A stretch of DNA of 64,000 nucleotides from Pedobacter helvus (GTDB lineage Bacteria; Bacteroidota; Bacteroidia; Sphingobacteriales; Sphingobacteriaceae): NCBI RefSeq assembly GCF_005925325.1, contig NZ_SRMP01000003.1, positions 315,210 through 379,209 of the forward strand, given 5' to 3'. How positions within the stretch are numbered: position 1 is the first letter of the stretch; every line of letters starts with the position of its first letter. A model generated the notes under the pieces. That model did not search any database. It saw only the letters and a program-made list of their open reading frames with translations, and had not been told where the DNA came from. The translations under genes and the position numbers were made by a program. This document shows, piece after piece, positions 1-64,000 of this stretch.

Positions 1-250
1 TAACCAAATACGGCTTACCATGATCATCCATTTTACAATCAATATATTCTTTGGTATCGAGCATGGTTCTCAGCAGCAAACGAGTACTCAGCCATTGTAG
101 TGCTCTTTTTTCGCTTTTGAAAGAATCGATGATATCTAACTCATGCTGTTTAAGTTGCAAACCAGACATTAACTGTTCATGGCTTTCCTCTATTTTCCAC
201 ACCGCAAGTTCGGTATGTTCATCAATTTTTAAATCAAAAACTACGGGCAT
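1..250 (-). CDS. 4'-phosphopantetheinyl transferase superfamily protein (N-terminal part, cut by window edge)
   Basis: The minus strand reads open from an ATG at 250 to the window start, giving about 83 residues that begin MPVVFDLKIDEHTELAVWKI and continue through SEKRALQWLSTRLLLRTML to DDHGKPYL. The RALQWLSTR-type helix followed by a K-x-D-x-x-GKPYL stretch is the layout of the N-terminal half of Sfp/EntD-like phosphopantetheinyl transferases, which transfer the 4'-phosphopantetheine arm of CoA to carrier proteins. The catalytic Mg-binding half lies outside the window. It is divergent from dcd, with a -7 type box at 272-279. Function is inferred from the first half only. Confidence 0.72.
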   Translation of the reverse strand, partial: MPVVFDLKIDEHTELAVWKIEESHEQLMSGLQLKQHELDIIDSFKSEKRALQWLSTRLLLRTMLDTKEYIDCKMDDHGKPYLV

Positions 251-271
251 CCTCTATTTAGAAAATCAATA

Positions 272-279
272 CAAAAGTA
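272..279 (-). promoter_or_regulatory. Bacteroidota -7 box (TACTTTTG) for the phosphopantetheinyl transferase gene
   Basis: On the minus strand the octamer TACTTTTG fits TAnnTTTG, the Bacteroidota housekeeping -7 consensus, and lies 22 nt before the ATG at 250. A TTTG at 304-307 could be the -33 element, at a slightly long spacing of about 24 nt. Confidence 0.5.
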
Positions 280-318
280 TCTTAAATTAATCATAATTTA
301 GTCCAAAAAACTGTAAAA

Positions 319-855
319 ATGATATTATCAGACAAACGGATACTTGAAGAAATTGACAAAGGCACCATCATCATAGAACCTTTTAAAGCAGAATGCTTGG
401 GCACCAACTCTTACGATGTTCATTTAGGCAAATATTTAGCTACCTACAAAGACCGCGTTTTAGATGCAAAAGCCCATAATCAAATCGAGCATTTCGAAAT
501 TCCGAAGAGTGGTTTTGTCTTACAACCTGGCACTTTATATTTAGGAGTTACAGTTGAATATACCGAAACCCACGGTCATGTACCATTTTTAGAAGGCAAG
601 AGCAGTACTGGTCGTTTAGGAATTGACATTCATGCTACCGCAGGCAAAGGTGATGTTGGTTTCTGCAACACTTGGACTTTAGAAATCTCTTGCGTACAAC
701 CCGTAAGAGTTTACGCAGGTATGCCTATTGGCCAATTAATCTATTTTGTAGTAGAAGGCAATATTGAAAAAATGTACAACACAAAAGACAATGCCAAATA
801 CAATAACAAAACTACTCGCCCGGTAGAAAGCATGATGTGGAAAAACAATTTTTAA
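319..855 (+). CDS. dcd: dCTP deaminase
   Basis: A 178-residue cytosolic enzyme that converts dCTP to dUTP and ammonia, feeding dUTPase and thymidylate synthesis. It starts MILSDKRILEEIDKG, contains the nucleotide-binding segment EGKSSTGRLGI (about residues 92-102) and the conserved HATAGKGDVGF stretch (about 105-115), and ends with the flexible C-terminal region typical of Dcd. Length matches the family. Bifunctional dCTP deaminase/dUTPase forms exist and cannot be excluded from motifs alone. It is transcribed alone, divergent from the gene before it. Confidence 0.93.
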   Translation: MILSDKRILEEIDKGTIIIEPFKAECLGTNSYDVHLGKYLATYKDRVLDAKAHNQIEHFEIPKSGFVLQPGTLYLGVTVEYTETHGHVPFLEGKSSTGRLGIDIHATAGKGDVGFCNTWTLEISCVQPVRVYAGMPIGQLIYFVVEGNIEKMYNTKDNAKYNNKTTRPVESMMWKNNF

Positions 856-982
856 TTCTTTTGAACCTTGTAACTAAAATAATAGTCTATAGTCTACTTT
901 TTACAGTAAGCTTTTATGTAACTTAACGTTATAAACACCAACAATTAAGGCGCTTGCAGAAGTGAATCAAAATTTTTCATAG

Positions 983-3715
983 ATGAAAACTAAACTCATA
1001 GCGTGTCCAACGCTCTCAACTCTTCCAAAATTATTAACGTTCCTAACGCTAGGCTTCGTCTTTCTGAGTATTACAAATGCTACTCCGCTCTGGGCCCAAG
1101 ATGTGAATTTAACCAACTTCACCAAAAAGCTAGAGACGAGCACCAGCAAAAATGCTCAAGAGAAAGTCTATCTCCACTTAGATAAACCTTATTACGCCAT
1201 TGGCGATGACATTTGGTTCAAAGCTTATACAATTAATGCAAAAACAGGATTACCATCAACCATTAGTGGTTTGCTATATGTAGAATTAGTGAACGAAAAA
1301 GATTCCATTACCAAACAACTGAAACTTCCGATGAAGAGCGGTATTACTTGGGGAGATTTTAAACTTACCGACTCGCTAAGTGAGGGGAACTATCGCATAA
1401 GAGCTTATACGCAGTGGATGCGCAATGCAGGTGCAGAGTTTTATTTCGACAAAACCATCAAAATTGGTAATGCTTGGGCAAACAAGGTTTTCACCAAATC
1501 AAACAACACATTAAGTACAGAAAACAATCAGCAGAAGGTTACTACCACTATTCAGTTTACAGACAAACAGAACATGGCCTATGCAAATGCTCCTATTAAT
1601 TATGAAGTAAAACTGAATAACAAGACTATAGAAAGAGGAAAAGGTGTCACCAATGCACAGGGCGAGATCAACATTGCATTTATCAACAAACAACCAGAGG
1701 CATTAAAAAGCGGGTACATTTCAGCCACTATTACCTTGCCGAACAAGCAGGTTATCACTAAGGAGATCCCTTTGAAAACAACTTCGAAAGAAATCGATGT
1801 ACAGTTTTTTCCAGAAGGTGGAAAATTGGTAGAGAACCTGCCTAATAAAATTGGGATCAAATCTATCAATAGTAACGGGTTAGGAGAATTGACCACTGGT
1901 GCTATCATCAATAACGAAGGAACAGAAATCTCGAAGTTCGAAACCAATAAATTGGGTATGGGCTCTTTCTTTTTAAATCCAGCTACTGGGCAAACCTACA
2001 AAGCAAACCTCACATTTGCGGATGGCACTAAAAAAACAGTGAATTTACCTACAGCAGAAAAAAGCGGCAGGGTACTGGCGGTGAGTAATCTCGATAGCAC
2101 TAAAATGGCTATCAAAGTTTATTTATCTGAAGATTTGTTGAATAAAGAGGAATATAATCTAATTGCTCAGCGTAATGGAATTGTATACTTTGCCACCAAG
2201 GTAACATCAAACAGACAAGTAGTTTCGTTAACCGTACCTAAGGACAGTTTACCATCTGGAATTATTCAAATATCACTTTTGTCCTCAACTTTTGTCCCTT
2301 TAAATGAGCGCATCGTTTTTGTTAATAATTCTCATGATAAAATTGATGTAAAGCCAGAAAAATTGAATCCAAGTTATGGCAAAAGAGCAAAGGCAGATCT
2401 TGCTTTCGCCATGGCCAATGAAGGAAAGCCTGTTCAGGGCAGTTTTTCGGTTTCTGTAACCAATACATCTGCAGTAAAACCAGATCCTGAAAACGAAACG
2501 AATATCCTTACCAAACTTTTATTAACTTCTGATTTGGTAGGCTATGTAGAAAAGCCAAATCACTATTTCCTTAAAAATGATAGAGATACAAGACTTGATT
2601 TGGATAATCTTTTATTGACGCAAGGATGGAGAAAAATTGATTGGAAGCAAGTAGCTGACGGAACTGAACCAGTTGCAAAATTCCCAGTGGAGAAAAAACT
2701 TCAAATTAGTGGAACGGTAACCAAAGGTGGTAAACCAGTAGCAAAAGGTAAAGTTTCTTTAGTGTCATTCTCTGGCGGCTTTTTCATGACAGACACTTTG
2801 ACTGATGATAAAGGACGTTTCAACTTTGATAAAATTGAGTTTTTAGACAGCACCAAGTTTGTTGTGCAAGCCCGTACGGATAAAGACAGGAAGTTTGTAG
2901 ACATTGTAATGGACATGGTGCCAGGACAAGTAGTAAACAAAAATCCAAATACGGGAGATATCGAAGTAAACGTTAACCAATCATTAGCTGGTTATTTACA
3001 GGAAAGCAGTAAATATTTCGATGATCAAACTAAACGTGGTTTGTTGAACAGAACGATTTTATTAGACGAGGTAAACATTGTTGAAAAGCGCAAACCAACT
3101 TACAACTCCTCTAACTTAGGTGGTGCGGGTAATGCCGATGCTGTATTTATGTCGAAGGATCTAGAAACAGCTTTCTCTCTATCCCAATATCTACAAGGCC
3201 GTATTGCTGGCGTTCAAATTAGAAACGGACAGGCATTTGCGAGAGGCAATCAAAGCCCAATGGCAGTAATGCTAGATGGTATGAATATGGGCGAAGAGTT
3301 TAACTTAGACGATATAGTAGTACAGGATATTGAGACAGTAGAAATTCTGAAAAGCATAGGTACCACTGCCATTTATGGGATGCAGGGTGGTGCAGGAGTG
3401 ATTGTTATCAACACCAAACGTGGTGATGGGGCTAGATCCGTAAACACTTACACTCCAGGATTAATCAATTACCTTCCAAAAGGATATGCTGTAGCAAGAG
3501 AATTCTATTCGCCTAAATACGATGTAAAACCAGATAGCAGACCCGATTTGAGAACTACCGTATTTTGGGAGCCACAAATGGTAAGCGATGCTGCTGGAAA
3601 GGCTAAAATCAGTTATTTCAATACCGATGTACCGGGAGTTTACAGAATAGTAATTGAAGGTATTGACGTTAATGGTTTCTTAGCCAGAAAAGTATTGACT
3701 TATGAAGTAAAATAA
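983..3715 (+). CDS. Secreted MG2-like / TonB-plug domain protein without a beta-barrel
   Basis: A 910-residue protein with an N-terminal signal peptide (hydrophobic to about residue 38, ending PLWAQ). Near residues 60-80 the segment VYLHLDKPYYAIGDDIWFKA is typical of alpha-2-macroglobulin-like MG2 domains in Bacteroidota. Ig-like and carboxypeptidase-regulatory-like repeats follow, then from about residue 690 a TonB-receptor plug domain (LSQYLQGRIAGVQI, VMLDGMNMGEEF, VEILKSIGTTAIYGMQGGAGVI). The C-terminus is another macroglobulin-like strand module, not a barrel, so this is a plug-only surface or periplasmic protein rather than a transporter. The family recurs in Bacteroidota without a known function; partners are not visible here. 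Confidence 0.75.
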   Translation: MKTKLIACPTLSTLPKLLTFLTLGFVFLSITNATPLWAQDVNLTNFTKKLETSTSKNAQEKVYLHLDKPYYAIGDDIWFKAYTINAKTGLPSTISGLLYVELVNEKDSITKQLKLPMKSGITWGDFKLTDSLSEGNYRIRAYTQWMRNAGAEFYFDKTIKIGNAWANKVFTKSNNTLSTENNQQKVTTTIQFTDKQNMAYANAPINYEVKLNNKTIERGKGVTNAQGEINIAFINKQPEALKSGYISATITLPNKQVITKEIPLKTTSKEIDVQFFPEGGKLVENLPNKIGIKSINSNGLGELTTGAIINNEGTEISKFETNKLGMGSFFLNPATGQTYKANLTFADGTKKTVNLPTAEKSGRVLAVSNLDSTKMAIKVYLSEDLLNKEEYNLIAQRNGIVYFATKVTSNRQVVSLTVPKDSLPSGIIQISLLSSTFVPLNERIVFVNNSHDKIDVKPEKLNPSYGKRAKADLAFAMANEGKPVQGSFSVSVTNTSAVKPDPENETNILTKLLLTSDLVGYVEKPNHYFLKNDRDTRLDLDNLLLTQGWRKIDWKQVADGTEPVAKFPVEKKLQISGTVTKGGKPVAKGKVSLVSFSGGFFMTDTLTDDKGRFNFDKIEFLDSTKFVVQARTDKDRKFVDIVMDMVPGQVVNKNPNTGDIEVNVNQSLAGYLQESSKYFDDQTKRGLLNRTILLDEVNIVEKRKPTYNSSNLGGAGNADAVFMSKDLETAFSLSQYLQGRIAGVQIRNGQAFARGNQSPMAVMLDGMNMGEEFNLDDIVVQDIETVEILKSIGTTAIYGMQGGAGVIVINTKRGDGARSVNTYTPGLINYLPKGYAVAREFYSPKYDVKPDSRPDLRTTVFWEPQMVSDAAGKAKISYFNTDVPGVYRIVIEGIDVNGFLARKVLTYEVK

Positions 3716-3793
3716 GCAGACATTAATTTTATGCTTGCATAATAAATTCAAACCTCTTAGCTTTATGAAACTAAATCGTAAAGCTAAGAGGCT

Positions 3794-4561
3794 ATGAACA
3801 CAATTTCCGCAACAGTAAAAGACAGGCTTGTCATCATCACTTTAAACCGAGGCAAATCCAATTCCTTAAACCGTGAAATGGTTACCGAATTGAGCGATAT
3901 GCTTCATAATATTGAAAATGATGATAACATCGGTGGCGTGGTAATTACTGGTAAAGAAAACTTCTTTTCTGCCGGCTTAGATCTCATAGAACTTTATCAT
4001 TACAACGAAGAAGAAGCCAAGAGCTTTTGGCATTTATTCCTAGACTTCAGCGCAAAGATCACTTCGTTTAAGAAACCTTTAGTAGCTGCTATCAATGGCC
4101 ATAGCCCTGCAGGTGGTTGCGTAATCGCACTAGCCTGCGATGCTAGGGTAATGGCTGAGGGAAAATTCATCATTGGTTTAAATGAAGTTCCAGTAGGCAT
4201 CATTGTTCCGAACAGTATTTTCAGTTTATACTCTTTTTGGTTAGGACAGGCAAATGCCTATCGCAACCTATTAGAAGGCAAACTTTTTTCGCCAGAAGAA
4301 GCGCTTGCTATAGGATTAGTAGATGATGTGGTAAAACCAGAAAGTATCCTGACTGCTGCCGAAAGAAAAGTAAGAAAGTATATGGCTTTCGAAGCGAATA
4401 CTTGGCAGCAAAGCAAATTGAACTTACGTAAGGGCATCATTGCTGCTACAAGTGCAGATCAAAGCAAAGATTTAGAAATCATGTTGAAACAATGGTGGTC
4501 ACCGAGTACCAGAGCTATTTTAAAATCATTGATAGACAACTTGCAGAAGCCGAAATCTTAA
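3794..4561 (+). CDS. Enoyl-CoA hydratase/isomerase family protein
   Basis: A 255-residue crotonase-fold protein expected to act on acyl-CoA thioesters. Visible features are the N-terminal strand VIITLNRGKSNSLNREM, the first oxyanion-hole loop FFSAGLDLIEL (about residues 55-65), the second, AINGHSPAGGCVIALACD (about 98-115), and NEVPVGI near residue 137, where family members place a catalytic carboxylate. Subfamily (hydratase, delta3-delta2 isomerase or other) cannot be set from motifs. It is followed 88 bp later by a co-directional SDR gene that resembles 2,4-dienoyl-CoA reductases, suggesting a shared role in fatty-acid turnover. Confidence 0.85.
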   Translation: MNTISATVKDRLVIITLNRGKSNSLNREMVTELSDMLHNIENDDNIGGVVITGKENFFSAGLDLIELYHYNEEEAKSFWHLFLDFSAKITSFKKPLVAAINGHSPAGGCVIALACDARVMAEGKFIIGLNEVPVGIIVPNSIFSLYSFWLGQANAYRNLLEGKLFSPEEALAIGLVDDVVKPESILTAAERKVRKYMAFEANTWQQSKLNLRKGIIAATSADQSKDLEIMLKQWWSPSTRAILKSLIDNLQKPKS

Positions 4562-4648
4562 TTGTTAAATTGTTTTATTGCTGAATTGTTGCCGCCATCT
4601 ATGTTTTTAGATTAAGGTCTCATATCTCACATCTCAATACTCAAATCT
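4561..4648 (+). repeat. Intergenic word-repeat tract
   Basis: The 88-bp spacer is built of imperfectly repeated short words. The first half repeats ATTGTT (attgttaaattgttt, gaattgttg) and the second half repeats CTCA-centred words (tctcatatctcacatctcaa, then tactcaaatc) directly before the next ATG. No hairpin or protein-coding potential is seen. Similar word tracts occur elsewhere in this window. Confidence 0.5.
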
Positions 4649-4649
4649 T

Positions 4650-5525
4650 ATGTACAACCAACCCATGTTAAAAGACGATGCCCTAAAAGGCAAAACCATT
4701 GTAGTTACCGGCGGCGGCACCGGCTTAGGTAAAGCGATGGGCACTTACTTCCTGAAGCTGGGTGCTAATTTGGTAATCACTAGCAGGAAGTTAGAGGTAC
4801 TACAAAAAACTGCCCAAGAAATGGAAGCGGATACTGGCGGTAAAGTTTTGGCTGTGCAATGTGATGTAAGAGATGCCGCACAAGTAGAAAATGTACTTGC
4901 AGAAACTTTGGCAAAATTTGGCGGTGTTGACGTATTGGTAAACAATGCAGCAGGCAATTTCATCTCCCCTACCGAACGATTATCTGCCAATGCTTTTTCT
5001 AGTATTATTGATATTGTGTTGAAAGGTACTGTGAATTGCACTTTAGCTTTTGGCAAGCACTGGATTAAGGAGAAACAACCAGCAAGTGTACTCAATATTG
5101 TGACGACATATGCTTTTACGGGTTCTGCTTATGTAGTTCCATCAGCCTGTGCAAAAGGTGGTGTACTAGCATTAACACGTTCTTTAGCAGTAGAATGGGG
5201 GAAATATGGCATCAGGACAAATGCCATTGCTCCAGGGCCATTCCCTACCAAAGGCGCTTGGGATCGATTATTACCTGGCGATTTAGCAGAGAAATTTGAT
5301 TTCAAAAATAGAGTACCATTAAAGCGTGTAGGCGATCATCAAGAACTGGCTAACTTATCTGCCTTTTTAGTGAGTGATTTTTCTAATTACATCAACGGAG
5401 AGGTAATAACCATTGATGGTGGTGAGTGGCTGCAAGGCGCTGGTCAAATGAACGGCTTGGAAGCTATCCCAACAGAAATGTGGGATATGCTAGAGCAGAT
5501 GACTAGAGGTGCTAAAGGGAGTTAA
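4650..5525 (+). CDS. Short-chain dehydrogenase/reductase, 2,4-dienoyl-CoA reductase-like
   Basis: A 291-residue Rossmann-fold oxidoreductase. The NAD(P)-binding motif VVTGGGTGLGKAMG is at about residues 20-33, NNAAGN follows near residue 97, and the C-terminus carries the YINGEVITIDGG motif. The active-site region reads TGSAYVVPSACAKGG: the usual Y-x-x-x-K appears replaced by a S-A-C-A-K stretch, as in peroxisomal-type 2,4-dienoyl-CoA reductases, which lack the classical Tyr. That and the upstream enoyl-CoA hydratase favour a dienoyl-CoA reductase over a generic SDR. MYNQPM at the N-terminus leaves a small start ambiguity (second Met at residue 6). Confidence 0.82.
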   Translation: MYNQPMLKDDALKGKTIVVTGGGTGLGKAMGTYFLKLGANLVITSRKLEVLQKTAQEMEADTGGKVLAVQCDVRDAAQVENVLAETLAKFGGVDVLVNNAAGNFISPTERLSANAFSSIIDIVLKGTVNCTLAFGKHWIKEKQPASVLNIVTTYAFTGSAYVVPSACAKGGVLALTRSLAVEWGKYGIRTNAIAPGPFPTKGAWDRLLPGDLAEKFDFKNRVPLKRVGDHQELANLSAFLVSDFSNYINGEVITIDGGEWLQGAGQMNGLEAIPTEMWDMLEQMTRGAKGS

Positions 5526-5580
5526 AGAGTAAATCGTCATACGAGGCCCGAAGCAATCTAAAGCATTAAATAACCACTCT

Positions 5581-6129
5581 ATGCATAAATTAAAATACTT
5601 CTTTTTTGTAGTATATTGCTCTTCTCTATTATCGGGTTGCGAAATGTTTAGTGCAGGGCACGGAGGATTTACTTCCTATTCGTTTGAAGTTAAAAAGAAA
5701 AGATTAGAAACTGCAATTATGAAAGTTATTGACACCGACAGCAACTTTTATAGAGAACCAGAGGTTAGCCAAGAATATAAAGATATTTATAAAGAAATAA
5801 CAAAAGAAAGAAATAAAGAAAACCCAGATATACAAGTCGATACTAATTATGTAGACTTTTATAATGACGGCAAAAATTATCTCACCATAAAAATTAAAAG
5901 TACGGATTATAAGTTTACATTCCGATATATTGGAGACGAAGAATATTGGAATAATTCACCGAACTCACAATTCTACATCGTTTATATGCATGATCAATAT
6001 AATCAAGGTGGAGGCTGTAAAGATAAATTGGAACCTCAGTTCATAGCTAAATTAACAAACGTATTTGAAACAGAATTTGTAAAGAAAGTTTCAAATGAAT
6101 TGGGAATTTCCTTTTCAAAGGAAAACTAA
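5581..6129 (+). CDS. Hypothetical lipoprotein
   Basis: A 182-residue protein with a lipoprotein signal: charged MHKLK, a hydrophobic stretch, then the lipobox LLSGC with Cys at about residue 20. The mature part is hydrophilic and Lys/Glu/Asp-rich, with a GGGCKDKLEP loop near residue 141. No known domain is recognised. It ends one base before the convergent DUF2027-Smr gene, so the two stop codons almost abut. Likely an envelope lipoprotein; function unknown. Confidence 0.7.
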   Translation: MHKLKYFFFVVYCSSLLSGCEMFSAGHGGFTSYSFEVKKKRLETAIMKVIDTDSNFYREPEVSQEYKDIYKEITKERNKENPDIQVDTNYVDFYNDGKNYLTIKIKSTDYKFTFRYIGDEEYWNNSPNSQFYIVYMHDQYNQGGGCKDKLEPQFIAKLTNVFETEFVKKVSNELGISFSKEN

Positions 6130-6130
6130 A

Positions 6131-7075
6131 TTAAACCTTAAAAATCACTTCCGTAGCACCATAGCCAAACTTCTCTTTTTTGGCATCCATAAAAGTACGC
6201 ACTTGCGGATGTTTACTTATCGTTTTATGGATTTGATCTCTCAATGTTCCATTACCGACGCCGTGAATAAACACAATGGATGGCATTTGGTGAACGATAG
6301 CCGCATCTAAAGTTTTTTTGAAAGCCGACAATTGTTCATTCAATATTTCTGACTGCGATAGGAAATGATGGTCATCTCTCAGTTTCTCAATGTGTAAATC
6401 TATCTCTTGAGCAGGCTTAGCAACTTTTGGCTTTTCTTCCTTTACGTTAAAGAAACTTTCCTTTAATTTTTGCGCATCAATTACCAAAGCAGGTTCGTCT
6501 AATCTAATCAACCAACCATATTTATTGATTTCTGCAATTTGATTTTTAGCACCACTAAAGTCCTTAGATTTAAAGCGCTTGTTTAATTGCAAAGGTGTTG
6601 TAGGTTTTACATTTCCAGTAGTAAAAAACAAGGCTTGAAAGGTAAAATTAGGCCAGTTATCTAAATCGCCAAGATTAGCAGTATAAACCTGAACGCTACT
6701 TTTTGGCTGTACAACACCTGCAAATTCGCCTTTATAAATGCCGCCTTTTTCTGTTTTTAAGGATAACAATAACTGATAAGAAGTTCTGTTCACTAAAGTA
6801 AAATTCGCCACTACCGATGCCTTATTATCTTCGGCTACCGCTAAATAAATACCATCTTCTACAAATTTCTCATCGACTTGTGTAGCTGGCATGGCGTTAT
6901 TGGCCGTATCTGCATTGCTATGATGGCCGTGCACATAAGTGAGGTTACTCTTCGCTACCGGAATTTCAAACCCATCAGTATCGGTTACACCAACCGTTAA
7001 ATCGTCAATGATTTTAGTAATATATCCTTCTCTTTTCTCGTCTATGAAACGTACGTAATCTCCTATTTTGAACAT
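6131..7075 (-). CDS. DUF2027 domain protein with C-terminal Smr domain
   Basis: A 314-residue cytoplasmic protein. The N-terminus (FKIGDYVRFIDEKREGYITK) is a small SH3/Tudor-like barrel, the middle is the beta-rich DUF2027 region, and the last 90 residues form a Smr (small MutS-related) domain recognisable by EIDLHIEKL near residue 224 and FIHGVGNGTLRDQI near residue 268. Smr domains bind or nick nucleic acid in MutS2 and ribosome-rescue factors. This DUF2027-Smr architecture is largely confined to Bacteroidota and its role is not established. Single gene, promoter not evident. Confidence 0.85.
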   Translation of the reverse strand: MFKIGDYVRFIDEKREGYITKIIDDLTVGVTDTDGFEIPVAKSNLTYVHGHHSNADTANNAMPATQVDEKFVEDGIYLAVAEDNKASVVANFTLVNRTSYQLLLSLKTEKGGIYKGEFAGVVQPKSSVQVYTANLGDLDNWPNFTFQALFFTTGNVKPTTPLQLNKRFKSKDFSGAKNQIAEINKYGWLIRLDEPALVIDAQKLKESFFNVKEEKPKVAKPAQEIDLHIEKLRDDHHFLSQSEILNEQLSAFKKTLDAAIVHQMPSIVFIHGVGNGTLRDQIHKTISKHPQVRTFMDAKKEKFGYGATEVIFKV

Positions 7076-7082
7076 TTTTTTT

Positions 7083-7116
7083 TATTAGTCCGAAAGTCGG
7101 ATGTCCGAAGTCGGAA
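7083..7116. repeat. Short word-repeat tract (GTCCGAAGTCGG units)
   Basis: Upstream of the DUF2027-Smr gene the sequence repeats imperfect GTCCGAAAGTCGGAT and GTCCGAAGTCGGAAG units. It belongs to the class of short-period intergenic tracts seen at several sites in the window. Each unit holds a TCCGA/TCGGA inverted pair, so small hairpins are possible. Confidence 0.45.
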
Positions 7117-7204
7117 GATGTATCTTTATTATATAACAAAGTTACAAAAGCTTTGAAAAATGATAATAAAATTTAAGTCAGGCAATCGTAACTCGTAAAT
7201 CAGC

Positions 7205-8251
7205 TTACCATTTAATTAAAGCACTTGCCCAAGTAAAACCAGAACCAAATGCTGCCAAGCAAATTAAATCGCCTTCTTTTATTTTCCCTGCTTCCCAAGC
7301 TTCACTTAATGCAATCGGAACAGAAGCCGCAGTAGTGTTGCCATATTTTTGGATGTTATTAAACACCTTATCGTCACTTAAACCCAGTAACTGCTGCACA
7401 TACTGGCTAATACGCAAATTCGCCTGATGCGGAACCAACAAATCAATATCATTTGCCGTATAATCATTGGCAGCCAACGCTTCGTTAATTACTTCTGGGA
7501 ATTTAACCACCGCTTTTTTAAATACCGCCGGACCATCCATATAAGGTAACGCGGCTCCACTTTCAATTTGTTCGGTAGTGATGAAAAGTCCGCCCAATTC
7601 CTGATCTGGAAATGCCGGTTTATCTTTTAACCATTTATTGGCATGGGCACCTGGATAATGCATGGCCAAAATCTCGGCATCGGCCCCATCGCTATGCAAA
7701 TGTGTGCTCAAAATTCCCTGACCTTCTTTTTCTGCTCGTTGCAAAACTGCTGCACCTGCACCATCGCCAAAAATTACCGACACGTTACGACTACGGGTTT
7801 CAAAATCCATAGCGAAGGAATGTTTCTCGCTACCTACTACTAATATGTTTTTGTACATGCCAGTTTTAATGAATTGGTCGGCAACAGAAAGCGCATATAC
7901 AAAGCCAGAACATTGGTTACGGATGTCCAACGCACCTACTTCTTTCATGCCCATTTCGCGTTGTAGCAACACGCCACAACCTGGGAAATAATAATCTGGA
8001 CTTAACGTGGCGAATATGATAAAATCGATATCATCTTTATTTACACCTGCTCGTTCCATAGCTACTTTTGCAGCTTCAATTCCCATCGTTGTGGTAGTTT
8101 CTTCATAACGATCTGCAAAACGGCGCTCTTTAATACCTGTTCGTTCTTGTATCCATTCGTCGCTGGTTTCCATAAAACGCGACAAATCGTTATTGGTATA
8201 TACATTTTTTGGCACGTAATGACCTATCCCAGCAATTTTTGAACTATACAT
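7205..8251 (-). CDS. fabH: 3-oxoacyl-[ACP] synthase III (KAS III)
   Basis: A 348-residue condensing enzyme that joins acetyl-CoA (or a branched primer) to malonyl-ACP to start fatty-acid synthesis. The catalytic triad is visible: Cys in IRNQCSGFVYAL (about residue 114), His in LVPHQANLRI (about 274) and Asn in KYGNTTAAS (about 304). The GFTWASALIKW C-terminus is typical. It is not beside other fab genes and there is no acpP-plsX context, so a dedicated or additional KAS III is possible. A -7 box lies at 8271-8278. Confidence 0.92.
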   Translation of the reverse strand: MYSSKIAGIGHYVPKNVYTNNDLSRFMETSDEWIQERTGIKERRFADRYEETTTTMGIEAAKVAMERAGVNKDDIDFIIFATLSPDYYFPGCGVLLQREMGMKEVGALDIRNQCSGFVYALSVADQFIKTGMYKNILVVGSEKHSFAMDFETRSRNVSVIFGDGAGAAVLQRAEKEGQGILSTHLHSDGADAEILAMHYPGAHANKWLKDKPAFPDQELGGLFITTEQIESGAALPYMDGPAVFKKAVVKFPEVINEALAANDYTANDIDLLVPHQANLRISQYVQQLLGLSDDKVFNNIQKYGNTTAASVPIALSEAWEAGKIKEGDLICLAAFGSGFTWASALIKW

Positions 8252-8270
8252 ATCAGGTGGTTTGATTAAA

Positions 8271-8278
8271 CAAAGATA
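8271..8278 (-). promoter_or_regulatory. -7 box (TATCTTTG) for fabH
   Basis: The minus-strand octamer TATCTTTG matches TAnnTTTG and lies 19 nt upstream of the fabH ATG. A well-placed -33 TTG was not found. Confidence 0.45.
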
Positions 8279-8377
8279 ATCAATTTACGATTTTAGATTG
8301 ACGAATTACGATTGGAATAAACAAGAAAAAACCTTGCAACATTGCAACTTAACAATAAAAATTCGTAAATCTATTTG

Positions 8378-8385
8378 TATTTTTG
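8378..8385 (+). promoter_or_regulatory. -7 box (TATTTTTG) directly before clpS, implying a leaderless or near-leaderless mRNA
   Basis: TATTTTTG fits TAnnTTTG and ends 4 nt before the ATG at 8390. Transcription from it would begin at or beside the start codon. It also rules out the in-frame TTG at 8375 as the translation start. Confidence 0.5.
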
Positions 8386-8389
8386 CAGC

Positions 8390-8671
8390 ATGTCGACAGA
8401 AACCAAGGAAGAAACCTTTACCCTGGAGGAAATTTTAACCTCGCTGAAAACAGTTCACCGTTTAATACTTTGGAATGATGATGTAAACACCTTTGACCAT
8501 GTAATTTGGTGCATGATGCGCTACTTGGATTACAGCGAAAACCAAGCTGAAAAAATTGCTTGGGAGGTACATAACAAAGGCAAATGTGCAATCTTAGAAG
8601 GTTCTTTTACGGAGATGGAAGTATATCGTAAAATCTTACAACAAGAGGGTTTAACGGTTACTGTTGATTAA
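8390..8671 (+). CDS. clpS: ATP-dependent Clp protease adaptor ClpS
   Basis: A 93-residue adaptor (counting from ATG 8390) that delivers N-degron substrates to ClpA/ClpC-ClpP. The signature is LILWNDDVNTFDHVI followed by AEKIAWEVHNKGKC and the C-terminal LQQEGLTVTVD strand. The open frame continues upstream to a TTG at 8375, but the ATG is preferred because the -7 box lies between the two. The C-terminus overlaps the convergent NTF2-like gene by 14 bp. No clpA or clpC is nearby. Confidence 0.92.
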   Translation: MSTETKEETFTLEEILTSLKTVHRLILWNDDVNTFDHVIWCMMRYLDYSENQAEKIAWEVHNKGKCAILEGSFTEMEVYRKILQQEGLTVTVD

Positions 8672-9134
8672 TTTTCTGTAGATATTCATCTAATTTTTTC
8701 TTGGCTGTTTGGCGTACCTTTTCTTTGAAAGAGTTAGTCCAACCTAGTAGCAACCCGCCAAAACCAAAGGCTTGCTTTGCCCATTTATAAAAATCGAAGG
8801 TATCGGTATGTTTTACGATTTTACCATTCTCGATCTCAAACGCTGCATCAATTTTATTGATTACCTTTTTGCCTGTGGCTGTGAACGTATAATGTGCTTC
8901 CCAATAGGCCGCTACTTTATTTCCTTCTTCTTTGATATTTCCAAAGGTTAAAGTCATATCGCCACTTCTCGAAATTAGCATTTGCCACATTGCTCTTGCT
9001 TGTTGCGCATCTAAATTTTTAAATACCGAGTCATTGAAAACAGCATTGTCGGCATAGCAATCTTGCATGGCTTTATAATTGTTTTGCTGAAAAGCGGTAT
9101 AAAACTGATTAATGATTTGTTCGTTGGCCGTCAT
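8658..9134 (-). CDS. SnoaL/NTF2-like nuclear transport factor 2 family protein
   Basis: A 158-residue protein. The first 115 residues form the cone-shaped alpha+beta fold of SnoaL/NTF2-like proteins: N-terminal helix with INQFYTAFQQNNYKAMQDCY, then FNDSVF, the central strands AAYWEAHYTFTATGKKV and the closing IVKHTDTFDFYKWAKQAF. The remaining C-terminal part is a basic amphipathic helix. Such proteins range from polyketide cyclases to ligand-binding stress proteins, and the substrate cannot be deduced. The 3' end overlaps the clpS 3' end by 14 bp. Confidence 0.8.
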   Translation of the reverse strand: MTANEQIINQFYTAFQQNNYKAMQDCYADNAVFNDSVFKNLDAQQARAMWQMLISRSGDMTLTFGNIKEEGNKVAAYWEAHYTFTATGKKVINKIDAAFEIENGKIVKHTDTFDFYKWAKQAFGFGGLLLGWTNSFKEKVRQTAKKKLDEYLQKINQQ

Positions 9135-9254
9135 GGTTTTGAAGTTTGATTTTTAAATTTAGCAAAACAATTAACCTTGCAAGAACATTAATTTGATAAG
9201 GGATGATTATCTTTAGGAATAAATCAAAATCAACCCCATAAATTAAATTTAAGC

Positions 9255-9671
9255 ATGAAAAGACACGCAACCGCCCAATGGAATGGCACAGGTAAAGAAG
9301 GAAAAGGAACGTTAACCACGCAAAGTACTACTTTACAAGACACTCAATATTCTTTTAAAAGCAGATTTGAAGAAGGAACAGGGACTAATCCGGAAGAATT
9401 GGTAGCTGCAGCACACGCAGGATGCTTTAGCATGAAATTAAGTTTCAACATTTCCGCAGAAAACATCACTCCAGAAAGCATCGAAACTAAAGCTACTGTT
9501 AATCTTAACCCAGAAAAAGGCGCAATTGACAATATACACTTGGTAGTAAAAGTTAAGGCCGAAGGATTATCTAAAGAGAAGTTCGATGAATTGGTTGCTG
9601 ATGCAAAAGCAAACTGCCCAATATCGAAATTATTAAACACTGATATTACCTTAGAATCTGAGTTATTATAA
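9255..9671 (+). CDS. OsmC family peroxiredoxin
   Basis: A 138-residue OsmC/Ohr-fold protein that reduces organic hydroperoxides. Both redox cysteines are seen: the first in [18 protein letters not shown] (about residue 56) and the second in [10 protein letters not shown] (about residue 124). The N-terminus [18 protein letters not shown] and the GTNPEELV helix are typical of the OsmC rather than the Ohr branch. A palindromic element (9678-9743) follows immediately and may terminate transcription. Confidence 0.9.
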
Positions 9672-9677
9672 GATTCT

Positions 9678-9743
9678 TTTTAGCCACAGATGTACGAATA
9701 TTTTATTTCTTATCAAGATTTATCTGTTCATCTGTGGCTAAAA
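9678..9743. repeat. Palindromic element with perfect 15-bp arms
   Basis: TTTTAGCCACAGATG at 9678-9692 is mirrored exactly as CATCTGTGGCTAAAA at 9729-9743 around a 36-nt AT-rich loop. It lies between two co-directional genes (OsmC and an alpha/beta hydrolase). It could act as a terminator or as a dispersed palindromic repeat. Confidence 0.65.
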
Positions 9744-9784
9744 TCATTTAACTAAAAACAACGTTGATTTTTTACAAAAAATAG

Positions 9785-9792
9785 TACATTTG
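9785..9792 (+). promoter_or_regulatory. Bacteroidota promoter: TTG-N18-TACATTTG
   Basis: The -7 box TACATTTG at 9785-9792 has a TTG at 9764-9766, 18 nt upstream, which fits the Bacteroidota -33/-7 spacing. It lies 35 nt before the ATG of the hydrolase at 9828. Confidence 0.6.
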
Positions 9793-9827
9793 GTTTTCGA
9801 GCATATTATTGATTACCAACGGTACAC

Positions 9828-11138
9828 ATGAAGAAGTTTTTTTTACTATCTGCCTTTTTACTTTTCGCTTTAACCAGCTTTTCTCAAAATGTTTTTAGTC
9901 TTTTCGGAAAGGCGAACAATTTTTTTGACCTTATTGCCGCAGGAAAATACGAAGAAGCACATGCTTACTTCTCTGAGGAAGGCAAAACCAAAATTACTAC
10001 CGAAAATTTAAAGCAATTTTGGGCCAACATGGAAGGCCGATTGGGCAAAGTAAAGTCGATAGATGCTTCAGGTAGCAGAAACCAAGGCGAGTATTATGCA
10101 GTTACCGTAAATGGCGAATTCCAATACGACAAACAAGATTTTGTATTGCTTTTCGATAAAACCGAAAAACTAGTTGGTTTACATTTACCTCCAAAAGCAG
10201 TAACTTATAGAGCACCTGGCTACGCAGACAGCACGCTTTACAAAGAGAAATCTACCTATATCGAGTGGCCAGGACATCAATTAGCGGCGGTTATTACTAC
10301 ACCTAAAGATGGCAACAGCTTCCCGATAGTGGTTTTGGTTCACGGTTCTGGGCCTAACGATATGGACGAAACCATTGGCCCTAACAAACCATTTAAAGAC
10401 ATTGCTGCGGGTTTAGCTGTTAACGGTATCGCTTCTGTAAGATATGTAAAACGTACCGTAATTTACCCTCAAGAATTTGGAAAATCTTATACCGTTAAAG
10501 AAGAAGTTTTAGATGACGCACTACAAGCCATTGCTTTGGCTAAAAAAGTAGAGGGCGTAGATCTTAAACAAGTTTATGTACTAGGCCATAGCTTAGGTGG
10601 AATGTTAGCACCTCGTATTGCTACGCTAGCACCTGATTTGAAAGGTATTATTTTAGCCGCTGCTCCTGCCCGCTCATTAAGCGATATCATTATTGAGCAA
10701 AACAAATACATGGTGGCTCAAAGCAAGGATACCTCTGCAGTAATGCAACAAAATTTGCAAAACGCAATTGCTGAGATTGAAAAAACGAAATTAACCAAGC
10801 TTGCACCCAACATGAAGCCAGACTCTACCCTACTAGGCTTGCCAGCAAGTTATTGGGTTGATTTGAATAACTATAATCAGGTAGAAGTAGCGAAAAAACT
10901 TAAGCAACGCATTTTTATCCTTCAGGGTGGATATGATTTCCAAGTAAGTGAAACCGATTTCAATTTATGGAAAGAGGCATTAGGTAGCAAAAGCAACGTG
11001 AGCTTCAAGTTATATCCTGATTTCAACCATTTGTTTAGTCAGCAGGAAGCAAAAGGAAATATGTTACAGTACCAAAAACCTAGCAACGTAGAGCAACGCA
11101 CCATAGAAGATTTGGCAAACTGGATTAAGGAACTGTAG
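9828..11138 (+). CDS. Secreted alpha/beta hydrolase with N-terminal DUF3887-like domain
   Basis: A 436-residue protein with a signal peptide ending near ALTSFSQ (residue 20). Residues about 25-125 are a DUF3887-like cystatin-type module (FDLIAAGKYEEAHAYFSEEG), and the rest is an alpha/beta hydrolase: HGSGPNDMDET oxyanion loop (about 173-183), nucleophile elbow GHSLGG (about 254-259), Asp in LQGGYDFQV and His in DFNHLF (about residue 402). The organisation matches acyl-peptide or dienelactone-like periplasmic hydrolases of Bacteroidota. Substrate unknown. Expressed from its own promoter. Confidence 0.85.
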   Translation: MKKFFLLSAFLLFALTSFSQNVFSLFGKANNFFDLIAAGKYEEAHAYFSEEGKTKITTENLKQFWANMEGRLGKVKSIDASGSRNQGEYYAVTVNGEFQYDKQDFVLLFDKTEKLVGLHLPPKAVTYRAPGYADSTLYKEKSTYIEWPGHQLAAVITTPKDGNSFPIVVLVHGSGPNDMDETIGPNKPFKDIAAGLAVNGIASVRYVKRTVIYPQEFGKSYTVKEEVLDDALQAIALAKKVEGVDLKQVYVLGHSLGGMLAPRIATLAPDLKGIILAAAPARSLSDIIIEQNKYMVAQSKDTSAVMQQNLQNAIAEIEKTKLTKLAPNMKPDSTLLGLPASYWVDLNNYNQVEVAKKLKQRIFILQGGYDFQVSETDFNLWKEALGSKSNVSFKLYPDFNHLFSQQEAKGNMLQYQKPSNVEQRTIEDLANWIKEL

Positions 11139-11213
11139 TTTAGAGCCATACTGAGCTTGCAGAAGTGTCTATTTCTTAAAATACTTAGGCAAGCTCAACC
11201 AAAAAAAGGCATT

Positions 11214-12035
11214 TTAAATTTCTGCAGCTTCCATCCATTCAAACCAGTTTTGTACCTCGAAGGTATAACCTAATTTGTCAGTTACGTTAACAGAGTTGAT
11301 TTGCTTCCAGTCTAGCAGCTCATTTTTAAACATCGGTTTTTCCATACCAGAAACTTCACAAAGTTGCGTATAAAACGTCTCTCTTGTTGGATGATGAGGA
11401 GAAACTCCATGATAAACGCCCCCAAATTGCTGGGTTTCTAGCAAACGTAAACAAAGTCCAATACAATCTTCCAATGCGATTAAATTGATAGGGGCTTTCG
11501 CATTTGGGATATCCATTTTACCTGCAAAAAACTTGGCCAAATTACGCTTAGGCCCAATTAATCCCGCAAAGCGGATGATGGTAGTGGTAAACTGAGGATA
11601 GTTTTCCCAAAGGTTTTCGGCTTCGAGCAAAGCCTTACCCGCAGCACTTACTGGATTGGGTTGCGAATTTTCGTCGACCTCAAAATTACCGTCTTCAAAA
11701 ACTCCCGTAGAACTGATGAAAACTATTTGCTTGGTACGTTTCAAAGCTGATTGAGCAACGCGTTGCAATTTCTCAGCATAGTTTTGGGCTTGATCAGTTT
11801 TTGCTCTCGGTGGCACACTTACAAACAGTACATCCGTGTCGAAAAACTCGGAAGGCAAATCAGCAGCTTCACTTAAATTGAACAGATAAGGCTGAATACC
11901 TACCGATTTCAAATCTGCTAGCTTTTCCATACTGGTCGTAGACCCTTTAACGTTATATCCTTTATTAACCAAAACTTTTGCAAAGGCTAAACCAAACCAA
12001 CCGCAACCTAAAATACTAACTGTTTTTATCTCCAT
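11214..12035 (-). CDS. NAD(P)-binding epimerase/dehydratase-like protein (YeeZ type)
   Basis: A 273-residue Rossmann protein. After MEIKTVS comes ILGCGWFGLAFAKVLVNKGY, a GxGWxG nucleotide-binding motif characteristic of the YeeZ-like extended SDR group, then FVSVPPRAKTDQAQNY and FISSTGVFEDGNFEVDE (a sugar-epimerase-like segment, lacking a clear Y-x-x-x-K). An in-frame TTG at 12044 would add three residues (MQQ), but the ATG at 12035 is the natural start. Substrate unknown; sugar-nucleotide or quinone-like compounds are plausible for the fold. Confidence 0.8.
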   Translation of the reverse strand: MEIKTVSILGCGWFGLAFAKVLVNKGYNVKGSTTSMEKLADLKSVGIQPYLFNLSEAADLPSEFFDTDVLFVSVPPRAKTDQAQNYAEKLQRVAQSALKRTKQIVFISSTGVFEDGNFEVDENSQPNPVSAAGKALLEAENLWENYPQFTTTIIRFAGLIGPKRNLAKFFAGKMDIPNAKAPINLIALEDCIGLCLRLLETQQFGGVYHGVSPHHPTRETFYTQLCEVSGMEKPMFKNELLDWKQINSVNVTDKLGYTFEVQNWFEWMEAAEI

Positions 12036-12063
12036 TTGTTGCAAAATAACAATTAAAGCTTCC

Positions 12064-12098
12064 CTTTAAAAATCTATGTGACTATGTGGTTTTAAATA
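12064..12098. repeat. Copy of a CTATGTGGTTTT word, related to the arm of the element at 30803-30855
   Basis: CTATGTGACTATGTGGTTTT at 12074-12093 closely matches the right arm of the palindrome at 30837-30857 (CTATGTTGCCTATGTGGTTTT). It lies in the divergent spacer between the epimerase-like gene and the DUF2911 gene. The other arm is not obvious here, so it may be a half-element. Confidence 0.4.
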
Positions 12099-12133
12099 AC
12101 AAAACAATGATAAACTCTAAGAATTTTAATCTG

Positions 12134-12141
12134 TAATTTTG
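12134..12141 (+). promoter_or_regulatory. -7 box (TAATTTTG) for the DUF2911 gene
   Basis: TAATTTTG fits TAnnTTTG and lies 24 nt upstream of the ATG at 12166. Confidence 0.45.
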
Positions 12142-12165
12142 AGGCACAACCATAATTAAAAAAAG

Positions 12166-13014
12166 ATGAAATCATCAATCAAATTCATTTTAGCGCTTTT
12201 CGTACTGGTTACCCTAGGCGAAAATCTACAGGCACAAGGCCTAAAACTACCACAGCCAAGTACTACTCAAACTGTTTCTCAAGCATTCGGTTTAGGTAAA
12301 ATAGACTTAACCTATGCTCGTCCTAACGCAAAAGGACGTTCAATCTATGGCGATTTAGTACCTTTTGGAAAAGTTTGGCGTACCGGTGCTAATTCTGCTA
12401 CCGTAATCAAATTTACAGATGCCGTTAAAATTGAGGGTAAAGATTTAGCTGCTGGCGAATATGCTTTATTTACCATCCCGGGTAAAACAGAGTGGACCAT
12501 TATTTTCAACAAAGGCACTAAAGAATGGGGTTCTTATACTTATAGCGAAGCTAATGACGTGCTACGTGTGCAAGTTAAGCCTACTGCATTAAAAGAAAAA
12601 GTAGAAACTTTCAGCATTCAATTCGCCAATGTGTTTGATACTGCTGCTCAATTACAAATTCTTTGGGCTAACACGGGTGTAAATGTAAATATCACTACTT
12701 CTATCGACGAAAAAGTAATGGCAGATATTGCCGAGGCGATGAAAGGTGAAAAGAAACCATATTTCCAAGCTGCAATGTACTATTTCGCTAACGGAAAAGA
12801 TTTAAAAACCACTTTAGAGTGGATGAACGAAGCAGACAAACAAATGACCGACGCACCTTGGGTAAAACTTTGGAAAGCTAAAGTTCAATTGAAAATGGGC
12901 GACAAAGCTGGTGCAGCAAAAACTGCTAAAGAAGGTTTAGATATTGCTACAAAAATTAAAAACGAGGAATATGTTCGTTTAAATACACAATTGATAGAAG
13001 AAACTAAAAAATAA
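12166..13014 (+). CDS. DUF2911 domain-containing secreted protein
   Basis: A 282-residue exported protein (signal peptide ending near LQAQG, about residue 25). The core is the Bacteroidota DUF2911 beta domain: TVSQAFGLGKIDLTYARPNAKGR, then PFGKVWRTGANSAT and GEYALFTIPGKTEWTIIFNKG. The C-terminal 90 residues are helical and TPR-like (YFQAAMYYFANGKDLKTTLEW, then KAGAAKTAKEGLDIA). Function of the family is unknown. A clear intrinsic terminator follows at 13042-13072. Confidence 0.85.
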   Translation: MKSSIKFILALFVLVTLGENLQAQGLKLPQPSTTQTVSQAFGLGKIDLTYARPNAKGRSIYGDLVPFGKVWRTGANSATVIKFTDAVKIEGKDLAAGEYALFTIPGKTEWTIIFNKGTKEWGSYTYSEANDVLRVQVKPTALKEKVETFSIQFANVFDTAAQLQILWANTGVNVNITTSIDEKVMADIAEAMKGEKKPYFQAAMYYFANGKDLKTTLEWMNEADKQMTDAPWVKLWKAKVQLKMGDKAGAAKTAKEGLDIATKIKNEEYVRLNTQLIEETKK

Positions 13015-13041
13015 GTCTCTCCTAATCAAAATCTTAATATC

Positions 13042-13072
13042 AAACCGTTGGAGTTAGTTCAACGGTTTTTTT
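13042..13072 (+). terminator. Intrinsic terminator after the DUF2911 gene
   Basis: AAACCGTTG pairs with CAACGGTTT around a 9-nt loop, followed by a T-rich run, 28 bp after the stop codon. Confidence 0.8.
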
Positions 13073-13210
13073 TATTTATATGACTTACCATACTAAGACT
13101 TTGAAATCTTAGAACGGTAAAACCCTCAACTTTATACTTTAAAAAAATAGAAAACTAAAGTTAAACTTCGCAAAGCGACTAAATTATCGTACATTACATA
13201 AAGCACTCGA

Positions 13211-13726
13211 ATGAAATTAGAAGAGAATGAAATTATTGTCCAAAAGATTGACCACTCTAACAAGATACCTTTTAGACTGGAAGATTTGATAACATTTCCC
13301 TTCTTCATCATATTTTCAATTGTTGGCAGCAATATTTTCAAAGAAATAAGCAGTAAAGAAATTTACTATGTGTTCATCTTGCCTGTTATAGCTATATTAA
13401 CTTTCTTCCTAACTTTTGGGCGAATTCTTATCAGATGGCATATAACTAGAACAACTATATTCTATCTTACAAATTATAGAATAATCTTCGTAGATAATGC
13501 ATCTGGTTTTACAGATAAAAGTTTTCACTTAAAAGAAATAGAAATTAACTACACTGAATATCTTAACGGAAAAGGATTTATCATTATCGGCAAGAGTAAA
13601 CCAGTTTTTTCTGGTCGTGGCGTCAATTTTTTTGAAGACAAGAATGTGATCTACAATGTAATCAACGTAAAGAAAGTATTTGATCTAATAAAAAACGTAA
13701 AAGCAGAACTACTGTCATTCGAATAG
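13211..13726 (+). CDS. Small membrane protein with PH-like domain
   Basis: A 171-residue protein with two hydrophobic helices (about residues 29-46 and 52-76). They are followed by a beta-rich segment: TTIFYLTNYRIIFVDN, then FHLKEIEINYTEYLNGKGFIIIG. The 'two helices, then T-x-Y-x-x-T-N-x-R' pattern is that of bacterial PH-domain membrane proteins (bPH2/YdbT-like). The C-terminal helix is charged. The base composition is slightly more AT-rich than its neighbours. No operon partner. Confidence 0.6.
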   Translation: MKLEENEIIVQKIDHSNKIPFRLEDLITFPFFIIFSIVGSNIFKEISSKEIYYVFILPVIAILTFFLTFGRILIRWHITRTTIFYLTNYRIIFVDNASGFTDKSFHLKEIEINYTEYLNGKGFIIIGKSKPVFSGRGVNFFEDKNVIYNVINVKKVFDLIKNVKAELLSFE

Positions 13727-13874
13727 TCTACTATTTTTCAGTAAATCATCTTAGTCTCTTCAAATAACAATAGAGCACAGTTCAGAACTTAAGTATCTTC
13801 TTAAAAATTGGAATAGCTTTGGACTAGTCTTATAAGTCTATCACTAACAAAACACAACTTTCACCATAATTAGT

Positions 13875-13882
13875 TACTTTTG
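13875..13882 (+). promoter_or_regulatory. -7 box (TACTTTTG) directly before hisS
   Basis: TACTTTTG ends 5 nt before the hisS ATG at 13888, so the mRNA is expected to be leaderless or nearly so. Confidence 0.5.
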
Positions 13883-13887
13883 CGGCT

Positions 13888-15270
13888 ATGTCAGTAACTA
13901 AGCCGAGCTTACCAAAAGGAACAAGAGATTTTTCACCTTTAGAAATGGTGAAACGCAACTATATTTATGATACCATTAAAACGGTTTTCAAGAAATATGG
14001 CTATGCAGAAATTCAAACGCCAAGCATGGAAAATCTGCAAACCTTAACAGGTAAATATGGTGATGAAGGTGATAAATTGATCTTCAAAATTTTAAATTCC
14101 GGAGATTATTTGGCGAAGGTTGACGAGCAGTTATTAGCTTCTAAAAACTCCAACGCTACTATTTCTAAAATTTCAGAAAAAGCCCTTCGTTACGACTTAA
14201 CAGTTCCTTTTGCTCGTTACGTGGTGATGCACCAAAGTGAAATTGCTTTTCCTTTTAAACGTTTCCAAGTACAGCCAGTTTGGCGTGCAGATAGACCACA
14301 GAAAGGTCGTTACCGTGAGTTTTATCAGTGTGATGCCGATGTGGTTGGGTCTCCTTCTTTACTTAACGAGGCAGAGTTTGTATTGATTTACCATGAAGCC
14401 CTGACCAACCTGGGTCTGAAAGATTTCGATATTAAAATTAATAACCGTAAGATATTAAGCGGCATCGCCGAAATTATTGGCAAACCAGAGCTGATTGTAG
14501 ACATGACCGTAGCCATCGACAAACTAGATAAAATTGGTTTGGATGGCGTAAGCAAAGAATTACTAGAACGTGGTTTCACAGAAGCTGATATCGAAAAACT
14601 GAAACCTGTTATTTTGTTAGAAGGCACTAACGAAGAAAAGTTGGAAAGTTTAAAATCAGTCTTAGCTGGTTCTGAAACAGGCCTGAAAGGTATCGAAGAA
14701 ATCGAAACTGTTTTCAACTATGTTTCCAAACTGACAACTGACAACTCAAAACTGACAACTGTTATCGAACTTGACATTACCCTTGCTCGTGGTTTAAACT
14801 ATTATACTGGCTGTATTTTCGAGGTTAAAACCAATGAGGTAGCGATGGGCAGCATTGGTGGTGGCGGTCGTTACGACGACTTAACAGGAATGTTTGGTTT
14901 GAAAGATTTAACTGGTGTTGGAATTTCATTCGGAGCAGACCGTATTTATGATGTATTGGAAGAACTGAACTTGTTCCCAACCTCTGCGCAACAAGGCACC
15001 AAAGTGTTGATCAGCAATTTTGATGAAGCAGCAGAATTGTTCGCCCTACCCCTCTTACAGCAGCTAAGGGACGCAAATATTGCTGCAGAACTTTATCCGG
15101 CATCGGTAAAACTGAAAAAGCAAATGAGCTACGCAGACGCGAAAAGCATTCCTTATGTAGTATTAATTGGCGAAGAAGAAATGCAAAGCGGAAAACTTAC
15201 TTTAAAAGATATGGTAAGTGGGGAGCAGCAGAAATTAACTGCAACGGAGATTGTAGAGAAGTTGAAGTAA
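13888..15270 (+). CDS. hisS: Histidyl-tRNA synthetase
   Basis: A 460-residue class II synthetase that charges tRNA-His. It starts [20 protein letters not shown] (motif 1 region). It contains [13 protein letters not shown] (motif 2 entry), [21 protein letters not shown] (motif 2), the His-specific [13 protein letters not shown] (about residues 304-316) and GGGRYDDL (about 329-336, toward motif 3). The C-terminal anticodon-binding domain spans about 370-460. Near residues 281-291 lies [12 protein letters not shown], encoded by a CTGACAACT word repeat (14730-14760) that looks like an intergenic tract inside the gene. The frame stays intact, and the site is a domain linker, so activity is probably kept. 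Confidence 0.95.
14729..14761 (+). repeat. In-frame CTGACAACT word repeat inside hisS
   Basis: Three CTGACAACT units (with a degenerate CAACTCAAAA between units two and three) encode [11 protein letters not shown]. The same kind of word (ACTGAAAACTGAC) occurs at 55271-55297. Confidence 0.6.
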
Positions 15271-15288
15271 TACTACCACTGTCTAATT

Positions 15289-15376
15289 CCCTCTCTTTTT
15301 CAAAGAGAGGGTTAGGGAGAGTATGTTTCATTAAACCCCCTCTCCCGTGTCCGGGATCTCTCCCTAAAAGGGAGAG
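15289..15376. repeat. G/A-rich palindromic element between convergent genes
   Basis: Two hairpins flank a C-rich segment: CCCTCTCTTT/AAAGAGAGGG (15289-15311) and CTCTCCC/GGGAGAG (15358-15376). Further GGGAGAG (15315-15321) and CTCTCCC (15340-15346) copies could pair alternatively. The element sits between the 3' ends of hisS and the thioredoxin-fold gene and could act as a bidirectional terminator. Its complexity suggests a dispersed repeat family. Confidence 0.65.
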
Positions 15377-15417
15377 AAAAATACTATTTATGCCATTGCA
15401 CCAACAGGAATCAAAAT

Positions 15418-16020
15418 CTAACGCAGTTGCTTCAACAAGTCGTTCAACTCTTGCTGTGTAGTCAATGTTTTATCTTTGGCATACCAGCCATGCAGTTTTT
15501 CAGCCAACTCAGGCATTTCCACACCTTCTTTTTTCCAGTCGGCTAGTAAACCTTGTAAAATCGCTGGTCTTGGACCCCATTTTGGTAAAACTAGGTTTCC
15601 GGTTTCATCTAAAACCAACAAAACTGGAATTGCTCTACCACCGTTTGTTAAATGCGCATCAATTAATGGCAAGTTTTTATCTCTCAGGGTTAACTTCAAA
15701 TCAAACTTACTTGGTACCACAGAAACTATTTTATTAATGATCGGTACAATTTGAGCAGCATCGCCACACCAACCTTCGGTGATTACCAAAAAGCGGTATT
15801 TGCCTTCAATTTTTTCTAAGGTACCAAGTAACTCTTCACTAAGTACGGTAGTTTTATCAACTCTGTTCATACGCTGCACATTCATCTTTGTGTAATGCAA
15901 CATCGCTTCAGAATTATCTGGACCTGTAGTTTCGCCTTTTGCTAAAAGCTCATCTACTAAATTTCTGTAACTAGAATAGTCTAGTGCCTCTTTATCAAAA
16001 ATATTACTGTAATCAAGCAT
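15418..16020 (-). CDS. Thioredoxin family protein (WCGDA type)
   Basis: A 200-residue cytosolic protein with a thioredoxin-fold core. The expected redox motif site reads ITEGWCGDAAQIVP (about residues 82-95), where the second Cys of CxxC is Ala, so it is probably not a classical disulfide oxidoreductase. RAIPVLLVLDETG near residue 130 supplies the cis-Pro loop. This WCGDA family is found in Bacteroidota and Firmicutes with unknown partner. It is followed by the divergent outer-membrane gene at 16117. Confidence 0.82.
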   Translation of the reverse strand: MLDYSNIFDKEALDYSSYRNLVDELLAKGETTGPDNSEAMLHYTKMNVQRMNRVDKTTVLSEELLGTLEKIEGKYRFLVITEGWCGDAAQIVPIINKIVSVVPSKFDLKLTLRDKNLPLIDAHLTNGGRAIPVLLVLDETGNLVLPKWGPRPAILQGLLADWKKEGVEMPELAEKLHGWYAKDKTLTTQQELNDLLKQLR

Positions 16021-16116
16021 AAAAACGCTGTAATAAAATGGTTACGCCCTTTTTTTAAATCTTTTATTGAGCGAGATTTGTGCCCTCATTAACACACACA
16101 ACTCAACTGAATTTAA

Positions 16117-18576
16117 ATGGATAGGATTAAGCGCAAAGTTCTTTTATTAGCCGCTGTTATTTGTATTACAACTGTAAAAATTTATGCCCAATCTGGCAAT
16201 ACTGGTAAAATTAGCGGCAAAATTGTAGATGCCCAAACTAATGAAACCATCCCATACGCCTCGGCAATACTAACCGATAGAAAAACCAAAGCTGCTGTTA
16301 GAACTGTTCAGTCAGATTTAGATGGCAACTTTACCATACTTAGTTTACCAAATGGGGTTTATACTTTCAAGGCTAGTTACATTGGCTATCAAACGATGGT
16401 AAGAGACTCCATATCGATAACTGGAGCCCTTACAAGCATCAACTTGGGCACCATTAAAATGAAAACGGGCAAAGGCAACATTCTAAACGAAGTTGTAGTT
16501 ACTAGTCAAAAACCAACCATGCAATTGGGTATCGATAAAAAGATTTTCTCTGTAGACCAAAGCGTGGTAAGTGAAGGTGGTTCGGCTACTGATGTTTTAC
16601 AAAATGTGCCTTCTGTACAAACCGATATGGACGGTGGTGTATCTTTGAGAGGTTCTAGTGCAAGAGTATTGATAGACGGAAAACAATCGTTAATTGGCGG
16701 CGGTGATGTTGCTCAAATTTTAGCGTCTATCCCTGCAAGCTCTATCGAAACCATCGAGGTGATCACCAATCCTTCTTCTAAATATGACGCTGAAGGACAA
16801 ACTGGTATCATCAACATTGTGTTAAAGAAAAACAAGAAGTTAGGTTTAAATGGAAATGTGGCACTAACGGCCGGCAACAGAGATAACTACAATGCAACTA
16901 CCAATCTTGCTTTCCAAAATAAAAACATTAACCTTTATGCAAACTACAGCTACCGTTATGGCAACAGACCAGGCAGCGGTTTCAACAACACAAGATATAA
17001 AAACGAGATCAAGGGAATCGGATATGTAAATCAGGACAACAACTCTAATGAATTAGAAAAAGGTCACAATATCAAATTAGGTATGGATTACAATCTAACC
17101 GAAAAAAGCACGGTAAGTCTTTCAGGCGGTTTCAACACCAGAAACAGTGTAGAAGAAGAGTTCATCAATTTAAACAGCTATAGTTTAAGTAATAATCAAG
17201 TAAATGGATCTAAGAGACTTAATACTAGAGACCGTACAGGTAATAACTACGATTTGAGTTTAGATTTTGTACAAAAATTGAAGAAAAAGGGCGAAGAGCT
17301 TACGTTTAATGCAAGTTATGCAACTGGTAATAACGATACTTACCAACTATTTAATACAGATCAGTTTTTACCAACTTCTGCTTATTTTCTACAACGTACC
17401 AATAGACCTACCGATAACAAAAACTACAACATCCAACTAGATTATACGTTACCGTTAACTGAAACTTCGCGTATCGAAGCTGGTTACAGAAGCCAATTCC
17501 GTACTTCAAATAGCAGAACTATTGCTGATTCGTTAATTAATAACGTATATGAATTTAGCCGTGCTTTAAGTAATGATTTTAATAGCGATGATTATGTGCA
17601 TGCGGTTTATGTAAACTATCAAAATCAGATTAAAAACTTTGGTTACCAACTGGGTTTAAGGGGCGAAGATGCCGCTTTAGAAACTGAAATGGGTGCTTAC
17701 GATGCTAATAGAATTATCGCTTATACTCCTGGAAGAGTCGCTTACCGACGTTTATACCCAAGTGTTTTCTTAACACAAAAATTGAAGAACGAACAACAGC
17801 TTCAATTGAGTTACAGCCGTCGTGTTAACCGTCCTCGTGGTTGGGATACCAATCCGTTTTTGGATGTATCTGATCCAATCAACTACCGCCAAGGTAACGT
17901 TAACCTAATGCCTGAAGATGTGCATGCCTTTGAATTTAGCTATAGCAGATTTTTCAAGAAATTCTCGTTGGTATCTTCTGTTTATTATCGTCAAACTAAT
18001 GATGTAATTCAACGTATTAGAGAAGAGTTAGAAGGTGGAATTAACTTAACAACACCACGAAACTTGACTAGCGCAAAAAACAGTGGTTTGGAGTTAATTG
18101 GAAAGTTTGACGTTTCTAAAAAATGGAATTTAACTTCTAACTTTAACTTGTACCACAGAAAAATTGAAGGCGTAGCGGCATTTGGAACATCAGATGTTGA
18201 TGGGGTAACTTACAATGCGAACATTACCAACAACATTACACTTCCTTACAACATTACGTTACAATTAAGAGCAGATTATCGCTCGAATGAGGTAACGGCT
18301 CAAGGAACCTTTAAAGCAATGTATGGATTTGATGCGGGCGCAAAAATGGACTTGATGAACAAAAAAGCAAGCTTAAGTTTCAACATCAGAAACTTGTTCA
18401 ACACTCGTAAGTTCCAAATGGAGTTTGAGAACTCAGGTTCTACCATAGATTTCAGCAGAATGAGAGCTGGAAATATGGGTTCATTGACTTTCTCTTACCG
18501 TTTCGGAAAAACTGATTTCAGCCAAAAGAAAAAGAAAACCCAAGAAGCACCAAGGTCAGACGAAGAAAGCTTCTAA
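16117..18576 (+). CDS. Outer-membrane beta-barrel protein with CarboxypepD_reg-like and TonB-plug domains (paralog 1)
   Basis: An 819-residue protein with a signal peptide (to about residue 25, IYAQS). A carboxypeptidase regulatory-like domain (ISGKIVDAQTNETIPYASAIL, about 30-115) follows. Then comes a TonB-receptor plug (QSVVSEGGSATDVLQNVPSV and VLIDGKQSLIGG, ending at about residue 240), and a large OMP_b-brl_3-type barrel to the C-terminus. The last residues are charged (QKKKKTQEAPRSDEESF) after the barrel, an unusual tail. It resembles TonB-dependent receptors of Bacteroidota; ligand unknown. It is paralogous to the next gene. Confidence 0.85.
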   Translation: MDRIKRKVLLLAAVICITTVKIYAQSGNTGKISGKIVDAQTNETIPYASAILTDRKTKAAVRTVQSDLDGNFTILSLPNGVYTFKASYIGYQTMVRDSISITGALTSINLGTIKMKTGKGNILNEVVVTSQKPTMQLGIDKKIFSVDQSVVSEGGSATDVLQNVPSVQTDMDGGVSLRGSSARVLIDGKQSLIGGGDVAQILASIPASSIETIEVITNPSSKYDAEGQTGIINIVLKKNKKLGLNGNVALTAGNRDNYNATTNLAFQNKNINLYANYSYRYGNRPGSGFNNTRYKNEIKGIGYVNQDNNSNELEKGHNIKLGMDYNLTEKSTVSLSGGFNTRNSVEEEFINLNSYSLSNNQVNGSKRLNTRDRTGNNYDLSLDFVQKLKKKGEELTFNASYATGNNDTYQLFNTDQFLPTSAYFLQRTNRPTDNKNYNIQLDYTLPLTETSRIEAGYRSQFRTSNSRTIADSLINNVYEFSRALSNDFNSDDYVHAVYVNYQNQIKNFGYQLGLRGEDAALETEMGAYDANRIIAYTPGRVAYRRLYPSVFLTQKLKNEQQLQLSYSRRVNRPRGWDTNPFLDVSDPINYRQGNVNLMPEDVHAFEFSYSRFFKKFSLVSSVYYRQTNDVIQRIREELEGGINLTTPRNLTSAKNSGLELIGKFDVSKKWNLTSNFNLYHRKIEGVAAFGTSDVDGVTYNANITNNITLPYNITLQLRADYRSNEVTAQGTFKAMYGFDAGAKMDLMNKKASLSFNIRNLFNTRKFQMEFENSGSTIDFSRMRAGNMGSLTFSYRFGKTDFSQKKKKTQEAPRSDEESF

Positions 18577-18597
18577 AAGCATATTTAACATAATTTA

Positions 18598-18634
18598 AAA
18601 AACCCTTAAGGAAATTAAACCTTAGGGGTTTTTT
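18598..18634 (+). terminator. Intrinsic terminator after outer-membrane paralog 1
   Basis: AAAACCCTTAAGG pairs with CCTTAGGGGTTTT around an 8-nt loop, followed by T-rich sequence, 22 bp after the stop codon. Confidence 0.8.
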
Positions 18635-18741
18635 CTTATCCAAGCAACTAAAGAATTATTTTTTTAGAACCACAGCACTTACCAAGTTGAATTTTAGCGA
18701 GTTTCTTGATATATTAGTACTGATTTAGACCTAACCAAACG

Positions 18742-21159
18742 TTGAAGAATTTATTTACCCTAATCTTTTCTATCTTTTTTATCTTCCCTTTTTTAACAAA
18801 GTCCCAAACTATTGACAAAGGTACCATTAGAGGTAAAGTAATTGAGGAAGTTGGTGCAATGCCCATTCCTTTTGCGGTTGTTTCTGTTTTCGAAAGCGGA
18901 GCAGAACAACCGATGATCACTTTTCAAACCGACGAAAACGGAGTCTTTAAATTCAGCAACATTAAACTTGGCACCTATAAACTTAAAGTAAGCTATGTGG
19001 GCTTTGCCCCTTTATTCGTTAACGAAATTATTGTAAGCAAAGCTGATTTTGATAAAAATGTTGGCACGCTCAAATTGGCTACCGAACAGAACAACCTCAA
19101 CGAAGTAGTAATTACCGCAGAAAAACCGGTAATAGAAGTTGGTGCCGATGTAATTACCTACAATGTTGGTTCCAGTATTTTGGCAGAAGGCAGCACAGCT
19201 ACCGATGTTTTGAGAAATGTACCGATGGTAGAAGTAGATATCGATGGCAACACTACTATTTCTGGTAAAAGAAGTACTAGAGTTTTCATTGATGGCAAAC
19301 CTTCAGACTACATGACATCCAATATTGCAGACCTCTTGAATGTGCTTCCATCTGATGCAATTGAGAAGATTGAAGTAATGACTAATCCTCCTGCAAAATA
19401 TTCTGCAGATGGCGAGGGTATCATCAACATTGTGATGAAAAAAGGTTTTAAAGTGGGCTTTAACGGAAATGTAGGCATCGCCGCCGGTACACAAGGCAAC
19501 ACTAACACTAATGCCAATGCTTCATATCGTGGCGAGAAATACAGTCTTACGGCTGGTGGCGCTTTTAGAACTGGCATCAACAAAAGCAGCAGCGAAAACT
19601 ATAGAACTAACTTTTTTCCAGATACCACTTTCTATTACAATCAGTTTAACAATGCCCGCAGCGAAAGTGATGGCGGCAACTTTAGATTAGCCCTAGATTG
19701 GGATATTAATAAGAAGCAAAACCTCCGCGTAAATACGAGTTATAACCTAAATAGTAGCGATAGCTGGTCGGGCAACGATTTCTATTACATCAATCAAGAG
19801 GAAATTACGAAACGTTTGCGCAACCAAGTCAATCTCGGAGATAACAACAGCCAAAATTTTGTTTTCAATACAGATTATAGTTTAGCTACAGACACTTCTG
19901 GCGGCAAGCTAACGGTTGGTTTTACCGTAAACATGAGCAATAACAATTCGCTACGAAGTTTCGAACGCAGTTTTGCTTTCCCAACTAATTTAAACCCAAG
20001 TTTACAGCAAAACGATAATGAGATAGGCAATAAAGGCATCAATTTCAATTTAGATTACGACAAGCCTGTTTTCAGTAAAAGAGATCGGCTAGAATTTGGA
20101 ATAGCCTACAACTACCGAAAAAATGAAAACGATCTTTTGGTAGAAAATTTCAATTACCAAACGCAACAGTACATTACAAATACAGGTTTAAGTAACAAGT
20201 TCTTTTATAATGAAAATATTCTAGCAGGATATGTGTCGTACAATTATCGAAAAGATGGTTGGTCGGCTAAAACTGCGCTCCGCAGCGAATATACCAATGT
20301 AAATTTTGATTTATCTACCGGAGAAACCTATAACGTCAGTCCTTATTTAAGCTTTTTTCCATCTCTTTCCTTAAATCGATTTTTTAATAAAAGATATAAC
20401 ATTGGGGCCACGTATAGCGTAAGAATTAACCGACCTAGAGAAAACACCTTAAATCCGCAAATCAACAATTCCGATACCTTAAATATTTCTTATGGTAATC
20501 CAGCCTTAGATCCATCATTTACACATCAGTTTGATGTAAGTTTTGGAGCTTTTGGGCAAAAATGGTCTTTTACACCACGTATTTCCTATTCTAGAGCTAG
20601 CGGCGTAATAGAAAGATATCGCTTTGTAAACCCTAACGGTATTTCAGAGAGCACCTTCGACAACGTAGGCACCAATTATTCTTTAGCTTTAATGCTCATC
20701 GGTAACTATCGCCCGACCAAAAAAATATCTGCTAACGGAAATTTAAGTATCATCCAGAGCAATTATACCTCTACATTAAATAGCGCTTTAAATAGAGGTG
20801 GAATTAGCATTAGGTCTAGGGCGGGCTTCTCTATGCAATTGCCTTATAAAACAGCTTTCGAAGCAAACTTGAACTACAATAACAACGTAAGCGCCATCGG
20901 TAGAAATAGAGCCTCTATCAATACTAGCTTCGGTGCAAGAAAGTCCTTCCTAAAAAATACACTTACAGCCCGTATCAGCGCCAATGATCCTTTTAGAGGA
21001 AGAAGAAACGCTACATTTAACGAAGGCTTAAACTTCTTCTCCAACACTTATGGGGTTAGCAATACCAATAACATTGTATTCAACTTAAATTATCGTTTTA
21101 CTAAGGTTAAAACCAACAAAGTAAACGTACCACCGCCGCCAACTACTTCGAAAAATTAG
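18742..21159 (+). CDS. Outer-membrane beta-barrel protein with CarboxypepD_reg-like and TonB-plug domains (paralog 2), TTG start
   Basis: An 805-residue paralog of the preceding gene with the same layout. It has a signal peptide (MKNLFTLIFSIFFIFPFLTKS), a regulatory-like domain (IRGKVIEEVGAMPIPFAVVSV, about 30-115), a plug (SSILAEGSTATDVLRNVPMV, VFIDGKPSDYM, PAKYSADGEGIINIVMKKG) and an OMP_b-brl_3 barrel. The start is TTG at 18742: the first in-frame ATG would remove the signal peptide, so TTG must be used. The C-terminus ends in a Pro-rich VPPPPTTSKN. It follows paralog 1 after a 165-bp spacer with its own terminator, so the two are likely separate transcripts. Confidence 0.84.
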   Translation: MKNLFTLIFSIFFIFPFLTKSQTIDKGTIRGKVIEEVGAMPIPFAVVSVFESGAEQPMITFQTDENGVFKFSNIKLGTYKLKVSYVGFAPLFVNEIIVSKADFDKNVGTLKLATEQNNLNEVVITAEKPVIEVGADVITYNVGSSILAEGSTATDVLRNVPMVEVDIDGNTTISGKRSTRVFIDGKPSDYMTSNIADLLNVLPSDAIEKIEVMTNPPAKYSADGEGIINIVMKKGFKVGFNGNVGIAAGTQGNTNTNANASYRGEKYSLTAGGAFRTGINKSSSENYRTNFFPDTTFYYNQFNNARSESDGGNFRLALDWDINKKQNLRVNTSYNLNSSDSWSGNDFYYINQEEITKRLRNQVNLGDNNSQNFVFNTDYSLATDTSGGKLTVGFTVNMSNNNSLRSFERSFAFPTNLNPSLQQNDNEIGNKGINFNLDYDKPVFSKRDRLEFGIAYNYRKNENDLLVENFNYQTQQYITNTGLSNKFFYNENILAGYVSYNYRKDGWSAKTALRSEYTNVNFDLSTGETYNVSPYLSFFPSLSLNRFFNKRYNIGATYSVRINRPRENTLNPQINNSDTLNISYGNPALDPSFTHQFDVSFGAFGQKWSFTPRISYSRASGVIERYRFVNPNGISESTFDNVGTNYSLALMLIGNYRPTKKISANGNLSIIQSNYTSTLNSALNRGGISIRSRAGFSMQLPYKTAFEANLNYNNNVSAIGRNRASINTSFGARKSFLKNTLTARISANDPFRGRRNATFNEGLNFFSNTYGVSNTNNIVFNLNYRFTKVKTNKVNVPPPPTTSKN

Positions 21160-21188
21160 CGAAGATCAAAGACAAAACCTTAATTTCT

Positions 21189-21196
21189 TACTTTTG
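21189..21196 (+). promoter_or_regulatory. -7 box (TACTTTTG) for the Nudix gene
   Basis: TACTTTTG fits TAnnTTTG and ends 40 nt upstream of the ATG at 21237. Confidence 0.45.
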
Positions 21197-21236
21197 TGAA
21201 ACTAATTTCCTAATACCTTAATCACTAGTTCTCATA

Positions 21237-21791
21237 ATGAAAGAAGAAAACCCTTGGCAAACCTTAAGTAGCGAAGAAAAATACAGTAACAATTGGATTA
21301 AGGTTATCGAACATCAAGTTATTAACCCTTCGGGTGGTAAGGGAATTTATGGCGAAGTACACTTCAAAAATATCGCTATCGGTGTTTTGCCTTTAGATAA
21401 AGATCACCACACTTGGTTGGTTGGACAATATCGTTATCCTTTAAAAGCTTACAGTTGGGAAATTCCAGAAGGTGGCGGACCAATAGGCACAGATCCTGAA
21501 TTAAGTGCCAAAAGAGAATTGATAGAAGAAACGGGATTAAGTTGTGATAAGCTAACTGAGATCCAGAGAATGTACCTTTCCAATTCGGTAAGCGATGAAT
21601 TATCAATCATTTATTTAGCGCAAGAGTTAACGCAGGGCGAAGCTGAACCAGAGGAAACTGAAGATTTACAATTGATTAAAATACCTTTTGCCAAAGCCTA
21701 TCAAATGGTAATGGATGGAGAAATTACCGACAGTATCAGCGTAGCTGCTATACTCAAAGTACACATCATGCTAAGTAGGGGGCTAATTTAG
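21237..21791 (+). CDS. Nudix hydrolase, ADP-ribose pyrophosphatase-like
   Basis: A 184-residue Nudix enzyme that cleaves a nucleoside diphosphate linked to another group. The Nudix box reads from IPEGGGPIGTDPELSAKREL to IEETGL (about residues 76-100). It is preceded by an antiparallel sheet with VGQYRYPLKAYSWEIPEGG, the arrangement of the ADP-ribose/NDP-sugar branch. The G-x5-E spacing is slightly longer than the strict consensus, so metal binding deserves a check. It is followed 70 bp later by plsC, each with its own promoter box. Confidence 0.82.
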   Translation: MKEENPWQTLSSEEKYSNNWIKVIEHQVINPSGGKGIYGEVHFKNIAIGVLPLDKDHHTWLVGQYRYPLKAYSWEIPEGGGPIGTDPELSAKRELIEETGLSCDKLTEIQRMYLSNSVSDELSIIYLAQELTQGEAEPEETEDLQLIKIPFAKAYQMVMDGEITDSISVAAILKVHIMLSRGLI

Positions 21792-21815
21792 TCGTTACAG
21801 GTTCGCAAAACTTCC

Positions 21816-21823
21816 TACCTTTG
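21816..21823 (+). promoter_or_regulatory. -7 box (TACCTTTG) for plsC
   Basis: TACCTTTG fits TAnnTTTG; transcription would start about 30 nt upstream of the ATG at 21862. Confidence 0.45.
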
Positions 21824-21861
21824 CAAGCAAATTAAATTAAGCAACCTATAAAAGATAATTA

Positions 21862-22608
21862 ATGAGCAAGCTTTTAGGCTATATTTTCACCGTTGTTTTT
21901 TACTTCACTTTCGGTTTATTTCTAGCTATTTTTCATCCCATACAATGGATCTGTTATAAAGTTTTCGGTTATTCGGCGCACAAATGGTCGGTAGATTTAC
22001 TTAATTTCTTTCTTACCTATTCTCAGTTCACTTTGTTGAATGGTATCAGCTTTAAAAACAGTCACCAATTACCAACCGACAGACCTATCATTTTCGTAGC
22101 CAACCATCAAAGTATGTACGATATTCCTAGTTTGATTTGGTTTTTACGTAAACACCATCCTAAGTTTATCTCTAAAATTGAGCTAACCAAAGGGATACCT
22201 TCTATTTCATTTAACTTGAAATACGGTGGCGGTGCAAATATTAATAGAAAAGATAGCAAGCAATCTATTAGCGAAATCATTAAGCTTGGCCGAAGAATGA
22301 ACGAAAACAATTGGAGTACGGTAATTTTTGCGGAAGGTACCAGAGCTAAAGATGGTAACATGAAACCTTTTCAAGTAGGTGGTATTGCTACGCTTTTAAA
22401 AATTGTTCCTACTGCAATTATAGTTCCTGTAGCTATAGAAAACTCTTGGAAAATTGTCCGTAATGGTTCTTATCCTTTAAATACTTTACTACCCTTAAAA
22501 TGGACAGTTTTAGCCCCAATTGAGCGAGGAGATAAAAACGCAGAAGAATTAGTGCTACAAGCTGAAAACGCGATTAGACAGCAGATTGGGCAATTGAATT
22601 TAACCTAA
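21862..22608 (+). CDS. plsC: 1-acyl-sn-glycerol-3-phosphate acyltransferase
   Basis: A 248-residue membrane-associated acyltransferase that converts lysophosphatidic acid to phosphatidic acid. One N-terminal transmembrane stretch (about residues 3-28) precedes the catalytic NHQSMYDIP block (about residues 80-88, H-x4-D). The substrate-binding blocks GGGANINRKDS (about 122-132) and FAEGTRAKDGNMKPFQVGG (about 155-173) follow. Length and block order fit PlsC. Other lysophospholipid acyltransferases of this fold are possible. Confidence 0.88.
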   Translation: MSKLLGYIFTVVFYFTFGLFLAIFHPIQWICYKVFGYSAHKWSVDLLNFFLTYSQFTLLNGISFKNSHQLPTDRPIIFVANHQSMYDIPSLIWFLRKHHPKFISKIELTKGIPSISFNLKYGGGANINRKDSKQSISEIIKLGRRMNENNWSTVIFAEGTRAKDGNMKPFQVGGIATLLKIVPTAIIVPVAIENSWKIVRNGSYPLNTLLPLKWTVLAPIERGDKNAEELVLQAENAIRQQIGQLNLT

Positions 22609-22614
22609 GTGTAT

Positions 22615-22622
22615 TACTTTTG
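22615..22622 (+). promoter_or_regulatory. Bacteroidota promoter TTG-N18-TACTTTTG for the frameshifted methyltransferase
   Basis: TACTTTTG at 22615-22622 with TTG at 22594-22596 (18 nt apart) is well spaced. It lies just after the plsC stop codon. An ATG at 22626 right behind it opens a 13-codon reading frame whose TGA overlaps the ATG at 22664 (ATGA), as a leaderless leader peptide would. Confidence 0.5.
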
Positions 22623-22663
22623 CAAATGAGCTCAGACATAGTTGGAACTCCAAATACAAAGCA

Positions 22664-23466
22664 ATGAACCCAGAAGACAACTATATAGAAACCAACAGAC
22701 ACTCCTGGAACAACAGAACTGATACCCATTTAAAGTCAGAATTTTAAATCTTCATAGTTTTTTAAAGGGAGAAAGCTCACTGAACCCAATTGAATTAGGA
22801 TTACTGGGAGATATAGCGGGGAAAACCATTTTACATCTACAATGCCATTTTGGGCAAGATACGATCTCACTAAGCAGACTTGGTGCTGAAGTTACTGGGG
22901 TAGATTTGTCTGACAAAGCAATTGAAAGTGCCATAAAAATTGCGAAAGAAACAAACTCAAAAGCCGAATTCATTTGCTGTGATTTATATGATCTAGAAAA
23001 TCATCTGGAAAAACAATTTGATATCGTTTTTACGAGCTACGGAACCATTACTTGGTTGCCAGATTTGGACAAATGGGGTAAGTTAATTTCAAGATTTCTG
23101 AAACCAAATGGAAAATTTGTCTTTGTAGAATTTCATCCCGTTGTTTGGATGTTTGATGATAATTTCGAAAAAATTGGCTACAATTATTTTAATGTAGCTC
23201 CAATTGTAGAAACCGAAAGTGGAACTTACGCAGACAAAAACGCCAACATATCACAATCTTATGTGGCCTGGAATCATAGCATGAGTGAAGTAATAAGTGG
23301 TATAGTTAACAACTCTTTAGAACTGGAAGAAATTAAGGAATACGACTATTCTCCATATAACTGTTTTAACGAAACAATTGAATTTGAGCCTAAAAAATTT
23401 AGAATAAAACATTTGGATAATAAAATTCCGATGGTGTATTCTATCGTTGCGAAAAAGAAGAGTTAG
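22664..23466 (+). pseudogene. Class I SAM-dependent methyltransferase, broken by a one-base deletion
   Basis: The reading frame from ATG 22664 (MNPEDNYIETNRHSWNNR..., a typical start of this family) hits TAA at 22745-22747. The protein then continues in the frame one base back: NLHSFLKGESSLNPIELGLL, the SAM-binding GKTILHLQCHFGQDT, VTGVDLSDKAIESA, and so on to VAKKKS at 23466. Restoring one base near 22741-22748 (AT-rich, AATTTTAAAT) joins both parts into about 267 residues. The only uninterrupted remnant starts at a TTG at 22906 and lacks the nucleotide-binding site. It looks recently broken, since both halves are otherwise intact, or it is a sequencing error. Confidence 0.75.
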
Positions 23467-23592
23467 ATTATTAAGTATTTTTTAGGAGTGCCATATGCTG
23501 AGCACCCAAAAGACAACGTGGGCTACTGTTATCACCAGCCTAGTCACGTAAATTACAATGATACACCACCGAAAGTAAAATCGGAAGAAACT

Positions 23593-24336
23593 TTAAACGT
23601 TCCTACTATCAATCAGTTTAAAGAAAGCATCTCTATAGGTATCTCCTACCGGGATAGTCTTGCCTGCGATAGAAATACGACTGCGCTCTATACTTTCAAT
23701 CTTATCAACCGAAATGATATACGATTTGTGCACCCTGATGAATTCGCCTTTTGGCAAGGTTTCTTCCATCTTTTTCATGTTCTGAAGCGTAATTACACGC
23801 TCATTTTTCGTGAAGATGGAGATATAATCTTTTAAACCCTCGATATAAAGAATATCATCTAGCTCTATTTTTTGGATTTTATGCTCTGTTTTAACAAAGA
23901 TGAAATCTTGAATTGGTGCAGCCACAGTGGGCGTAGCAACAGGCTCAGGAGCTGGAGCCGCTACCGTAACTTCTTGCTTCTGGTGTTGGTTACGTACCTT
24001 TTCTACCGCTTTGTAGAACCTATCAAAAGCAATTGGCTTTAACAGATAGTCAGACACATTTAGGTCGTAGCTTTCTAAAGCATATTGTGAGTAGGCAGTG
24101 GTAAGAATATAGTTTGCTTTGTTGCCTGCAATTTTTAGAAACTGAATACCCGTTAATTCAGGCATCTGAATATCTAAAAACACCAAATCGATATTACCTT
24201 CCTGTACTAACTGCATCGCTTCAATAGCGCTTTCTGTACGTTTCACTAATTCTAGGAAAGGCACCTTAGCTACATAATCAGCAATAATATCGAGCGCTAA
24301 AGGCTCATCATCTACGGCAATACATTTTAAAATCAT
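23593..24336 (-). CDS. LytTR family response regulator
   Basis: A 247-residue two-component regulator. Residues 1-120 form a receiver domain with the phospho-acceptor Asp in LVFLDIQMPELTG (about residue 55) and acidic DDEP at the N-terminus. A Pro/Ala-rich linker (APAPEPVATPTVAAP, about 148-162) follows. The C-terminal LytTR DNA-binding domain (about 165-245) has FVKTEHKIQKIELDDILYIEGLKDY and FIRVHKSYIISVDKIESI. The start codon overlaps the end of the histidine kinase gene by 4 bp (ATGA), so the pair is translationally coupled. Its likely targets include the divergent peptide/ABC operon. Confidence 0.92.
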   Translation of the reverse strand: MILKCIAVDDEPLALDIIADYVAKVPFLELVKRTESAIEAMQLVQEGNIDLVFLDIQMPELTGIQFLKIAGNKANYILTTAYSQYALESYDLNVSDYLLKPIAFDRFYKAVEKVRNQHQKQEVTVAAPAPEPVATPTVAAPIQDFIFVKTEHKIQKIELDDILYIEGLKDYISIFTKNERVITLQNMKKMEETLPKGEFIRVHKSYIISVDKIESIERSRISIAGKTIPVGDTYRDAFFKLIDSRNV

Positions 24337-25370
24337 AAGTCAAGCATTAGTTCTGTGGTGTAATGCGTAGCCGAATTTACAATATTTAGTTTATACCTAT
24401 CGGGATAAAGCAACTGTAACCTACGCTCCACGTTATTTAGTCCAACACCACCAATAGCGTCTTTGTTGGTAGTATTCTTTTTATTACTTACACTAAAGTG
24501 TAATATCTTCTGGTTGGCGATAATATTTATTTTGATTGGATCTTCGGCATCATTAGCCACACCGTGTTTAAACGCATTTTCTACAAACGAGATTAAAATT
24601 AACGGTACAATTTTTTGTCCATCAATTACACCATTGATGCTGATTTCTACGGCAGCGCCATCTTTAAATCTCAGCTTTTGTAGTTCTACATAACTTTCTA
24701 CATATTCAACCTCTTTATCTAAACTCACCCAGCTATCGTTACTCTCATAGATCATATAGCGCATAATTTCTGAAAGTTTCAAGATGGCATCGGCTGTTTT
24801 ATCAGATTTCTGGTAAGCCAGAGAATAAATATTATTTAAGGAATTAAACAGGAAATGTGGATTAAGTTGAGATTTTAAGAACTGCAACTCCATGTCCTTC
24901 TTTTCGCTTTCCAAATTCCGTTGAATACGTTCGTTCGAAAACCAATCTACCGCAAATTTGATGATACTGCTAGAAACCAAAAAGAACCCCGCAATAAATA
25001 TTACCGTAACAACATAGTTGGCCGTAGAAATGCTTTGAACTTTACCATCATCAGTGGTGTATTGAAGTACGCTCTCTGGATTTAGCAAAGCAACACCTAG
25101 TTTAATGCCAACACTAGCAACAATTAGTAGAATAAAACAAATGATATACCATAAATATTGCTTCCGCTTTTTAATAAGCTCTGGAATTAATACGATATAG
25201 TTAATGTAGAATACAGCAACGTTAATTGAACCGAAGATTAGATAGTCGATTACATGCTCTCTTAGGCTGTGCTCTCTAGAGGAGAAAATAAAAGAAGTAG
25301 CTACGAGCGCCCCTATTATTCCCCAGAATATGCAATTTAATATGAATGATGCTCTGCTACTATTTTTCAT
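24333..25370 (-). CDS. LytS/YehU-type sensor histidine kinase
   Basis: A 345-residue kinase with four predicted membrane helices in the first 150 residues (about 8-28, 42-62, 74-94, 110-135) and no large extracellular domain. The linker is coiled (SNERIQRNLESEKKDMELQF). The His_kinase domain has the phospho-acceptor in LNPHFLFNSLNNIY (about residue 172) and an ATPase domain with ISFVENAFKHGV (about 260) and IGGVGLNNVERRL near 320. It is paired with the LytTR regulator downstream. The lack of a sensory domain suggests it senses in or at the membrane, as in bacitracin-type or small-peptide systems. Confidence 0.92.
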   Translation of the reverse strand: MKNSSRASFILNCIFWGIIGALVATSFIFSSREHSLREHVIDYLIFGSINVAVFYINYIVLIPELIKKRKQYLWYIICFILLIVASVGIKLGVALLNPESVLQYTTDDGKVQSISTANYVVTVIFIAGFFLVSSSIIKFAVDWFSNERIQRNLESEKKDMELQFLKSQLNPHFLFNSLNNIYSLAYQKSDKTADAILKLSEIMRYMIYESNDSWVSLDKEVEYVESYVELQKLRFKDGAAVEISINGVIDGQKIVPLILISFVENAFKHGVANDAEDPIKINIIANQKILHFSVSNKKNTTNKDAIGGVGLNNVERRLQLLYPDRYKLNIVNSATHYTTELMLDL

Positions 25371-25430
25371 AAAATCTGTAGAAACTTAATCTTCTAAACT
25401 ACCTATAAGCCTTATTGCTACCAAGCGCTT

Positions 25431-25500
25431 TCGACGAACAGGCATTTTTTTTCTACGAATAGGCAATTTAGCCGATTTATTCGACAAACTGGCATTTTTA
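25431..25500. promoter_or_regulatory. Three operator-like repeats between the LytTR pair and the peptide/ABC operon
   Basis: TCGACGAACAGGCATTTTT (25431), TCTACGAATAGGCAATTTA (25452) and TCGACAAACTGGCATTTTT (25481) share TCgACgAAcagGCAtTTt, at spacings of 21 and 29 bp. On the opposite strand two of the three cores carry GTT (CTGTTCGTC, CAGTTTGTC), and the third is CTATTCGTA; GTT is the core of LytTR sites. Direct repeats 21 bp apart are the usual LytTR arrangement. The site lies 61-130 bp upstream of the kinase start and about 200 bp upstream of the small-peptide gene. Binding by this regulator is inference. Confidence 0.6.
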
Positions 25501-25620
25501 CCGTTTATCTAGGATATTTTGCACTTGGTCTAAAACATTTTCGCAGGTTTTAAAGAATTATTCTATTTGTTCAACGAAAACAACAAGAGTAAAAACCTTA
25601 AACCGAAATAAGACGAAACC

Positions 25621-25667
25621 ATCGAGAGGTTTCCATTGAAAAACCTTCAAAAAATAAAACTCTCGAT
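25621..25667 (+). promoter_or_regulatory. Nested hairpin in the leader of the peptide/ABC operon
   Basis: ATCGAGAG (25621-25628) pairs with CTCTCGAT (25660-25667), and inside it AGGTTT pairs with AAACCT. The structure lies 34 nt before the ATG of the 57-aa gene, so it would be in the 5' untranslated region if transcription starts upstream. Confidence 0.45.
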
Positions 25668-25700
25668 AGCTTCATATCCATTAAATAAAAATAACAGATT

Positions 25701-25874
25701 ATGAAAAAGTTAACCAACGTATCGCCATTCTTACTTTTATTAGTACCTGTATTTATGGTAATGTTATTTGCCTTTGCTACGAATAACAACAGCAATAACG
25801 AAGAGCAGGTAGCTAAAACCACTACTAGTGCAAACACTTCTATTGTTAAAGCCGCAACTGTAATCTTGAAATAA
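25701..25874 (+). CDS. 57-residue membrane peptide preceding an ABC exporter
   Basis: A short frame from ATG 25701 to TAA 25874. It encodes a basic MKKLTN start, one strongly hydrophobic helix (SPFLLLLVPVFMVMLFAFA, residues 8-26) and a hydrophilic Asn/Thr/Ser-rich tail (NNNSNNEEQVAKTTTS...). Two bases separate its stop from the ATP-binding gene at 25877 (TAAGGATG), so the two are probably co-translated. No known family is recognised. The context, divergent from a LytTR two-component pair and before an exporter, suggests a peptide that is sensed, exported or accessory to the transporter. It is not a random ORF by composition: it has a helix, a polar tail and tight coupling. Confidence 0.7.
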   Translation: MKKLTNVSPFLLLLVPVFMVMLFAFATNNNSNNEEQVAKTTTSANTSIVKAATVILK

Positions 25875-25876
25875 GG

Positions 25877-26785
25877 ATGAGCGTATTTGCCATAGAAACT
25901 GTCGGGCTTAACCACCACTTTGGTTCACAAACTGTAGTTAAGGATTTATCTTTGCAAGTCCCTAAAGGAAGCATTTATGGCTTTTTAGGACCTAATGGAG
26001 CGGGTAAAACCACTACCATTAAGATATTGCTTAATTTGCTACAGTCGCCCTCAGACACTGTTTTTATATTTGGCAAAGAAATTACTAATCATCGTACTGC
26101 TTGTTTAAGGCAGATGGGTTCTTTGGTAGAACAGCCAGCCATTTATGCGCACTTAACAGGTAAAGAAAACTTGATTAACCGTTGCATTCTTTTAGGTATA
26201 ACTAAAAATAAGGCAACAGAGATGTTAGCTTTGGTTGGTTTAACCGATGCTGCTAATAAAAAAGCTGGCAAATATTCTTTAGGGATGAAACAACGTCTCG
26301 GAATTGCTTTAGCATTAATTGCAGATCCAGAGCTGTTGTTATTAGACGAACCTACTAATGGTTTGGATCCAAATGGGATTATCGAGATCAGGAACTTAAT
26401 GATTGAGCTAACGAGTAAGCACGGCAAAACGATCTTAGTTTCTAGCCATTTATTGGCCGAGATCGAAAGAACTGCCACCCATGTGGGCATCATTAATAAA
26501 GGCGAATTACTTTTCCAAGGAACCATCAACGAGCTACACGATTTAAGCAAACCGTCTATCAAAATTGAAGTAGACGACTACGCCGCCGCCACTAACATCT
26601 TAAGTGGAAATGGAGCCGAAGTTATTAACGAGAAAGAAGGAACTATTCATATTGCTTATACAGGAAAAGCCGACATGGGCAATTACAACAGTCTTTTAGT
26701 AAAAAATGGGGTTACGGTTTATTCCATCGGAACAGAGAAAAAAGACTTAGAACATTTGTTCCTAGATATCACATCGAAGAATTGA
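25877..26785 (+). CDS. ABC transporter ATP-binding protein (BcrA/bacitracin-exporter type)
   Basis: A 302-residue ATPase subunit with Walker A GPNGAGKTT (about residues 35-43), Q-loop near VEQPAIYAHLTG, signature YSLGMKQRLGIALAL (about 135-149), Walker B LLLLDEPTNGLDP (about 154-166) and H-loop SSHLLAEI. The remaining 80 residues are a BcrA-like C-terminal module. Start is 2 bp after the small peptide gene. It pairs with the permease at 26892 in an ABC-2 exporter of the kind used for lantibiotic or bacitracin resistance or lipid-linked substrates. Confidence 0.92.
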   Translation: MSVFAIETVGLNHHFGSQTVVKDLSLQVPKGSIYGFLGPNGAGKTTTIKILLNLLQSPSDTVFIFGKEITNHRTACLRQMGSLVEQPAIYAHLTGKENLINRCILLGITKNKATEMLALVGLTDAANKKAGKYSLGMKQRLGIALALIADPELLLLDEPTNGLDPNGIIEIRNLMIELTSKHGKTILVSSHLLAEIERTATHVGIINKGELLFQGTINELHDLSKPSIKIEVDDYAAATNILSGNGAEVINEKEGTIHIAYTGKADMGNYNSLLVKNGVTVYSIGTEKKDLEHLFLDITSKN

Positions 26786-26890
26786 AATCACAAATATCAA
26801 ACTCCAATTACCAATCTTAAATTCCAAGTATCAGTTATCTCACTGCTAGCATACTAATCACCCAAAAACCTAAACAACCAAACAAACTAT
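26786..26890 (+). repeat. Word-repeat spacer inside the ABC operon
   Basis: The 106-bp spacer between ATPase and permease carries imperfect repeats of CAAATATCAAACTCCAATTAC, then CCAATCTTAAATTCCAAGTATC. A junk-like tract of this kind in a transporter operon is notable; no hairpin is apparent. Confidence 0.4.
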
Positions 26891-26891
26891 C

Positions 26892-27689
26892 ATGCGTTCG
26901 TTTTTTATCTCATTACAATCAGAATTTTATAAATCGCGTAAAACTTTAGCTTTTTGGGCAGCGATCATAGTTCCTGTGGTTATTTGCGGACTAATTGCTT
27001 TTGGGTACTTCACTAGCTCCGAGAAAATCTTAAAGTATAACTACTCGGGCATGATGCTGTGGTTTCAATACAGCAGTGCCGCATTGGGTGTAATGGGAAT
27101 GCTGATTTTACCATTCTACGTAATATTCATGGCATTTTCAGTGAATAATATCGAGCATAAGAATGATACTTGGAAAACGCTATTTTCGCAGCCTTTAAAC
27201 AAGTTTTCCATTTACGCAGCCAAATATGTGTATGCCTTAATACTACTCTTAGTTTGTACTTTTTTATTTGCCTTCCTTACTTATTCCTCTGGGTATCTAT
27301 TGCAGGCATTAGTCCCAAAATATACTTTCCAAGATTACAATCCGGCAATTATTTTATCTAAATTTTACACCAAACTGCTCTTAGCCTCTCTCGGAATTTT
27401 ATCCATACAATTTGTGCTAAGTTTAATTTGGAGCGACTTCCTAAAGCCTATGGGAATTGGCTTTATAGGCATCATTGCAGGGATTATCACGGCAAATGTA
27501 GGCTGGAAACATGCTTACCTTATTCCCTACAGCAATCCAACTTTGGCATTAAGAATGACATCAGCAAGCAAAAAAGCAAAACCTGAAGAATTACCCATAT
27601 TTACACAGGAAGTTTGGGTGAGTTTAATCTGTGCAGTCCTATTATTTATCGTTGGTTATTTCATCCTCCTAAAGAGGAATATCAAATAA
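26892..27689 (+). CDS. ABC-2 type transporter permease
   Basis: A 265-residue integral membrane protein with six predicted helices: about 19-39, 60-82, 112-140, 158-190, 195-215 and 238-258. The N-terminus reads MRSFFISLQSEFYKSRKTLAF, the short amphipathic lead-in found in BcrB/MutE-like ABC-2 permeases. It is the likely partner of the ATPase at 25877. The terminator at 27722-27751 ends the operon. Confidence 0.88.
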   Translation: MRSFFISLQSEFYKSRKTLAFWAAIIVPVVICGLIAFGYFTSSEKILKYNYSGMMLWFQYSSAALGVMGMLILPFYVIFMAFSVNNIEHKNDTWKTLFSQPLNKFSIYAAKYVYALILLLVCTFLFAFLTYSSGYLLQALVPKYTFQDYNPAIILSKFYTKLLLASLGILSIQFVLSLIWSDFLKPMGIGFIGIIAGIITANVGWKHAYLIPYSNPTLALRMTSASKKAKPEELPIFTQEVWVSLICAVLLFIVGYFILLKRNIK

Positions 27690-27721
27690 AGACTTTTTAG
27701 TTTAGTTTTAGTTAATTTGGA

Positions 27722-27751
27722 GAAGGCGGCTGGTTACCGCCTTTTCTTTTT
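27722..27751. terminator. Intrinsic terminator (bidirectional) at the end of the ABC operon
   Basis: AAGGCGG (27723-27729) pairs with CCGCCTT (27737-27743) around CTGGTTA, with TTCTTTTT on the plus side. The convergent M28 peptidase gene ends at 27750, so it may serve both. Confidence 0.78.
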
Positions 27752-29108
27752 ACCTCACAGGCTTCGGTATCACTACGAAGCTTTCATGCCCATTTTCATC
27801 TACGGATTGTACACCGAAATAATAGTTATCCTTCGAATAGTTTAACGTTGCCGAGTTCTCTTTCACAAAGAATTTTCGCTCCCAACAAGGGCTGGTAGTT
27901 TCTCTCATTAAGATATAATAACCAGCGGGAGACTTGCCTTTTGGCACTTCCCATTTTAACTGCGTTTTATTGGTTAAACCAGAAGTAACGATACCTACAT
28001 TTTCGGGTTCTTGTGTAGCCAAACCTAAATTAGCCAATACTGACATGTTCATACGAGTAACTTTTTGCAGATAATTGTAATCCACATATTCGGGCAAATC
28101 ACCAAACTTAAACCCATTTTCTGTTCTTACATCCTGATGCTGGCGATTAAAATCTTCGTTCATCTCAGTTACCCTAACCGCAGCGAAACCTTGTTGCGAA
28201 AATGGTGTATGATCGCCACCACGCAAATATCTGTCTCTACGATAAATCAGCTTTACATCTAACTGATCTACATATCTTTCAGCCACCTCTTTAATATACC
28301 TTGCAGCTTGTCTTGCTTTTCCATCATTTTCTGTCCCTGCAGATTGTCTGGCCGCAGCTTGTTCTTTGGTTTCATTTGCAACAACTCCTTCACTAAATAC
28401 TCGTACACTTTTATTATCCTTAATATCAGTTTCCATGCCGTAAGAATTCCCAACGATATCGTTATTCATTAACAAATGAACACTCCAACCTTCCTCTTTT
28501 GCTCGTTTGGCTAGATTAGCTGCACCGTACAAACCTTGCTCCTCGCCCACAAAAGCCACAAAAACCAAAGTGCTACTAAATTTATGTTTACTCATTACTC
28601 TGGCCATTTCCATTACCGCAGCCACACCAGAAGCATCATCATTGGCACCTGGAGCAAAATCTTTGATATTCATCACGTCAGTTACCCTAGAGTCATAGTG
28701 ACCAGAAACCATCAACATTCGCTTATCATTTGGATCTGTTCCCGGCAGAATAGCCATTACATTTTTTAGTACTACTGCTTCTTTAATCCTCCTTCCATCC
28801 GCTGGTTGCGTGAAAGTATCATAAGAAACTTGCAACCTTCCACCGCTTTCGGCAGCATATTTTTCAAACTCGCTTTTGATCCAACTCCTAGCCGCTCCAA
28901 TTCCTTTTGTTTTACTCACCGTATCACTCAACGTATGTCGGGTATGGAAAGAGACCATTTTCCTCACTAACGTTTCTAAATTAGTAGCTGATACTTCAGC
29001 TAACATCGAAACAATTGTTGGATCCTTAATCTCCGCTCGCTGCGCAAAACTGGTTTTTATAGCAAAAAAAGATAGACAGATTGTTATGGTTAGCTTAAAG
29101 TGTTTCAT
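27750..29108 (-). CDS. M28 family zinc peptidase with C-terminal Fn3-like domain
   Basis: A 452-residue exported peptidase (signal peptide to about SFAQRAE, residue 25). The catalytic domain shows SGHYDSRV (about residues 136-143, first Zn His and Asp environment), the shared metal ligand in APGANDDASG (about 153-162) and FVGEEQGLYGA (about 188-198, catalytic Glu and Zn Glu). Residues about 360-452 form a fibronectin-III-like domain (TQLKWEVPKGKSPAGYYILMR...). Likely a leucine aminopeptidase-type enzyme of the periplasm. It is divergent from another M28 gene at 29210. Confidence 0.87.
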   Translation of the reverse strand: MKHFKLTITICLSFFAIKTSFAQRAEIKDPTIVSMLAEVSATNLETLVRKMVSFHTRHTLSDTVSKTKGIGAARSWIKSEFEKYAAESGGRLQVSYDTFTQPADGRRIKEAVVLKNVMAILPGTDPNDKRMLMVSGHYDSRVTDVMNIKDFAPGANDDASGVAAVMEMARVMSKHKFSSTLVFVAFVGEEQGLYGAANLAKRAKEEGWSVHLLMNNDIVGNSYGMETDIKDNKSVRVFSEGVVANETKEQAAARQSAGTENDGKARQAARYIKEVAERYVDQLDVKLIYRRDRYLRGGDHTPFSQQGFAAVRVTEMNEDFNRQHQDVRTENGFKFGDLPEYVDYNYLQKVTRMNMSVLANLGLATQEPENVGIVTSGLTNKTQLKWEVPKGKSPAGYYILMRETTSPCWERKFFVKENSATLNYSKDNYYFGVQSVDENGHESFVVIPKPVR

Positions 29109-29209
29109 CTTATTAGTTTGAGTTGTAAAATTCTGAATAGAAAGTTACAATTATTTCTGTTTAGCCGTAAATTCACACCTTATTGTTACTTAACCTAAAT
29201 AAACAATTT

Positions 29210-30790
29210 ATGATAAAGAAATTTACCATTGGCGCATTAGCGTTTGCGGTTTCTTTTAACGTTTTTAATGCTTTGGCACAAGAGGCGGTAAATAACGAAG
29301 CTGTACAAAAAATCAGAAAAGAAGGATTAGAAAATTCGAAGGTAATGGATATCGCTTTCCAGATTACCGACGTAATTGGTCCTCGTTTGGCTAACTCACC
29401 AGGCATTAAAAAGGGCAGAGACTGGGCAGTAAAATATTTTACTGATTTAGGTCTTAAAAACGCAAAGCAAGAAACTTGGGGCGATTTTGGTAAAGGTTGG
29501 TCCGTAGAGAAATACTACGCCGCAACTACCGCTCCTTTTTACAGACCAATTATTGGCTACCCGAAAGCATGGACGCCAGGCACTAACGGCCCAATTAAAT
29601 CCGAAGTAGTTTTAATTAAAGCAGACACAGTAACCGATTTAGAAAAATACAAAGGCAAATTAGCTGGTAAAATTGTAGTGATCGAATCAGTAATGGTGCA
29701 ACCTTTAAAGAACTCTTACACACCAGATGTTACCCGTTATACAGATGAGAAACTAGCTGAAATGGCTGCTGCTGAACCTGCTGCTCCAAGACAAGGGCGT
29801 CCGGCTGGTGGCCGTGGCAATAACCAAATGGCTATGATGATGCGTATGCGTCAAAACAGAGCTGCCATTAACGACGTTTTATTACAAGAGAAAGTAGGCT
29901 TAATCTTAACTTACGCTCGTGGTAACTACGGAACTTTCTTTACTAGCAATGGAGCTTCTTACGCAATGGATGCTAAACCAGTTAATCCTGAATTAGAAGT
30001 TTCGGCAGAAGATTTCTTACACATTTTACGTTTATTGCGTGCTGGTCAAAAAGTAGAAGTTGAGGCAGAAGTAAAAACTACTTTCTACGCTGATGATGCC
30101 AAAGGCTATAACGTCATTGCAGAAATTCCGGGTACAGATAAAAAATTAAAGGATGAAATTGTAATGCTTGGTGGTCACTTCGATTCATGGCATTCTGGAA
30201 CTGGAGCAACCGATAATGCTGCTGGTTCAATCGTAATGATCGAAGTAATGCGTATTTTAAAAGCTATCGATTTCAAGCCAAAAAGAACCATCAGAATTGC
30301 ACTTTGGGATGCTGAAGAGCAAGGATTACACGGCTCTAGAGGTTATGTGAAGAAACATTTTGCAGATCCAACTAAAATGGAATTATTGCCAGAACACAGC
30401 AAACTAAGTGCTTACTACAATTTAGATAATGGTACAGGTGCTGTTCGTGGTATTTACTTACAAGAAAATGCCGCTGCTAAAGATATTTTCCAAGCTTGGT
30501 TAAATCCATTTGCAGATTTAGGCGCTAAAACGGTAACTATAGGTAACACTGGCGGTACAGATCACCAAGCTTATGATGCTGTTGGTTTGCCTGGTTTCCA
30601 GTTTATTCAAGATCCAATGGATTACAATACGCGTACTCACCACACCAACCAAGATACTTATGACAGGTTAGTGGAAGACGACTTGAAAAAATCGGCAACC
30701 ATTATCGCTTCTTTTGTATACCATACATCAGAGCGTGCTGAGAAAATCCCTCGTAAAGAATTACCAAAACCAGTTGCTCCTCGTAACTAA
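29210..30790 (+). CDS. M28 family zinc peptidase with PA-like insertion (carboxypeptidase Q-like)
   Basis: A 526-residue exported peptidase (from ATG 29210; a TTG at 29183 in frame would add nine residues ahead of the signal peptide, so it is not used). Signal peptide ends near NALAQEA. A PA (protease-associated) insertion spans about residues 120-255 (SEVVLIKADTVTDLEKYKGK...). The catalytic domain shows LGGHFDSWHSGTGATDNAAGS (about 315-335) and ALWDAEEQGLHGS (about 364-376), then GTDHQAYD near 452. A stretch near residues 190-215 (QGRPAGGRGNNQMAMMMRMR) is rich in Gly/Arg and Met, unusual for the family and probably a disordered loop. Confidence 0.87.
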   Translation: MIKKFTIGALAFAVSFNVFNALAQEAVNNEAVQKIRKEGLENSKVMDIAFQITDVIGPRLANSPGIKKGRDWAVKYFTDLGLKNAKQETWGDFGKGWSVEKYYAATTAPFYRPIIGYPKAWTPGTNGPIKSEVVLIKADTVTDLEKYKGKLAGKIVVIESVMVQPLKNSYTPDVTRYTDEKLAEMAAAEPAAPRQGRPAGGRGNNQMAMMMRMRQNRAAINDVLLQEKVGLILTYARGNYGTFFTSNGASYAMDAKPVNPELEVSAEDFLHILRLLRAGQKVEVEAEVKTTFYADDAKGYNVIAEIPGTDKKLKDEIVMLGGHFDSWHSGTGATDNAAGSIVMIEVMRILKAIDFKPKRTIRIALWDAEEQGLHGSRGYVKKHFADPTKMELLPEHSKLSAYYNLDNGTGAVRGIYLQENAAAKDIFQAWLNPFADLGAKTVTIGNTGGTDHQAYDAVGLPGFQFIQDPMDYNTRTHHTNQDTYDRLVEDDLKKSATIIASFVYHTSERAEKIPRKELPKPVAPRN

Positions 30791-30802
30791 GAATTAATAT
30801 TT

Positions 30803-30855
30803 TTAACCACATAGACACATAGTCTTGAAATAAAGAGCTATGTTGCCTATGTGGT
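30803..30855. terminator. Palindromic element between convergent genes, probable bidirectional terminator
   Basis: AACCACATAG (30804-30813) pairs with CTATGTGGTT (30846-30855), with inner CATAG/CTATG pairing. AT-rich tails lie on both sides and the flanking genes end at 30790 (+) and 30869 (-). A matching arm sequence is found at 12074-12093. Confidence 0.65.
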
Positions 30856-30868
30856 TTTTAGCTATATA

Positions 30869-32269
30869 CTACAAATCAAAAGATTGGTACCTATCTGGAA
30901 TTTCTACATTTTGAAATCCTGCGGCATGAAGTTTTTCCTTGAATACCTGTTGTACTTCGTATTCGCCATGCACCAAAAATAGCTGCTTTACCTTGCTTGC
31001 ATCCTGACTAGATAAAAACTGCAACAAGTCGTTGTAATCGCCATGTGCACTCATCGATTGGATGCTTTGTACTTCGGCGTGAACCGTAAATCTATCGCCA
31101 AAAATTCCAACTTCTTGCGCACCAGCCTTTAATCTTCCACCCAACGAGTTAGGCTCGCAATAACCCACCAATAAGATGGTATGTTTAGCATCGCCGATAC
31201 AGTTTTTGATATGATGCTTCACCCTTCCTGCTTCAGCCATGCCAGAGGCAGATATAATGATACAAGGATCTGGATTAGCATTTAACGCCATCGAAGCTTC
31301 TGCACTTTCTACATAGTGCAAGCGCTCAAAATCAAAGGGGTTATCATCTATTTTCATGATATCCAACACATCATCATTAAAACCCTCTGCATGGTTCTCT
31401 ACAATTTGCGTTGCCTTTGCCGAAAGCGGGCTATCTACATAAACATTAACCTTTGGCAAACGACCTTCTAAGTCGAGGTTGTTCAGTACATATAAAATCT
31501 CTTGAGTTCTGCCAACGCTAAAGGCTGGAATAACTACCTTTCCTTTCTTTTCAACGCAGGTTCTTATCACCACATCTAGCAAGGCTTGTGCAGTAGGCTG
31601 TGCGTCTTTATGCAGTTTATCGCCATAGGTAGATTCCAGTAAGATGAAATCTGCCTGAGGAAAAGGCTGAGGTGGACGTAATAACAAATCGCCATACTGC
31701 CCCACATCGCCACTAAAACTTAAACGACCAACCTTACCTTGCTCTGTAATAGTTAAATGCACAGAGGCACTACCAATAATGTGGCCAGCATCTACAAAAC
31801 GTAGCGTTACGCCCTCAGCAATGGTTACTTCCTTTTCGTAATCTACCACTTCAAAAAAAGACATCGCTTTTAGCACATCTTCTTCTTCGTACAAAGCTTC
31901 TTCCAAAGGCAAGCCTCTTTTCGCTAGTTTCTTATTCTTATATTTTAAATCTCCTGCTTGGATTTTAGCAGAATCTAACAATAAAATTTTTGCTAATTCT
32001 TTAGTGGCCGACGTACTGTAAATCTTTCCCTTAAATCCCTGCCCAACTAATCTCGGAATTAAACCACTATGATCAATATGTGCATGAGATAGCACCAAGA
32101 TAGCTACTTCAGCTGCATCAAAGCCGAAGTTTTCGTTCAACTCCTCTGTTTCATGTCCCATACCCTGAAACATTCCACAATCTAACAAAATTTTGGTTCC
32201 GTTATCTAGCGTAAGCAAATGTTTACTACCAGTTACATTTCTAGCAGCGCCGTGAAAAGATATTTTCAT
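30869..32269 (-). CDS. MBL-fold beta-CASP RNA-processing exonuclease/endonuclease
   Basis: A 466-residue protein (ATG 32269; the open frame extends to 32320 but the extra 17 residues are not family-like). Metallo-beta-lactamase motifs: LSHAHIDHSGLIPRLV (HxHxDH), AGHIIGSASV and FSGDVGQYG. The beta-CASP part: LLESTYGD, VIPAFSVGRTQEILYVL, PLSAKATQI, and the motifs SASGMAEAGRVKHH and FLVHGEYEV near the C-terminus. It belongs to the CPSF-like/RNase J-related nucleases that process RNA ends. No operon partner is visible. Confidence 0.92.
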   Translation of the reverse strand: MKISFHGAARNVTGSKHLLTLDNGTKILLDCGMFQGMGHETEELNENFGFDAAEVAILVLSHAHIDHSGLIPRLVGQGFKGKIYSTSATKELAKILLLDSAKIQAGDLKYKNKKLAKRGLPLEEALYEEEDVLKAMSFFEVVDYEKEVTIAEGVTLRFVDAGHIIGSASVHLTITEQGKVGRLSFSGDVGQYGDLLLRPPQPFPQADFILLESTYGDKLHKDAQPTAQALLDVVIRTCVEKKGKVVIPAFSVGRTQEILYVLNNLDLEGRLPKVNVYVDSPLSAKATQIVENHAEGFNDDVLDIMKIDDNPFDFERLHYVESAEASMALNANPDPCIIISASGMAEAGRVKHHIKNCIGDAKHTILLVGYCEPNSLGGRLKAGAQEVGIFGDRFTVHAEVQSIQSMSAHGDYNDLLQFLSSQDASKVKQLFLVHGEYEVQQVFKEKLHAAGFQNVEIPDRYQSFDL

Positions 32270-32510
32270 AATAGATCTTATTTTTTCAATGATAAGAAAA
32301 AGTTTGGATTGTTGGTTCATTGGCTCAATTGTTCACTAGTTCATTAGTGATTTGACTGGATATTGATAATTCTCCATCTGCGCATCTGTGACAAACTCAA
32401 AAAAAACATCAAAAATTTTGAAAACTAATTTATTAGTTATAGATTAGTGTTAGATATCTAAAACTAGTTCAGCGTATTGCAATGCCTGAACGTACAAAAT
32501 AACATCAAAA

Positions 32511-32888
32511 ATGGAGATTAAAGATTTAACTAAGGCAGAAGAACAAATCATGCAAGTATTATGGCAATTAGAAAGCGCTTTTGTAAAAGAAGTGATTGAT
32601 CAATTACCAGAACCTAAACCTGCATACAATACTGTTTCTACCATTATCCGCATTTTAGAAGTAAAAGGCTTTATTGGCCACGAAGCTTTTGGAAAAGCAC
32701 ACAAATACCATCCATTAATTTCTAAGGAAGAGTATAAAAGGCACGCTACAGAAAAGTTGTTAGGCAACTATTTCGAAAACAGTGTAGAAAGCATGTTTTC
32801 TTTCTTCGTGAAAGAAGAAAAACTCGACTTGAGTGATGTTGACGAGATCTTAAAAATGATTAACAAATTTAAAAACAAACCGAAATGA
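32511..32888 (+). CDS. BlaI/MecI/CopY family transcriptional repressor
   Basis: A 125-residue winged-helix regulator: LTKAEEQIMQVLWQLESAFVKEVIDQLPEPKPAYNTVSTIIRILEVKGFIGHE (about residues 5-57) is the DNA-binding domain and the C-terminus is a helical dimerisation region. Members bind palindromic operators in a proteolysis-controlled circuit. The stop codon overlaps the start of the M56 peptidase gene by 4 bp (ATGA), fitting a BlaI-BlaR1-like pair. The target promoter is probably its own, upstream of 32511. Confidence 0.92.
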   Translation: MEIKDLTKAEEQIMQVLWQLESAFVKEVIDQLPEPKPAYNTVSTIIRILEVKGFIGHEAFGKAHKYHPLISKEEYKRHATEKLLGNYFENSVESMFSFFVKEEKLDLSDVDEILKMINKFKNKPK

Positions 32889-34846
32889 GTTGGTCGCACT
32901 ATTTATTACAAGTAAACATTTATTTGGTAGTATTTTACGCCTTCTATAGGCTTTTACTTGCCAAAGAAACTTATTTTATTCTTAACAGGATATACCTGAT
33001 TTGTTCTGGATTAATCTCTTTAGCCCTACCTTTCATACAAGTAGATTGGTTCGGCAAGCAAGAAATTAGTCAGCAGATTTATGTACAGGTAGACCAGCTG
33101 AACCAATTGCTAGTGCAAGGAAAGCTTCCACTGGAAGAAGCAGAGCGATTTAATTGGGGCAGTTTAATCGTATTGGTTTATCTCTTAGGCGTTGCTTTTT
33201 TTATCATCCGCTTTGCGATACAGTTAATGGCTGTAAAAAAGATGCTGAAGGGTATTAAAAGCGGCTTAGCGTTCTCTTTTTGGAAAAAGAAAGTAGTGGC
33301 ACAAAATCTGCCTGGAGTAGAAACAGTAAACCACCACGAAGACATCCACATTAAACAGCTGCATACTTTCGATGTAATTTTCTTCGAACTGTTAGGCATT
33401 TTAACGTGGTTTAACCCCATCATCTATCTCTACAAAGAAACTGTTAAAAATATTCACGAGTATTTGGCCGATGAGGCTGCCGCTGAATTTCAAGGCGATA
33501 AAGAGGCTTATTCAATGCTGTTGCTTAACCAAGCTTTTGGCGTAAATGTAAATTCCTTAACCAATGGTTTTTTCAAAAAATCAATGATTAAAAAGAGGAT
33601 TTTCATGCTCTATAAGGAACGTTCAAGAAAAACAGCGATCATTAAATACGGTATTGTTGTTCCTTTATTTGCTGCAGCACTATTGCTGTCTTCTGCAACC
33701 ATCAGCAAAAACAAACAGATTTTAGCTACCGCAGAAAAGATCAAACTAGAAGATGTAAAGGAAGTGGTGGCAGAAGCACTAGAACTCCCTAAAGAAAAAT
33801 CAGTTGAACTTAATCTTACCGAAACGAAAGTAAAATTTCCTACACCGAAGGCAGGTAAAGATGGTGGAGCTGAAAGTTTTTACAAATTCTTAGGAAATAA
33901 TATAAAATACCCTTCTACCGCTGCAGACAACAGTATCCAAGGGAATTTAATCGCCAACTTTACGGTAGATAACAAAGTGATAAAAAATATTACTATTGAT
34001 CCTAAACTAGGTTACGGCACTGACGAAGAGGTAGCGATCACATTAGCAAAGTACAACAACGGCGTGCTTAGCGACGGAAAATACAGCATGCGTATAGAAT
34101 ACAGGCTTAACGGAGTTTATACGCCAATTTTAAACGAAAATGCGACTGTTAAGAAAGGACATAACAATCTCAACACTGTTGTTATAATGGGTTATGCCAA
34201 GAAAGCTGAGGAAAACGACGAAGATAAAGTACACAGCTTTGTTTCTATGGAAACACCGCCAACCTATCCTGGAGGAATGGATAAGTTCTATGCATATATC
34301 GGGGAGAACTTAAAATATCCGGAAGAAGCTAAGAAAAGCGAAATCCAAGGGAAAGTATTCTTGTCTTTCACGGTAGAAAAAGATGGAACCGTTAATGATG
34401 TAAAAGTTGATCGAAGATTAGGCTATGGAACTGACGAGGAAGCTGTAAGAGTACTTAAGGATAGTAAAAAATGGAACCCTGGCCTATTAAATGGAAAACC
34501 AGTACGAGTGAAATACAATATGCCTATTCAGTTTAGCATCAGAGCTAAGTCTAACATAGAAAAAAATGAGACTTACAGAATGGTACATACCGAGAAGATC
34601 TCTCCCGAGACTTTCTTCTCTCAAAATCAAGGCCTTTCAGATGACAAATCACCGCTAGTTATTATAGATGGAAAAACTTATGACGGAAAAATCAGTGATA
34701 TCAACTCTAAAAATATCGCATCCATAGATATTCTTAAAGATATCCGCTCAACTGCCCTATACGGTGAAAAGGGCAAAAATGGTGTAATATTAATTACCAC
34801 CAAGAAAGAGCCTAGAATACCAACCCAACAACCGATTAAAAATTAA
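32885..34846 (+). CDS. BlaR1-like M56 membrane metallopeptidase fused to two TonB-C domains and a TonB-plug-like tail
   Basis: A 653-residue multidomain protein. Residues 1-115 have transmembrane helices, and the M56 peptidase motif HHEDIHIKQLH (HExxH, about residue 155) is followed by ILTWFNPIIYLYKETVKNIHEYLADE, the usual M56 layout with the Glu metal ligand in EYLADE. A further helix lies at about 255-275. The rest is exported. Two TonB C-terminal domain repeats follow: about 320-400 (GAESFYKFLGNNIKYPSTA...) and about 460-545 (GGMDKFYAYIGENLKYPEEA...). A receptor-plug-like end completes it (SPLVIIDGKTYDG, DILKDIRSTALYGEKGKNGVI, about 590-650). The tail resembles plug domains of TonB receptors and may link the sensor peptidase to outer-membrane energy transduction. 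Confidence 0.85.
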   Translation: MSWSHYLLQVNIYLVVFYAFYRLLLAKETYFILNRIYLICSGLISLALPFIQVDWFGKQEISQQIYVQVDQLNQLLVQGKLPLEEAERFNWGSLIVLVYLLGVAFFIIRFAIQLMAVKKMLKGIKSGLAFSFWKKKVVAQNLPGVETVNHHEDIHIKQLHTFDVIFFELLGILTWFNPIIYLYKETVKNIHEYLADEAAAEFQGDKEAYSMLLLNQAFGVNVNSLTNGFFKKSMIKKRIFMLYKERSRKTAIIKYGIVVPLFAAALLLSSATISKNKQILATAEKIKLEDVKEVVAEALELPKEKSVELNLTETKVKFPTPKAGKDGGAESFYKFLGNNIKYPSTAADNSIQGNLIANFTVDNKVIKNITIDPKLGYGTDEEVAITLAKYNNGVLSDGKYSMRIEYRLNGVYTPILNENATVKKGHNNLNTVVIMGYAKKAEENDEDKVHSFVSMETPPTYPGGMDKFYAYIGENLKYPEEAKKSEIQGKVFLSFTVEKDGTVNDVKVDRRLGYGTDEEAVRVLKDSKKWNPGLLNGKPVRVKYNMPIQFSIRAKSNIEKNETYRMVHTEKISPETFFSQNQGLSDDKSPLVIIDGKTYDGKISDINSKNIASIDILKDIRSTALYGEKGKNGVILITTKKEPRIPTQQPIKN

Positions 34847-34857
34847 TAGTTATAAAA

Positions 34858-35268
34858 ATGAAAAAAATTACACTTATGGCATTAATAATGCTTTTAGGTT
34901 TCGGCTTTAGTAAAGCGCAAACCTCTGGAGACGAAGACAAAGTATATCCTTTTGTTTCCATCAAAAACCCACCAACATTTCCAGGTGGAATGAATGCATT
35001 TTACAAATTTTTGGGCGACAACATGAAGTATCCCGAACAAGCTAAAAAAGACAAAACACAAGGAACTGTATTTGTATCTTTTGTAGTAGAGAAAGATGGC
35101 TCTATTAACGATATTAAAATAGACAGAAGCTTAAGCACAGCCACAGATCAAGAGGCAAAGCGAGTGCTAGCGTTAAGCCCGAAATGGATAGCCGGCACAT
35201 TAGAAGGAAAAGCGATTAGGGTGAAGTACAATATGCCAATTAGGTTTACCGATAAGACTGCGAAATAA
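34858..35268 (+). CDS. Soluble energy transducer TonB-like protein
   Basis: A 136-residue protein with a signal peptide (MKKITLMALIMLLGFGFSKAQ) and one TonB C-terminal domain (GGMNAFYKFLGDNMKYPEQ, then KKDKTQGTVFVSFVVEKDG and IRVKYNMPIRF). Unlike canonical TonB it has no inner-membrane anchor or Pro-rich spanner, so it is a periplasmic or secreted TonB-C module. It closely resembles the second TonB-C repeat of the preceding protein, and its stop-to-start gap is 11 bp: a probable tandem duplicate in one operon. A terminator follows at 35296-35328. Confidence 0.85.
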   Translation: MKKITLMALIMLLGFGFSKAQTSGDEDKVYPFVSIKNPPTFPGGMNAFYKFLGDNMKYPEQAKKDKTQGTVFVSFVVEKDGSINDIKIDRSLSTATDQEAKRVLALSPKWIAGTLEGKAIRVKYNMPIRFTDKTAK

Positions 35269-35295
35269 GCGAATAACACACAAGTACTAAAAACA

Positions 35296-35328
35296 AAAGC
35301 CCTCGCGACTTAAAAGTCGGAGGGCTTT
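35296..35328 (+). terminator. Intrinsic terminator of the BlaI-M56-TonB operon
   Basis: AAAGCCCTC and GAGGGCTTT pair around an internal GACTT/AAGTC stem, giving a strong hairpin. It lies 27 bp after the TonB-like stop. Confidence 0.8.
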
Positions 35329-35465
35329 ATAATTTCTCCTATGTCTCGGACAATTAAAGTTAAATAATTAATTTCAATTTTCCGAATTTACTATGCTAGC
35401 ATACAACCGATTACCTTTCTAATGAACTTTAAGAAAATTAGTGAATGCAGGTAATTGTTTCATAA

Positions 35466-35505
35466 ATAAAAAGCCCCCTTTACCTTTCTAGATAAAGAGG
35501 GCAAC
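35466..35505 (-). terminator. Intrinsic terminator of typA
   Basis: On the minus strand GCCCTCTTTATCTAGAAAG is followed by GTAAAGGGGGC and a T-rich run. It lies 34 bp downstream of the typA stop. Confidence 0.75.
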
Positions 35506-35538
35506 TTATAAAAGTTAAAGCTCTACAGCACCAATCAA

Positions 35539-37347
35539 TTACGATTGGAACTGCTTGCCTTTTATTTTACGTTCGTTCTCTGTTAGGTAAATTTTACGTA
35601 AACGCATGCTTACCGGAGTTACTTCGATGTATTCATCAGCCTGGATATACTCCATAGCTTCCTCTAATGAGAATTTAATAGCTGGTGCAATACGAACGTT
35701 ATCATCAGAACCAGAAGCACGCATGTTAGTTAATGCTTTTCCTTTAACAACGTTAATTACTAAATCGTTATCACGGATGTGCTCTCCTAGAATCTGTCCT
35801 TCATAAATATCCACACCTGGATCTACGAAGAAACGGCCTCTATCTTGTAATTTATCGATTGAATAAGCAGTAGTCATACCTTTATCCATAGAGATCAATA
35901 CACCGTTTAAACGACCAGGAATTGTACCTTTCCAAGGCTCGTAAGCTTTGAAACGGTGCGCCATAATTGCTTCACCAGCAGTGGCAGTTAAAACGTTGTT
36001 ACGCAAACCGATGATACCACGAGAAGGAATTTCGAATTCTAAGTGTTGTAAATCGCCTTTTGGCTCCATAATCAACAACTCGCCTTTACGTTGAGTTACC
36101 AATTCAATTACTTTACCAGCAACATCACCAGGAACGTCAACAATCAAGGTCTCGATTGGCTCGTGTTTCTTACCATCAATTTCTCTTACGATTACCTGTG
36201 GCTGACCTACCTGTAATTCATAACCTTCACGACGCATGGTCTCGATCAATACTGATAAATGGAGAATACCACGGCCATAAACTAACCATGAATCAGCACC
36301 TTCAGTTTCTACCACTTTCAATGCCAAGTTTTTCTCCATCTCTTTCATCAAACGATCTTTGATACGTTGAGAAGTTACCAACTTACCTTCTTTACCGAAG
36401 AAAGGCGAGTTATTGATGGTGAACAACATGTTCATTGTAGGCTCATCAATGCTGATTACTGGTAATTGCTCTGGTGCTTCAAAATCAGCAATAGTATCAC
36501 CAATATCAAAACCATCGATACCAACAACAGCACAAATATCTCCAGATTTAACTTCGGTAGCTTTTACTTTACCTAAACCTTCGAAAGTATATAATTCTTT
36601 TACTCTAGATTTAACCAATTTACCATCACGTTTAATCAAAGTAACAGGTTGGTTTTCTTTAATTGTACCTCTGTGTACACGTCCAATAGCAATACGACCT
36701 ACGAAAGAAGAATAATCTAACGAAGTGATTTGCATTTGTAAGGTACCGTCGTTGATCGGTGCAGCAGGAATATGCTCAACAATTGCATCCAACAATGGGA
36801 AGAAATTATCTGTTGGTTTGGTGTAATCAGTGCTCATCCAACCATTTTTAGATGAACCGTAAATTACAGGGAAATCTAACTGCTCTTCTGTTGCTTCTAA
36901 GTTAAAGAACAACTCAAAAATTTGCTCATAAACTTCTTCAGGGCGACAGTTTTCTTTATCAACTTTGTTTACAACTACAATTGGTTTTAAGCCTAAAGCT
37001 AAAGCCTTTTGCGTTACGAAACGAGTTTGGGGCATTGCACCTTCAAAAGCATCACATAACAAAAGTACACCATCAGCCATTTTCAATACACGCTCTACCT
37101 CACCACCAAAATCGGCGTGACCAGGAGTATCAATAATGTTGATTTTAACATCTTTATATTTTACCGAAACGTTTTTAGACACGATGGTAATACCACGCTC
37201 ACGCTCTAAATCGTTGTTATCTAGAATTAAATCTCCAGTTTGCTCGTTATCACGAAAAATAGAACAGGCATGTAAAATTTTGTCTACCGTAGTAGTTTTA
37301 CCGTGGTCTACGTGGGCTATAATAGCTATGTTTCTTATCTTTTGCAT
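35539..37347 (-). CDS. typA: Translational GTPase TypA/BipA
   Basis: A 602-residue GTPase that acts on the ribosome in stress and cold adaptation. The G domain has [13 protein letters not shown] (G1), RERGITI (G2), [10 protein letters not shown] (G3) and VNKVDKE (G4). EF-G-like domains follow, then the BipA C-terminal domain (about 385-602) with [16 protein letters not shown]. The start is ATG 37347. The open frame extends to 37449, but a promoter -7 box (37372-37379) lies inside that extension, so the upstream residues are not translated. Confidence 0.95.
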
Positions 37348-37371
37348 TGTATGCGATTGTATTTTAGGGCG

Positions 37372-37379
37372 CAAAGGTA
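37372..37379 (-). promoter_or_regulatory. -7 box (TACCTTTG) for typA
   Basis: The minus-strand octamer TACCTTTG ends 24 nt upstream of the ATG at 37347. It also supports that start over the longer open frame. Confidence 0.5.
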
Positions 37380-37618
37380 GTGAAAAAACCTTAAAACAGA
37401 AAGAAAAACGACCAGCAAAATGTGTTAAGTTTTTGTAAATCAATCGCATTGCTAATCGGTTACCTCAGCCCCGCTTTTCATTACTCCCGATAGAAAAAAT
37501 CGGGATTCATTTCAATCGGGTTTATTGAACATTCGCCAGTGCTTTTGGCCAGCAGTCCATAACTATCGTCTAAAAAAATATTCTTGCTAAATTAGCAGCT
37601 AATAAAATCCAAGGGCAC

Positions 37619-38377
37619 ATGAAAACTACTGCACAATTCCTTATTACTATCTGTTCGCTTTTTATAGTTTTTAGCTGCAGCGCCCAAACAAACGAAACAT
37701 TCGCTCCAAAAGTGGTTTACAAAACCGAAGATTTAATGGTAACCCAAATTTCGGCAAATGCTTTTGAACATACCTCTTATCTGCAAACCAACGATTTTGG
37801 AAAAGTTCCGTGCAACGGACTAATTGCAAGAGATGGCAATGAAACCATCATTTTCGACACACCTACTAACGATAAAAGTGCAGAAGAATTGATCAAATGG
37901 ATCAAAGAAAAACTGAACTGTAAAATCAAAGCAATTATCCCTACTCACTTCCACGATGATTGTTTAGGTGGTTTAAAAGCATTTCATAAAAATGGAATTC
38001 CATCTTCTGCTTATTTTAAAACCATAGCATTAGCTAAAGCAAAGAACTATGAAGTTCCTCAAAATAGTTTCAGCAAATCGCTACATCTTAAGTTAAGCAC
38101 AAAACATGTTACCGCAAAGTTCTTCGGCGAAGGCCATACCAAAGATAATGTAGTTGGTTATTTTCCTAGTGAAAGTATCATGTTTGGCGGCTGCTTAATC
38201 AAAGAGATCGATGCCACCAAAGGTTTTCTAGGTGACGCCAACGTTTCCACTTGGTCTACGACTGTAGAAAAAGTAAGGAAGGAATATCCCAAGGTTCGAA
38301 TGATTATTCCAGGACACGGTGAGCGAGGTGACAGCAAATTATTAGACTACACCATCAACTTATTTAAGAAGCAGTAA
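37619..38377 (+). CDS. Subclass B1-type metallo-beta-lactamase
   Basis: A 252-residue exported hydrolase. The N-terminus is a signal peptide with VFSC (Cys at about residue 20) that could be a lipobox or lie before a signal-peptidase I site. All B1 metal ligands are in place: THFHDDCLGG (H116-x-H118-x-D120 of standard numbering), GEGHTKDN (H196), MFGGCLIKE (C221) and IPGHGERG (H263). The Cys ligand and HxHxD pattern favour B1 (BlaB/CcrA/NDM group) over B3 or B2. These enzymes hydrolyse carbapenems. Environmental Pedobacter carry such intrinsic enzymes. No mobile element is near. Activity is not shown by sequence alone. Confidence 0.88.
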   Translation: MKTTAQFLITICSLFIVFSCSAQTNETFAPKVVYKTEDLMVTQISANAFEHTSYLQTNDFGKVPCNGLIARDGNETIIFDTPTNDKSAEELIKWIKEKLNCKIKAIIPTHFHDDCLGGLKAFHKNGIPSSAYFKTIALAKAKNYEVPQNSFSKSLHLKLSTKHVTAKFFGEGHTKDNVVGYFPSESIMFGGCLIKEIDATKGFLGDANVSTWSTTVEKVRKEYPKVRMIIPGHGERGDSKLLDYTINLFKKQ

Positions 38378-38384
38378 ATTTACC

Positions 38385-38834
38385 TCAACTTAGCTTCAGC
38401 CAATCTTCGTAACTGATCACTCCTAATTCTGGCTTGCCTTCTCCTTCCAGCATGGCAATAAATTCTAAGTCATGTCCATCGGGATCTTTAAAGTAAATGG
38501 CTACAGCTGGCATCCAGGCAAAAACCATTGGTTTTTCTCTACCATCTTTCAAAAAATTATAAGGTTGGAGATTTCTAGCTTTCAAAAACGCCACCGATTT
38601 ATTCACAACATCATCTACATCGCAGCTAAAAGCAAAATGACGGATATCTATTTCGGCTTTTGGCTTCTCCCATAAACCCAGCATGGCACCTTTGGGTTCG
38701 CCAATCCAAAAGAAAGCTACCCTACGCTCGTCATTGTAACCACATTCAATTAAGCCCAATACATTTTTATAGAAATTGATAGACCTTTCCAAATCTTCAA
38801 CAAAGATGTGTGTTTCAAATAATCCTTTTATCAT
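38385..38834 (-). CDS. VOC family (glyoxalase/dioxygenase-like) protein
   Basis: A 149-residue protein with paired beta-alpha-beta-beta-beta modules: ETHIFVEDLERSINFYKNVLGL at the N-terminus and FKDPDGHDLEFIAML near residue 115. His in the first motif and Glu in the last strand could serve as metal ligands. Substrate unknown (glyoxalase, fosfomycin-type or dioxygenase). It is convergent with the metallo-beta-lactamase gene; their stops are 8 bp apart. Confidence 0.85.
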   Translation of the reverse strand: MIKGLFETHIFVEDLERSINFYKNVLGLIECGYNDERRVAFFWIGEPKGAMLGLWEKPKAEIDIRHFAFSCDVDDVVNKSVAFLKARNLQPYNFLKDGREKPMVFAWMPAVAIYFKDPDGHDLEFIAMLEGEGKPELGVISYEDWLKLS

Positions 38835-39061
38835 GAAACGAAGTTACGCCAGACACAGGCCTAAAGAAAATCACTTCTTTCAATCAGTGCATCAAGAAAA
38901 ACTATGAATGAAATTTGGTGTAAAAGAAACGGGGACTCAGCATACCGCCTTGTCCCCGCCATCTAAATTAACGCTCTCAGTAATATAAACTCCTTTACAT
39001 TGGCTTTATTGTATCGCCCTCAAAAAAAAATAATATTATTTTAACAACTCAGTCGCCAACA

Positions 39062-39087
39062 AAAAAGCCCCGACTAGCGAGGCTTCT
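39062..39087 (-). terminator. Terminator-like hairpin downstream of the fasciclin gene
   Basis: On the minus strand AGCCTCGCTAGTCGGGGCT is followed by TTTTTTG, about 25 bp past the stop codon. The stem contains one mismatch. Confidence 0.6.
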
Positions 39088-39111
39088 TTATATAACAATT
39101 AAAACGAAAAA

Positions 39112-39681
39112 CTATGGCATTAGAACAGCATCAACCACATGGATTACACCATTAGATTGGTTTACATCGGCAATGGTTACTTTAGCATCGTTACCTTTTG
39201 CATCTCTCACGTACAAGTCTTTTCCTTTAGTCCAAAAAGTTAGGTTACCACCTTGAACGGTTTTCATTGTTGCTTTGCCGTTTCCTTTTTTAACTGCAGC
39301 CCAAACATCTTTTGCACTAAAATTACCCGACAATACGTGGTAGGTTAAAATTTTGGTTAATGTTGCTTTATTTTCTGGCTTAACTAAAGTCTCTACAGTT
39401 CCTTTTGGCAACTTATTGAAAGCTTCATTAGTTGGAGCAAAAACGGTGAATGGTCCTTTAGAAGATAAAGTTTCTACTAAGCCAGCGGCTTTTACCGCAG
39501 CCACCAATGTAGTATGGTCTTTTGAATTTACGGCATTCTCTACTATGTTTTTACTCGGATACATTGGCGCACCCCCTACCATTACTGTTTTTTCTTTAGC
39601 TTTTTGCGCAACAGCCACGTTTACAACTGCTACACTTAAAGACATTATACCTAGCGCTACAATTTTGGTTAACTTTTTCAT
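39112..39681 (-). CDS. Secreted fasciclin (FAS1) domain protein
   Basis: A 189-residue exported protein (signal peptide [20 protein letters not shown]..., ending AVAQ). One FAS1 domain follows: [40 protein letters not shown] (H1-type motif), [15 protein letters not shown], and the C-terminal [16 protein letters not shown]. The ATG at 39681 is preferred; the frame continues to 39720 but the added residues are not signal-like. It is divergent, across a msrB relic, from an ECF sigma factor and RskA-like anti-sigma gene. Confidence 0.9.
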
Positions 39682-39722
39682 GATGTTTAATTTTATGGTT
39701 AAATTTTCTTTTATACTCACAC

Positions 39723-40031
39723 TTACGAAAAAGAACGGAGGTTCGGTTTTATTTCTAAAGTTTTTTTTGACAAACTAGCTTTATCCACTTTAAAATTAAG
39801 GCTGATGGAACTGATGCAATAACATTTGCCGGTAGGTTTAGCCCATCAAACACATAGCCCAATTGCGAGTTACATCTACCGCATAATAGTTCGGCACCGA
39901 TATAATTTTTTAGGTTACTTACTTTTAATTCAGCATGGTTCTGGCATAGTATGTTTTTTCCGAGCAGATGTAGGAACAGCAAAAATATTTCCTAGTAATA
40001 CGAAAACAATTTTCAACGAAATACATTTCAT
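39723..40031 (-). pseudogene. msrB: Decayed secreted msrB (methionine-R-sulfoxide reductase) relic with at least two frameshifts
   Basis: Reading the minus strand, a signal-peptide-like frame begins at ATG 40031 (MKCISLKIVFVLLGNIFAVP...) and stops at EPC. The next frame reads HAELKVSNLKNYIGAELLCG, then RCNSQLGYVFDG, and a third frame continues KPTGKCYCISSISLNFKVDK to a stop at 39723. The second and third parts align with the C-terminal half of MsrB (the C-x-x-C, LGHVFDDGP and PTGxRYCINS blocks). The -1 shift is near 39840, where GGG-CTA should be GGG-CCT-A. Missing N-terminal domain sequence suggests an internal deletion. Confidence 0.7.
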
Positions 40032-40112
40032 ATCTGAATACATTTTTAAACTCATTTACATAGATGAATTAAAAACAGTTTTAAAAATGCACTTGACTAT
40101 CAGTTATTTTTC

Positions 40113-40120
40113 TATTTTTG
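40113..40120 (+). promoter_or_regulatory. Promoter TTG-N17-TATTTTTG of the ECF sigma/anti-sigma operon
   Basis: TATTTTTG at 40113-40120 with TTG at 40093-40095, 17 nt apart. It lies 20 bp upstream of the TTG start at 40140. Confidence 0.55.
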
Positions 40121-40139
40121 TTTAAAGCACTTTATTTAT

Positions 40140-40691
40140 TTGAACAATCAACCCAAACTGTCGGAACAAGAAATCATCTCACTGTTATTGCAACAGAACG
40201 AGAAGGGTTTTAATTATCTTTACGATAATTATTCGGCAGCCATTTACGGGATAATCGTAAGAGTTGTAAATGAAAAAGAATATGCTGATGAGATTATACA
40301 AGATGTCTTTGTAAAAATCTGGAAAAACATTGCACAATTTGATCCAGAGAAAGGTCGTTTATACACTTGGATGATTAATTTAGCAAGAAATACAGCGATT
40401 GATTACATTAGGTCCAAAGGTTTTCAGAACGAACAAAAAAACCAAAGTATTCCAGAATTCGTAAATGATAGTGAACAATATGCTACAGCACCTAATGTTG
40501 ACCATATTGGAGTAAAAGAGGTTTTATCGCAATTGAAAGAAGAATGGAGGGAATTAATAGAACTCGCTTATTTTAAAGGATATACCCAACAAGAAATTGC
40601 CGAAAGGCTAAATATACCCATAGGAACAATTAAAACGAGAACCAGAAATGCTTTAATTGAGCTTAAAAATTTGTTAAAAGACCACAGGTAG
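40140..40691 (+). CDS. ECF RNA polymerase sigma factor (SigK-like), TTG start
   Basis: A 183-residue sigma-70 family protein. The region-2 core reads LYDNYSAAIYGIIVRVVN, then YADEIIQDVFVKIWKNI (about residues 53-69), and region 4 has YFKGYTQQEIAERLNIPIGT (about 146-165), the helix-turn-helix that reads the -35 element. The start must be TTG 40140: no in-frame ATG precedes region 2. The stop is 12 bp before an RskA-type anti-sigma gene. Both members of the pair begin with TTG, which may keep their levels low. Confidence 0.92.
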   Translation: MNNQPKLSEQEIISLLLQQNEKGFNYLYDNYSAAIYGIIVRVVNEKEYADEIIQDVFVKIWKNIAQFDPEKGRLYTWMINLARNTAIDYIRSKGFQNEQKNQSIPEFVNDSEQYATAPNVDHIGVKEVLSQLKEEWRELIELAYFKGYTQQEIAERLNIPIGTIKTRTRNALIELKNLLKDHR

Positions 40692-40703
40692 AAAAGGGAG
40701 AAA

Positions 40704-41519
40704 TTGGATATTAAGGAATATATATCGTCTGGCATTATAGAAGCCTATGTTATGGGCTTAGCTTCTGAGGAGGAAATGCGCATTTTGGATTGCATCCAAA
40801 GCAATAACCCAGAGGTTAAGCAGGCTATCTTAGACGCACAAAATACTTTAGAGGATTTTGCGTCTCAGCAAGCTATTGCCCCACCACCAGCACTAAAGTC
40901 GGCGATATGGGCTAAAATTTCCGAAGAAAACCAAGAAAGCAATGAGGTCGAAGAAAGTGTAGTAGAACCAGTTACTGCTCCTCTCTATCCATCGCAAAGT
41001 ACAGAGAACAACAAAGCTCCTTTAAAATGGTTTGCTATTGCAGCAAGTATTTTATTGGTAGCGAGTATTTCTTTGAATCTTTACTACAACAGTGCACAAA
41101 ACAGCATTAAAGATCAGTTAGCAACTTTAACAGCAGCAAAAAAGAATAACGAACTTGCCTACCAAAACCTAAAAAGCAGATGGGACTTAGCGAATAATCC
41201 AACAGTTAAGGCTATTCCATTATTGGGTGTAGAGAAACATCCAGACATGAAGGCTATGGTATATTTTGAGCAAAACTCTAACAACGTTTATTTGGCTTTG
41301 GAAAATCTTCCTGTTGCACCAAAAGACCAACAATACCAATTATGGGCCATTGTAGATGGCAAACCTTTAAGCTTAGGGGTTTTTGACCAAGATGCCGAAG
41401 CCACAGTACAAAAAATGACTGCCGTTAATGCGGCTCAAGCATTTGCCATTACTTTAGAAAAACGTGGCGGGGTAGCCTCTCCTACTATGGAGAATATGTA
41501 CGTGATGGGCAAAGTTTAA
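40704..41519 (+). CDS. RskA-type anti-sigma factor, TTG start
   Basis: A 271-residue membrane protein. The N-terminal cytoplasmic anti-sigma domain (IKEYISSGIIEAYVMGLASE..., about 1-75) is followed by one transmembrane helix (WFAIAASILLVASISLNLYY, about 110-130) and a periplasmic RskA_C domain (KHPDMKAMVYFEQNSNNVYL, DQQYQLWAIVDGKPLSLGVF, about 172-270). It starts at TTG 40704 after an AAAAGGGAGAAA that resembles a Shine-Dalgarno. It should bind the sigma factor encoded 12 bp upstream. Its stop abuts the stop of the convergent esterase gene at 41520. Confidence 0.9.
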   Translation: MDIKEYISSGIIEAYVMGLASEEEMRILDCIQSNNPEVKQAILDAQNTLEDFASQQAIAPPPALKSAIWAKISEENQESNEVEESVVEPVTAPLYPSQSTENNKAPLKWFAIAASILLVASISLNLYYNSAQNSIKDQLATLTAAKKNNELAYQNLKSRWDLANNPTVKAIPLLGVEKHPDMKAMVYFEQNSNNVYLALENLPVAPKDQQYQLWAIVDGKPLSLGVFDQDAEATVQKMTAVNAAQAFAITLEKRGGVASPTMENMYVMGKV

Positions 41520-42257
41520 TTACTTAGCAAAAGCCCATTCTAAAAACTTAGGAAACGCCTTGCCCCAAGTAGGCACATCGTGTTTGCCACCAACCATTTC
41601 GTAATAAAACACATCATCAGGACGTTTATATCCTTTTTTTAACAGCTCTTTGATCACGTCGATGGTATCGTCTATCGAATCGATAATAAAGTTTCTATTA
41701 CGATCTGCCTTTTCATCTTCTGTACCTGTCATTAGCCAAAATTTGAGGTTTTGTTTGGCAGATGTTTCTTTAAGCATTTCATGGAGAATACGATCATCTT
41801 CAGTATAGCCATCGCTGAGATCCTTTTTTCTCCACCAAAAAGACCCTGAAAAAACGCCAGCAATATCAAAAACATCACTGTGATTCCAAGCAATATCAAA
41901 GGCGGTTAATCCTCCAAGAGAAAAACCAGCAAATGCTTTTTTACCATTAATTGCTGTACCAACTTGTTTTTCAACGAATGGCAATAATTCTTGCAATACG
42001 AATTGAGTATACAAATCAGCTTTGCTACCTCTGTTTTTAAAATCGGGACGATGGGCAACTCCATATTCCAACAAACGCTCTTCGCCTGCCTTTATCCCAA
42101 CAACAATTACTGGTTCGATTTTCCATTTTTGATATAAGGCAGATATGTTTGCCTCAAGCTCCATTTGAGATAAATCTTGGCCATCATTTACCAATAATAA
42201 ATTTACAGTTTCATTACCCAGTAGATTTTCGGGAGTATAAATATCCACCTCAACCAT
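41520..42257 (-). CDS. Alpha/beta hydrolase-fold esterase (Fes/EsD-like)
   Basis: A 245-residue cytosolic esterase. Motifs: the nucleophile elbow FAGFSLGGLTAFDI (Ser at about residue 113), LLVNDGQDL near the N-terminus, and GGKHDVPTWGKAF with the catalytic His near residue 230. In frame upstream of the ATG the sequence still reads TTYQIKSKSLQR, as in family N-termini, but only back to a stop and without a start codon, so the ATG start may be a shortened version. The gene is convergent with the anti-sigma gene (0 bp gap) and divergent from the next esterase. Confidence 0.85.
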   Translation of the reverse strand: MVEVDIYTPENLLGNETVNLLLVNDGQDLSQMELEANISALYQKWKIEPVIVVGIKAGEERLLEYGVAHRPDFKNRGSKADLYTQFVLQELLPFVEKQVGTAINGKKAFAGFSLGGLTAFDIAWNHSDVFDIAGVFSGSFWWRKKDLSDGYTEDDRILHEMLKETSAKQNLKFWLMTGTEDEKADRNRNFIIDSIDDTIDVIKELLKKGYKRPDDVFYYEMVGGKHDVPTWGKAFPKFLEWAFAK

Positions 42258-42423
42258 ACGTTGAAGCGATTTTGATTTGATTTGATAGGTAGTTTTAATA
42301 ACGAACTAATAAGGTATGCAGAAGAATTGTCTTTCGACAATATCATAATTAACTGCAAAGTTATCACTATCTCAAAAAATAGACAACTTATAAGGCTAAA
42401 TACTTTTTAAAATAATTCTCAGA

Positions 42424-42431
42424 TATTTTTG
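42424..42431 (+). promoter_or_regulatory. -7 box (TATTTTTG) of the esterase-amidoligase cluster
   Basis: TATTTTTG at 42424-42431 overlaps the first base of a GTG at 42431, an in-frame upstream candidate start that it therefore excludes. It is about 42 nt upstream of the ATG at 42473. Confidence 0.5.
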
Positions 42432-42472
42432 TGCTTGAAAATGATTTACTTACCTTAAAGCAGCTAATTGTT

Positions 42473-43183
42473 ATGCCCATGAGAGAAGAACTACAAAAAT
42501 GGTACAGTCCGAGCCTAAATAAAGATATGGATACGCTGGTTTTTGGACACAGCGGTTATCCAATCATTCTCTTTCCCACAAGTATGGGCCGTTATTACGA
42601 GAATAAAGATTTCAAGTTAATTGAGTCGGTACAGAATTTTATTAATGAAGGTAAGATCAAAGTATATTGCCCCGATAGCATCGATTCATTGAGCTGGTAT
42701 AATAAGCACATCCATCCGGCAGATAGAGTTAAAAATCACATCTGGTATGATAAGTTTTTGCTAGAAGAGTTGCTGCCCTTGGCTAAAAGCGAGACAGGTA
42801 GAGATAAAGTGATTACCGCTGGTTGCAGTTTTGGAGGATATCATGCCGCAAATCTTGCTTTTCGCCATCCTTGGGCAGTAAGCCATGTTTTTAGCATGAG
42901 TGGTGCTTTTGATATTACCGGCCAATTAGATGGTTTTTATAATGATGATGTTTACTTTAACAATCCGGTAGACTATCTGCCGAACAACATTAATCCCGAG
43001 CTTTGGCAATTAAAAATTGTTTTAGGGACATCAGACAGAGATATCTGCAAGCCAGATAACGAAAGGCTTTCGGGCATCCTACACCAGAAAGGAATTAACC
43101 ATTGGTTAGACGTTAGGGCAAATGCCGACCACGATTGGCCAATTTGGAGAGATATGTTTCCTGAATACATCTACCAACTTTAA
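42473..43183 (+). CDS. Alpha/beta hydrolase-fold esterase family protein
   Basis: A 236-residue protein (start ATG 42473, M-P-M-R-E-E; the GTG 42431 start is excluded by the -7 box). The fold has the catalytic Ser in TAGCSFGGYHAANLAF (about residue 121), an Asp in GTSDRDICKPDN (about 187) and a His in NADHDWPIWRD (about 222). The FGHSGYPIILFPTSMGRYYE motif is typical of the Bacteroidota 'esterase family' set next to amidoligase clusters. Possibly cleaves or transfers an ester or amide in the pathway. It heads a run of co-directional genes. Confidence 0.85.
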   Translation: MPMREELQKWYSPSLNKDMDTLVFGHSGYPIILFPTSMGRYYENKDFKLIESVQNFINEGKIKVYCPDSIDSLSWYNKHIHPADRVKNHIWYDKFLLEELLPLAKSETGRDKVITAGCSFGGYHAANLAFRHPWAVSHVFSMSGAFDITGQLDGFYNDDVYFNNPVDYLPNNINPELWQLKIVLGTSDRDICKPDNERLSGILHQKGINHWLDVRANADHDWPIWRDMFPEYIYQL

Positions 43184-43189
43184 AAAATG

Positions 43190-43240
43190 ATTGAATTTTA
43201 AATGAGAGAATGATTGAATACCAAACACTCCAACAGTAGA
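43190..43240 (+). repeat. Word-repeat tract before the ATP-grasp gene
   Basis: GATTGAATTTTAAATGAGAG and AATGATTGAATACC repeat the word ATGATTGAAT imperfectly, just after the esterase stop. No coding or hairpin signal is apparent. Confidence 0.4.
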
Positions 43241-43293
43241 ACTTTTCAACAAACAACAACATTTCAAATACTTAATAAAAACATATAACCCCA

Positions 43294-44352
43294 ATGAAGA
43301 AAATAGGAATTTTATTTGGCCAAGAGCGTTCGTTTCCGCAAGCATTTATAGACAGAGTAAACCAGAAAGCAGTAAAGGGAATTACAGCAGAATTTGTAAA
43401 AATAGACAAGGTATTCCAGGCAGAAAAACCTGAGTATGCCGTAATCATCGACCGCATTTCGCAAGATGTGCCATTTTATCGCGCCTATTTAAAAAATGCG
43501 GCGATGGGAGGTACCGCAGTAATTAACAATCCATTTTGGTGGAGTGCCGATGAAAAATTCTTTAATAACGCATTAGCGGAGAATATTGGTGTGCCGGTAC
43601 CTAAAACTGCACTCATTCCGTCAAGAGAACATCCTGATGATACCAACGAGAATTCATTCAGCAACTTAATTATGCCTTTCGATTGGGATGCTATTTTTGA
43701 ATACACCGGCTTCCCTGCTTACATGAAACCTTTTGACGGTGGCGGATGGAAAGAAGTTTATAAGCTTCGCAGCAAAGAAGAGTTCTTCGAAAAACATAGC
43801 GAAACCAAACAAACGGTGATGATGTTGCAAGAAGAAATCATTTTTGATGAATACTTTAGATGTTATTGCATTGGTGGCAAACACGTACGCATCATGCAAT
43901 ACGAGCCTCGCAACCCGCATCACTTACGTTATGTAGTTGATGGACCGAAACCTAGCGAGGCACTACTAAAAACAGTAGAAGAATATACGTTAAAACTGAA
44001 TCAGTATTTAGGTTACGATTTCAACACAGTAGAATTTGCTGTACGTAACGGCGTGCCTATCGCTATCGATTTTTGCAACCCAGCTCCAGACGCAGCTTTG
44101 GAAAGCGTTGGTGCAGAAAACTTCGAATGGGTAGTAGAAACCGCTGCGAATTATGCAATCGAAAAAGCATTAGCACAAGAGTTCGGTAAAGACAATCTTA
44201 CTTGGGGCAATTATGTAAAATCTGGGGCAGCTGGAACACCACTTGTAACTAAAGCAGCTAAGGTTGTAGCAAAACCTACAGCAGTAAAGGAAAAACCTGC
44301 GGCAAAAGCAAAAGCGGCTGCAAAAACAATAACTAAAAAAACAACCAAATAA
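43294..44352 (+). CDS. ATP-grasp amidoligase-like protein with a lysine/alanine-rich tail
   Basis: A 352-residue ATP-grasp enzyme. The N-terminus MKKIGILFGQERSF and the FFNNALAENIGVPVPKT helix precede the ATP-grasp core: FPAYMKPFDGGGWKEVYKL (nucleotide lysine and glycine loop, about 145-163), VMMLQEEIIFDEYFRCYCI (about 175-195) and the metal-binding VEFAVRNGVPIAIDFCNPAPD (about 248-268). Residues about 308-352 are a low-complexity A/K/T/P tail (KPTAVKEKPAAKAKAAAKTI) like histone- or AlgP-type tails, which may bind nucleic acid or polyanions. It is in an operon-like run with a GCS2-type ligase (18 bp gap). Confidence 0.85.
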   Translation: MKKIGILFGQERSFPQAFIDRVNQKAVKGITAEFVKIDKVFQAEKPEYAVIIDRISQDVPFYRAYLKNAAMGGTAVINNPFWWSADEKFFNNALAENIGVPVPKTALIPSREHPDDTNENSFSNLIMPFDWDAIFEYTGFPAYMKPFDGGGWKEVYKLRSKEEFFEKHSETKQTVMMLQEEIIFDEYFRCYCIGGKHVRIMQYEPRNPHHLRYVVDGPKPSEALLKTVEEYTLKLNQYLGYDFNTVEFAVRNGVPIAIDFCNPAPDAALESVGAENFEWVVETAANYAIEKALAQEFGKDNLTWGNYVKSGAAGTPLVTKAAKVVAKPTAVKEKPAAKAKAAAKTITKKTTK

Positions 44353-44370
44353 AATCCAATAAGACTACCT

Positions 44371-45471
44371 ATGAACGAATTCACCTTAGGGATTGAAGAA
44401 GAGTACATGATTGTTGATCCTGTAACTAGGGAATTAACCTCTCATGACCAAAAAATTGTGGAGGCAGCACAGAAAATTCATAAAGACCAAGTGAAGGCAG
44501 AAATGCATCAAGCTGTGGTGGAGGTGGGGACCGGCATTTGCAGAAACACCGATCAGGCCAGAGAAGAAATTTCGCAGTTGCGAAGAACAGTTGCAGAATT
44601 AGCTGGCGAACAAGGTTTACGCATTGGAGCGGCTGGCACACACCCATTTTCGCATTGGGAAAAGCAATTGATTACTGAGCATCCCCGCTACAACGAAATT
44701 GTAAATGAGCTACAGGAAGCGGCCAGATCTAACTTAATTTTTGGCCTGCACGTTCATGTTGGTTTTCAATCAAGGGAATTAGCTATACACATTGCCAACC
44801 AGGTGCGTTATTTTTTGCCACACGTTTTTGCTCTTTCTACCAATTCTCCATTTTGGGAAGGAAGAAATACGGGTTACAAATCGTTCCGCACAAAGGTTTT
44901 CGACAAGTTTCCGCGTACCGGTATTCCTGATGTTTTCAATAGTATTGAAGACTATGATAACTACGTAAAGTTGCTGATCAAGACCAATTGTATCGACAAT
45001 GCTAAAAAAATCTGGTGGGATATTCGTGTACATCCTTTCTTCGAAACCATTGAATTTAGGGTGTGCGATTGCCCAATGCTGATTGACGAAACAATGGCTT
45101 TCACCGCATTATTTCAGGCATTATGTGCGAAATTATACAAGTTGCGTTTACAGAACCTGAACTTTATTTCTTACAGCAGAGCGCTCATTAACGAGAACAA
45201 ATGGCGAGCCGCCCGCTACGGAATTGACGGAAATTTGATAGACTTTGGTAAAGAAATGGAAGTAAATTGCCGAAATTTGGTGCTCGAATTATTAGACTTT
45301 GTAGATGATGTGGTAGATGAGTTGGGCAGCAGAAAAGAAATCGAATACGTACAAACCATCCTAGCTAATGGTACGGGAGCGGATCGTCAGTTAGCGGTTT
45401 TCGAACAAACTCAGAGCTACGAATCCGTGGTAGATTACATCACTACACAAACATTAATCGGTGCGAAATAA
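44371..45471 (+). CDS. Carboxylate-amine ligase of the YbdK/GCS2 family
   Basis: A 366-residue glutamate-cysteine ligase type 2 fold protein. It begins MNEFTLGIEEEYMIVDP and carries GLHVHVGF near residue 130 and KIWWDIRVHPFFETIEFRV (about 210-228), the metal and substrate region of the family. E. coli YbdK has only weak glutamate-cysteine ligase activity, so the true substrate is unknown. It shares a tight run with an ATP-grasp protein upstream and a glutamine amidotransferase downstream, with overlapping or short gaps, suggesting coordinated amide-bond formation. Confidence 0.9.
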   Translation: MNEFTLGIEEEYMIVDPVTRELTSHDQKIVEAAQKIHKDQVKAEMHQAVVEVGTGICRNTDQAREEISQLRRTVAELAGEQGLRIGAAGTHPFSHWEKQLITEHPRYNEIVNELQEAARSNLIFGLHVHVGFQSRELAIHIANQVRYFLPHVFALSTNSPFWEGRNTGYKSFRTKVFDKFPRTGIPDVFNSIEDYDNYVKLLIKTNCIDNAKKIWWDIRVHPFFETIEFRVCDCPMLIDETMAFTALFQALCAKLYKLRLQNLNFISYSRALINENKWRAARYGIDGNLIDFGKEMEVNCRNLVLELLDFVDDVVDELGSRKEIEYVQTILANGTGADRQLAVFEQTQSYESVVDYITTQTLIGAK

Positions 45472-45475
45472 AAAA

Positions 45476-46300
45476 ATGAACGATATTAATATAAAGGTAG
45501 CCGTTATAGATATGAATAACGGGTTCCCTAACCAGGGAATGAGGGGTATACAAGAAATTTTACACCGATACAAAATTTACAATCAGCTTAACCTAGCGGT
45601 TGATATTTTCGACATTAGGCAAAAAGGCGAAGTGCCTGATTTAAGCTATAACATTTACATCTCGAGTGGCGGACCCGGCAACCCATACGATGGCGAAGGG
45701 CAAAAATGGGAGAGCGATTTTTTTGACCTGTTAGATAGAATTGACGATTTTAATTTAATTAACAACGAAAAAAAGCATGTTTTCCTAATTTGCCATTCTT
45801 TCCAATTAGGATGTAGAAAGTACAGACTAGGCAATGTTACCCAGCGTAAATCAAATGCTTTTGGTATTTTCCCAATTACCTTGACAGAAGCGGGAGAGGA
45901 TGAAAAAATTTTCAATGGGCTTCACAATCCTTTTTATTCGGTAGATAGCCGAGATTGGCAAGTGATAGAACCTAATGAAGCTACCTTCCAGAAAATGGGT
46001 GCAAGTTTGCTAGCTATAGAAAAAGAAAGACCGCACGTAGATTTAGAAAGATGCATAATGGCTATTCGCTTTTCTCCTTACATGATTGGCACGCAATTTC
46101 ATCCAGAAGCTGATCCAATTGGCATGAAAATGTACCTTTCTTTAGAAGAAAAAAGAGATTTGATTATTAAAAATCACGGAAAAGAAAAGTACGATGATAT
46201 GATTGACAGCCTAGAAAATCCAGACAGAATTATGCTTACGCAAAGCGTAATTTTACCGAATTTTTTAGATGAAGCTATTAATGCTTATCAAGCGGTTTAG
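45476..46300 (+). CDS. Class I glutamine amidotransferase-like protein
   Basis: A 274-residue protein with start ATG 45476 (an in-frame GTG at 45461 would overlap the previous gene). The nucleophile is the Cys of LICHSFQLGCRK (about residue 104), and the His-Glu pair is in IGTQFHPEADPIGM (about 206-219), so it is likely active. The nucleophile elbow lacks the Gly that usually precedes the Cys (ICHSF instead of GxCxG). It could hydrolyse glutamine for ammonia or cleave a gamma-glutamyl linkage of the cluster product. The gap to the ligase is 4 bp. Confidence 0.87.
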   Translation: MNDINIKVAVIDMNNGFPNQGMRGIQEILHRYKIYNQLNLAVDIFDIRQKGEVPDLSYNIYISSGGPGNPYDGEGQKWESDFFDLLDRIDDFNLINNEKKHVFLICHSFQLGCRKYRLGNVTQRKSNAFGIFPITLTEAGEDEKIFNGLHNPFYSVDSRDWQVIEPNEATFQKMGASLLAIEKERPHVDLERCIMAIRFSPYMIGTQFHPEADPIGMKMYLSLEEKRDLIIKNHGKEKYDDMIDSLENPDRIMLTQSVILPNFLDEAINAYQAV

Positions 46301-46317
46301 TGCTACCGCTCATTTTA

Positions 46318-46396
46318 CGTCATTCCTGCAAAGACGGGAATCTTAAAGCGAATGATATCTATCTCTTTAGGATTCCCAGTCGAATTGGGAATGACG
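46318..46396. repeat. Nested palindromic element (CGTCATTCC / GGAATGACG)
   Basis: CGTCATTCC (46318-46326) is mirrored by GGAATGACG (46388-46396), and inside it GGGAATC (46336-46342) is mirrored by GATTCCC (46371-46377). It lies between two genes of the amidoligase cluster. It resembles the CGTCATTCCCGC...GGGAATC palindromic repeats known from many bacterial genomes. Confidence 0.65.
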
Positions 46397-46438
46397 ACAA
46401 GGGGAATGTCAATACTAAATTAAAAAAATTCGTCTACT

Positions 46439-47626
46439 ATGACAGCAAACAACCGGCAAACCTTCAACGCCAACTTCAGCGAAGAAAAATATCATTCCTT
46501 TTTAAAACTATTAGGCAAAGGTTATCCTGAAATCACTTTTAGAGTAGCTGAGTCTCCAATTTTTATCTCAGCAGATTTAAAACAAAAATTAATTGCCGCT
46601 GGAGAGGAAATCATTGCTTTGATTAAGCAAGACAACTTTAAGGAACTTACACAAAAAGCCATCCCAACAGAATGGAAAGTTCCCAACGAAAACGATCATC
46701 CGCACTTTTTAACTTTCGATTTTGGCTTATGTAAGGACGAAAAAGGAGCAATTTCACCAATGTTAATCGAAATGCAAGGCTTCCCTTCATTGTATGGTTT
46801 CCAATCTCATTTAGCGAAGAACTACAAAAAAGCTTATGAATTGGATAGCAATCTCACCCCGTTTTTTGATGGCTTAAATGAAGAAAGCTATTTCGAATTG
46901 CTAAAAAAAGTGATTGTAGGCCCGCATTCGCCGCACGAAGTGGTATTAATGGATATTGACGCCCCTAACCAAAAAACAGCTATCGATTTCTTTGTTACTG
47001 CAAATAAAATTGGCATTAAAATTCTGTCATTAGAAGATATTAAAAAAGAAGGGAAACAGCTTTTTTATACGCAGGGCAATGAAAAAATACAGATCAAAAG
47101 AATTTATAATCGTTTAATTTTCGACGAAATTGCGGGAGATACATCTGTTTTCGACAACAGCTTTGATCCTCGTGAAGAATTAGAGGTAGAATGGATTACT
47201 CATCCAAATTGGTTTTACCGCATTAGCAAATACACCATGCCTTTTTTAAATGGACAATTTGTACCAGAAACTAGATTTTTAAACGAGGTAGAGGCAATCC
47301 CTTCCGATCTGGAGAATTATGTACTAAAACCATTATTTTCTTTCGCTGGTATGGGCGTAATCATCGATGTTAAAGAAAGCGACATCACCTCCATAAAAGA
47401 TCCTGAAAATTGGATTTTACAACGAAAAGTAACTTATGAGCCTGTGGTAGAATCGCCGAGTGGCGGTGTAAAAGCAGAAATTCGATTGATGTATTTATGG
47501 CCGGAGGGCGAAGAACCTCAACTTTGTATCAACTTAGCTCGTTTAAGTAGAGGCAAAATGATTGGCGTACGTTACAATGCAGATTTTGATTGGGTTGGCG
47601 GTACAGTTGGGTTGATGGAGAGTTGA
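46439..47626 (+). CDS. Second ATP-grasp-like protein of the cluster
   Basis: A 395-residue protein with a large N-terminal domain (MTANNRQTFNANFSEEKYHS..., with MLIEMQGFPSLYGFQSHL near residue 107). The ATP-grasp-like C-terminal half contains ENYVLKPLFSFAGMGVIIDV (about residues 285-304, nucleotide-binding Lys and Gly loop), WILQRKVTYEPVV (about 322), KAEIRLMYLW (about 343) and CINLARLSRGKMIGVRYN. The pattern matches an uncharacterised ligase family; the product is unknown. Whether it belongs to the same transcript is uncertain, because a palindrome and about 140 bp separate it from the amidotransferase. Confidence 0.75.
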   Translation: MTANNRQTFNANFSEEKYHSFLKLLGKGYPEITFRVAESPIFISADLKQKLIAAGEEIIALIKQDNFKELTQKAIPTEWKVPNENDHPHFLTFDFGLCKDEKGAISPMLIEMQGFPSLYGFQSHLAKNYKKAYELDSNLTPFFDGLNEESYFELLKKVIVGPHSPHEVVLMDIDAPNQKTAIDFFVTANKIGIKILSLEDIKKEGKQLFYTQGNEKIQIKRIYNRLIFDEIAGDTSVFDNSFDPREELEVEWITHPNWFYRISKYTMPFLNGQFVPETRFLNEVEAIPSDLENYVLKPLFSFAGMGVIIDVKESDITSIKDPENWILQRKVTYEPVVESPSGGVKAEIRLMYLWPEGEEPQLCINLARLSRGKMIGVRYNADFDWVGGTVGLMES

Positions 47627-47776
47627 TTTACAAACGTCATGCTGAATTAATTTTACCTCATAGCTTTCCGCTTCGCCAAAGGTCGCCGTTAGCGTTGGAG
47701 CAAATCCTTTAGTTCTTTTACAATCTGCCAACAATTAAACAAATTAGCTATATACAATTAACCTATCTTTGTATTC
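47627..47776 (+). other. Intergenic relic-like sequence
   Basis: A 150-bp non-coding stretch. It includes a GTCATGCTGAATTA sequence, a word found in dispersed repeats of other bacteria, and a GC-richer segment (CCGCTTCGCCAAAGGTCGCCG). No open frame or hairpin of note. Confidence 0.35.
47764..47771 (+). promoter_or_regulatory. -7 box (TATCTTTG) 5 nt before a start codon
   Basis: TATCTTTG ends at 47771 and the ATG is at 47777, so the mRNA would be leaderless or nearly so. Confidence 0.5.
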
Positions 47777-47938
47777 ATGGATATTCAGTTCATATTAATG
47801 ATTGTGATTTTCGCCGCTGCATTAATTTATGTAGGGAGGATTATCTATCGTAGTATTGCCCCAAAAAAGGGTTCTTGTGCTACAGGCTGTGGTAAATGCA
47901 GCGCAGACTTCAGTAAAATCCCTGACACCAAATCTTAA
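47777..47938 (+). CDS. FeoB-associated Cys-rich membrane protein
   Basis: A 53-residue peptide. It has one N-terminal transmembrane helix (FILMIVIFAAALIYVGRII, residues 4-22), a basic linker (YRSIAPKKG) and a Cys cluster (SCATGCGKCS, C at about 34, 38 and 41) near a polar C-terminus. This matches the short FeoB-associated Cys-rich family that usually sits by ferrous-iron transporter genes. No feoB is in this window. The stop is 3 bp before the ATG of a Crp/Fnr regulator, suggesting co-translation. Confidence 0.75.
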   Translation: MDIQFILMIVIFAAALIYVGRIIYRSIAPKKGSCATGCGKCSADFSKIPDTKS

Positions 47939-47941
47939 CAG

Positions 47942-48529
47942 ATGTTAGAGAAATTTCAATCTTATCTAAAAGAGCGACTTGCCATTACCGACGAACAAGC
48001 GAAGGAAGCAACTAGCTGCCTGAAAAGCAAAACCTTTAAAAAAGGTACTGTTTTACTAAGTCCGGGAGATTTACGTTCTGATAGTTATTTTATTAACGAA
48101 GGGCTTTTACGTTATTTCTCTATTGACGAAAAAGGCAAAGAGCACATCATTCAATTTGCACCAGAAAACTGGATGGTATCCGACAGAAATAGTTCTGTAT
48201 TTAACGAGCCTTCTATCTTTTTTATCGATGCCATTGAAAATACGGAAGTACTTATCGTACCAAGCAATTTCTTTGCAGATATCCAAAAGCTGTTACCGCA
48301 CATCTTAGAATTGAACATTTTGATGTTACATAACTCTATTAGGTTTATGCAGAAACGCATCAATATGTTGTTAAGTGCTACTGCCGAAGAACGTTACCTA
48401 GATTTCATCAAACTATATCCAAACTTAACTTTACGTGTACCACAGTGGATGATTGCTTCTTACTTAGGTATCACTCCAGAATCGCTCAGCAGAGTGCGTA
48501 AAGATCTAGCGAAAAAGCACTTTAAATAA
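47942..48529 (+). CDS. Crp/Fnr family transcriptional regulator
   Basis: A 195-residue regulator. The N-terminal cyclic-nucleotide-binding-like beta-roll (SCLKSKTFKKGTVLLSPGDLRSD..., about 30-110) has no obvious cAMP-binding arginine or Cys cluster. The C-terminal helix-turn-helix is IASYLGITPESLSRVRKDLAKK (about 172-193). It starts 3 bp after the Cys-rich membrane peptide gene. Ligand unknown; the pairing suggests iron, redox or membrane-stress control. Confidence 0.88.
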   Translation: MLEKFQSYLKERLAITDEQAKEATSCLKSKTFKKGTVLLSPGDLRSDSYFINEGLLRYFSIDEKGKEHIIQFAPENWMVSDRNSSVFNEPSIFFIDAIENTEVLIVPSNFFADIQKLLPHILELNILMLHNSIRFMQKRINMLLSATAEERYLDFIKLYPNLTLRVPQWMIASYLGITPESLSRVRKDLAKKHFK

Positions 48530-48577
48530 TTAGCTAATTACTTAACATACATCAATGTTTAACTAAACAGCCTGCCA

Positions 48578-48585
48578 TAACTTTG
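48578..48585 (+). promoter_or_regulatory. -7 box (TAACTTTG) for the YceI gene
   Basis: TAACTTTG fits TAnnTTTG and lies about 38 nt upstream of the ATG at 48623. Confidence 0.45.
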
Positions 48586-48622
48586 TGTTATCAAATTAAA
48601 AGAACACAAAATTTAAAATATT

Positions 48623-49153
48623 ATGGCAACTACTAAATGGGCTTTAGACCCAACCCACAGCGAATTACAATTTAAAGTAAAGCACTTGATGATTACTACA
48701 GTAACGGGAAACATCAAATCTTTTCAAGCTGAATTAGGATCTGAAGGTGATGATTTCACCAATGCAAACATCTCTTTTTCTGGCGATATCAATACTATTG
48801 ATACTGGTAATGGTGATAGAGATGGCCACCTAAAAAGTGGTGATTTCTTTGACGCAGAAAAATTCCCTGCAATTACTTTCAAATCTACCAATGTAGAAAA
48901 AGATGGCAGCGATTATATCGTAAATGGCAACTTAACGATCAAAGACGTAACTAAAGCTGTGAAATTGAATGCAGAATTTGGTGGTATCGCTACCGACCCT
49001 TGGGGAAATACCAAAGCTGGTTTTACTTTAAGCGGTAAAATTAACCGTACAGAGTTTGGCCTAACTTGGAATGCTGCATTAGAAACTGGCGGTGTAATGG
49101 TAAGCGAAGAAGTAAAAATCTTAGGCGAATTACAATTCGTTAAACAAGCTTAA
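48623..49153 (+). CDS. YceI family lipid-binding protein
   Basis: A 176-residue lipocalin-like beta-barrel protein of the YceI family (isoprenoid-binding, periplasmic in many bacteria). Visible: WALDPTHSELQFKVKHLMI at the start, the DGHLKSGDFFDAEKFPAITF block (about residues 73-92) and WGNTKAGFTLSGKINRTEFGLTW near the C-terminus. No signal peptide is apparent, so it may be cytosolic. It is followed 21 bp later by a pirin gene with a strong Shine-Dalgarno sequence. Confidence 0.9.
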   Translation: MATTKWALDPTHSELQFKVKHLMITTVTGNIKSFQAELGSEGDDFTNANISFSGDINTIDTGNGDRDGHLKSGDFFDAEKFPAITFKSTNVEKDGSDYIVNGNLTIKDVTKAVKLNAEFGGIATDPWGNTKAGFTLSGKINRTEFGLTWNAALETGGVMVSEEVKILGELQFVKQA

Positions 49154-49161
49154 TATAACAG

Positions 49162-49169
49162 AAAGGAGG
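49162..49169 (+). promoter_or_regulatory. Strong Shine-Dalgarno (AAAGGAGG) before the pirin gene
   Basis: AAAGGAGG lies 5 nt upstream of the ATG at 49175. Bacteroidota genes usually lack strong Shine-Dalgarno sites, so this is unusual here. Confidence 0.55.
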
Positions 49170-49174
49170 CTTTT

Positions 49175-50047
49175 ATGCCTACATTAAAAAAAGTTGCTGC
49201 TATTCTAAATCCGCCTGCGCCGCACATGGTTGGAGATGGGTTTAGAGTGCACAACTTCTTCCCAAGCGGATACAAAATTAAAATGGATCCGTTTTATTTA
49301 CTCGATTACAATGCAAAAATCGAGTTTTCTCCAACCAATAAGCTTAGAGGAGTTGGCGTACATCCACATCGTGGATTTGAGACTGTCACTATTGCTTATC
49401 ATGGTGCGGTAGCTCATCACGATAGTGCGGGTAATAGTGGTGTAATTTATCCAGGAGATGTACAGTGGATGACTGCGGCTAGCGGTATCCTACATAAAGA
49501 ATATCACGAAGAGAGCTACAGCAAAAAAGGTGGTCCCTTCCAAATGGTACAGTTATGGGTAAACCTACCTGCTAGGTTCAAAATGAGTACGCCAAAATAT
49601 CAGGCTTTAGCCAACGAAAACATGGCCAAATATGAACTACCTAATGGAGATGGCCTAGTCGAAGTAATTACAGGCGAATACAATGGCACTAAAGGTAGCG
49701 CATCTACTTTTACGCCTATAGAGATGTATAATGTGAGATTAAATGCTGGCGCAAAAGCTTCCCTAGCTAGTCCTGCAAATTACAATACTGCATTAATTGT
49801 AATTGAGGGTGCAATCACTGTAAATGAAACTGAGCAGGCAACAACCAATCAAATGGTACATTTTGCCCACGAAGGTTCGGTTATTGAAATAGAGGCCAAA
49901 GAAAACTCAGTAGTGCTATTTCTAGCTGGAGAACCTATTAATGAGCCTATCGCTCAATATGGGCCGTTCTTGATGAATAAACCAGAAGAATTGCAACAGG
50001 CAATAGAAGATTACAATACCGGAAAATTTGGGTATTTAGAAGAATAA
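49175..50047 (+). CDS. Pirin family protein
   Basis: A 290-residue bicupin. The N-terminal cupin holds the metal-binding motif: GVHPHRGFETVTIAYHGAV (about residues 60-78, H-x-H) with a further His in HHDSAG and a Glu in KEYHEESY. GDVQWMTAASGILHKEYHE is the most family-specific block (about residues 89-107). The C-terminal cupin ends NKPEELQQAIEDYNTGKFGYL. Pirins can act as quercetinase or transcription cofactor. It probably shares a transcript with yceI. Confidence 0.92.
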   Translation: MPTLKKVAAILNPPAPHMVGDGFRVHNFFPSGYKIKMDPFYLLDYNAKIEFSPTNKLRGVGVHPHRGFETVTIAYHGAVAHHDSAGNSGVIYPGDVQWMTAASGILHKEYHEESYSKKGGPFQMVQLWVNLPARFKMSTPKYQALANENMAKYELPNGDGLVEVITGEYNGTKGSASTFTPIEMYNVRLNAGAKASLASPANYNTALIVIEGAITVNETEQATTNQMVHFAHEGSVIEIEAKENSVVLFLAGEPINEPIAQYGPFLMNKPEELQQAIEDYNTGKFGYLEE

Positions 50048-50056
50048 TTGGGTTAC

Positions 50057-50104
50057 GGTTTGCGAGTTATGGGTTTTCAAACGTTTTACCCAAAACTCGC
50101 AACC
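50057..50104. terminator. Hairpin between convergent pirin and ispF genes
   Basis: GGTTTGCGAGTT (50057-50068) pairs with AACTCGCAACC (50094-50104), with one bulged base. Both flanking genes end within 20 bp, so it may terminate both. The sequence is also word-repeat-like (GGGTTACGGTTTGCGAGTTATGGG). Confidence 0.55.
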
Positions 50105-50112
50105 TATAACCT

Positions 50113-50595
50113 TTAACTAATTTTTTCTATCAAACAAACCGCATAAGCCACCACCCCCTCTTCGCGACCAATAAAGCCCATTTGCTCATTTGTAGTCGCT
50201 TTGATGGAAATATCATCTACAGAAATTCCCATAGCCACAGCAATGTTTTCTTGCATCTGCGGAATATGAGGATTGATTTTAGGAGCTTCTAAACAAAGCA
50301 TTGCATCTATATTGCCAACTTCATAATTTTTCTCCTTCAGCAGTTTAACCGTTTCTTTTAACAAGATGATACTGCTGATCCCTTTCCACTGCGGGTCGGT
50401 ATTTTTAAAATGAAAACCAATGTCTCTTAAATTTGCGGCGCCCAACAAGGCATCGCAAATGGCATGTAACAACACATCCGCATCAGAATGACCGAATGCA
50501 CCTTTATGGTGTTCTAAGGTTACACCTCCCACCACAAAAGGGTGGTTATCTTTTAGCTGATGAACATCAAAGCCAAAACCTACTTTTATACGCAT
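50113..50595 (-). CDS. ispF: 2-C-methyl-D-erythritol 2,4-cyclodiphosphate synthase
   Basis: A 160-residue MEP-pathway enzyme that cyclises CDP-ME 2-phosphate to MEcPP for isoprenoid synthesis. Motifs: GFGFDVHQLK (metal Asp and His, about residues 6-15), GHSDADVLLHAICDALLGA (about 34-52), DIGFHFKNTDP (about 58-68) and ATTNEQMGFIGREEGVVAYA (about 133-152). It follows porV by 10 bp on the minus strand, so the two are likely co-transcribed. Confidence 0.95.
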   Translation of the reverse strand: MRIKVGFGFDVHQLKDNHPFVVGGVTLEHHKGAFGHSDADVLLHAICDALLGAANLRDIGFHFKNTDPQWKGISSIILLKETVKLLKEKNYEVGNIDAMLCLEAPKINPHIPQMQENIAVAMGISVDDISIKATTNEQMGFIGREEGVVAYAVCLIEKIS

Positions 50596-50605
50596 AAATC
50601 TTTTC

Positions 50606-51772
50606 TTATTTGCTCACGTTATCAATAGCCCACGCTAAGGTAAATCTTAGCGTATTTGCCAAAGGACTATTTTGAGCATTAGCTATCAGATAAGAAAAAT
50701 CGAGATTAAACACATTGTATTTCAATCCGCCACCTACTGTGAGATATCTTCTATCTCCTTTTTGAGGATTCTCATAGAAATAACCCGCTCTTACAGCGAA
50801 CTGCTGGTTATAGGTGTATTCGATACCTGTAGAAATTCCAATTTCTTTAAGTTCTTCCTTAAAACCACCTGGTGCATCGGCAAAAGAACCTAAGATACCA
50901 GAAGGCACCGAGCGATATGGATCCTTTCCTGAAATGATTTCGCCGTTAACGTCTCTAATAGGATCTGTTGGCACCATTAGCTTATTGAAATCAAGCGCAA
51001 AAGTAAATCGGTTATAATCATCGATGATAAAAGTAGATGCACCGCCTAACTTCATATTCGCTGGCAAAAATCTCCTATTTTGTGTTTCCGCATAGCTCAT
51101 TTTTGTTCCAATATTGGATAAGTTTAAACCAGCAGATAGAATCGCATCCTTACCGAAAAGAACTGTTGGCTTCTTAAAAAATGCAGAAACATCAACTGCT
51201 ACTGCAACTCCAGCTTTTTGCTGACTACCTCCTATTTGTGCTGACGTGAGGTTTGAACGGATAAAACGAGCCGATGTGCCTAAAGAGAAATTTTCACCAA
51301 ATTTACGAGAATAAGTAGCATCAAAAGCTAGCTCATTAGGGTTAAAAGTACCTTCGCTACCACCGTTATCATTTGTCAATGAAATATCTCCCAAAGAAAA
51401 ATATCTTAACGAAGCGCCAATTACGGTTCTATTATCTAATTGATAAAAACCACTCAAATAAGCCAAGTTAATATCAGGAACTAAATTTTTAAGCCAAGGG
51501 CTGTATGATAAACTTACTCCATAAGGCCTTTCTAAAAAAGCTAATTTAGCCGGATTGATGCTCATTGCATTACCGTCAGGCAATACCGCTACACCAGCCT
51601 CGCCCATGGCGCCGGCCCTAGCATCTGGAGTAATTAGCAAGAAAGGAACGTCTGGATATACGCCATTTGTTTGAGATGTGCTACTGCCAGTGGTACTTTG
51701 AGCTAAAGCATTTTTACTAACAAACAAGAATAAAAGCAATAACGCCCTTCCCAAGTAGTTTAATTTCATCAT
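50606..51772 (-). CDS. porV: Type IX secretion outer-membrane protein PorV (LptO)
   Basis: A 388-residue outer-membrane beta-barrel of the FadL-like group. The signal peptide (MMKLNYLGRALLLLFLFVSKNALA) is followed by GVYPDVPFLLITPDARAGAMGEAGVAV, the PorV N-terminal block. Barrel strands continue to LRFTLAWAIDNVSK. PorV shuttles secreted cargo from the translocon to the attachment complex in T9SS. It is divergent from gldJ, and no porU lies beside it. Met1 or Met2 may be the start. Confidence 0.9.
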   Translation of the reverse strand: MMKLNYLGRALLLLFLFVSKNALAQSTTGSSTSQTNGVYPDVPFLLITPDARAGAMGEAGVAVLPDGNAMSINPAKLAFLERPYGVSLSYSPWLKNLVPDINLAYLSGFYQLDNRTVIGASLRYFSLGDISLTNDNGGSEGTFNPNELAFDATYSRKFGENFSLGTSARFIRSNLTSAQIGGSQQKAGVAVAVDVSAFFKKPTVLFGKDAILSAGLNLSNIGTKMSYAETQNRRFLPANMKLGGASTFIIDDYNRFTFALDFNKLMVPTDPIRDVNGEIISGKDPYRSVPSGILGSFADAPGGFKEELKEIGISTGIEYTYNQQFAVRAGYFYENPQKGDRRYLTVGGGLKYNVFNLDFSYLIANAQNSPLANTLRFTLAWAIDNVSK

Positions 51773-52211
51773 AAAATAGTTAATCTGCGCAATTTAGTAT
51801 AGAGTTCGTTAATATCAAAGCGTATCTTCGAGCTAATTTAATTCTCTGTGCATAACGATAATATGAGTGTTATATTGCCCACTAAAAATCAAGCATAACA
51901 CCCACCTATCTTTCACGGTGAATATACCGCCTCTATTTCATCAAACCACATTAATAAACAAACCTCTCCTTCCCTTAATCTAAAGTTTTATCGCAAAATC
52001 GGGAAATTATTCCCCACTGTAATATTTTAAAAAGATATCAACAATATAATGAAAACTCTTTCGTCTACTTGCTTAAAAAGAGAAAGTTCCATATTAAAAT
52101 CTACGCTTTTTAAAATTGATTTTTATAACGATTTTCGCCAAATGAAAAAGATTTTTAGTTCTCAATCTTTTTTTTGTGTAGTTTTAACAACTAAAGTGCA
52201 ATTTGCAATAT
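51773..52211. other. Long divergent spacer between porV and gldJ
   Basis: A 439-bp stretch, the largest gene-free region here. It is AT-rich with no strong hairpin. It holds promoters for both genes by position, but no convincing TAnnTTTG box could be assigned. A 56-codon frame (52049-52219) overlaps the gldJ start but has no homology-like features. Confidence 0.5.
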
Positions 52212-53783
52212 ATGAATAAAATTTACTTATACGCGGTAGTATCATTATTTGGTGTTGGAGCATTAAGTTCTTGCAGTTCTAAAAAAGGAAGTGCTATTTC
52301 TGAAAAAACTGGCTACGCATACAACAAGCGAGAAAATGGCGGTTTTGAAGTAAAAAAAGGCTACAAAAGAGGGCCTGGACCGGGCTTAATAGAAATAGAG
52401 GGCGGTGAGTTTATTATGGGGGGCAGTGCGGTAGATATACCTGGGCAAGACATGAGTGCCTACAACTATAAAAGACAGGTTACCGTAAGTTCTTTTTACA
52501 TGGATGAGACTGAGGTTTCCAATACAAACTGGTTAGAATACTTGCACTGGATTAGAACCACCTTTAGAGGCAAGCCTGAACTAGCCGAATATTATTACTC
52601 TGCATTGCCAGATACTTTAGTTTGGAGAAGACCTTTATCCTATAACGAACCCTATGTAAACAATTATTTAAGACACCCTGCCTATGGAGATTATCCGGTA
52701 GTAGGTGTGAGTTGGCAGCAAGCTACAGACTATTGCGTATGGCGTACCGACAGGGTAAACGAATATATTTTAAGAGAAAAAGGCTTTATGACGAGCTTTA
52801 AAGACTTGGATCGTCCTAATGCAAATGCTTCTGCAAGTCGAAGATCAGATACGGTATTTAATACGGAAACTTATTTAAATGGTCAAATCAAAGATTTGGG
52901 ACGTCGTGCCCCTATAGACCTAAGTGCCGAATCTGTAGCAGGAACGAATAATCGAACAAGAGAGAAAAGAAATATACGTTTAGAAGACGGCGAAATTTTC
53001 CAACCTTACCGTTTGCCAACAGAAGCTGAATGGGAATATGCTGCTTTAGGTTTAATTGGAAATACGCAATATGCTAACGTTAACGAGAAAAAAGTTTATC
53101 CTTGGAATGGCTTAGGCATTACCTCACCTAAAAAAGCTACCAGAGGTATGATTTTAGCCAACTTTAAACGTGGAAAAGGAGATTACATGGGTGTTGGTGG
53201 TTCACTAAATGATAAAGGAAGTATCACACAATCTGTTTACAGCTATACACCTAACGATTTTGGCCTGTACAATATGGCAGGCAATGTTAGCGAGTGGGTA
53301 AATGACGTTTATCGTCCTAACACATTTGAAGCTACCGAAGGCTTAAATCCTTTTAGAGGTAATGAGTATGCGGATAAAGTTAGAGACCCACAAACAAGTG
53401 TGATCAAGGTTGATGGTAAAGGCCGTCCGGTGATGAAACCTGCTGGAACTGGGGTTAAGCAAACTTGGGCGCAATTACAAGCTAATTATGTAGACTCTAC
53501 TTACAAAGCAGACCAACGTGGTTATAAAGATGAGCAGAGAAATCTGCCTGATGGAGAAGTCATTACCCTTTACAACGATAAATCACGTGTTTATAAAGGT
53601 GGTTCATGGAACGACCAGGCGATGTGGTTAAACCCAGCGGCTAGAAGATTCTTACAAGAAGATGAATCAACTGCTGACATCGGTTTCCGCTCGGCAATGA
53701 CAATGCTTGGCGCTTCGGAAGTTAAATCTGCAGGCAAGCCTCAGTTTAAAAGCAAACCGAGCAAACCATTCAAAGTAAAATAA
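52212..53783 (+). CDS. gldJ: Gliding motility lipoprotein GldJ
   Basis: A 523-residue lipoprotein (start ATG 52212; a TTG at 52203 would add three residues before the signal). The lipobox is ALSSCSS (Cys at about residue 21). The body is a formylglycine-generating enzyme (FGE/SUMF1)-like fold: GPGLIEIEGGEFIMGG, YMDETEVSNTNWLEYLHWI, ALPDTLVWRRPLSYNEP, HPAYGDYPVVGVSWQQATDY, LPTEAEWEYAALG, and GLYNMAGNVSEWVND. GldJ is needed for gliding and T9SS function and localises helically in Flavobacterium. A strong terminator follows. Confidence 0.9.
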   Translation: MNKIYLYAVVSLFGVGALSSCSSKKGSAISEKTGYAYNKRENGGFEVKKGYKRGPGPGLIEIEGGEFIMGGSAVDIPGQDMSAYNYKRQVTVSSFYMDETEVSNTNWLEYLHWIRTTFRGKPELAEYYYSALPDTLVWRRPLSYNEPYVNNYLRHPAYGDYPVVGVSWQQATDYCVWRTDRVNEYILREKGFMTSFKDLDRPNANASASRRSDTVFNTETYLNGQIKDLGRRAPIDLSAESVAGTNNRTREKRNIRLEDGEIFQPYRLPTEAEWEYAALGLIGNTQYANVNEKKVYPWNGLGITSPKKATRGMILANFKRGKGDYMGVGGSLNDKGSITQSVYSYTPNDFGLYNMAGNVSEWVNDVYRPNTFEATEGLNPFRGNEYADKVRDPQTSVIKVDGKGRPVMKPAGTGVKQTWAQLQANYVDSTYKADQRGYKDEQRNLPDGEVITLYNDKSRVYKGGSWNDQAMWLNPAARRFLQEDESTADIGFRSAMTMLGASEVKSAGKPQFKSKPSKPFKVK

Positions 53784-53800
53784 GATTAGTTCATCATAAA

Positions 53801-53837
53801 AGAAAGGGCTTTACAGTTTGTAAAGCCCTTTCTTTTA
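53801..53837 (+). terminator. Strong intrinsic terminator after gldJ
   Basis: A perfect 15-bp stem AGAAAGGGCTTTACA / TGTAAAGCCCTTTCT with a 3-nt GTT loop, followed by TTTATC, 17 bp after the stop codon. Confidence 0.85.
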
Positions 53838-53929
53838 TCACAAATTCTTTTTTAACTTGAGTTTGAATAAGCATTACCCTTTAAATTTATCCTGTTTGCA
53901 TTTGAGGATATTTCCTCCGCACACCACCG

Positions 53930-53990
53930 CCGGGCTCCTACTTTCTGACCGCAAAAAGTAGCAAAAAACTCTCGGTTGCCTATTCTTCTT
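53930..53990. repeat. CTACTTT...AAAGTAG palindromic repeat-like element
   Basis: CTACTTT (53938-53944) faces AAAGTAG (53955-53961) around CTGACCGCAA, with nearby CCGCCGGGCTC and AGCAAAAAACTC. It lies in the 319-bp spacer between gldJ and the biotin-carrier gene (53784-54102). Otherwise that spacer shows no gene. The remainder is AT-rich with no clear structure. Confidence 0.4.
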
Positions 53991-54102
53991 TCAATGGAAA
54001 TACTTTGGCTTATCGGTGCAGCCCGAAAACTAGCTGAATAGAGGCTTGAGAGGCTATCGCTAGTTAACTGACTATCTCTCCCTTACCTCGAACTCAAGTT
54101 AT

Positions 54103-54603
54103 TTATCCAAATTGGATCAACACGGTATTCTTCTCAATTTTATCACCTTGATTTACTTCTATTTTCTTAACCACTGCATTTGCAGGAGATTTGATAATAT
54201 TTTCCATCTTCATTGCTTCCAATACTACTAAACTATCGCCTTTTTTAACTTCATCACCTTCTTTCACCAGTACATTTAAAACCAAACCAGGCATAGGCGC
54301 TTTGATCTGAGCAATCTTGTTCGAATTTAGATTATCTAAGCCCAATTGTTTTAGCAACAAATCCAACTCGGTAGTCACCTGAACTTGGTATTCACTGCCA
54401 TTTACCTTAATCGTTGCCAGCTTTTCATTTTTGTCGACCTCCACCACTTCTACACTATAAGACTTATGATCATGTAGGATATGACTAGATTTGCCGCTCA
54501 GTGTCAAAATATCTAAATCAACATTTTGATTATTTACTTGCAAAACTTCATTTACTACGTCGATATCAAACTGATATTGATTGTTTACAGTTACCTTGTT
54601 CAT
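54103..54603 (-). CDS. Biotin/lipoyl-attachment (biotin carboxyl carrier) protein
   Basis: A 166-residue protein. The C-terminal 70 residues form a biotinyl domain: IKAPMPGLVLNVLVKEGDEVKKGD, then VVLEAMKMENII with the biotinylated Lys of the EAMKMEN motif at about residue 132, and AVVKKIEVNQGDKIEKN. The N-terminal part is a BT-like domain with QYQFDIDVVNEVLQV. Likely the carrier of a biotin-dependent carboxylase, such as a propionyl- or methylmalonyl-type enzyme. No carboxylase subunit is nearby. It follows DUF4159 by 3 bp, so the two may be co-transcribed. Confidence 0.88.
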   Translation of the reverse strand: MNKVTVNNQYQFDIDVVNEVLQVNNQNVDLDILTLSGKSSHILHDHKSYSVEVVEVDKNEKLATIKVNGSEYQVQVTTELDLLLKQLGLDNLNSNKIAQIKAPMPGLVLNVLVKEGDEVKKGDSLVVLEAMKMENIIKSPANAVVKKIEVNQGDKIEKNTVLIQFG

Positions 54604-54606
54604 AGC

Positions 54607-55305
54607 TTAATTGGTTAAAGCATATTGAATTAAATTTGCGCCCATTTTTAGCGCATTATTTCTACTTTCTTGTGTATCCGAAGGGTAAGTTCCATAATCT
54701 TCCCAACCATTGCCCAAATCGCACTCATACGAATAATAACAAACCACACGCCCTTTATAAATTAAGGCAAAACCTTGGGGGCGTTTATTATCATGCTCAT
54801 GTATTTTAGGCAAGCCATTAGCAAACTTAAACTTCTGATTATAGATTTTATGATTTGCGGGAAGCTCCACAAAGTCAAGTTCAGGAAATACCTTTTTCAT
54901 TTGAGGACGAATAAACTTATCTAAGCCATAATTATCATCGATATGGAGAAAGCCTCCACCGATCAAATATTTTCTAAGATTGGCCACCTCTTGTGCATTA
55001 AATGTTACGTTTCCGTGCCCGGTCATGTACACAAAAGGATAGTTGTAAAGTTCAGCGCTTCCAACTTCAACAATCCCTTCATCAGCAGCAAAATTAGTAG
55101 AGATGTTTTTATTGCAGAAGGCTACAAGGTTAGGCAAGGCGGTTCTATTTGCATACCAATCGCCACCACCAGCGTATTTGAGCTTGCCTATTTTGTAAGT
55201 TGGAACAGAGATAAAAGCTAAAAGCTGAAAGATAAAAGCTAAAAGCAGCACTGTCCTTAATATCTTAGCTACTGAAAACTGACTACTGAAAACTGACCAC
55301 TTCAT
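54607..55305 (-). CDS. DUF4159 domain protein with a repeat-encoded signal peptide
   Basis: A 232-residue exported protein. The first 33 residues (MKWSVFSSQFSVAKILRTVL, then LLAFIFQLLAFIS) form a signal peptide that is encoded by two word-repeat tracts (ACTGAAAACTGAC and AAAGCTAAAAG units at 55210-55297). The mature part is the DUF4159 glutamine-amidotransferase-like fold: VPTYKIGKLKYAGGGDWYAN, MTGHGNVTFNAQEVANLRKYL and GGFLHIDDNYGLDKFIRPQMKK. Function unknown. Its start overlaps the rsmE stop by 1 bp, so both belong to one operon. Confidence 0.85.
   Translation of the reverse strand: MKWSVFSSQFSVAKILRTVLLLAFIFQLLAFISVPTYKIGKLKYAGGGDWYANRTALPNLVAFCNKNISTNFAADEGIVEVGSAELYNYPFVYMTGHGNVTFNAQEVANLRKYLIGGGFLHIDDNYGLDKFIRPQMKKVFPELDFVELPANHKIYNQKFKFANGLPKIHEHDNKRPQGFALIYKGRVVCYYSYECDLGNGWEDYGTYPSDTQESRNNALKMGANLIQYALTN
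55210..55297. repeat. Two word-repeat tracts that encode a signal peptide
   Basis: GATAAAAGCTAAAAGCTGAA then AGATAAAAGCTAAAAGC (55210-55246), and ACTGAAAACTGACT then ACTGAAAACTGAC (55271-55297), are the coding DNA for most of the DUF4159 N-terminus on the minus strand. These words resemble intergenic tracts found elsewhere in the window and the CTGACAACT repeat in hisS. Confidence 0.6.
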
Positions 55306-56012
55306 TAATCCCTATTTAAGTAATTGACTTCAAAGCAAGCCGCCAAACCAGCAGTTTCTGTACGTAGGCGGGTGTTGCCTAAAGTTACTGGTTTATATCC
55401 GTTTTGCAAAGCTAGTTCAATCTCTTTTGGGGTAAAATCGCCTTCGGGACCAATGAGAATAAGATATTTTTGATGAGGTTTGATGATTTCCGATATGGCT
55501 TTTCTATCATCTTCATCGATGCAATGTGCGATGAGCTTATCATCAGCCTCGTTTTGCTTAATGAAGTCTTTAAAAGAGATAGCGTTATTTATTTTAGGAT
55601 GATAGGCTGTTAACGACTGCTTAACCGCAGAGGTAATTACCTTTTCTAAACGATCTTCTTTTACGATTTTTCGCTCAGAGCGATCGCAAATTATAGGTGT
55701 CACTTCGTCAACCCCAATCTCGGTAGCTTTCTCTAAGAACCACTCTAACCTATCATTATTTTTTGTTGGTGCAATTGCGATGTGTAAATGATGGTTCCGT
55801 TTACCAAATTCGCTTTGCTTATCTAAAACAGTTAAGCGAACGGCTTTCTTAGTAACCTCTGAAATTTCAGCAGTGTACAGACCACCTACGCCATCAATTA
55901 AATGAACCTGATCTCCTTGCTTTAGGCGCAATACTTTATTACAATGATTACTTTCCTCTTCACTTAAGGTATAAGTACTACCGTTAATATCTGGAGTGTA
56001 GAATAACTGCAT
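55305..56012 (-). CDS. rsmE: 16S rRNA (uracil1498-N3)-methyltransferase
   Basis: A 235-residue SPOUT-class methyltransferase. The N-terminal PUA-like part (SNHCNKVLRLKQGDQVHLIDG) is followed by the family blocks ERKIVKEDRLEKVITSAVKQS, YLILIGPEGDFTPKEIELAL (SAM-binding) and VTLGNTRLRTETAGLAA (the deep knot). It methylates U1498 in helix 44 of 16S rRNA. The gene starts after a word-repeat tract and overlaps the DUF4159 gene by 1 bp. Confidence 0.93.
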   Translation of the reverse strand: MQLFYTPDINGSTYTLSEEESNHCNKVLRLKQGDQVHLIDGVGGLYTAEISEVTKKAVRLTVLDKQSEFGKRNHHLHIAIAPTKNNDRLEWFLEKATEIGVDEVTPIICDRSERKIVKEDRLEKVITSAVKQSLTAYHPKINNAISFKDFIKQNEADDKLIAHCIDEDDRKAISEIIKPHQKYLILIGPEGDFTPKEIELALQNGYKPVTLGNTRLRTETAGLAACFEVNYLNRD

Positions 56013-56015
56013 TTC

Positions 56016-56100
56016 GATTTAGTTGAAAGTCGAATGTTAAAAGTTTAAAGTTAAGAGCACAATTACAGTTAACCAAATTATCAACTAACCAGTTAACCAC
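56016..56100 (-). repeat. Word-repeat tract upstream of rsmE
   Basis: The spacer repeats GTTGAAAGTCGAATGTTAAA, then AGTTTAAAGTTAAG and GTTAACCAAATTATCAACTA, then ACCAGTTAACCAC. AGTTAACCA appears twice. No coding potential. Confidence 0.45.
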
Positions 56101-57515
56101 TAATGCAAGTCTACCATATCGCTCTTGTTGATGACGATCTCAAGCTTCACAGTTTCTATATTTTGCTCTGTCTTTTTAAGAATAGTGAACAAATAGCCAT
56201 AGCATTCTTCGCTTTCTCCTACTTCAGGAATTTTCCCGAACGCATGGGAAACTAAACCGCCAACAGTGTCAAAATCTTCATCTTCTGGTAAATCATGAGG
56301 CAAATGCTCATTCACATCGTAAACCGTTGCATAAGCATTCACGATAAATTCAGTATCGGTCACCTTCTCTACAATAGGCTTCTCCTCATCGTATTCATCT
56401 TGGATTTCGCCAACAATCTCTTCTACGATATCTTCTAAAGTAACCATACCAGCTGTACCTCCAAACTCATCCAACACAATAGCTATTTGGATACGCTTTT
56501 GTTGTAATTCGCTTAGTAGATCGTTGATTTTTTTAGTCTCAGGAACGAAATAAGGTTTTCTAATGATATCAGATAACGACCATTCTTTCTGGCTAGCCAA
56601 TAAAGGCAATACATCCTTTGCGTGAATGATACCGATGATTTTATCAATGATTTCATCGTAAACAGGCATACGAGAATAACCTTCAGAGATGATTTTTTCA
56701 ACAACATCATCTTTCGAAGTATTCAACTCAATACCTGAGATTTTGGTACGAGGAACCATGATATTTTTAACCACACGTTCGTTAAAATCGAATACGTTTT
56801 TAATCAACTCGTGTTCGTTATCTTCCAACGCTCCACTTTCCTTACCTTGGTCTAACAAGTATTGTAACTCCTCGTTACTGTGTATCGATTCGTGACCTGC
56901 ACTTGTATCAATACCGAATGGTCTCAAAATAACCATGGCTAAGCCATTTAACAACCAAATTGCCGGTCTAAACAAGATATAGAAACCTTGTAAAGGGAAA
57001 GACACAAACAAAGTAGTAGCCACTGGACGTTGGATAGCCAATGATTTTGGCGCTAACTCACCAAACACGATGTGCATAATGGTGATGATAGAAAATGCTA
57101 AAATGGTAGAAATGGTAGTAATCAATGCCTCCGCAACCCCAAAATTAGCTAATGAATCATGAATGATTTCGTGCATTACTTTTTCTCCGACCACACCCAA
57201 TCCAAGTGAGGCCAAAGTAATACCCAATTGTGTAGCTGCTAAATATCCGTCTAAGTGGTGAAGGATATTCTTAGCCATTTTTCCTACTCTGCTGCCAGAT
57301 TTAGCTTTAATTTCAATTTGCGACGCCCGAACCTTCACAATTGCAAATTCGGCCGCCACAAAAAATCCGTTTAAAAACACTAAAAATAATGCAAATATTA
57401 GGCGCCACCCTATAGATCCACTTGCGGTTTCGGGCGTAGCTACTACTGCTAAAACCGGACTTGGAAGATATGCACTAACAAATGCAATTATTGGCGTACA
57501 GACGGAGTAAATCAT
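56100..57515 (-). CDS. CNNM/CBS-pair membrane protein (hemolysin C-like, CorC family)
   Basis: A 471-residue protein. A DUF21/CNNM domain with four helices covers about residues 30-220 (LFLVFLNGFFVAAEFAIVKV and GLGVVGEKVMHEI). The CBS pair is at about 245-370 (IMVPRTKISGIELNTSK; IGIIHAKDVLPLL; QIAIVLDEFGGTAGMVTLED). The C-terminal CorC/HlyC transporter-associated domain runs to residue 471. Such proteins are linked to magnesium efflux or sodium-magnesium exchange. The N-terminal lead-in (MIYSVCTPIIAFVSAYLP) may be a cleaved or retained helix. Confidence 0.9.
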   Translation of the reverse strand: MIYSVCTPIIAFVSAYLPSPVLAVVATPETASGSIGWRLIFALFLVFLNGFFVAAEFAIVKVRASQIEIKAKSGSRVGKMAKNILHHLDGYLAATQLGITLASLGLGVVGEKVMHEIIHDSLANFGVAEALITTISTILAFSIITIMHIVFGELAPKSLAIQRPVATTLFVSFPLQGFYILFRPAIWLLNGLAMVILRPFGIDTSAGHESIHSNEELQYLLDQGKESGALEDNEHELIKNVFDFNERVVKNIMVPRTKISGIELNTSKDDVVEKIISEGYSRMPVYDEIIDKIIGIIHAKDVLPLLASQKEWSLSDIIRKPYFVPETKKINDLLSELQQKRIQIAIVLDEFGGTAGMVTLEDIVEEIVGEIQDEYDEEKPIVEKVTDTEFIVNAYATVYDVNEHLPHDLPEDEDFDTVGGLVSHAFGKIPEVGESEECYGYLFTILKKTEQNIETVKLEIVINKSDMVDLH

Positions 57516-57521
57516 TAAGGA

Positions 57522-58064
57522 TTATCTAAATGTTGTATTATAGAGCTCAATGCTTTCATTGATCACTTTGTGAGCATATCTTACGCCCAAAAGGTGTTCA
57601 ATAGTTACTTGCTTGTTCTCTAATGCTTTATAATCTTGAAAGAATTTTACGATCTCTTTCATGGTGTGTGGAGGTAGCTCACCTAAATCGTTGATGTGGT
57701 TTACAGACGGGTCATTTTTTGCTACTGCAATAATTTTATCATCCTGCTCACCATTGTCAATCATATGCATTACGCCAACAACTTTAGCTTCAATAATAGT
57801 CATTGGGTAAACATCTACAGAACATAATACCAAAATATCCAATGGATCTTTATCATCGCAATAAGTTTGCGGAATAAAGCCATAGTTTGCTGGATACATT
57901 ACTGATGAGAATAATACTCTATCTAACTTGATTAAGCTAGAATCTTTATCTATTTCGTATTTAGCTTTTGATCCTTTTGGGATTTCGATAATTGCATTTA
58001 CTGTTTCTGGCAAGTTATCGCCAGGAGATACGCTGTGCCACGGATGGGTTTCGTCTTTAATCAT
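57522..58064 (-). CDS. ppa: Inorganic pyrophosphatase (family I)
   Basis: A 180-residue soluble enzyme that hydrolyses pyrophosphate to phosphate. Motifs: EIPKGSKAKYEIDK (about residues 28-41), VMYPANYGFIPQTYCDDKDPLDILV (metal and substrate site, about 56-80) and AKVVGVMHMIDNGEQDDKIIAVA (about 93-115). The N-terminus overlaps the DedA gene by 8 bp, so both are probably one transcription unit, ahead of the CNNM gene 6 bp later. Confidence 0.95.
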   Translation of the reverse strand: MIKDETHPWHSVSPGDNLPETVNAIIEIPKGSKAKYEIDKDSSLIKLDRVLFSSVMYPANYGFIPQTYCDDKDPLDILVLCSVDVYPMTIIEAKVVGVMHMIDNGEQDDKIIAVAKNDPSVNHINDLGELPPHTMKEIVKFFQDYKALENKQVTIEHLLGVRYAHKVINESIELYNTTFR

Positions 58065-58731
58065 TTTTTTCGTTAAACTCTGTGTCTTCTAAATTATTAG
58101 TATTTTTTGATATTTTGTTTTTCACAAAGGTAATCACTAACGGGATTGTTGTTATTGCAATAAATCCGAAAATGATATAACCCAAATATTCTTCAATCTG
58201 TTTTGAGAAACTTTTGCCCAAAAAATAACCTAGCAAAGTTAAGGAACAAATCCATAAAAGTGCACCCGAAACATTATAGAGTACAAATTTCTTGAAATCC
58301 ATTCTGATAATGCCAGCTACAATGGGTGCAAACGTTCTTACTATTGGTACGAACCTGCCCATGATCAACGCAAAAGCACCTTGTTTACGGTAATATTCTT
58401 CTGCTGTTTTAAGGAATTTTTTCTTGAAAAAGAAGGTGTCTTTTCTAGTATGTAATACTGGCCCTGTTTTTCTACCGAACCAATAGCCTGTGAAGTTTCC
58501 CGAAATAGCTGCAACAATTAGCGTGAAAACCAACACATAAATGTTTACGTCCAGTTTTCCCGTTGCTACGAACATCCCAGCTAAAAACAGCAAATAATCT
58601 CCTGGCAAAAAGAAGCCGAAGAATAGACCAGTCTCAGCGAAAATAACGAAAACAACCAAATAGAAACCACCTTCCCTAAGGAGTTTTTCAGGATCAATAA
58701 GATGCTGCAGATGGTTCCAAAATTGCTCCAT
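58057..58731 (-). CDS. DedA family membrane protein
   Basis: A 224-residue inner-membrane protein with the DedA signature FAETGLFFGFFLPGDYLLFLAG (about residues 30-51), FTGYWFGRKTGP and GRFVPIVRTFAPIVAG (about 123-138). Two more helices end in a charged Asn/Asp/Glu-rich tail (KNTNNLEDTEF). DedA proteins act as undecaprenyl-phosphate or lipid flippases and in membrane homeostasis. It overlaps ppa by 8 bp. Confidence 0.92.
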   Translation of the reverse strand: MEQFWNHLQHLIDPEKLLREGGFYLVVFVIFAETGLFFGFFLPGDYLLFLAGMFVATGKLDVNIYVLVFTLIVAAISGNFTGYWFGRKTGPVLHTRKDTFFFKKKFLKTAEEYYRKQGAFALIMGRFVPIVRTFAPIVAGIIRMDFKKFVLYNVSGALLWICSLTLLGYFLGKSFSKQIEEYLGYIIFGFIAITTIPLVITFVKNKISKNTNNLEDTEFNEKND

Positions 58732-58777
58732 AGTTACAATTATTCGTAAAACTACAAATAATATTCTATATCGCTAG

Positions 58778-60151
58778 CTATATCAAGTTTAAAATAAGTG
58801 CCGGATAAATACCTAAAACTAAGATCACTATTGTAGAAATCACTAGCACCACTTTGTACTGAACAGGCGTATCCAACTCAACCTCCTTGCCTTCTTTGAA
58901 ATAAACTGCGATAATTACTCGGAAATAATAGTAGAAACCAACTAGGGCATTTAAAATAGCGATAACGACTAAAATTACTTGATAGTTCTCCATCACATTC
59001 AAGAACATTACATACTTGCCAATGAAACCTGCAGTTAAAGGAATACCTGCTAATGATAGCATCGCAATGGTTAAAGCCAAAGCCGCTAAAGGGTTACGTT
59101 TAGCCAAACCGTTAAAGCTTTCAATATCATCACTACCGGTTTTCTGTTTTACATTAATCAATACTGCAAAAGCTACAATACTTGCAAAAGTATAGGCAGC
59201 AGCATAAACTAATACATTACTTGCTGAATGAGCAGTTAACACAATTAAAGAAAACAACAAGTAACCTGCGTGAGAAATACTTGAATAAGCAAGCATTCTT
59301 TTGAAGTTCTTTTGATATAAAGCAGTGATATTCCCTAAACACAAAGTGATAATCACAATGACCATTAATGCTGGCATCCAGAAATCGTGCAACGGTTCGA
59401 AAGCACCTGCGAACAATCTTAAGAATGCCGCAAAACCTGCAGTTTTAACTACGGTAGACATAAAGGCAGTGATTAATGAAGGCGCACCTTCATACACATC
59501 TGGTGTCCAGAAGTGGAAAGGAGCAGCACCAACTTTAAAACACAAACCAACCATAATTAAAATGATACCTGGATAGAATAAAGGCGATACGTTCGTTACG
59601 TTGTTCACCAAGTTAGTTTGAATTACATCAATATCAAATGAACCTGTAGCACCGTAGATTAAAGCGATACCAAACAATAGGAAACCAGTTGAGAAAGCAC
59701 CCATTAAAAAGTACTTCAAAGAAGCTTCATTAGAAGCAAAGTTCAATTTTCTAATACCTGCCAAGATATATAAACATACCGACATGATTTCGATACCTAC
59801 AAATAACATTGATAAGTTTTTATAAGAAACCATGATGATGATACCACACAAAGCGAACAAGATCAAAGTGAAATATTCAGCTATGTTTTGGCTATTTTCA
59901 GCGAAATAACGTTGGGTTAAAAGAAAAATGAAAAACGTTCCGATAATTGAAATTGATGCAAAAGCCAACGCAAAATTATCGATCTGCATCATTCCAAAAT
60001 GTACCGTTGGTTGATCCCAAGAACAGATGGTAAAACCTAATGCAACCAAAAGACCAAGCAAGGTGATAGGCAATAAAGCTTTTTTAGCTTTAAATAAACC
60101 TGTATAAAGAACTACTAAAGCCGTTAAGGCAATGGTTATAATAATATTCAT
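58778..60151 (-). CDS. nuoN: NADH-quinone oxidoreductase subunit N
   Basis: A 457-residue Mrp-antiporter-like subunit of respiratory complex I with about 14 helices. Recognisable: LSMLFVGIEIMSVCLYILAG, ASLKYFLMGAFSTGFLLFG, KVGAAPFHFWTPDVYEGAPS (antiporter motif with Lys/His), KRMLAYSSISHAGYLL and LAGIPLTAGFIGKYVMF. It is the last gene of the nuo run here, 2 bp after nuoM. Confidence 0.95.
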   Translation of the reverse strand: MNIIITIALTALVVLYTGLFKAKKALLPITLLGLLVALGFTICSWDQPTVHFGMMQIDNFALAFASISIIGTFFIFLLTQRYFAENSQNIAEYFTLILFALCGIIIMVSYKNLSMLFVGIEIMSVCLYILAGIRKLNFASNEASLKYFLMGAFSTGFLLFGIALIYGATGSFDIDVIQTNLVNNVTNVSPLFYPGIILIMVGLCFKVGAAPFHFWTPDVYEGAPSLITAFMSTVVKTAGFAAFLRLFAGAFEPLHDFWMPALMVIVIITLCLGNITALYQKNFKRMLAYSSISHAGYLLFSLIVLTAHSASNVLVYAAAYTFASIVAFAVLINVKQKTGSDDIESFNGLAKRNPLAALALTIAMLSLAGIPLTAGFIGKYVMFLNVMENYQVILVVIAILNALVGFYYYFRVIIAVYFKEGKEVELDTPVQYKVVLVISTIVILVLGIYPALILNLI

Positions 60152-60153
60152 GC

Positions 60154-61620
60154 TTAGTTAATCCCTGTTAATTTATGATTAATCTGTTGTAATAAGTGTT
60201 GTACCGAGGCGTCTGAAATTTGCATTAATGGTTTTGGATAAACCCCAATGACAATAATCAAAGCACAAATGGTGTACAATACTACTTTTTCTGTTCCGTT
60301 AATATCTTTAAATCCCGCAGTAAGCGCATTCGTTTCGCCCAACATAATTTTTTGATAGCTTCTAAACATGTAAACCGCTCCGAAGATAATCGTTAAACCT
60401 GCTACTGCACCTAACCAAGCGTTATAGCTGTAAACGCTCATCAGCAATAAAAACTCGCCAATAAAACCGTTAGTTCCTGGTAAAGCTACTGTTCCTAAAA
60501 GGATGATCAAGAAAGTAATTGCTAATTGAGGCGCTACCTTTGCCAAACCACCTAATTCATCAACTTTGTTGGTTGCTAAACGCGAATTGATGATATCCAA
60601 CACGAAGAACAAACCAATTACATTGATACCATGACTTAACATTTGGATCATGCTACCTTGTAAACCTTGGTGACTTAAGGTGAAAATACCAGCCGCTATC
60701 AAACCTACGTGACTAACCGACGAATAAGCGACCAAACGTTTCGCATCTTTTTGCATGAAAGCAATGATAGCTGCATAAACTACACCAATAATCGCTAAGA
60801 CAATAACAATATGTGTCCAGTCTTGAACACCCTGAGGCACTACTGGCAATAACCATCTAATTACGCCATAAATACCCATCTTTAACATGATACCTGATAG
60901 CAACATGGTTCCTGGAGTTGGAGCTGTAGTATAGGTATCTGGCTGCCAAGTGTGGAATGGAAAAATCGGCATCTTAATCGCAAATGCAATAAAGAAAGCC
61001 CAGAAAATCCAGCCTTGCTGCGTAGCATCTAATTCTAACTTGTAGAATTCAGCTAGTTCAAAATTGTTAGCTGGGTTTTGTAGAAATAAATAAATGATAC
61101 CCAAGAGCATGAATAAAGAACCTGCAATAGTATACACAAAAAATTTCATGTTTACCTTGATGCGGTCTTTACCTCCCCAAGTGGCGCAGATAAAGTAAAT
61201 AGGAATTAGAGCCGCTTCCCATCCAATATAGAATAAGAAAGCATCTAAAGCTGTAAATACCAATAGTAAACCAGTTTGCATAAACAACACCAAAGCATAG
61301 AAAGCATTGGCATTTTTATATTCGTGTTTAAAGCTAGCTAGGATAATCAGCGGTGTTAAAACATTCGTTAACAAGACCGTGATCATGCTAATTCCATCAA
61401 TTCCTGCATGAAAGTTAATTCCCAATTGTTCAATCCAAGGAAAATTAACTACAAACTGTGTGCTTGCATCTGGTGTGAATTTGCATAACAAACCAATAGC
61501 TACAGCCAATGAAAAAATTGAAAAAACTAATGCGGCTACCTTAGCTGTGTTTCGCTTGGTAAATAAAGCGGTGGCAATTGCGCCAACTAAGGGTAGAAAT
61601 ATGAGTATTAAAAGTTCCAT
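60154..61620 (-). CDS. nuoM: NADH-quinone oxidoreductase subunit M
   Basis: A 488-residue Mrp-type proton-pumping subunit. Motifs: FLFYIGWEAALIPIYFICATWGG, IKMPIFPFHTWQPDTYTTAPTPG (antiporter loop), KRLVAYSSVSHVGLIAAG (Lys-containing helix) and LPGTNGFIGEFLLLMSVY. It starts 19 bp after nuoL ends and runs to nuoN with a 2-bp gap. Confidence 0.95.
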   Translation of the reverse strand: MELLILIFLPLVGAIATALFTKRNTAKVAALVFSIFSLAVAIGLLCKFTPDASTQFVVNFPWIEQLGINFHAGIDGISMITVLLTNVLTPLIILASFKHEYKNANAFYALVLFMQTGLLLVFTALDAFLFYIGWEAALIPIYFICATWGGKDRIKVNMKFFVYTIAGSLFMLLGIIYLFLQNPANNFELAEFYKLELDATQQGWIFWAFFIAFAIKMPIFPFHTWQPDTYTTAPTPGTMLLSGIMLKMGIYGVIRWLLPVVPQGVQDWTHIVIVLAIIGVVYAAIIAFMQKDAKRLVAYSSVSHVGLIAAGIFTLSHQGLQGSMIQMLSHGINVIGLFFVLDIINSRLATNKVDELGGLAKVAPQLAITFLIILLGTVALPGTNGFIGEFLLLMSVYSYNAWLGAVAGLTIIFGAVYMFRSYQKIMLGETNALTAGFKDINGTEKVVLYTICALIIVIGVYPKPLMQISDASVQHLLQQINHKLTGIN

Positions 61621-61639
61621 TTATATATTTGAACTAGTT

Positions 61640-63541
61640 TTAAGCGATAGACAAATAAGTGTAAAGCAATAATGCCACCACACCAACAACCATCATGATG
61701 ATGTAGTAACCCACATTACCAGATTGCAATAATCTCAAGCTCTTGCTGCCTTCATTGGTAGTCCAGCCTAAGCCATTTACCAAACCATCAATCACTTTGT
61801 TATCGATGATTTTATAGAAGAAGTTAGAGCATTTATCTAAAGGTTTTCTAATGATGGTATCGTAAATCTCATCTAAATAGAATTTGTTGTAAGATAACTT
61901 TTCTAAAGCTGTACGAGGCGCTTCATCAGCTACAGGAATATCTGCTTTCTTAACGTATTTGCTGTAAGCCAAAAGTATTGCTACAATAGCAGCCAATACC
62001 GAAACGCCCATCAATGTAAATTCTGTAGTATGGTCTAGCTCTAAGTGGTTCTGGGTAACCTTCGCTCCCGTTAACCAATGTGCCAGCCATTCGTTTCCAC
62101 CAAATATGTGTGGAATGTTTAACAAGCCACCAACAGCAGCTAAAACCGCCAATACCACCAATGGAATAGTCATAGCTTTTGGCGACTCGTGAATATGCCC
62201 TTCCGTATGATGAGAACCTCTGAATTTTCCGTAAAAAGTCAAATACATCATCCGGAACATGTAGAAAGCAGTTAAAAACGCCGTCAATACACCTACGCCC
62301 CAAAGTATCGGACTGAATTGATAAGCGTGTGCCAAGATTTCATCCTTAGAAAAGAAACCTGAGAATGGAGGTAAACCAGCAATAGCGATAGTACCCACCA
62401 TCATGGTAGCGAAAGTCGTTTTCAATTTAGCTTTTAATCCCCCCATGTGGCGCATATCTTGCTCGTGGTGTAAAGAGTGGATGACCGCACCAGCACCTAA
62501 GAACAACAACGCTTTGAAGAAAGCATGTGTTAATACGTGGAAGAATGAACCTGTATAAGCACCAACGCCTAAGCCTAAGAACATATATCCCAATTGAGAT
62601 ACGGTTGAATAAGCCAATACTTTTTTGATGTCTGTTTGAGTAAGGGCAATCAAAGCTGCAACTAAGGCAGTTGCTGCACCTACAACAGCAATGATATTTT
62701 GTGCAATTGGTGCCAAGTCGAAAACTACGCTTGAGCGAGCGATCATGTAAATACCTGCAGTTACCATCGTTGCTGCATGGATTAAGGCAGAAACTGGAGT
62801 TGGACCCGCCATTGCATCTGGTAACCAAGTAAATAAAGGCAGCTGTGCAGATTTACCACAAGCGCCAATAAATAACAATATTGCAATGATGGTAATGGTA
62901 TCATTTCCTGGCAACATGTTAGCTGCCTGCGGGAATATTTTTGCAAATTCTAAGCTTCCGAAAACTTGGAACATCAAGAATACGCCTAAAAGGAAGCCCA
63001 AATCACCAATACGGTTCATTACAAATGCTTTTTTTGCAGCACTTGCATAACTGCTATTGGTAAACCAGAAACCGATTAATAGGTACGAACATAAACCTAC
63101 ACCTTCCCAACCAATAAACATCACAATGTAGTTTGAACCTAAAACCAAAATCAACATGAAGAAGATAAATAGGTTCAAATAAGCGAAGAACTTGCCAAAG
63201 CCAGCATCTCCATGCATGTAAGCTGTAGAGTAGATGTGGATCAAGAAACCAATTCCTGTGATGATCAAGAGCATAATAGCACTCAATGGATCGTACAAGA
63301 ACGACAAAGGAATTTTCAAATCTCCAACACTGATCCAATCGAAGAAGTTAACGGTAAATTGCTTTTCTACACTTGAATTAAGCTCGAAGAAAAAGCAAAC
63401 GCTAAGGATAAATGAAGCTAAAACCACCCCGCTGCCGATAAAACCAACAGCACCTTTGCTCAATGTATTACGGCCTAAACCGTTAATCACAAAGCCTAAA
63501 AGCGGAAGAACTGGAATTAACCAAAGTAAACTTGTAATCAT
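61640..63541 (-). CDS. nuoL: NADH-quinone oxidoreductase subunit L
   Basis: A 633-residue antiporter-like subunit with a long C-terminal lateral helix extension (about residues 520-633). Motifs: NYIVMFIGWEGVGLCSYLLIGFW, SAQLPLFTWLPDAMAGPTPVSALIHAATM, KKVLAYSTVSQLGYMF and FFSKDEILAHAYQF. The length and lateral-helix region fit NuoL rather than NuoM. Confidence 0.95.
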   Translation of the reverse strand: MITSLLWLIPVLPLLGFVINGLGRNTLSKGAVGFIGSGVVLASFILSVCFFFELNSSVEKQFTVNFFDWISVGDLKIPLSFLYDPLSAIMLLIITGIGFLIHIYSTAYMHGDAGFGKFFAYLNLFIFFMLILVLGSNYIVMFIGWEGVGLCSYLLIGFWFTNSSYASAAKKAFVMNRIGDLGFLLGVFLMFQVFGSLEFAKIFPQAANMLPGNDTITIIAILLFIGACGKSAQLPLFTWLPDAMAGPTPVSALIHAATMVTAGIYMIARSSVVFDLAPIAQNIIAVVGAATALVAALIALTQTDIKKVLAYSTVSQLGYMFLGLGVGAYTGSFFHVLTHAFFKALLFLGAGAVIHSLHHEQDMRHMGGLKAKLKTTFATMMVGTIAIAGLPPFSGFFSKDEILAHAYQFSPILWGVGVLTAFLTAFYMFRMMYLTFYGKFRGSHHTEGHIHESPKAMTIPLVVLAVLAAVGGLLNIPHIFGGNEWLAHWLTGAKVTQNHLELDHTTEFTLMGVSVLAAIVAILLAYSKYVKKADIPVADEAPRTALEKLSYNKFYLDEIYDTIIRKPLDKCSNFFYKIIDNKVIDGLVNGLGWTTNEGSKSLRLLQSGNVGYYIIMMVVGVVALLLYTYLSIA

Positions 63542-63556
63542 TTTATTTTATTAGAA

Positions 63557-63886
63557 TTACCACTTAAGGCGATTTAATACATTAATATCTATTGATTGTG
63601 TGTTACGGTAAACCATCACAATGATACTTAAACCGATGGCTACTTCTGCCGCGGCCAAAGCCATAATGAAGAATACGAACACTTGCCCTGAAGGATCATT
63701 ATGATGTACCGAGAACGCTGCCAAAAGCAGGTTTACAGCATTCAACATTAACTCTACCGACATGAAAATGATGATCGCATTTCTACGAACCAACACGCCA
63801 ATAACACCAATAGTGAAAATGATGGCACAGAACCAAATGTAGTGGTTCAATGGCACGCCTTGCATATTTTCGAATAAACTACCCAT
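63557..63886 (-). CDS. nuoK: NADH-quinone oxidoreductase subunit K
   Basis: A 109-residue subunit with three helices (FCAIIFTIGVIGVLVRRNAI; IFMSVELMLNAVNLLLAAFS; FFIMALAAAEVAIGLSII). The conserved Glu residues in the second and third helices (MSVELML, AAAEVAIG) mark it as NuoK. Its start overlaps the end of nuoJ by 8 bp, and a GGAGG Shine-Dalgarno lies inside nuoJ, 10 bp before the ATG. Confidence 0.95.
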   Translation of the reverse strand: MGSLFENMQGVPLNHYIWFCAIIFTIGVIGVLVRRNAIIIFMSVELMLNAVNLLLAAFSVHHNDPSGQVFVFFIMALAAAEVAIGLSIIVMVYRNTQSIDINVLNRLKW

Positions 63887-64000
63887 TAGTTTTTTCCTCC
63901 TTTTTAGTTAAAAGTACCGCACCAACCATTGCACTTAATAAGAGTAATGACGATAATTCGAATGGCAACATAAACGGGCCAAATAACTCTTTACCTAAGT
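63879..64000 (-). CDS. nuoJ: NADH-quinone oxidoreductase subunit J (C-terminal part, cut by window edge)
   Basis: The minus strand from 64000 reads LGKELFGPFMLPFELSSLLL, then LSAMVGAVLLTKKEEKTNG, then a TAG stop at 63879-63881. The PFELSSLLLLSAMVGAVLL helix is the C-terminal helix of NuoJ. Only about 40 residues are in the window. It overlaps nuoK by 8 bp. Confidence 0.88.
   Translation of the reverse strand, partial: LGKELFGPFMLPFELSSLLLLSAMVGAVLLTKKEEKTNG

Follow-up and report, generated by a model that had tools for sequence, protein, structure and literature searches.

A conserved single-helix membrane peptide and a LytTR sensor system appear linked through a shared, precisely spaced operator in the Sphingobacteriaceae

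A LytTR kinase/regulator pair and a small membrane protein are encoded divergently within the 64,000-nt window analysed here (Pedobacter helvus NZ_SRMP01000003.1, 315,210–379,209, forward strand; all coordinates are positions in this window). Genome comparison suggests that the two are linked through a shared operator of precise spacing, that the export pump beside them is an optional extra, and that together they form an undescribed membrane-sensing circuit. Among the matches listed from the open-licence literature, none described the locus or the peptide. We propose, with confidence that is evenly balanced, that a LytTR system senses the envelope here and has the single-helix protein as its dedicated output; this protein would act inside the membrane, with the kinase as its most likely partner.

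Table 1. Genes, repeats and proposed promoter elements of the locus (positions in the window).
Feature	Position	Strand	Basis or remark
LytTR response regulator, 247 aa	23593..24336	-	Pfam PF00072 (Response_reg) and PF04397 (LytTR) above cut-off
Histidine kinase, 345 aa	24333..25370	-	Pfam PF06580 (His_kinase) only
Proposed kinase -7 box, TAGTTTAG	25394..25401	-	Read from sequence
Proposed kinase -33, TTGG	25421-25424	-	Read from sequence
Half-site A1, GTTCGTCGA on - strand	25431..25439	-	Conserved in 60/60
Half-site A2, ATTCGTAGA on - strand	25452..25460	-	21 bp from A1
Third repeat copy, GTTTGTCGA on - strand	25481..25489	-	29 bp beyond A2
Half-site B1, GTTTATCTA	25503..25511	+	Block B
Half-site B2, CTTGGTCTA	25524..25532	+	21 bp from B1
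Proposed peptide promoter	25539..25569	+	-33 TTTC 25539-25542, 19 bp, -7 TCTATTTG 25562-25569
Single-helix membrane peptide, 57 aa, 57 codons	25701..25874	+	One helix by hydropathy
ABC ATPase, 302 aa	25877..26785	+	Pfam PF00005
ABC-2 type permease, 265 aa	26892..27689	+	PF12730 (ABC2_membrane_4) above cut-off; six helices by hydropathy

The preliminary description had placed the regulator, kinase, ATPase and permease genes correctly, as judged by coordinates and Pfam. A PF06580 kinase adjoins a REC-LytTR regulator, both above the Pfam cut-offs, as in LytS/LytTR-type systems. The kinase has four helices predicted by hydropathy and no separate sensor domain in the Pfam scan, and the peptide is a single-helix frame separated from the ATPase ATG by 2 bp, both as described before. 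A kinase match is present in 60 of 60 same-genus genomes, own genome included, and H172 and the N-box are invariant across 28 aligned kinases. The regulator ortholog was matched by tblastn in 59 of the 60 genus loci at 73–94% identity (the window itself excepted), the contig of the sixtieth stopping before the regulator gene. The neighbouring genes scanned with Pfam encode an acyltransferase, a methyltransferase and an M28 peptidase.

The peptide gene lies divergent to the kinase/regulator pair in all 60 Pedobacter-genus genomes searched, the peptide having been identified in 58 loci by tblastn and in two by reading of the DNA, and the same arrangement recurs in other genera of the family, where 28 of the 31 peptide matches fetched adjoin the pair. 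Among named genomes, all 18 kinase orthologs have the peptide in the genome (16 adjacent and two detached, the latter found after a screen by pattern had missed them), in a set that is not independent of the main one, many of its genomes being duplicates. Of 20 genomes examined that gave no match to the peptide profile, 18 show no close regulator ortholog and the two that do have one carry a diverged peptide. The class-level search is insensitive, since two genuine family members escaped this profile.

The peptide is a conserved protein under purifying selection, with a pN/pS of 0.145 over the N-terminus and helix; the test set beforehand for the small frame, a conserved start or codon bias, did not refute it, a conserved start being found together with this selection. 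The conserved helix (SPFLLLLxPVF) contains an internal proline. The tail is variable and is better conserved where the ABC genes are present, in a comparison built on non-independent pairs. The peptide probably resides in the inner membrane, with its N-terminus predicted to be inside. The window peptide matched no family in NCBIfam or PHROGs, a Pfam search over 21 members gave a best E of 0.012 (PilX_N, two of 21 members), a PDB profile search gave weak matches (best NdhP, E 0.058), and no sequence homology to MgrB-type or other described families was found in Pfam, NCBIfam or PHROGs. A leader peptide or attenuator, in which translation of the frame would control the ATPase gene and the product would be functionless, would fit the short frame, its 2-bp distance from the ATPase and a hairpin in the 5'-UTR (25615–25673; z −2.73, 2 of 200 shuffles as good). 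However, the selection on amino acids and the retention of the peptide where no ABC follows make this scarcely credible, and the hairpin is not common to the genus alignment, most 5'-UTRs in the genus being too short or unlike. This reading was therefore set aside.

The ABC exporter shows a different pattern. It is adjacent in 43 of the 60 genus genomes, and in 15 of the 17 others no permease ortholog was found. On a kinase tree of 59 of the 60 rows (the fragmentary L090 having been dropped by the length filter), its absence needs seven changes, at least six of them on supported branches; the ABC genes have been gained or lost repeatedly, with the peptide retained throughout. In a change to the preliminary description, the peptide belongs first to the kinase/regulator pair and only second to the exporter. 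A role as exporter subunit or chaperone, with the kinase link merely regulatory, would agree with the 2-bp gap, with the tail being better conserved beside the ABC genes, and with the finding that, in 21 genomes searched, all six permease orthologs adjoin a peptide copy, including those that have moved (G023 and G024), as does the permease ortholog of G323. It is nonetheless unlikely, given that peptide and operator are kept in the 17 genomes without an adjacent ABC.

By sequence the exporter resembles lantibiotic-immunity/BcrAB transporters, the best-scoring NCBIfam models for ATPase and permease being TIGR03740 and TIGR03733. The earlier label 'BcrA-type' is fair, but among the NCBIfam models listed neither ATPase nor permease reached any cut-off (for LanFEG/BcrAB, 238 versus 309.75, 38.3 versus 117.2 and 28.3 versus 145.2 bits), and, in a further difference from those systems, the scanned neighbours are not bacteriocin genes. 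Permeases of the BceAB type are large, with 10 helices and an extracellular domain, whereas the one here has 265 residues, six helices and an ABC2_membrane_4 match.

The gene set also resembles LytTR quorum-sensing loci, and the peptide could in principle be a pheromone or antimicrobial that is exported by the ABC transporter and sensed by the kinase, as in Agr/Com/Blp systems; the variable tail and the existence of second, operator-bearing peptide copies would be in keeping with this. In Agr/Com/Blp systems the mature signal is conserved and is processed and exported by AgrB or a C39-peptidase ABC. Here, however, the ATPase and permease match no peptidase family, with no C39 domain among their Pfam matches, and the alignment of 21 rows shows no double-glycine motif. 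Conservation lies in the helix, whereas the tail is missing from three peptides (L084, L186 and L187; 26–35 aa from the annotated start) that keep the operator, and the ABC is not adjacent in 17 of 60 genomes. A secreted pheromone is therefore very improbable and was set aside, as was the 'peptide signal' suggested in the preliminary description, which is disfavoured because the helix is conserved and three loci lack the tail.

The operator is bipartite. Pair A lies on the minus strand and faces the kinase, pair B lies on the plus strand and faces the peptide, and each comprises two half-sites of 9 bp (STTSRTCKA) at a distance of 21 bp, which leaves a 12-bp spacer. The consensus was derived from the regions that it scores; only the named genomes, the peptides detached from the kinase and the DUF2807 sites discussed below were added once it had been fixed. 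The three repeats reported earlier were correctly positioned (starts 25430, 25451 and 25480, spacings 21 and 29), and the triple (33/38 identities) was equalled in none of 500 dinucleotide shuffles and the best pair (17/19) in one of 500. All 62 genus regions carry the 21-bp minus-strand pair, whereas the 29-bp pair occurs in only 32 of them, so that only the first two repeats are universal. The second pair at 25503–25532 had been overlooked. Half-site pairs spaced 21 bp occur on both strands in all 62 regions, and none at that spacing in a shuffled control of these with one shuffle per region. The preliminary description had made its reading depend on conservation of the repeats upstream of orthologous loci; they are kept there, so this check did not refute it.

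On the peptide side, the distance from B2 to the −7 TTTG of the proposed promoter is exactly 33 bp in all but two of 97 upstream regions (61/62 in the genus, 27/28 in other genera and 7/7 at second copies). On the kinase side, 58 of the 62 genus regions have TTTG, TTGG or TTAG at 32–34 bp from A1, a distance that is irregular in other genera. Two loci (L070 and L129), in which the second pair was mis-assigned, were kept in these counts, as misses where they fail. The A–B spacing equals whole helical turns in a test on 10 values grouped by hand, plus one from the detached-peptide regions, which leaves out the L070 and L129 gaps (−32 and −93). Published accounts of LytTR sites give repeats of 9–11 nt with spacers of 11–13 nt (PMC4847170) and, in S. 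mutans, a position 4–11 bp upstream of −35 (PMC6193735). In the window the repeats are of this kind, and 6 bp separate each pair from the −33 proposed for its side. A and B form a putative operator to which the LytTR regulator would bind. A search for block B at up to one mismatch gave 13 sites in 11 genomes, all at peptide promoters, and the kinase-detached peptides of other genera retain operator sites. Second peptide copies keep B in seven of seven cases and A in six of seven (seven of the nine genomes with two peptide matches, G041 and G189 left out); since pair A persists there without a kinase gene, it is not solely the kinase operator.

Exact half-site pairs outside the locus mostly precede DUF2807 (Toastrack) genes that are unlinked to the kinase/peptide locus. 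No exact pair was found in genera lacking the system, nor outside the locus in several genera with the trio (for example g57, g60 and almost all g53). In the P. helvus genome, a search at up to two mismatches gave 19 sites versus 50 in the reversed control, so that two-mismatch pairs are background. The four sites at 0–1 mismatch are block B, two that precede the DUF2807 genes at C5:295851 and C6:587175, and one in a coding frame; a third DUF2807 site (C11:39481) is a two-mismatch match. For pattern A, the only two sites at 0–1 mismatch are at the kinase/peptide locus, and three-mismatch sites are background (seven sites in all versus 13 in the reversed control). A strict single-target reading was loosened in view of the 0–1-mismatch sites before DUF2807 genes, which are likely further outputs, putatively of this regulator; the sites could also belong to a paralogous LytTR regulator. 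With the half-site pair recurring at DUF2807 genes elsewhere in the genome, the circuit may not be as self-contained as suggested earlier.

Small membrane proteins of Lia/Psp systems are credited with stabilising or remodelling the envelope, and the induced peptide might itself do so as a membrane effector, without contacting the kinase. The half-site pair at Toastrack genes, Toastrack being a PSP/Lia partner (PMC11237479), is consistent with this, as are the persistence of the peptide without ABC and its occurrence at other loci, and a downstream effector would be equally conserved. The proline-containing conserved helix and the association with a single kinase/regulator pair instead suggest a specific partner, while being compatible with both readings; we regard the effector role as rather doubtful.

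In the mechanism that we favour, the direction of regulation and the peptide-kinase contact are what we infer from the comparison. The four-helix kinase would sense in or near the membrane and phosphorylate the regulator, which would bind pairs A and B, A raising expression of its own operon and B that of the small membrane protein; the whole-turn spacing would let the two pairs cooperate. The conserved helix would act in the membrane and would most likely give feedback to the kinase, and the variable tail may work with the ABC exporter where present. The exported DUF2807 proteins as further likely outputs would make this an envelope-homeostasis response. More tentatively, and with reservations, it may be a switch common to the Sphingobacteriaceae, in which one LytTR kinase has the peptide as its obligate partner. 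The peptide would report on or damp this kinase, couple it to an exchangeable exporter through the tail, and be co-regulated with Toastrack through the bipartite, helically phased operator, so that unrelated parts would give Bacteroidota a counterpart of the Lia/PhoQ–MgrB logic. The P. helvus genome has 13 kinase matches of this type, and to our knowledge few signals or targets of these kinases have been described in Bacteroidota. For one of them, comparison alone yields an operator defined precisely, a regulon that is probable, and a conserved partner, a small protein unmatched in Pfam, NCBIfam or PHROGs. This opens to testing what sensor-less kinases perceive, whether kinases outside Proteobacteria are tuned by small membrane proteins, and how exporters join and leave a standing circuit.

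The kinase family and DNA-binding domain of PhoQ/PhoP differ from the LytTR pair here. The likeness to MgrB (47 aa; PMC2789325) would lie in a small inner-membrane protein made under its own regulator: the peptide has one helix and an operator at its promoter, at which this regulator would act. Unlike MgrB, the peptide often precedes an ABC exporter and matched no described family, and kinase inhibition is putative. YpdA/YpdB and BtsS/BtsR of E. coli (PMC4847170) likewise combine a LytS-type kinase and LytTR regulator with tandem half-sites ∼21 bp apart and very few targets (for YpdB one, yhjX), but their target is a transporter gene, whereas here it would be a single-helix protein behind a divergent two-pair operator. 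The regulator scored below the BtsR NCBIfam cut-off (117.8 versus 246 bits), and no YpdB model was among the 25 NCBIfam models listed. LRS systems (HdrRM, BrsRM and 'LRS-like' operons of Bacteroides, of the same phylum as Pedobacter; PMC6193735) also join a LytTR regulator to a membrane partner; their promoters are immediately preceded by direct repeats 11–13 bp apart, and ABC genes lie beside some operons. However, they consist of a regulator and an inhibitor membrane protein (DUF3021/DUF2154) without a kinase, whereas a kinase gene and a receiver domain are present here. LiaFSR/PSP (PMC11237479) shares a two-component system, a small membrane protein and Toastrack as likely joint outputs, but here the regulator is LytTR rather than winged-helix, the DUF2807 genes are unlinked, and no PspA or LiaF-like gene was among the locus proteins scanned with Pfam.

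Two peptide matches were judged false, one (L145) having no kinase and no operator and the other (G520, class level) being partial and within a 306-aa frame. An in-frame N-terminal extension of the peptide occurs in 29 of 60 genomes and, with a pN/pS of 0.93 in the largest group (18 rows), is not counted as conserved. In the tail-less peptides, an upstream in-frame ATG could extend the N-terminus.

The regulator and kinase genes diverge from those of the peptide, ATPase and permease in the window. Hydropathy gave the kinase the four helices named in the preliminary description, and Pfam confirmed its His_kinase domain. The exporter had been called BcrA-type; lantibiotic-protection models are the top scorers for both ATPase and permease, yet their cut-offs were not reached.

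Features of the locus (window coordinates) and half-site pairs on other contigs (C5, C6, C11) of the same genome
Feature	Position	Strand	Basis
LytTR response regulator	23593-24336	-	Pfam Response_reg and LytTR
Histidine kinase	24333-25370	-	Pfam His_kinase; four helices (hydropathy)
Proposed kinase promoter (A side)	TTGG 25421-25424 (-33), TAGTTTAG 25394-25401 (-7)	-	read from sequence
Proposed peptide promoter (B side)	TTTC 25539-25542 (-33), TCTATTTG 25562-25569 (-7)	+	read from sequence
Peptide frame, 57 codons	25701-25874	+	one helix, residues 7-25 (hydropathy)
ABC ATPase	25877-26785	+	Pfam ABC_tran
Permease	26892-27689	+	Pfam ABC2_membrane_4; six helices (hydropathy)
Half-site pairs preceding genes for DUF2807 (head GIN/Toastrack) proteins (L327, L328, L330)	C5:295851-295880, C6:587175-587204, C11:39481-39510		

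The window peptide has no NCBIfam or PHROGs match, and a Pfam search over 21 peptide members gave a best E-value of only 0.012. An ortholog-grade kinase match was present in all 60 Pedobacter genomes searched, its own included, and the surrounding region was retrieved from each. The peptide lies divergently upstream of the kinase in 58 of these loci by tblastn, and reading the DNA revealed it in the remaining two. Alignments show a strongly conserved N-terminus and helix (MKKLxNxSPFLLLLxPVF; uncorrected pN/pS 0.145, 272 pairs) and a variable tail (uncorrected pN/pS 0.322, 268 pairs). Judged from these comparisons the peptide is a conserved protein, and the small frame proposed earlier is borne out as a real gene. 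In 29 of the 60 loci (for example L041, L045, L068 and L075) an in-frame N-terminal extension precedes the conserved start, mostly opened by an ATG ∼21 bp past the -7 TTTG and 29-39 codons in length; the 29-codon group has a pN/pS of 0.93. Scattered genomes (25615-25673 in the window, L034, L128, L139) have hairpins directly ahead of the peptide, with stem ends resembling GAAACCAT.../...GATAGCTTCAT; these are perhaps a repeat element.

Peptide and exporter had been regarded as one set. ATPase and permease do adjoin the peptide in 43 of the 60 loci, but the exporter is optional and the peptide is kept without it. Among the 17 genomes without adjacent ABC genes, 15 have no permease ortholog and two carry one at a second peptide copy. 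Seven second copies (L168-L174, from seven Pedobacter genomes) were retrieved, each with its own operator; the kinase pair is missing from all seven retrieved stretches, and the ABC exporter follows three of the copies. On a kinase tree of 59 rows, ABC absence requires seven changes, at least six on supported branches, with the peptide retained in each. That the peptide is an exporter subunit is less favoured here than a partnership with the kinase. Three loci (L084, L186, L187) have a tail-less peptide, 26-35 aa long when counted from its annotated start and possibly longer at the N-terminus, and no adjoining ABC genes. At matched kinase identity (0.75-0.80), and with pairs that are non-independent, tail identity was 0.69 where both loci have the ABC genes (150 pairs), 0.41 where one does (15) and 0.16 where neither does (13), the helix region giving 0.91, 0.72 and 0.69, respectively; tail conservation tracks ABC presence.

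The repeats between the divergent genes, previously described as operator-like, are not explained by chance and are conserved, with site A1 kept in all 60 Pedobacter loci, although that description captured only half of the structure and missed the B pair. Half-sites (consensus STTSRTCKA) form pairs with a 21-bp spacing, one pair on the minus strand (A, toward the kinase) and one on the plus strand (B, toward the peptide). At a threshold of at least 15 of 18, such pairs were found in 62/62 Pedobacter regions on each strand, in other genera in 27/28 (plus) and 26/28 (minus), and at second copies in 7/7 (plus) and 6/7 (minus), while one shuffle per region yielded zero pairs at this spacing. The end of B2 lies 33 bp from the TTTG of the -7 box in 61/62 Pedobacter regions, 27/28 from other genera and 7/7 second copies. 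Both proposed window promoters share an identical layout (pair, 6 bp, -33, 19 bp, -7), the -33/-7 assignment being modelled on Bacteroides promoters quoted in PMC6193735. Toward the kinase, a TTTG-like box (three tetramers allowed) lies 32-34 bp from A1 in 58/62 Pedobacter regions and at no regular distance in other genera. At two kinase loci with no adjoining peptide (L256, L259), the minus-strand pair is kept (score 15) and the plus-strand pair is not (12). Related LytTR kinases stand opposite other secreted-looking proteins at L264 (Pontibacter), L269 (a Cytophagales bin) and L283 (Spirosoma), the three of 62 such loci with 21-bp pairs scoring at least 15 on both strands, perhaps an older version of this arrangement.

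The A-B gaps, omitting two regions with a mis-assigned pair, are 11-12, 21-23, 31-33, 42-44 and 62 bp, that is, whole helical turns. Phase concentration at 10.5 bp was equalled in 3 of 200,000 random draws for ten gap values grouped by hand, and p = 0.0075 for the five length classes alone. This phasing suggests contact between regulators sitting at A and B, and such contact would also account for the retention of A at most second copies, which lack a kinase gene.

A single-sequence peptide search matched 61/201 genomes of the family Sphingobacteriaceae (9/25 genera), and a 21-row profile matched 221/300 genomes of the order (14/17 genera), some weakly. At class level, a profile known to miss some true members matched 9/295 genomes: eight belong to the family, and the ninth match was judged false. 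Of 31 other-genus matches retrieved, 28 have this kinase and regulator next to the peptide; L131 and L147 have peptide and operator sites with the kinase absent nearby, and L145 was judged a false match. Twenty of the 79 genomes that gave no profile match were examined. Two carry a diverged peptide, recognised on inspection, together with a close ortholog of the regulator (64-65%); among the other 18, 16 of them from the single genus g55, the best listed regulator match is at most 48% identical in 17, and G165 has a weak match only (E 1.7e-5). Among named genomes the peptide adjoins the kinase ortholog in 16/18. The other two, from Desertivirga, carry it elsewhere in the genome with a 21-bp B pair, which makes them weaker counter-evidence. 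The peptide pattern matched none of 62 lower-ranked kinase loci, mostly paralogs. Detached peptides in Desertivirga and genus g51 (L131, L147, L324, L325, L357) all have a B pair, with an A pair at L131, L324 and L357; that at L131 sits after a LacI-type regulator gene.

The half-site layout agrees with known LytTR sites (PMC4847170, PMC6193735), and we consider the regulatory linkage itself very probable. The inferred control of the peptide recalls MgrB (PMC2789325), a small membrane protein whose expression is governed by its own regulator; no homology between the two was found, and kinase inhibition by the peptide would be hypothetical. An in-membrane partner of the kinase, to which we give an even chance, is favoured over a pure effector or a pheromone. 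No description of the system appeared among the papers listed by searches of the open-licence PMC literature.

Further targets were sought with block B, whose 13 occurrences at ≤1 mismatch in 11 genomes all lie at peptide promoters (two more sites at three mismatches; two matches in the reversed control). A looser half-site pair search of the window's own genome gave 19 sites, fewer than the 50 in the control. Two sites with 0-1 mismatch there precede DUF2807 genes. In eight Pedobacter genomes, 21/24 sites at ≤1 mismatch lie before DUF2807-like genes; four g55 genomes gave one site, in unrelated sequence, and the reversed control across these 12 genomes gave five. Exact pairs occur in 39/201 family genomes, 30/36 of the own genus and nine of four other genera (genera tallied by eye), and in 0/34 g55 genomes. 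This co-occurrence with the system is weaker than apparent because genera with kinase, regulator and peptide, g57 and g60 among them, also showed no exact pair, and two g55 genomes (G162, G181) gave borderline peptide matches in the 21-row profile search; DUF2807 co-occurrence counts as weaker evidence in favour. Of 59 listed exact-pair sites, 28 were examined: 15 precede DUF2807-like genes, six lie at peptide promoters, three precede other short exported proteins and four are unassigned. PMC11237479 places DUF2807 within Toastrack, a domain of the PSP/Lia envelope-stress systems. The DUF2807-side sites may be used either by this regulator or by a paralog. Across the Pedobacter genomes examined, these sites share a TGCAAC...GTCTTA-like block after the half-site pair, which may be an extracytoplasmic-function sigma promoter.
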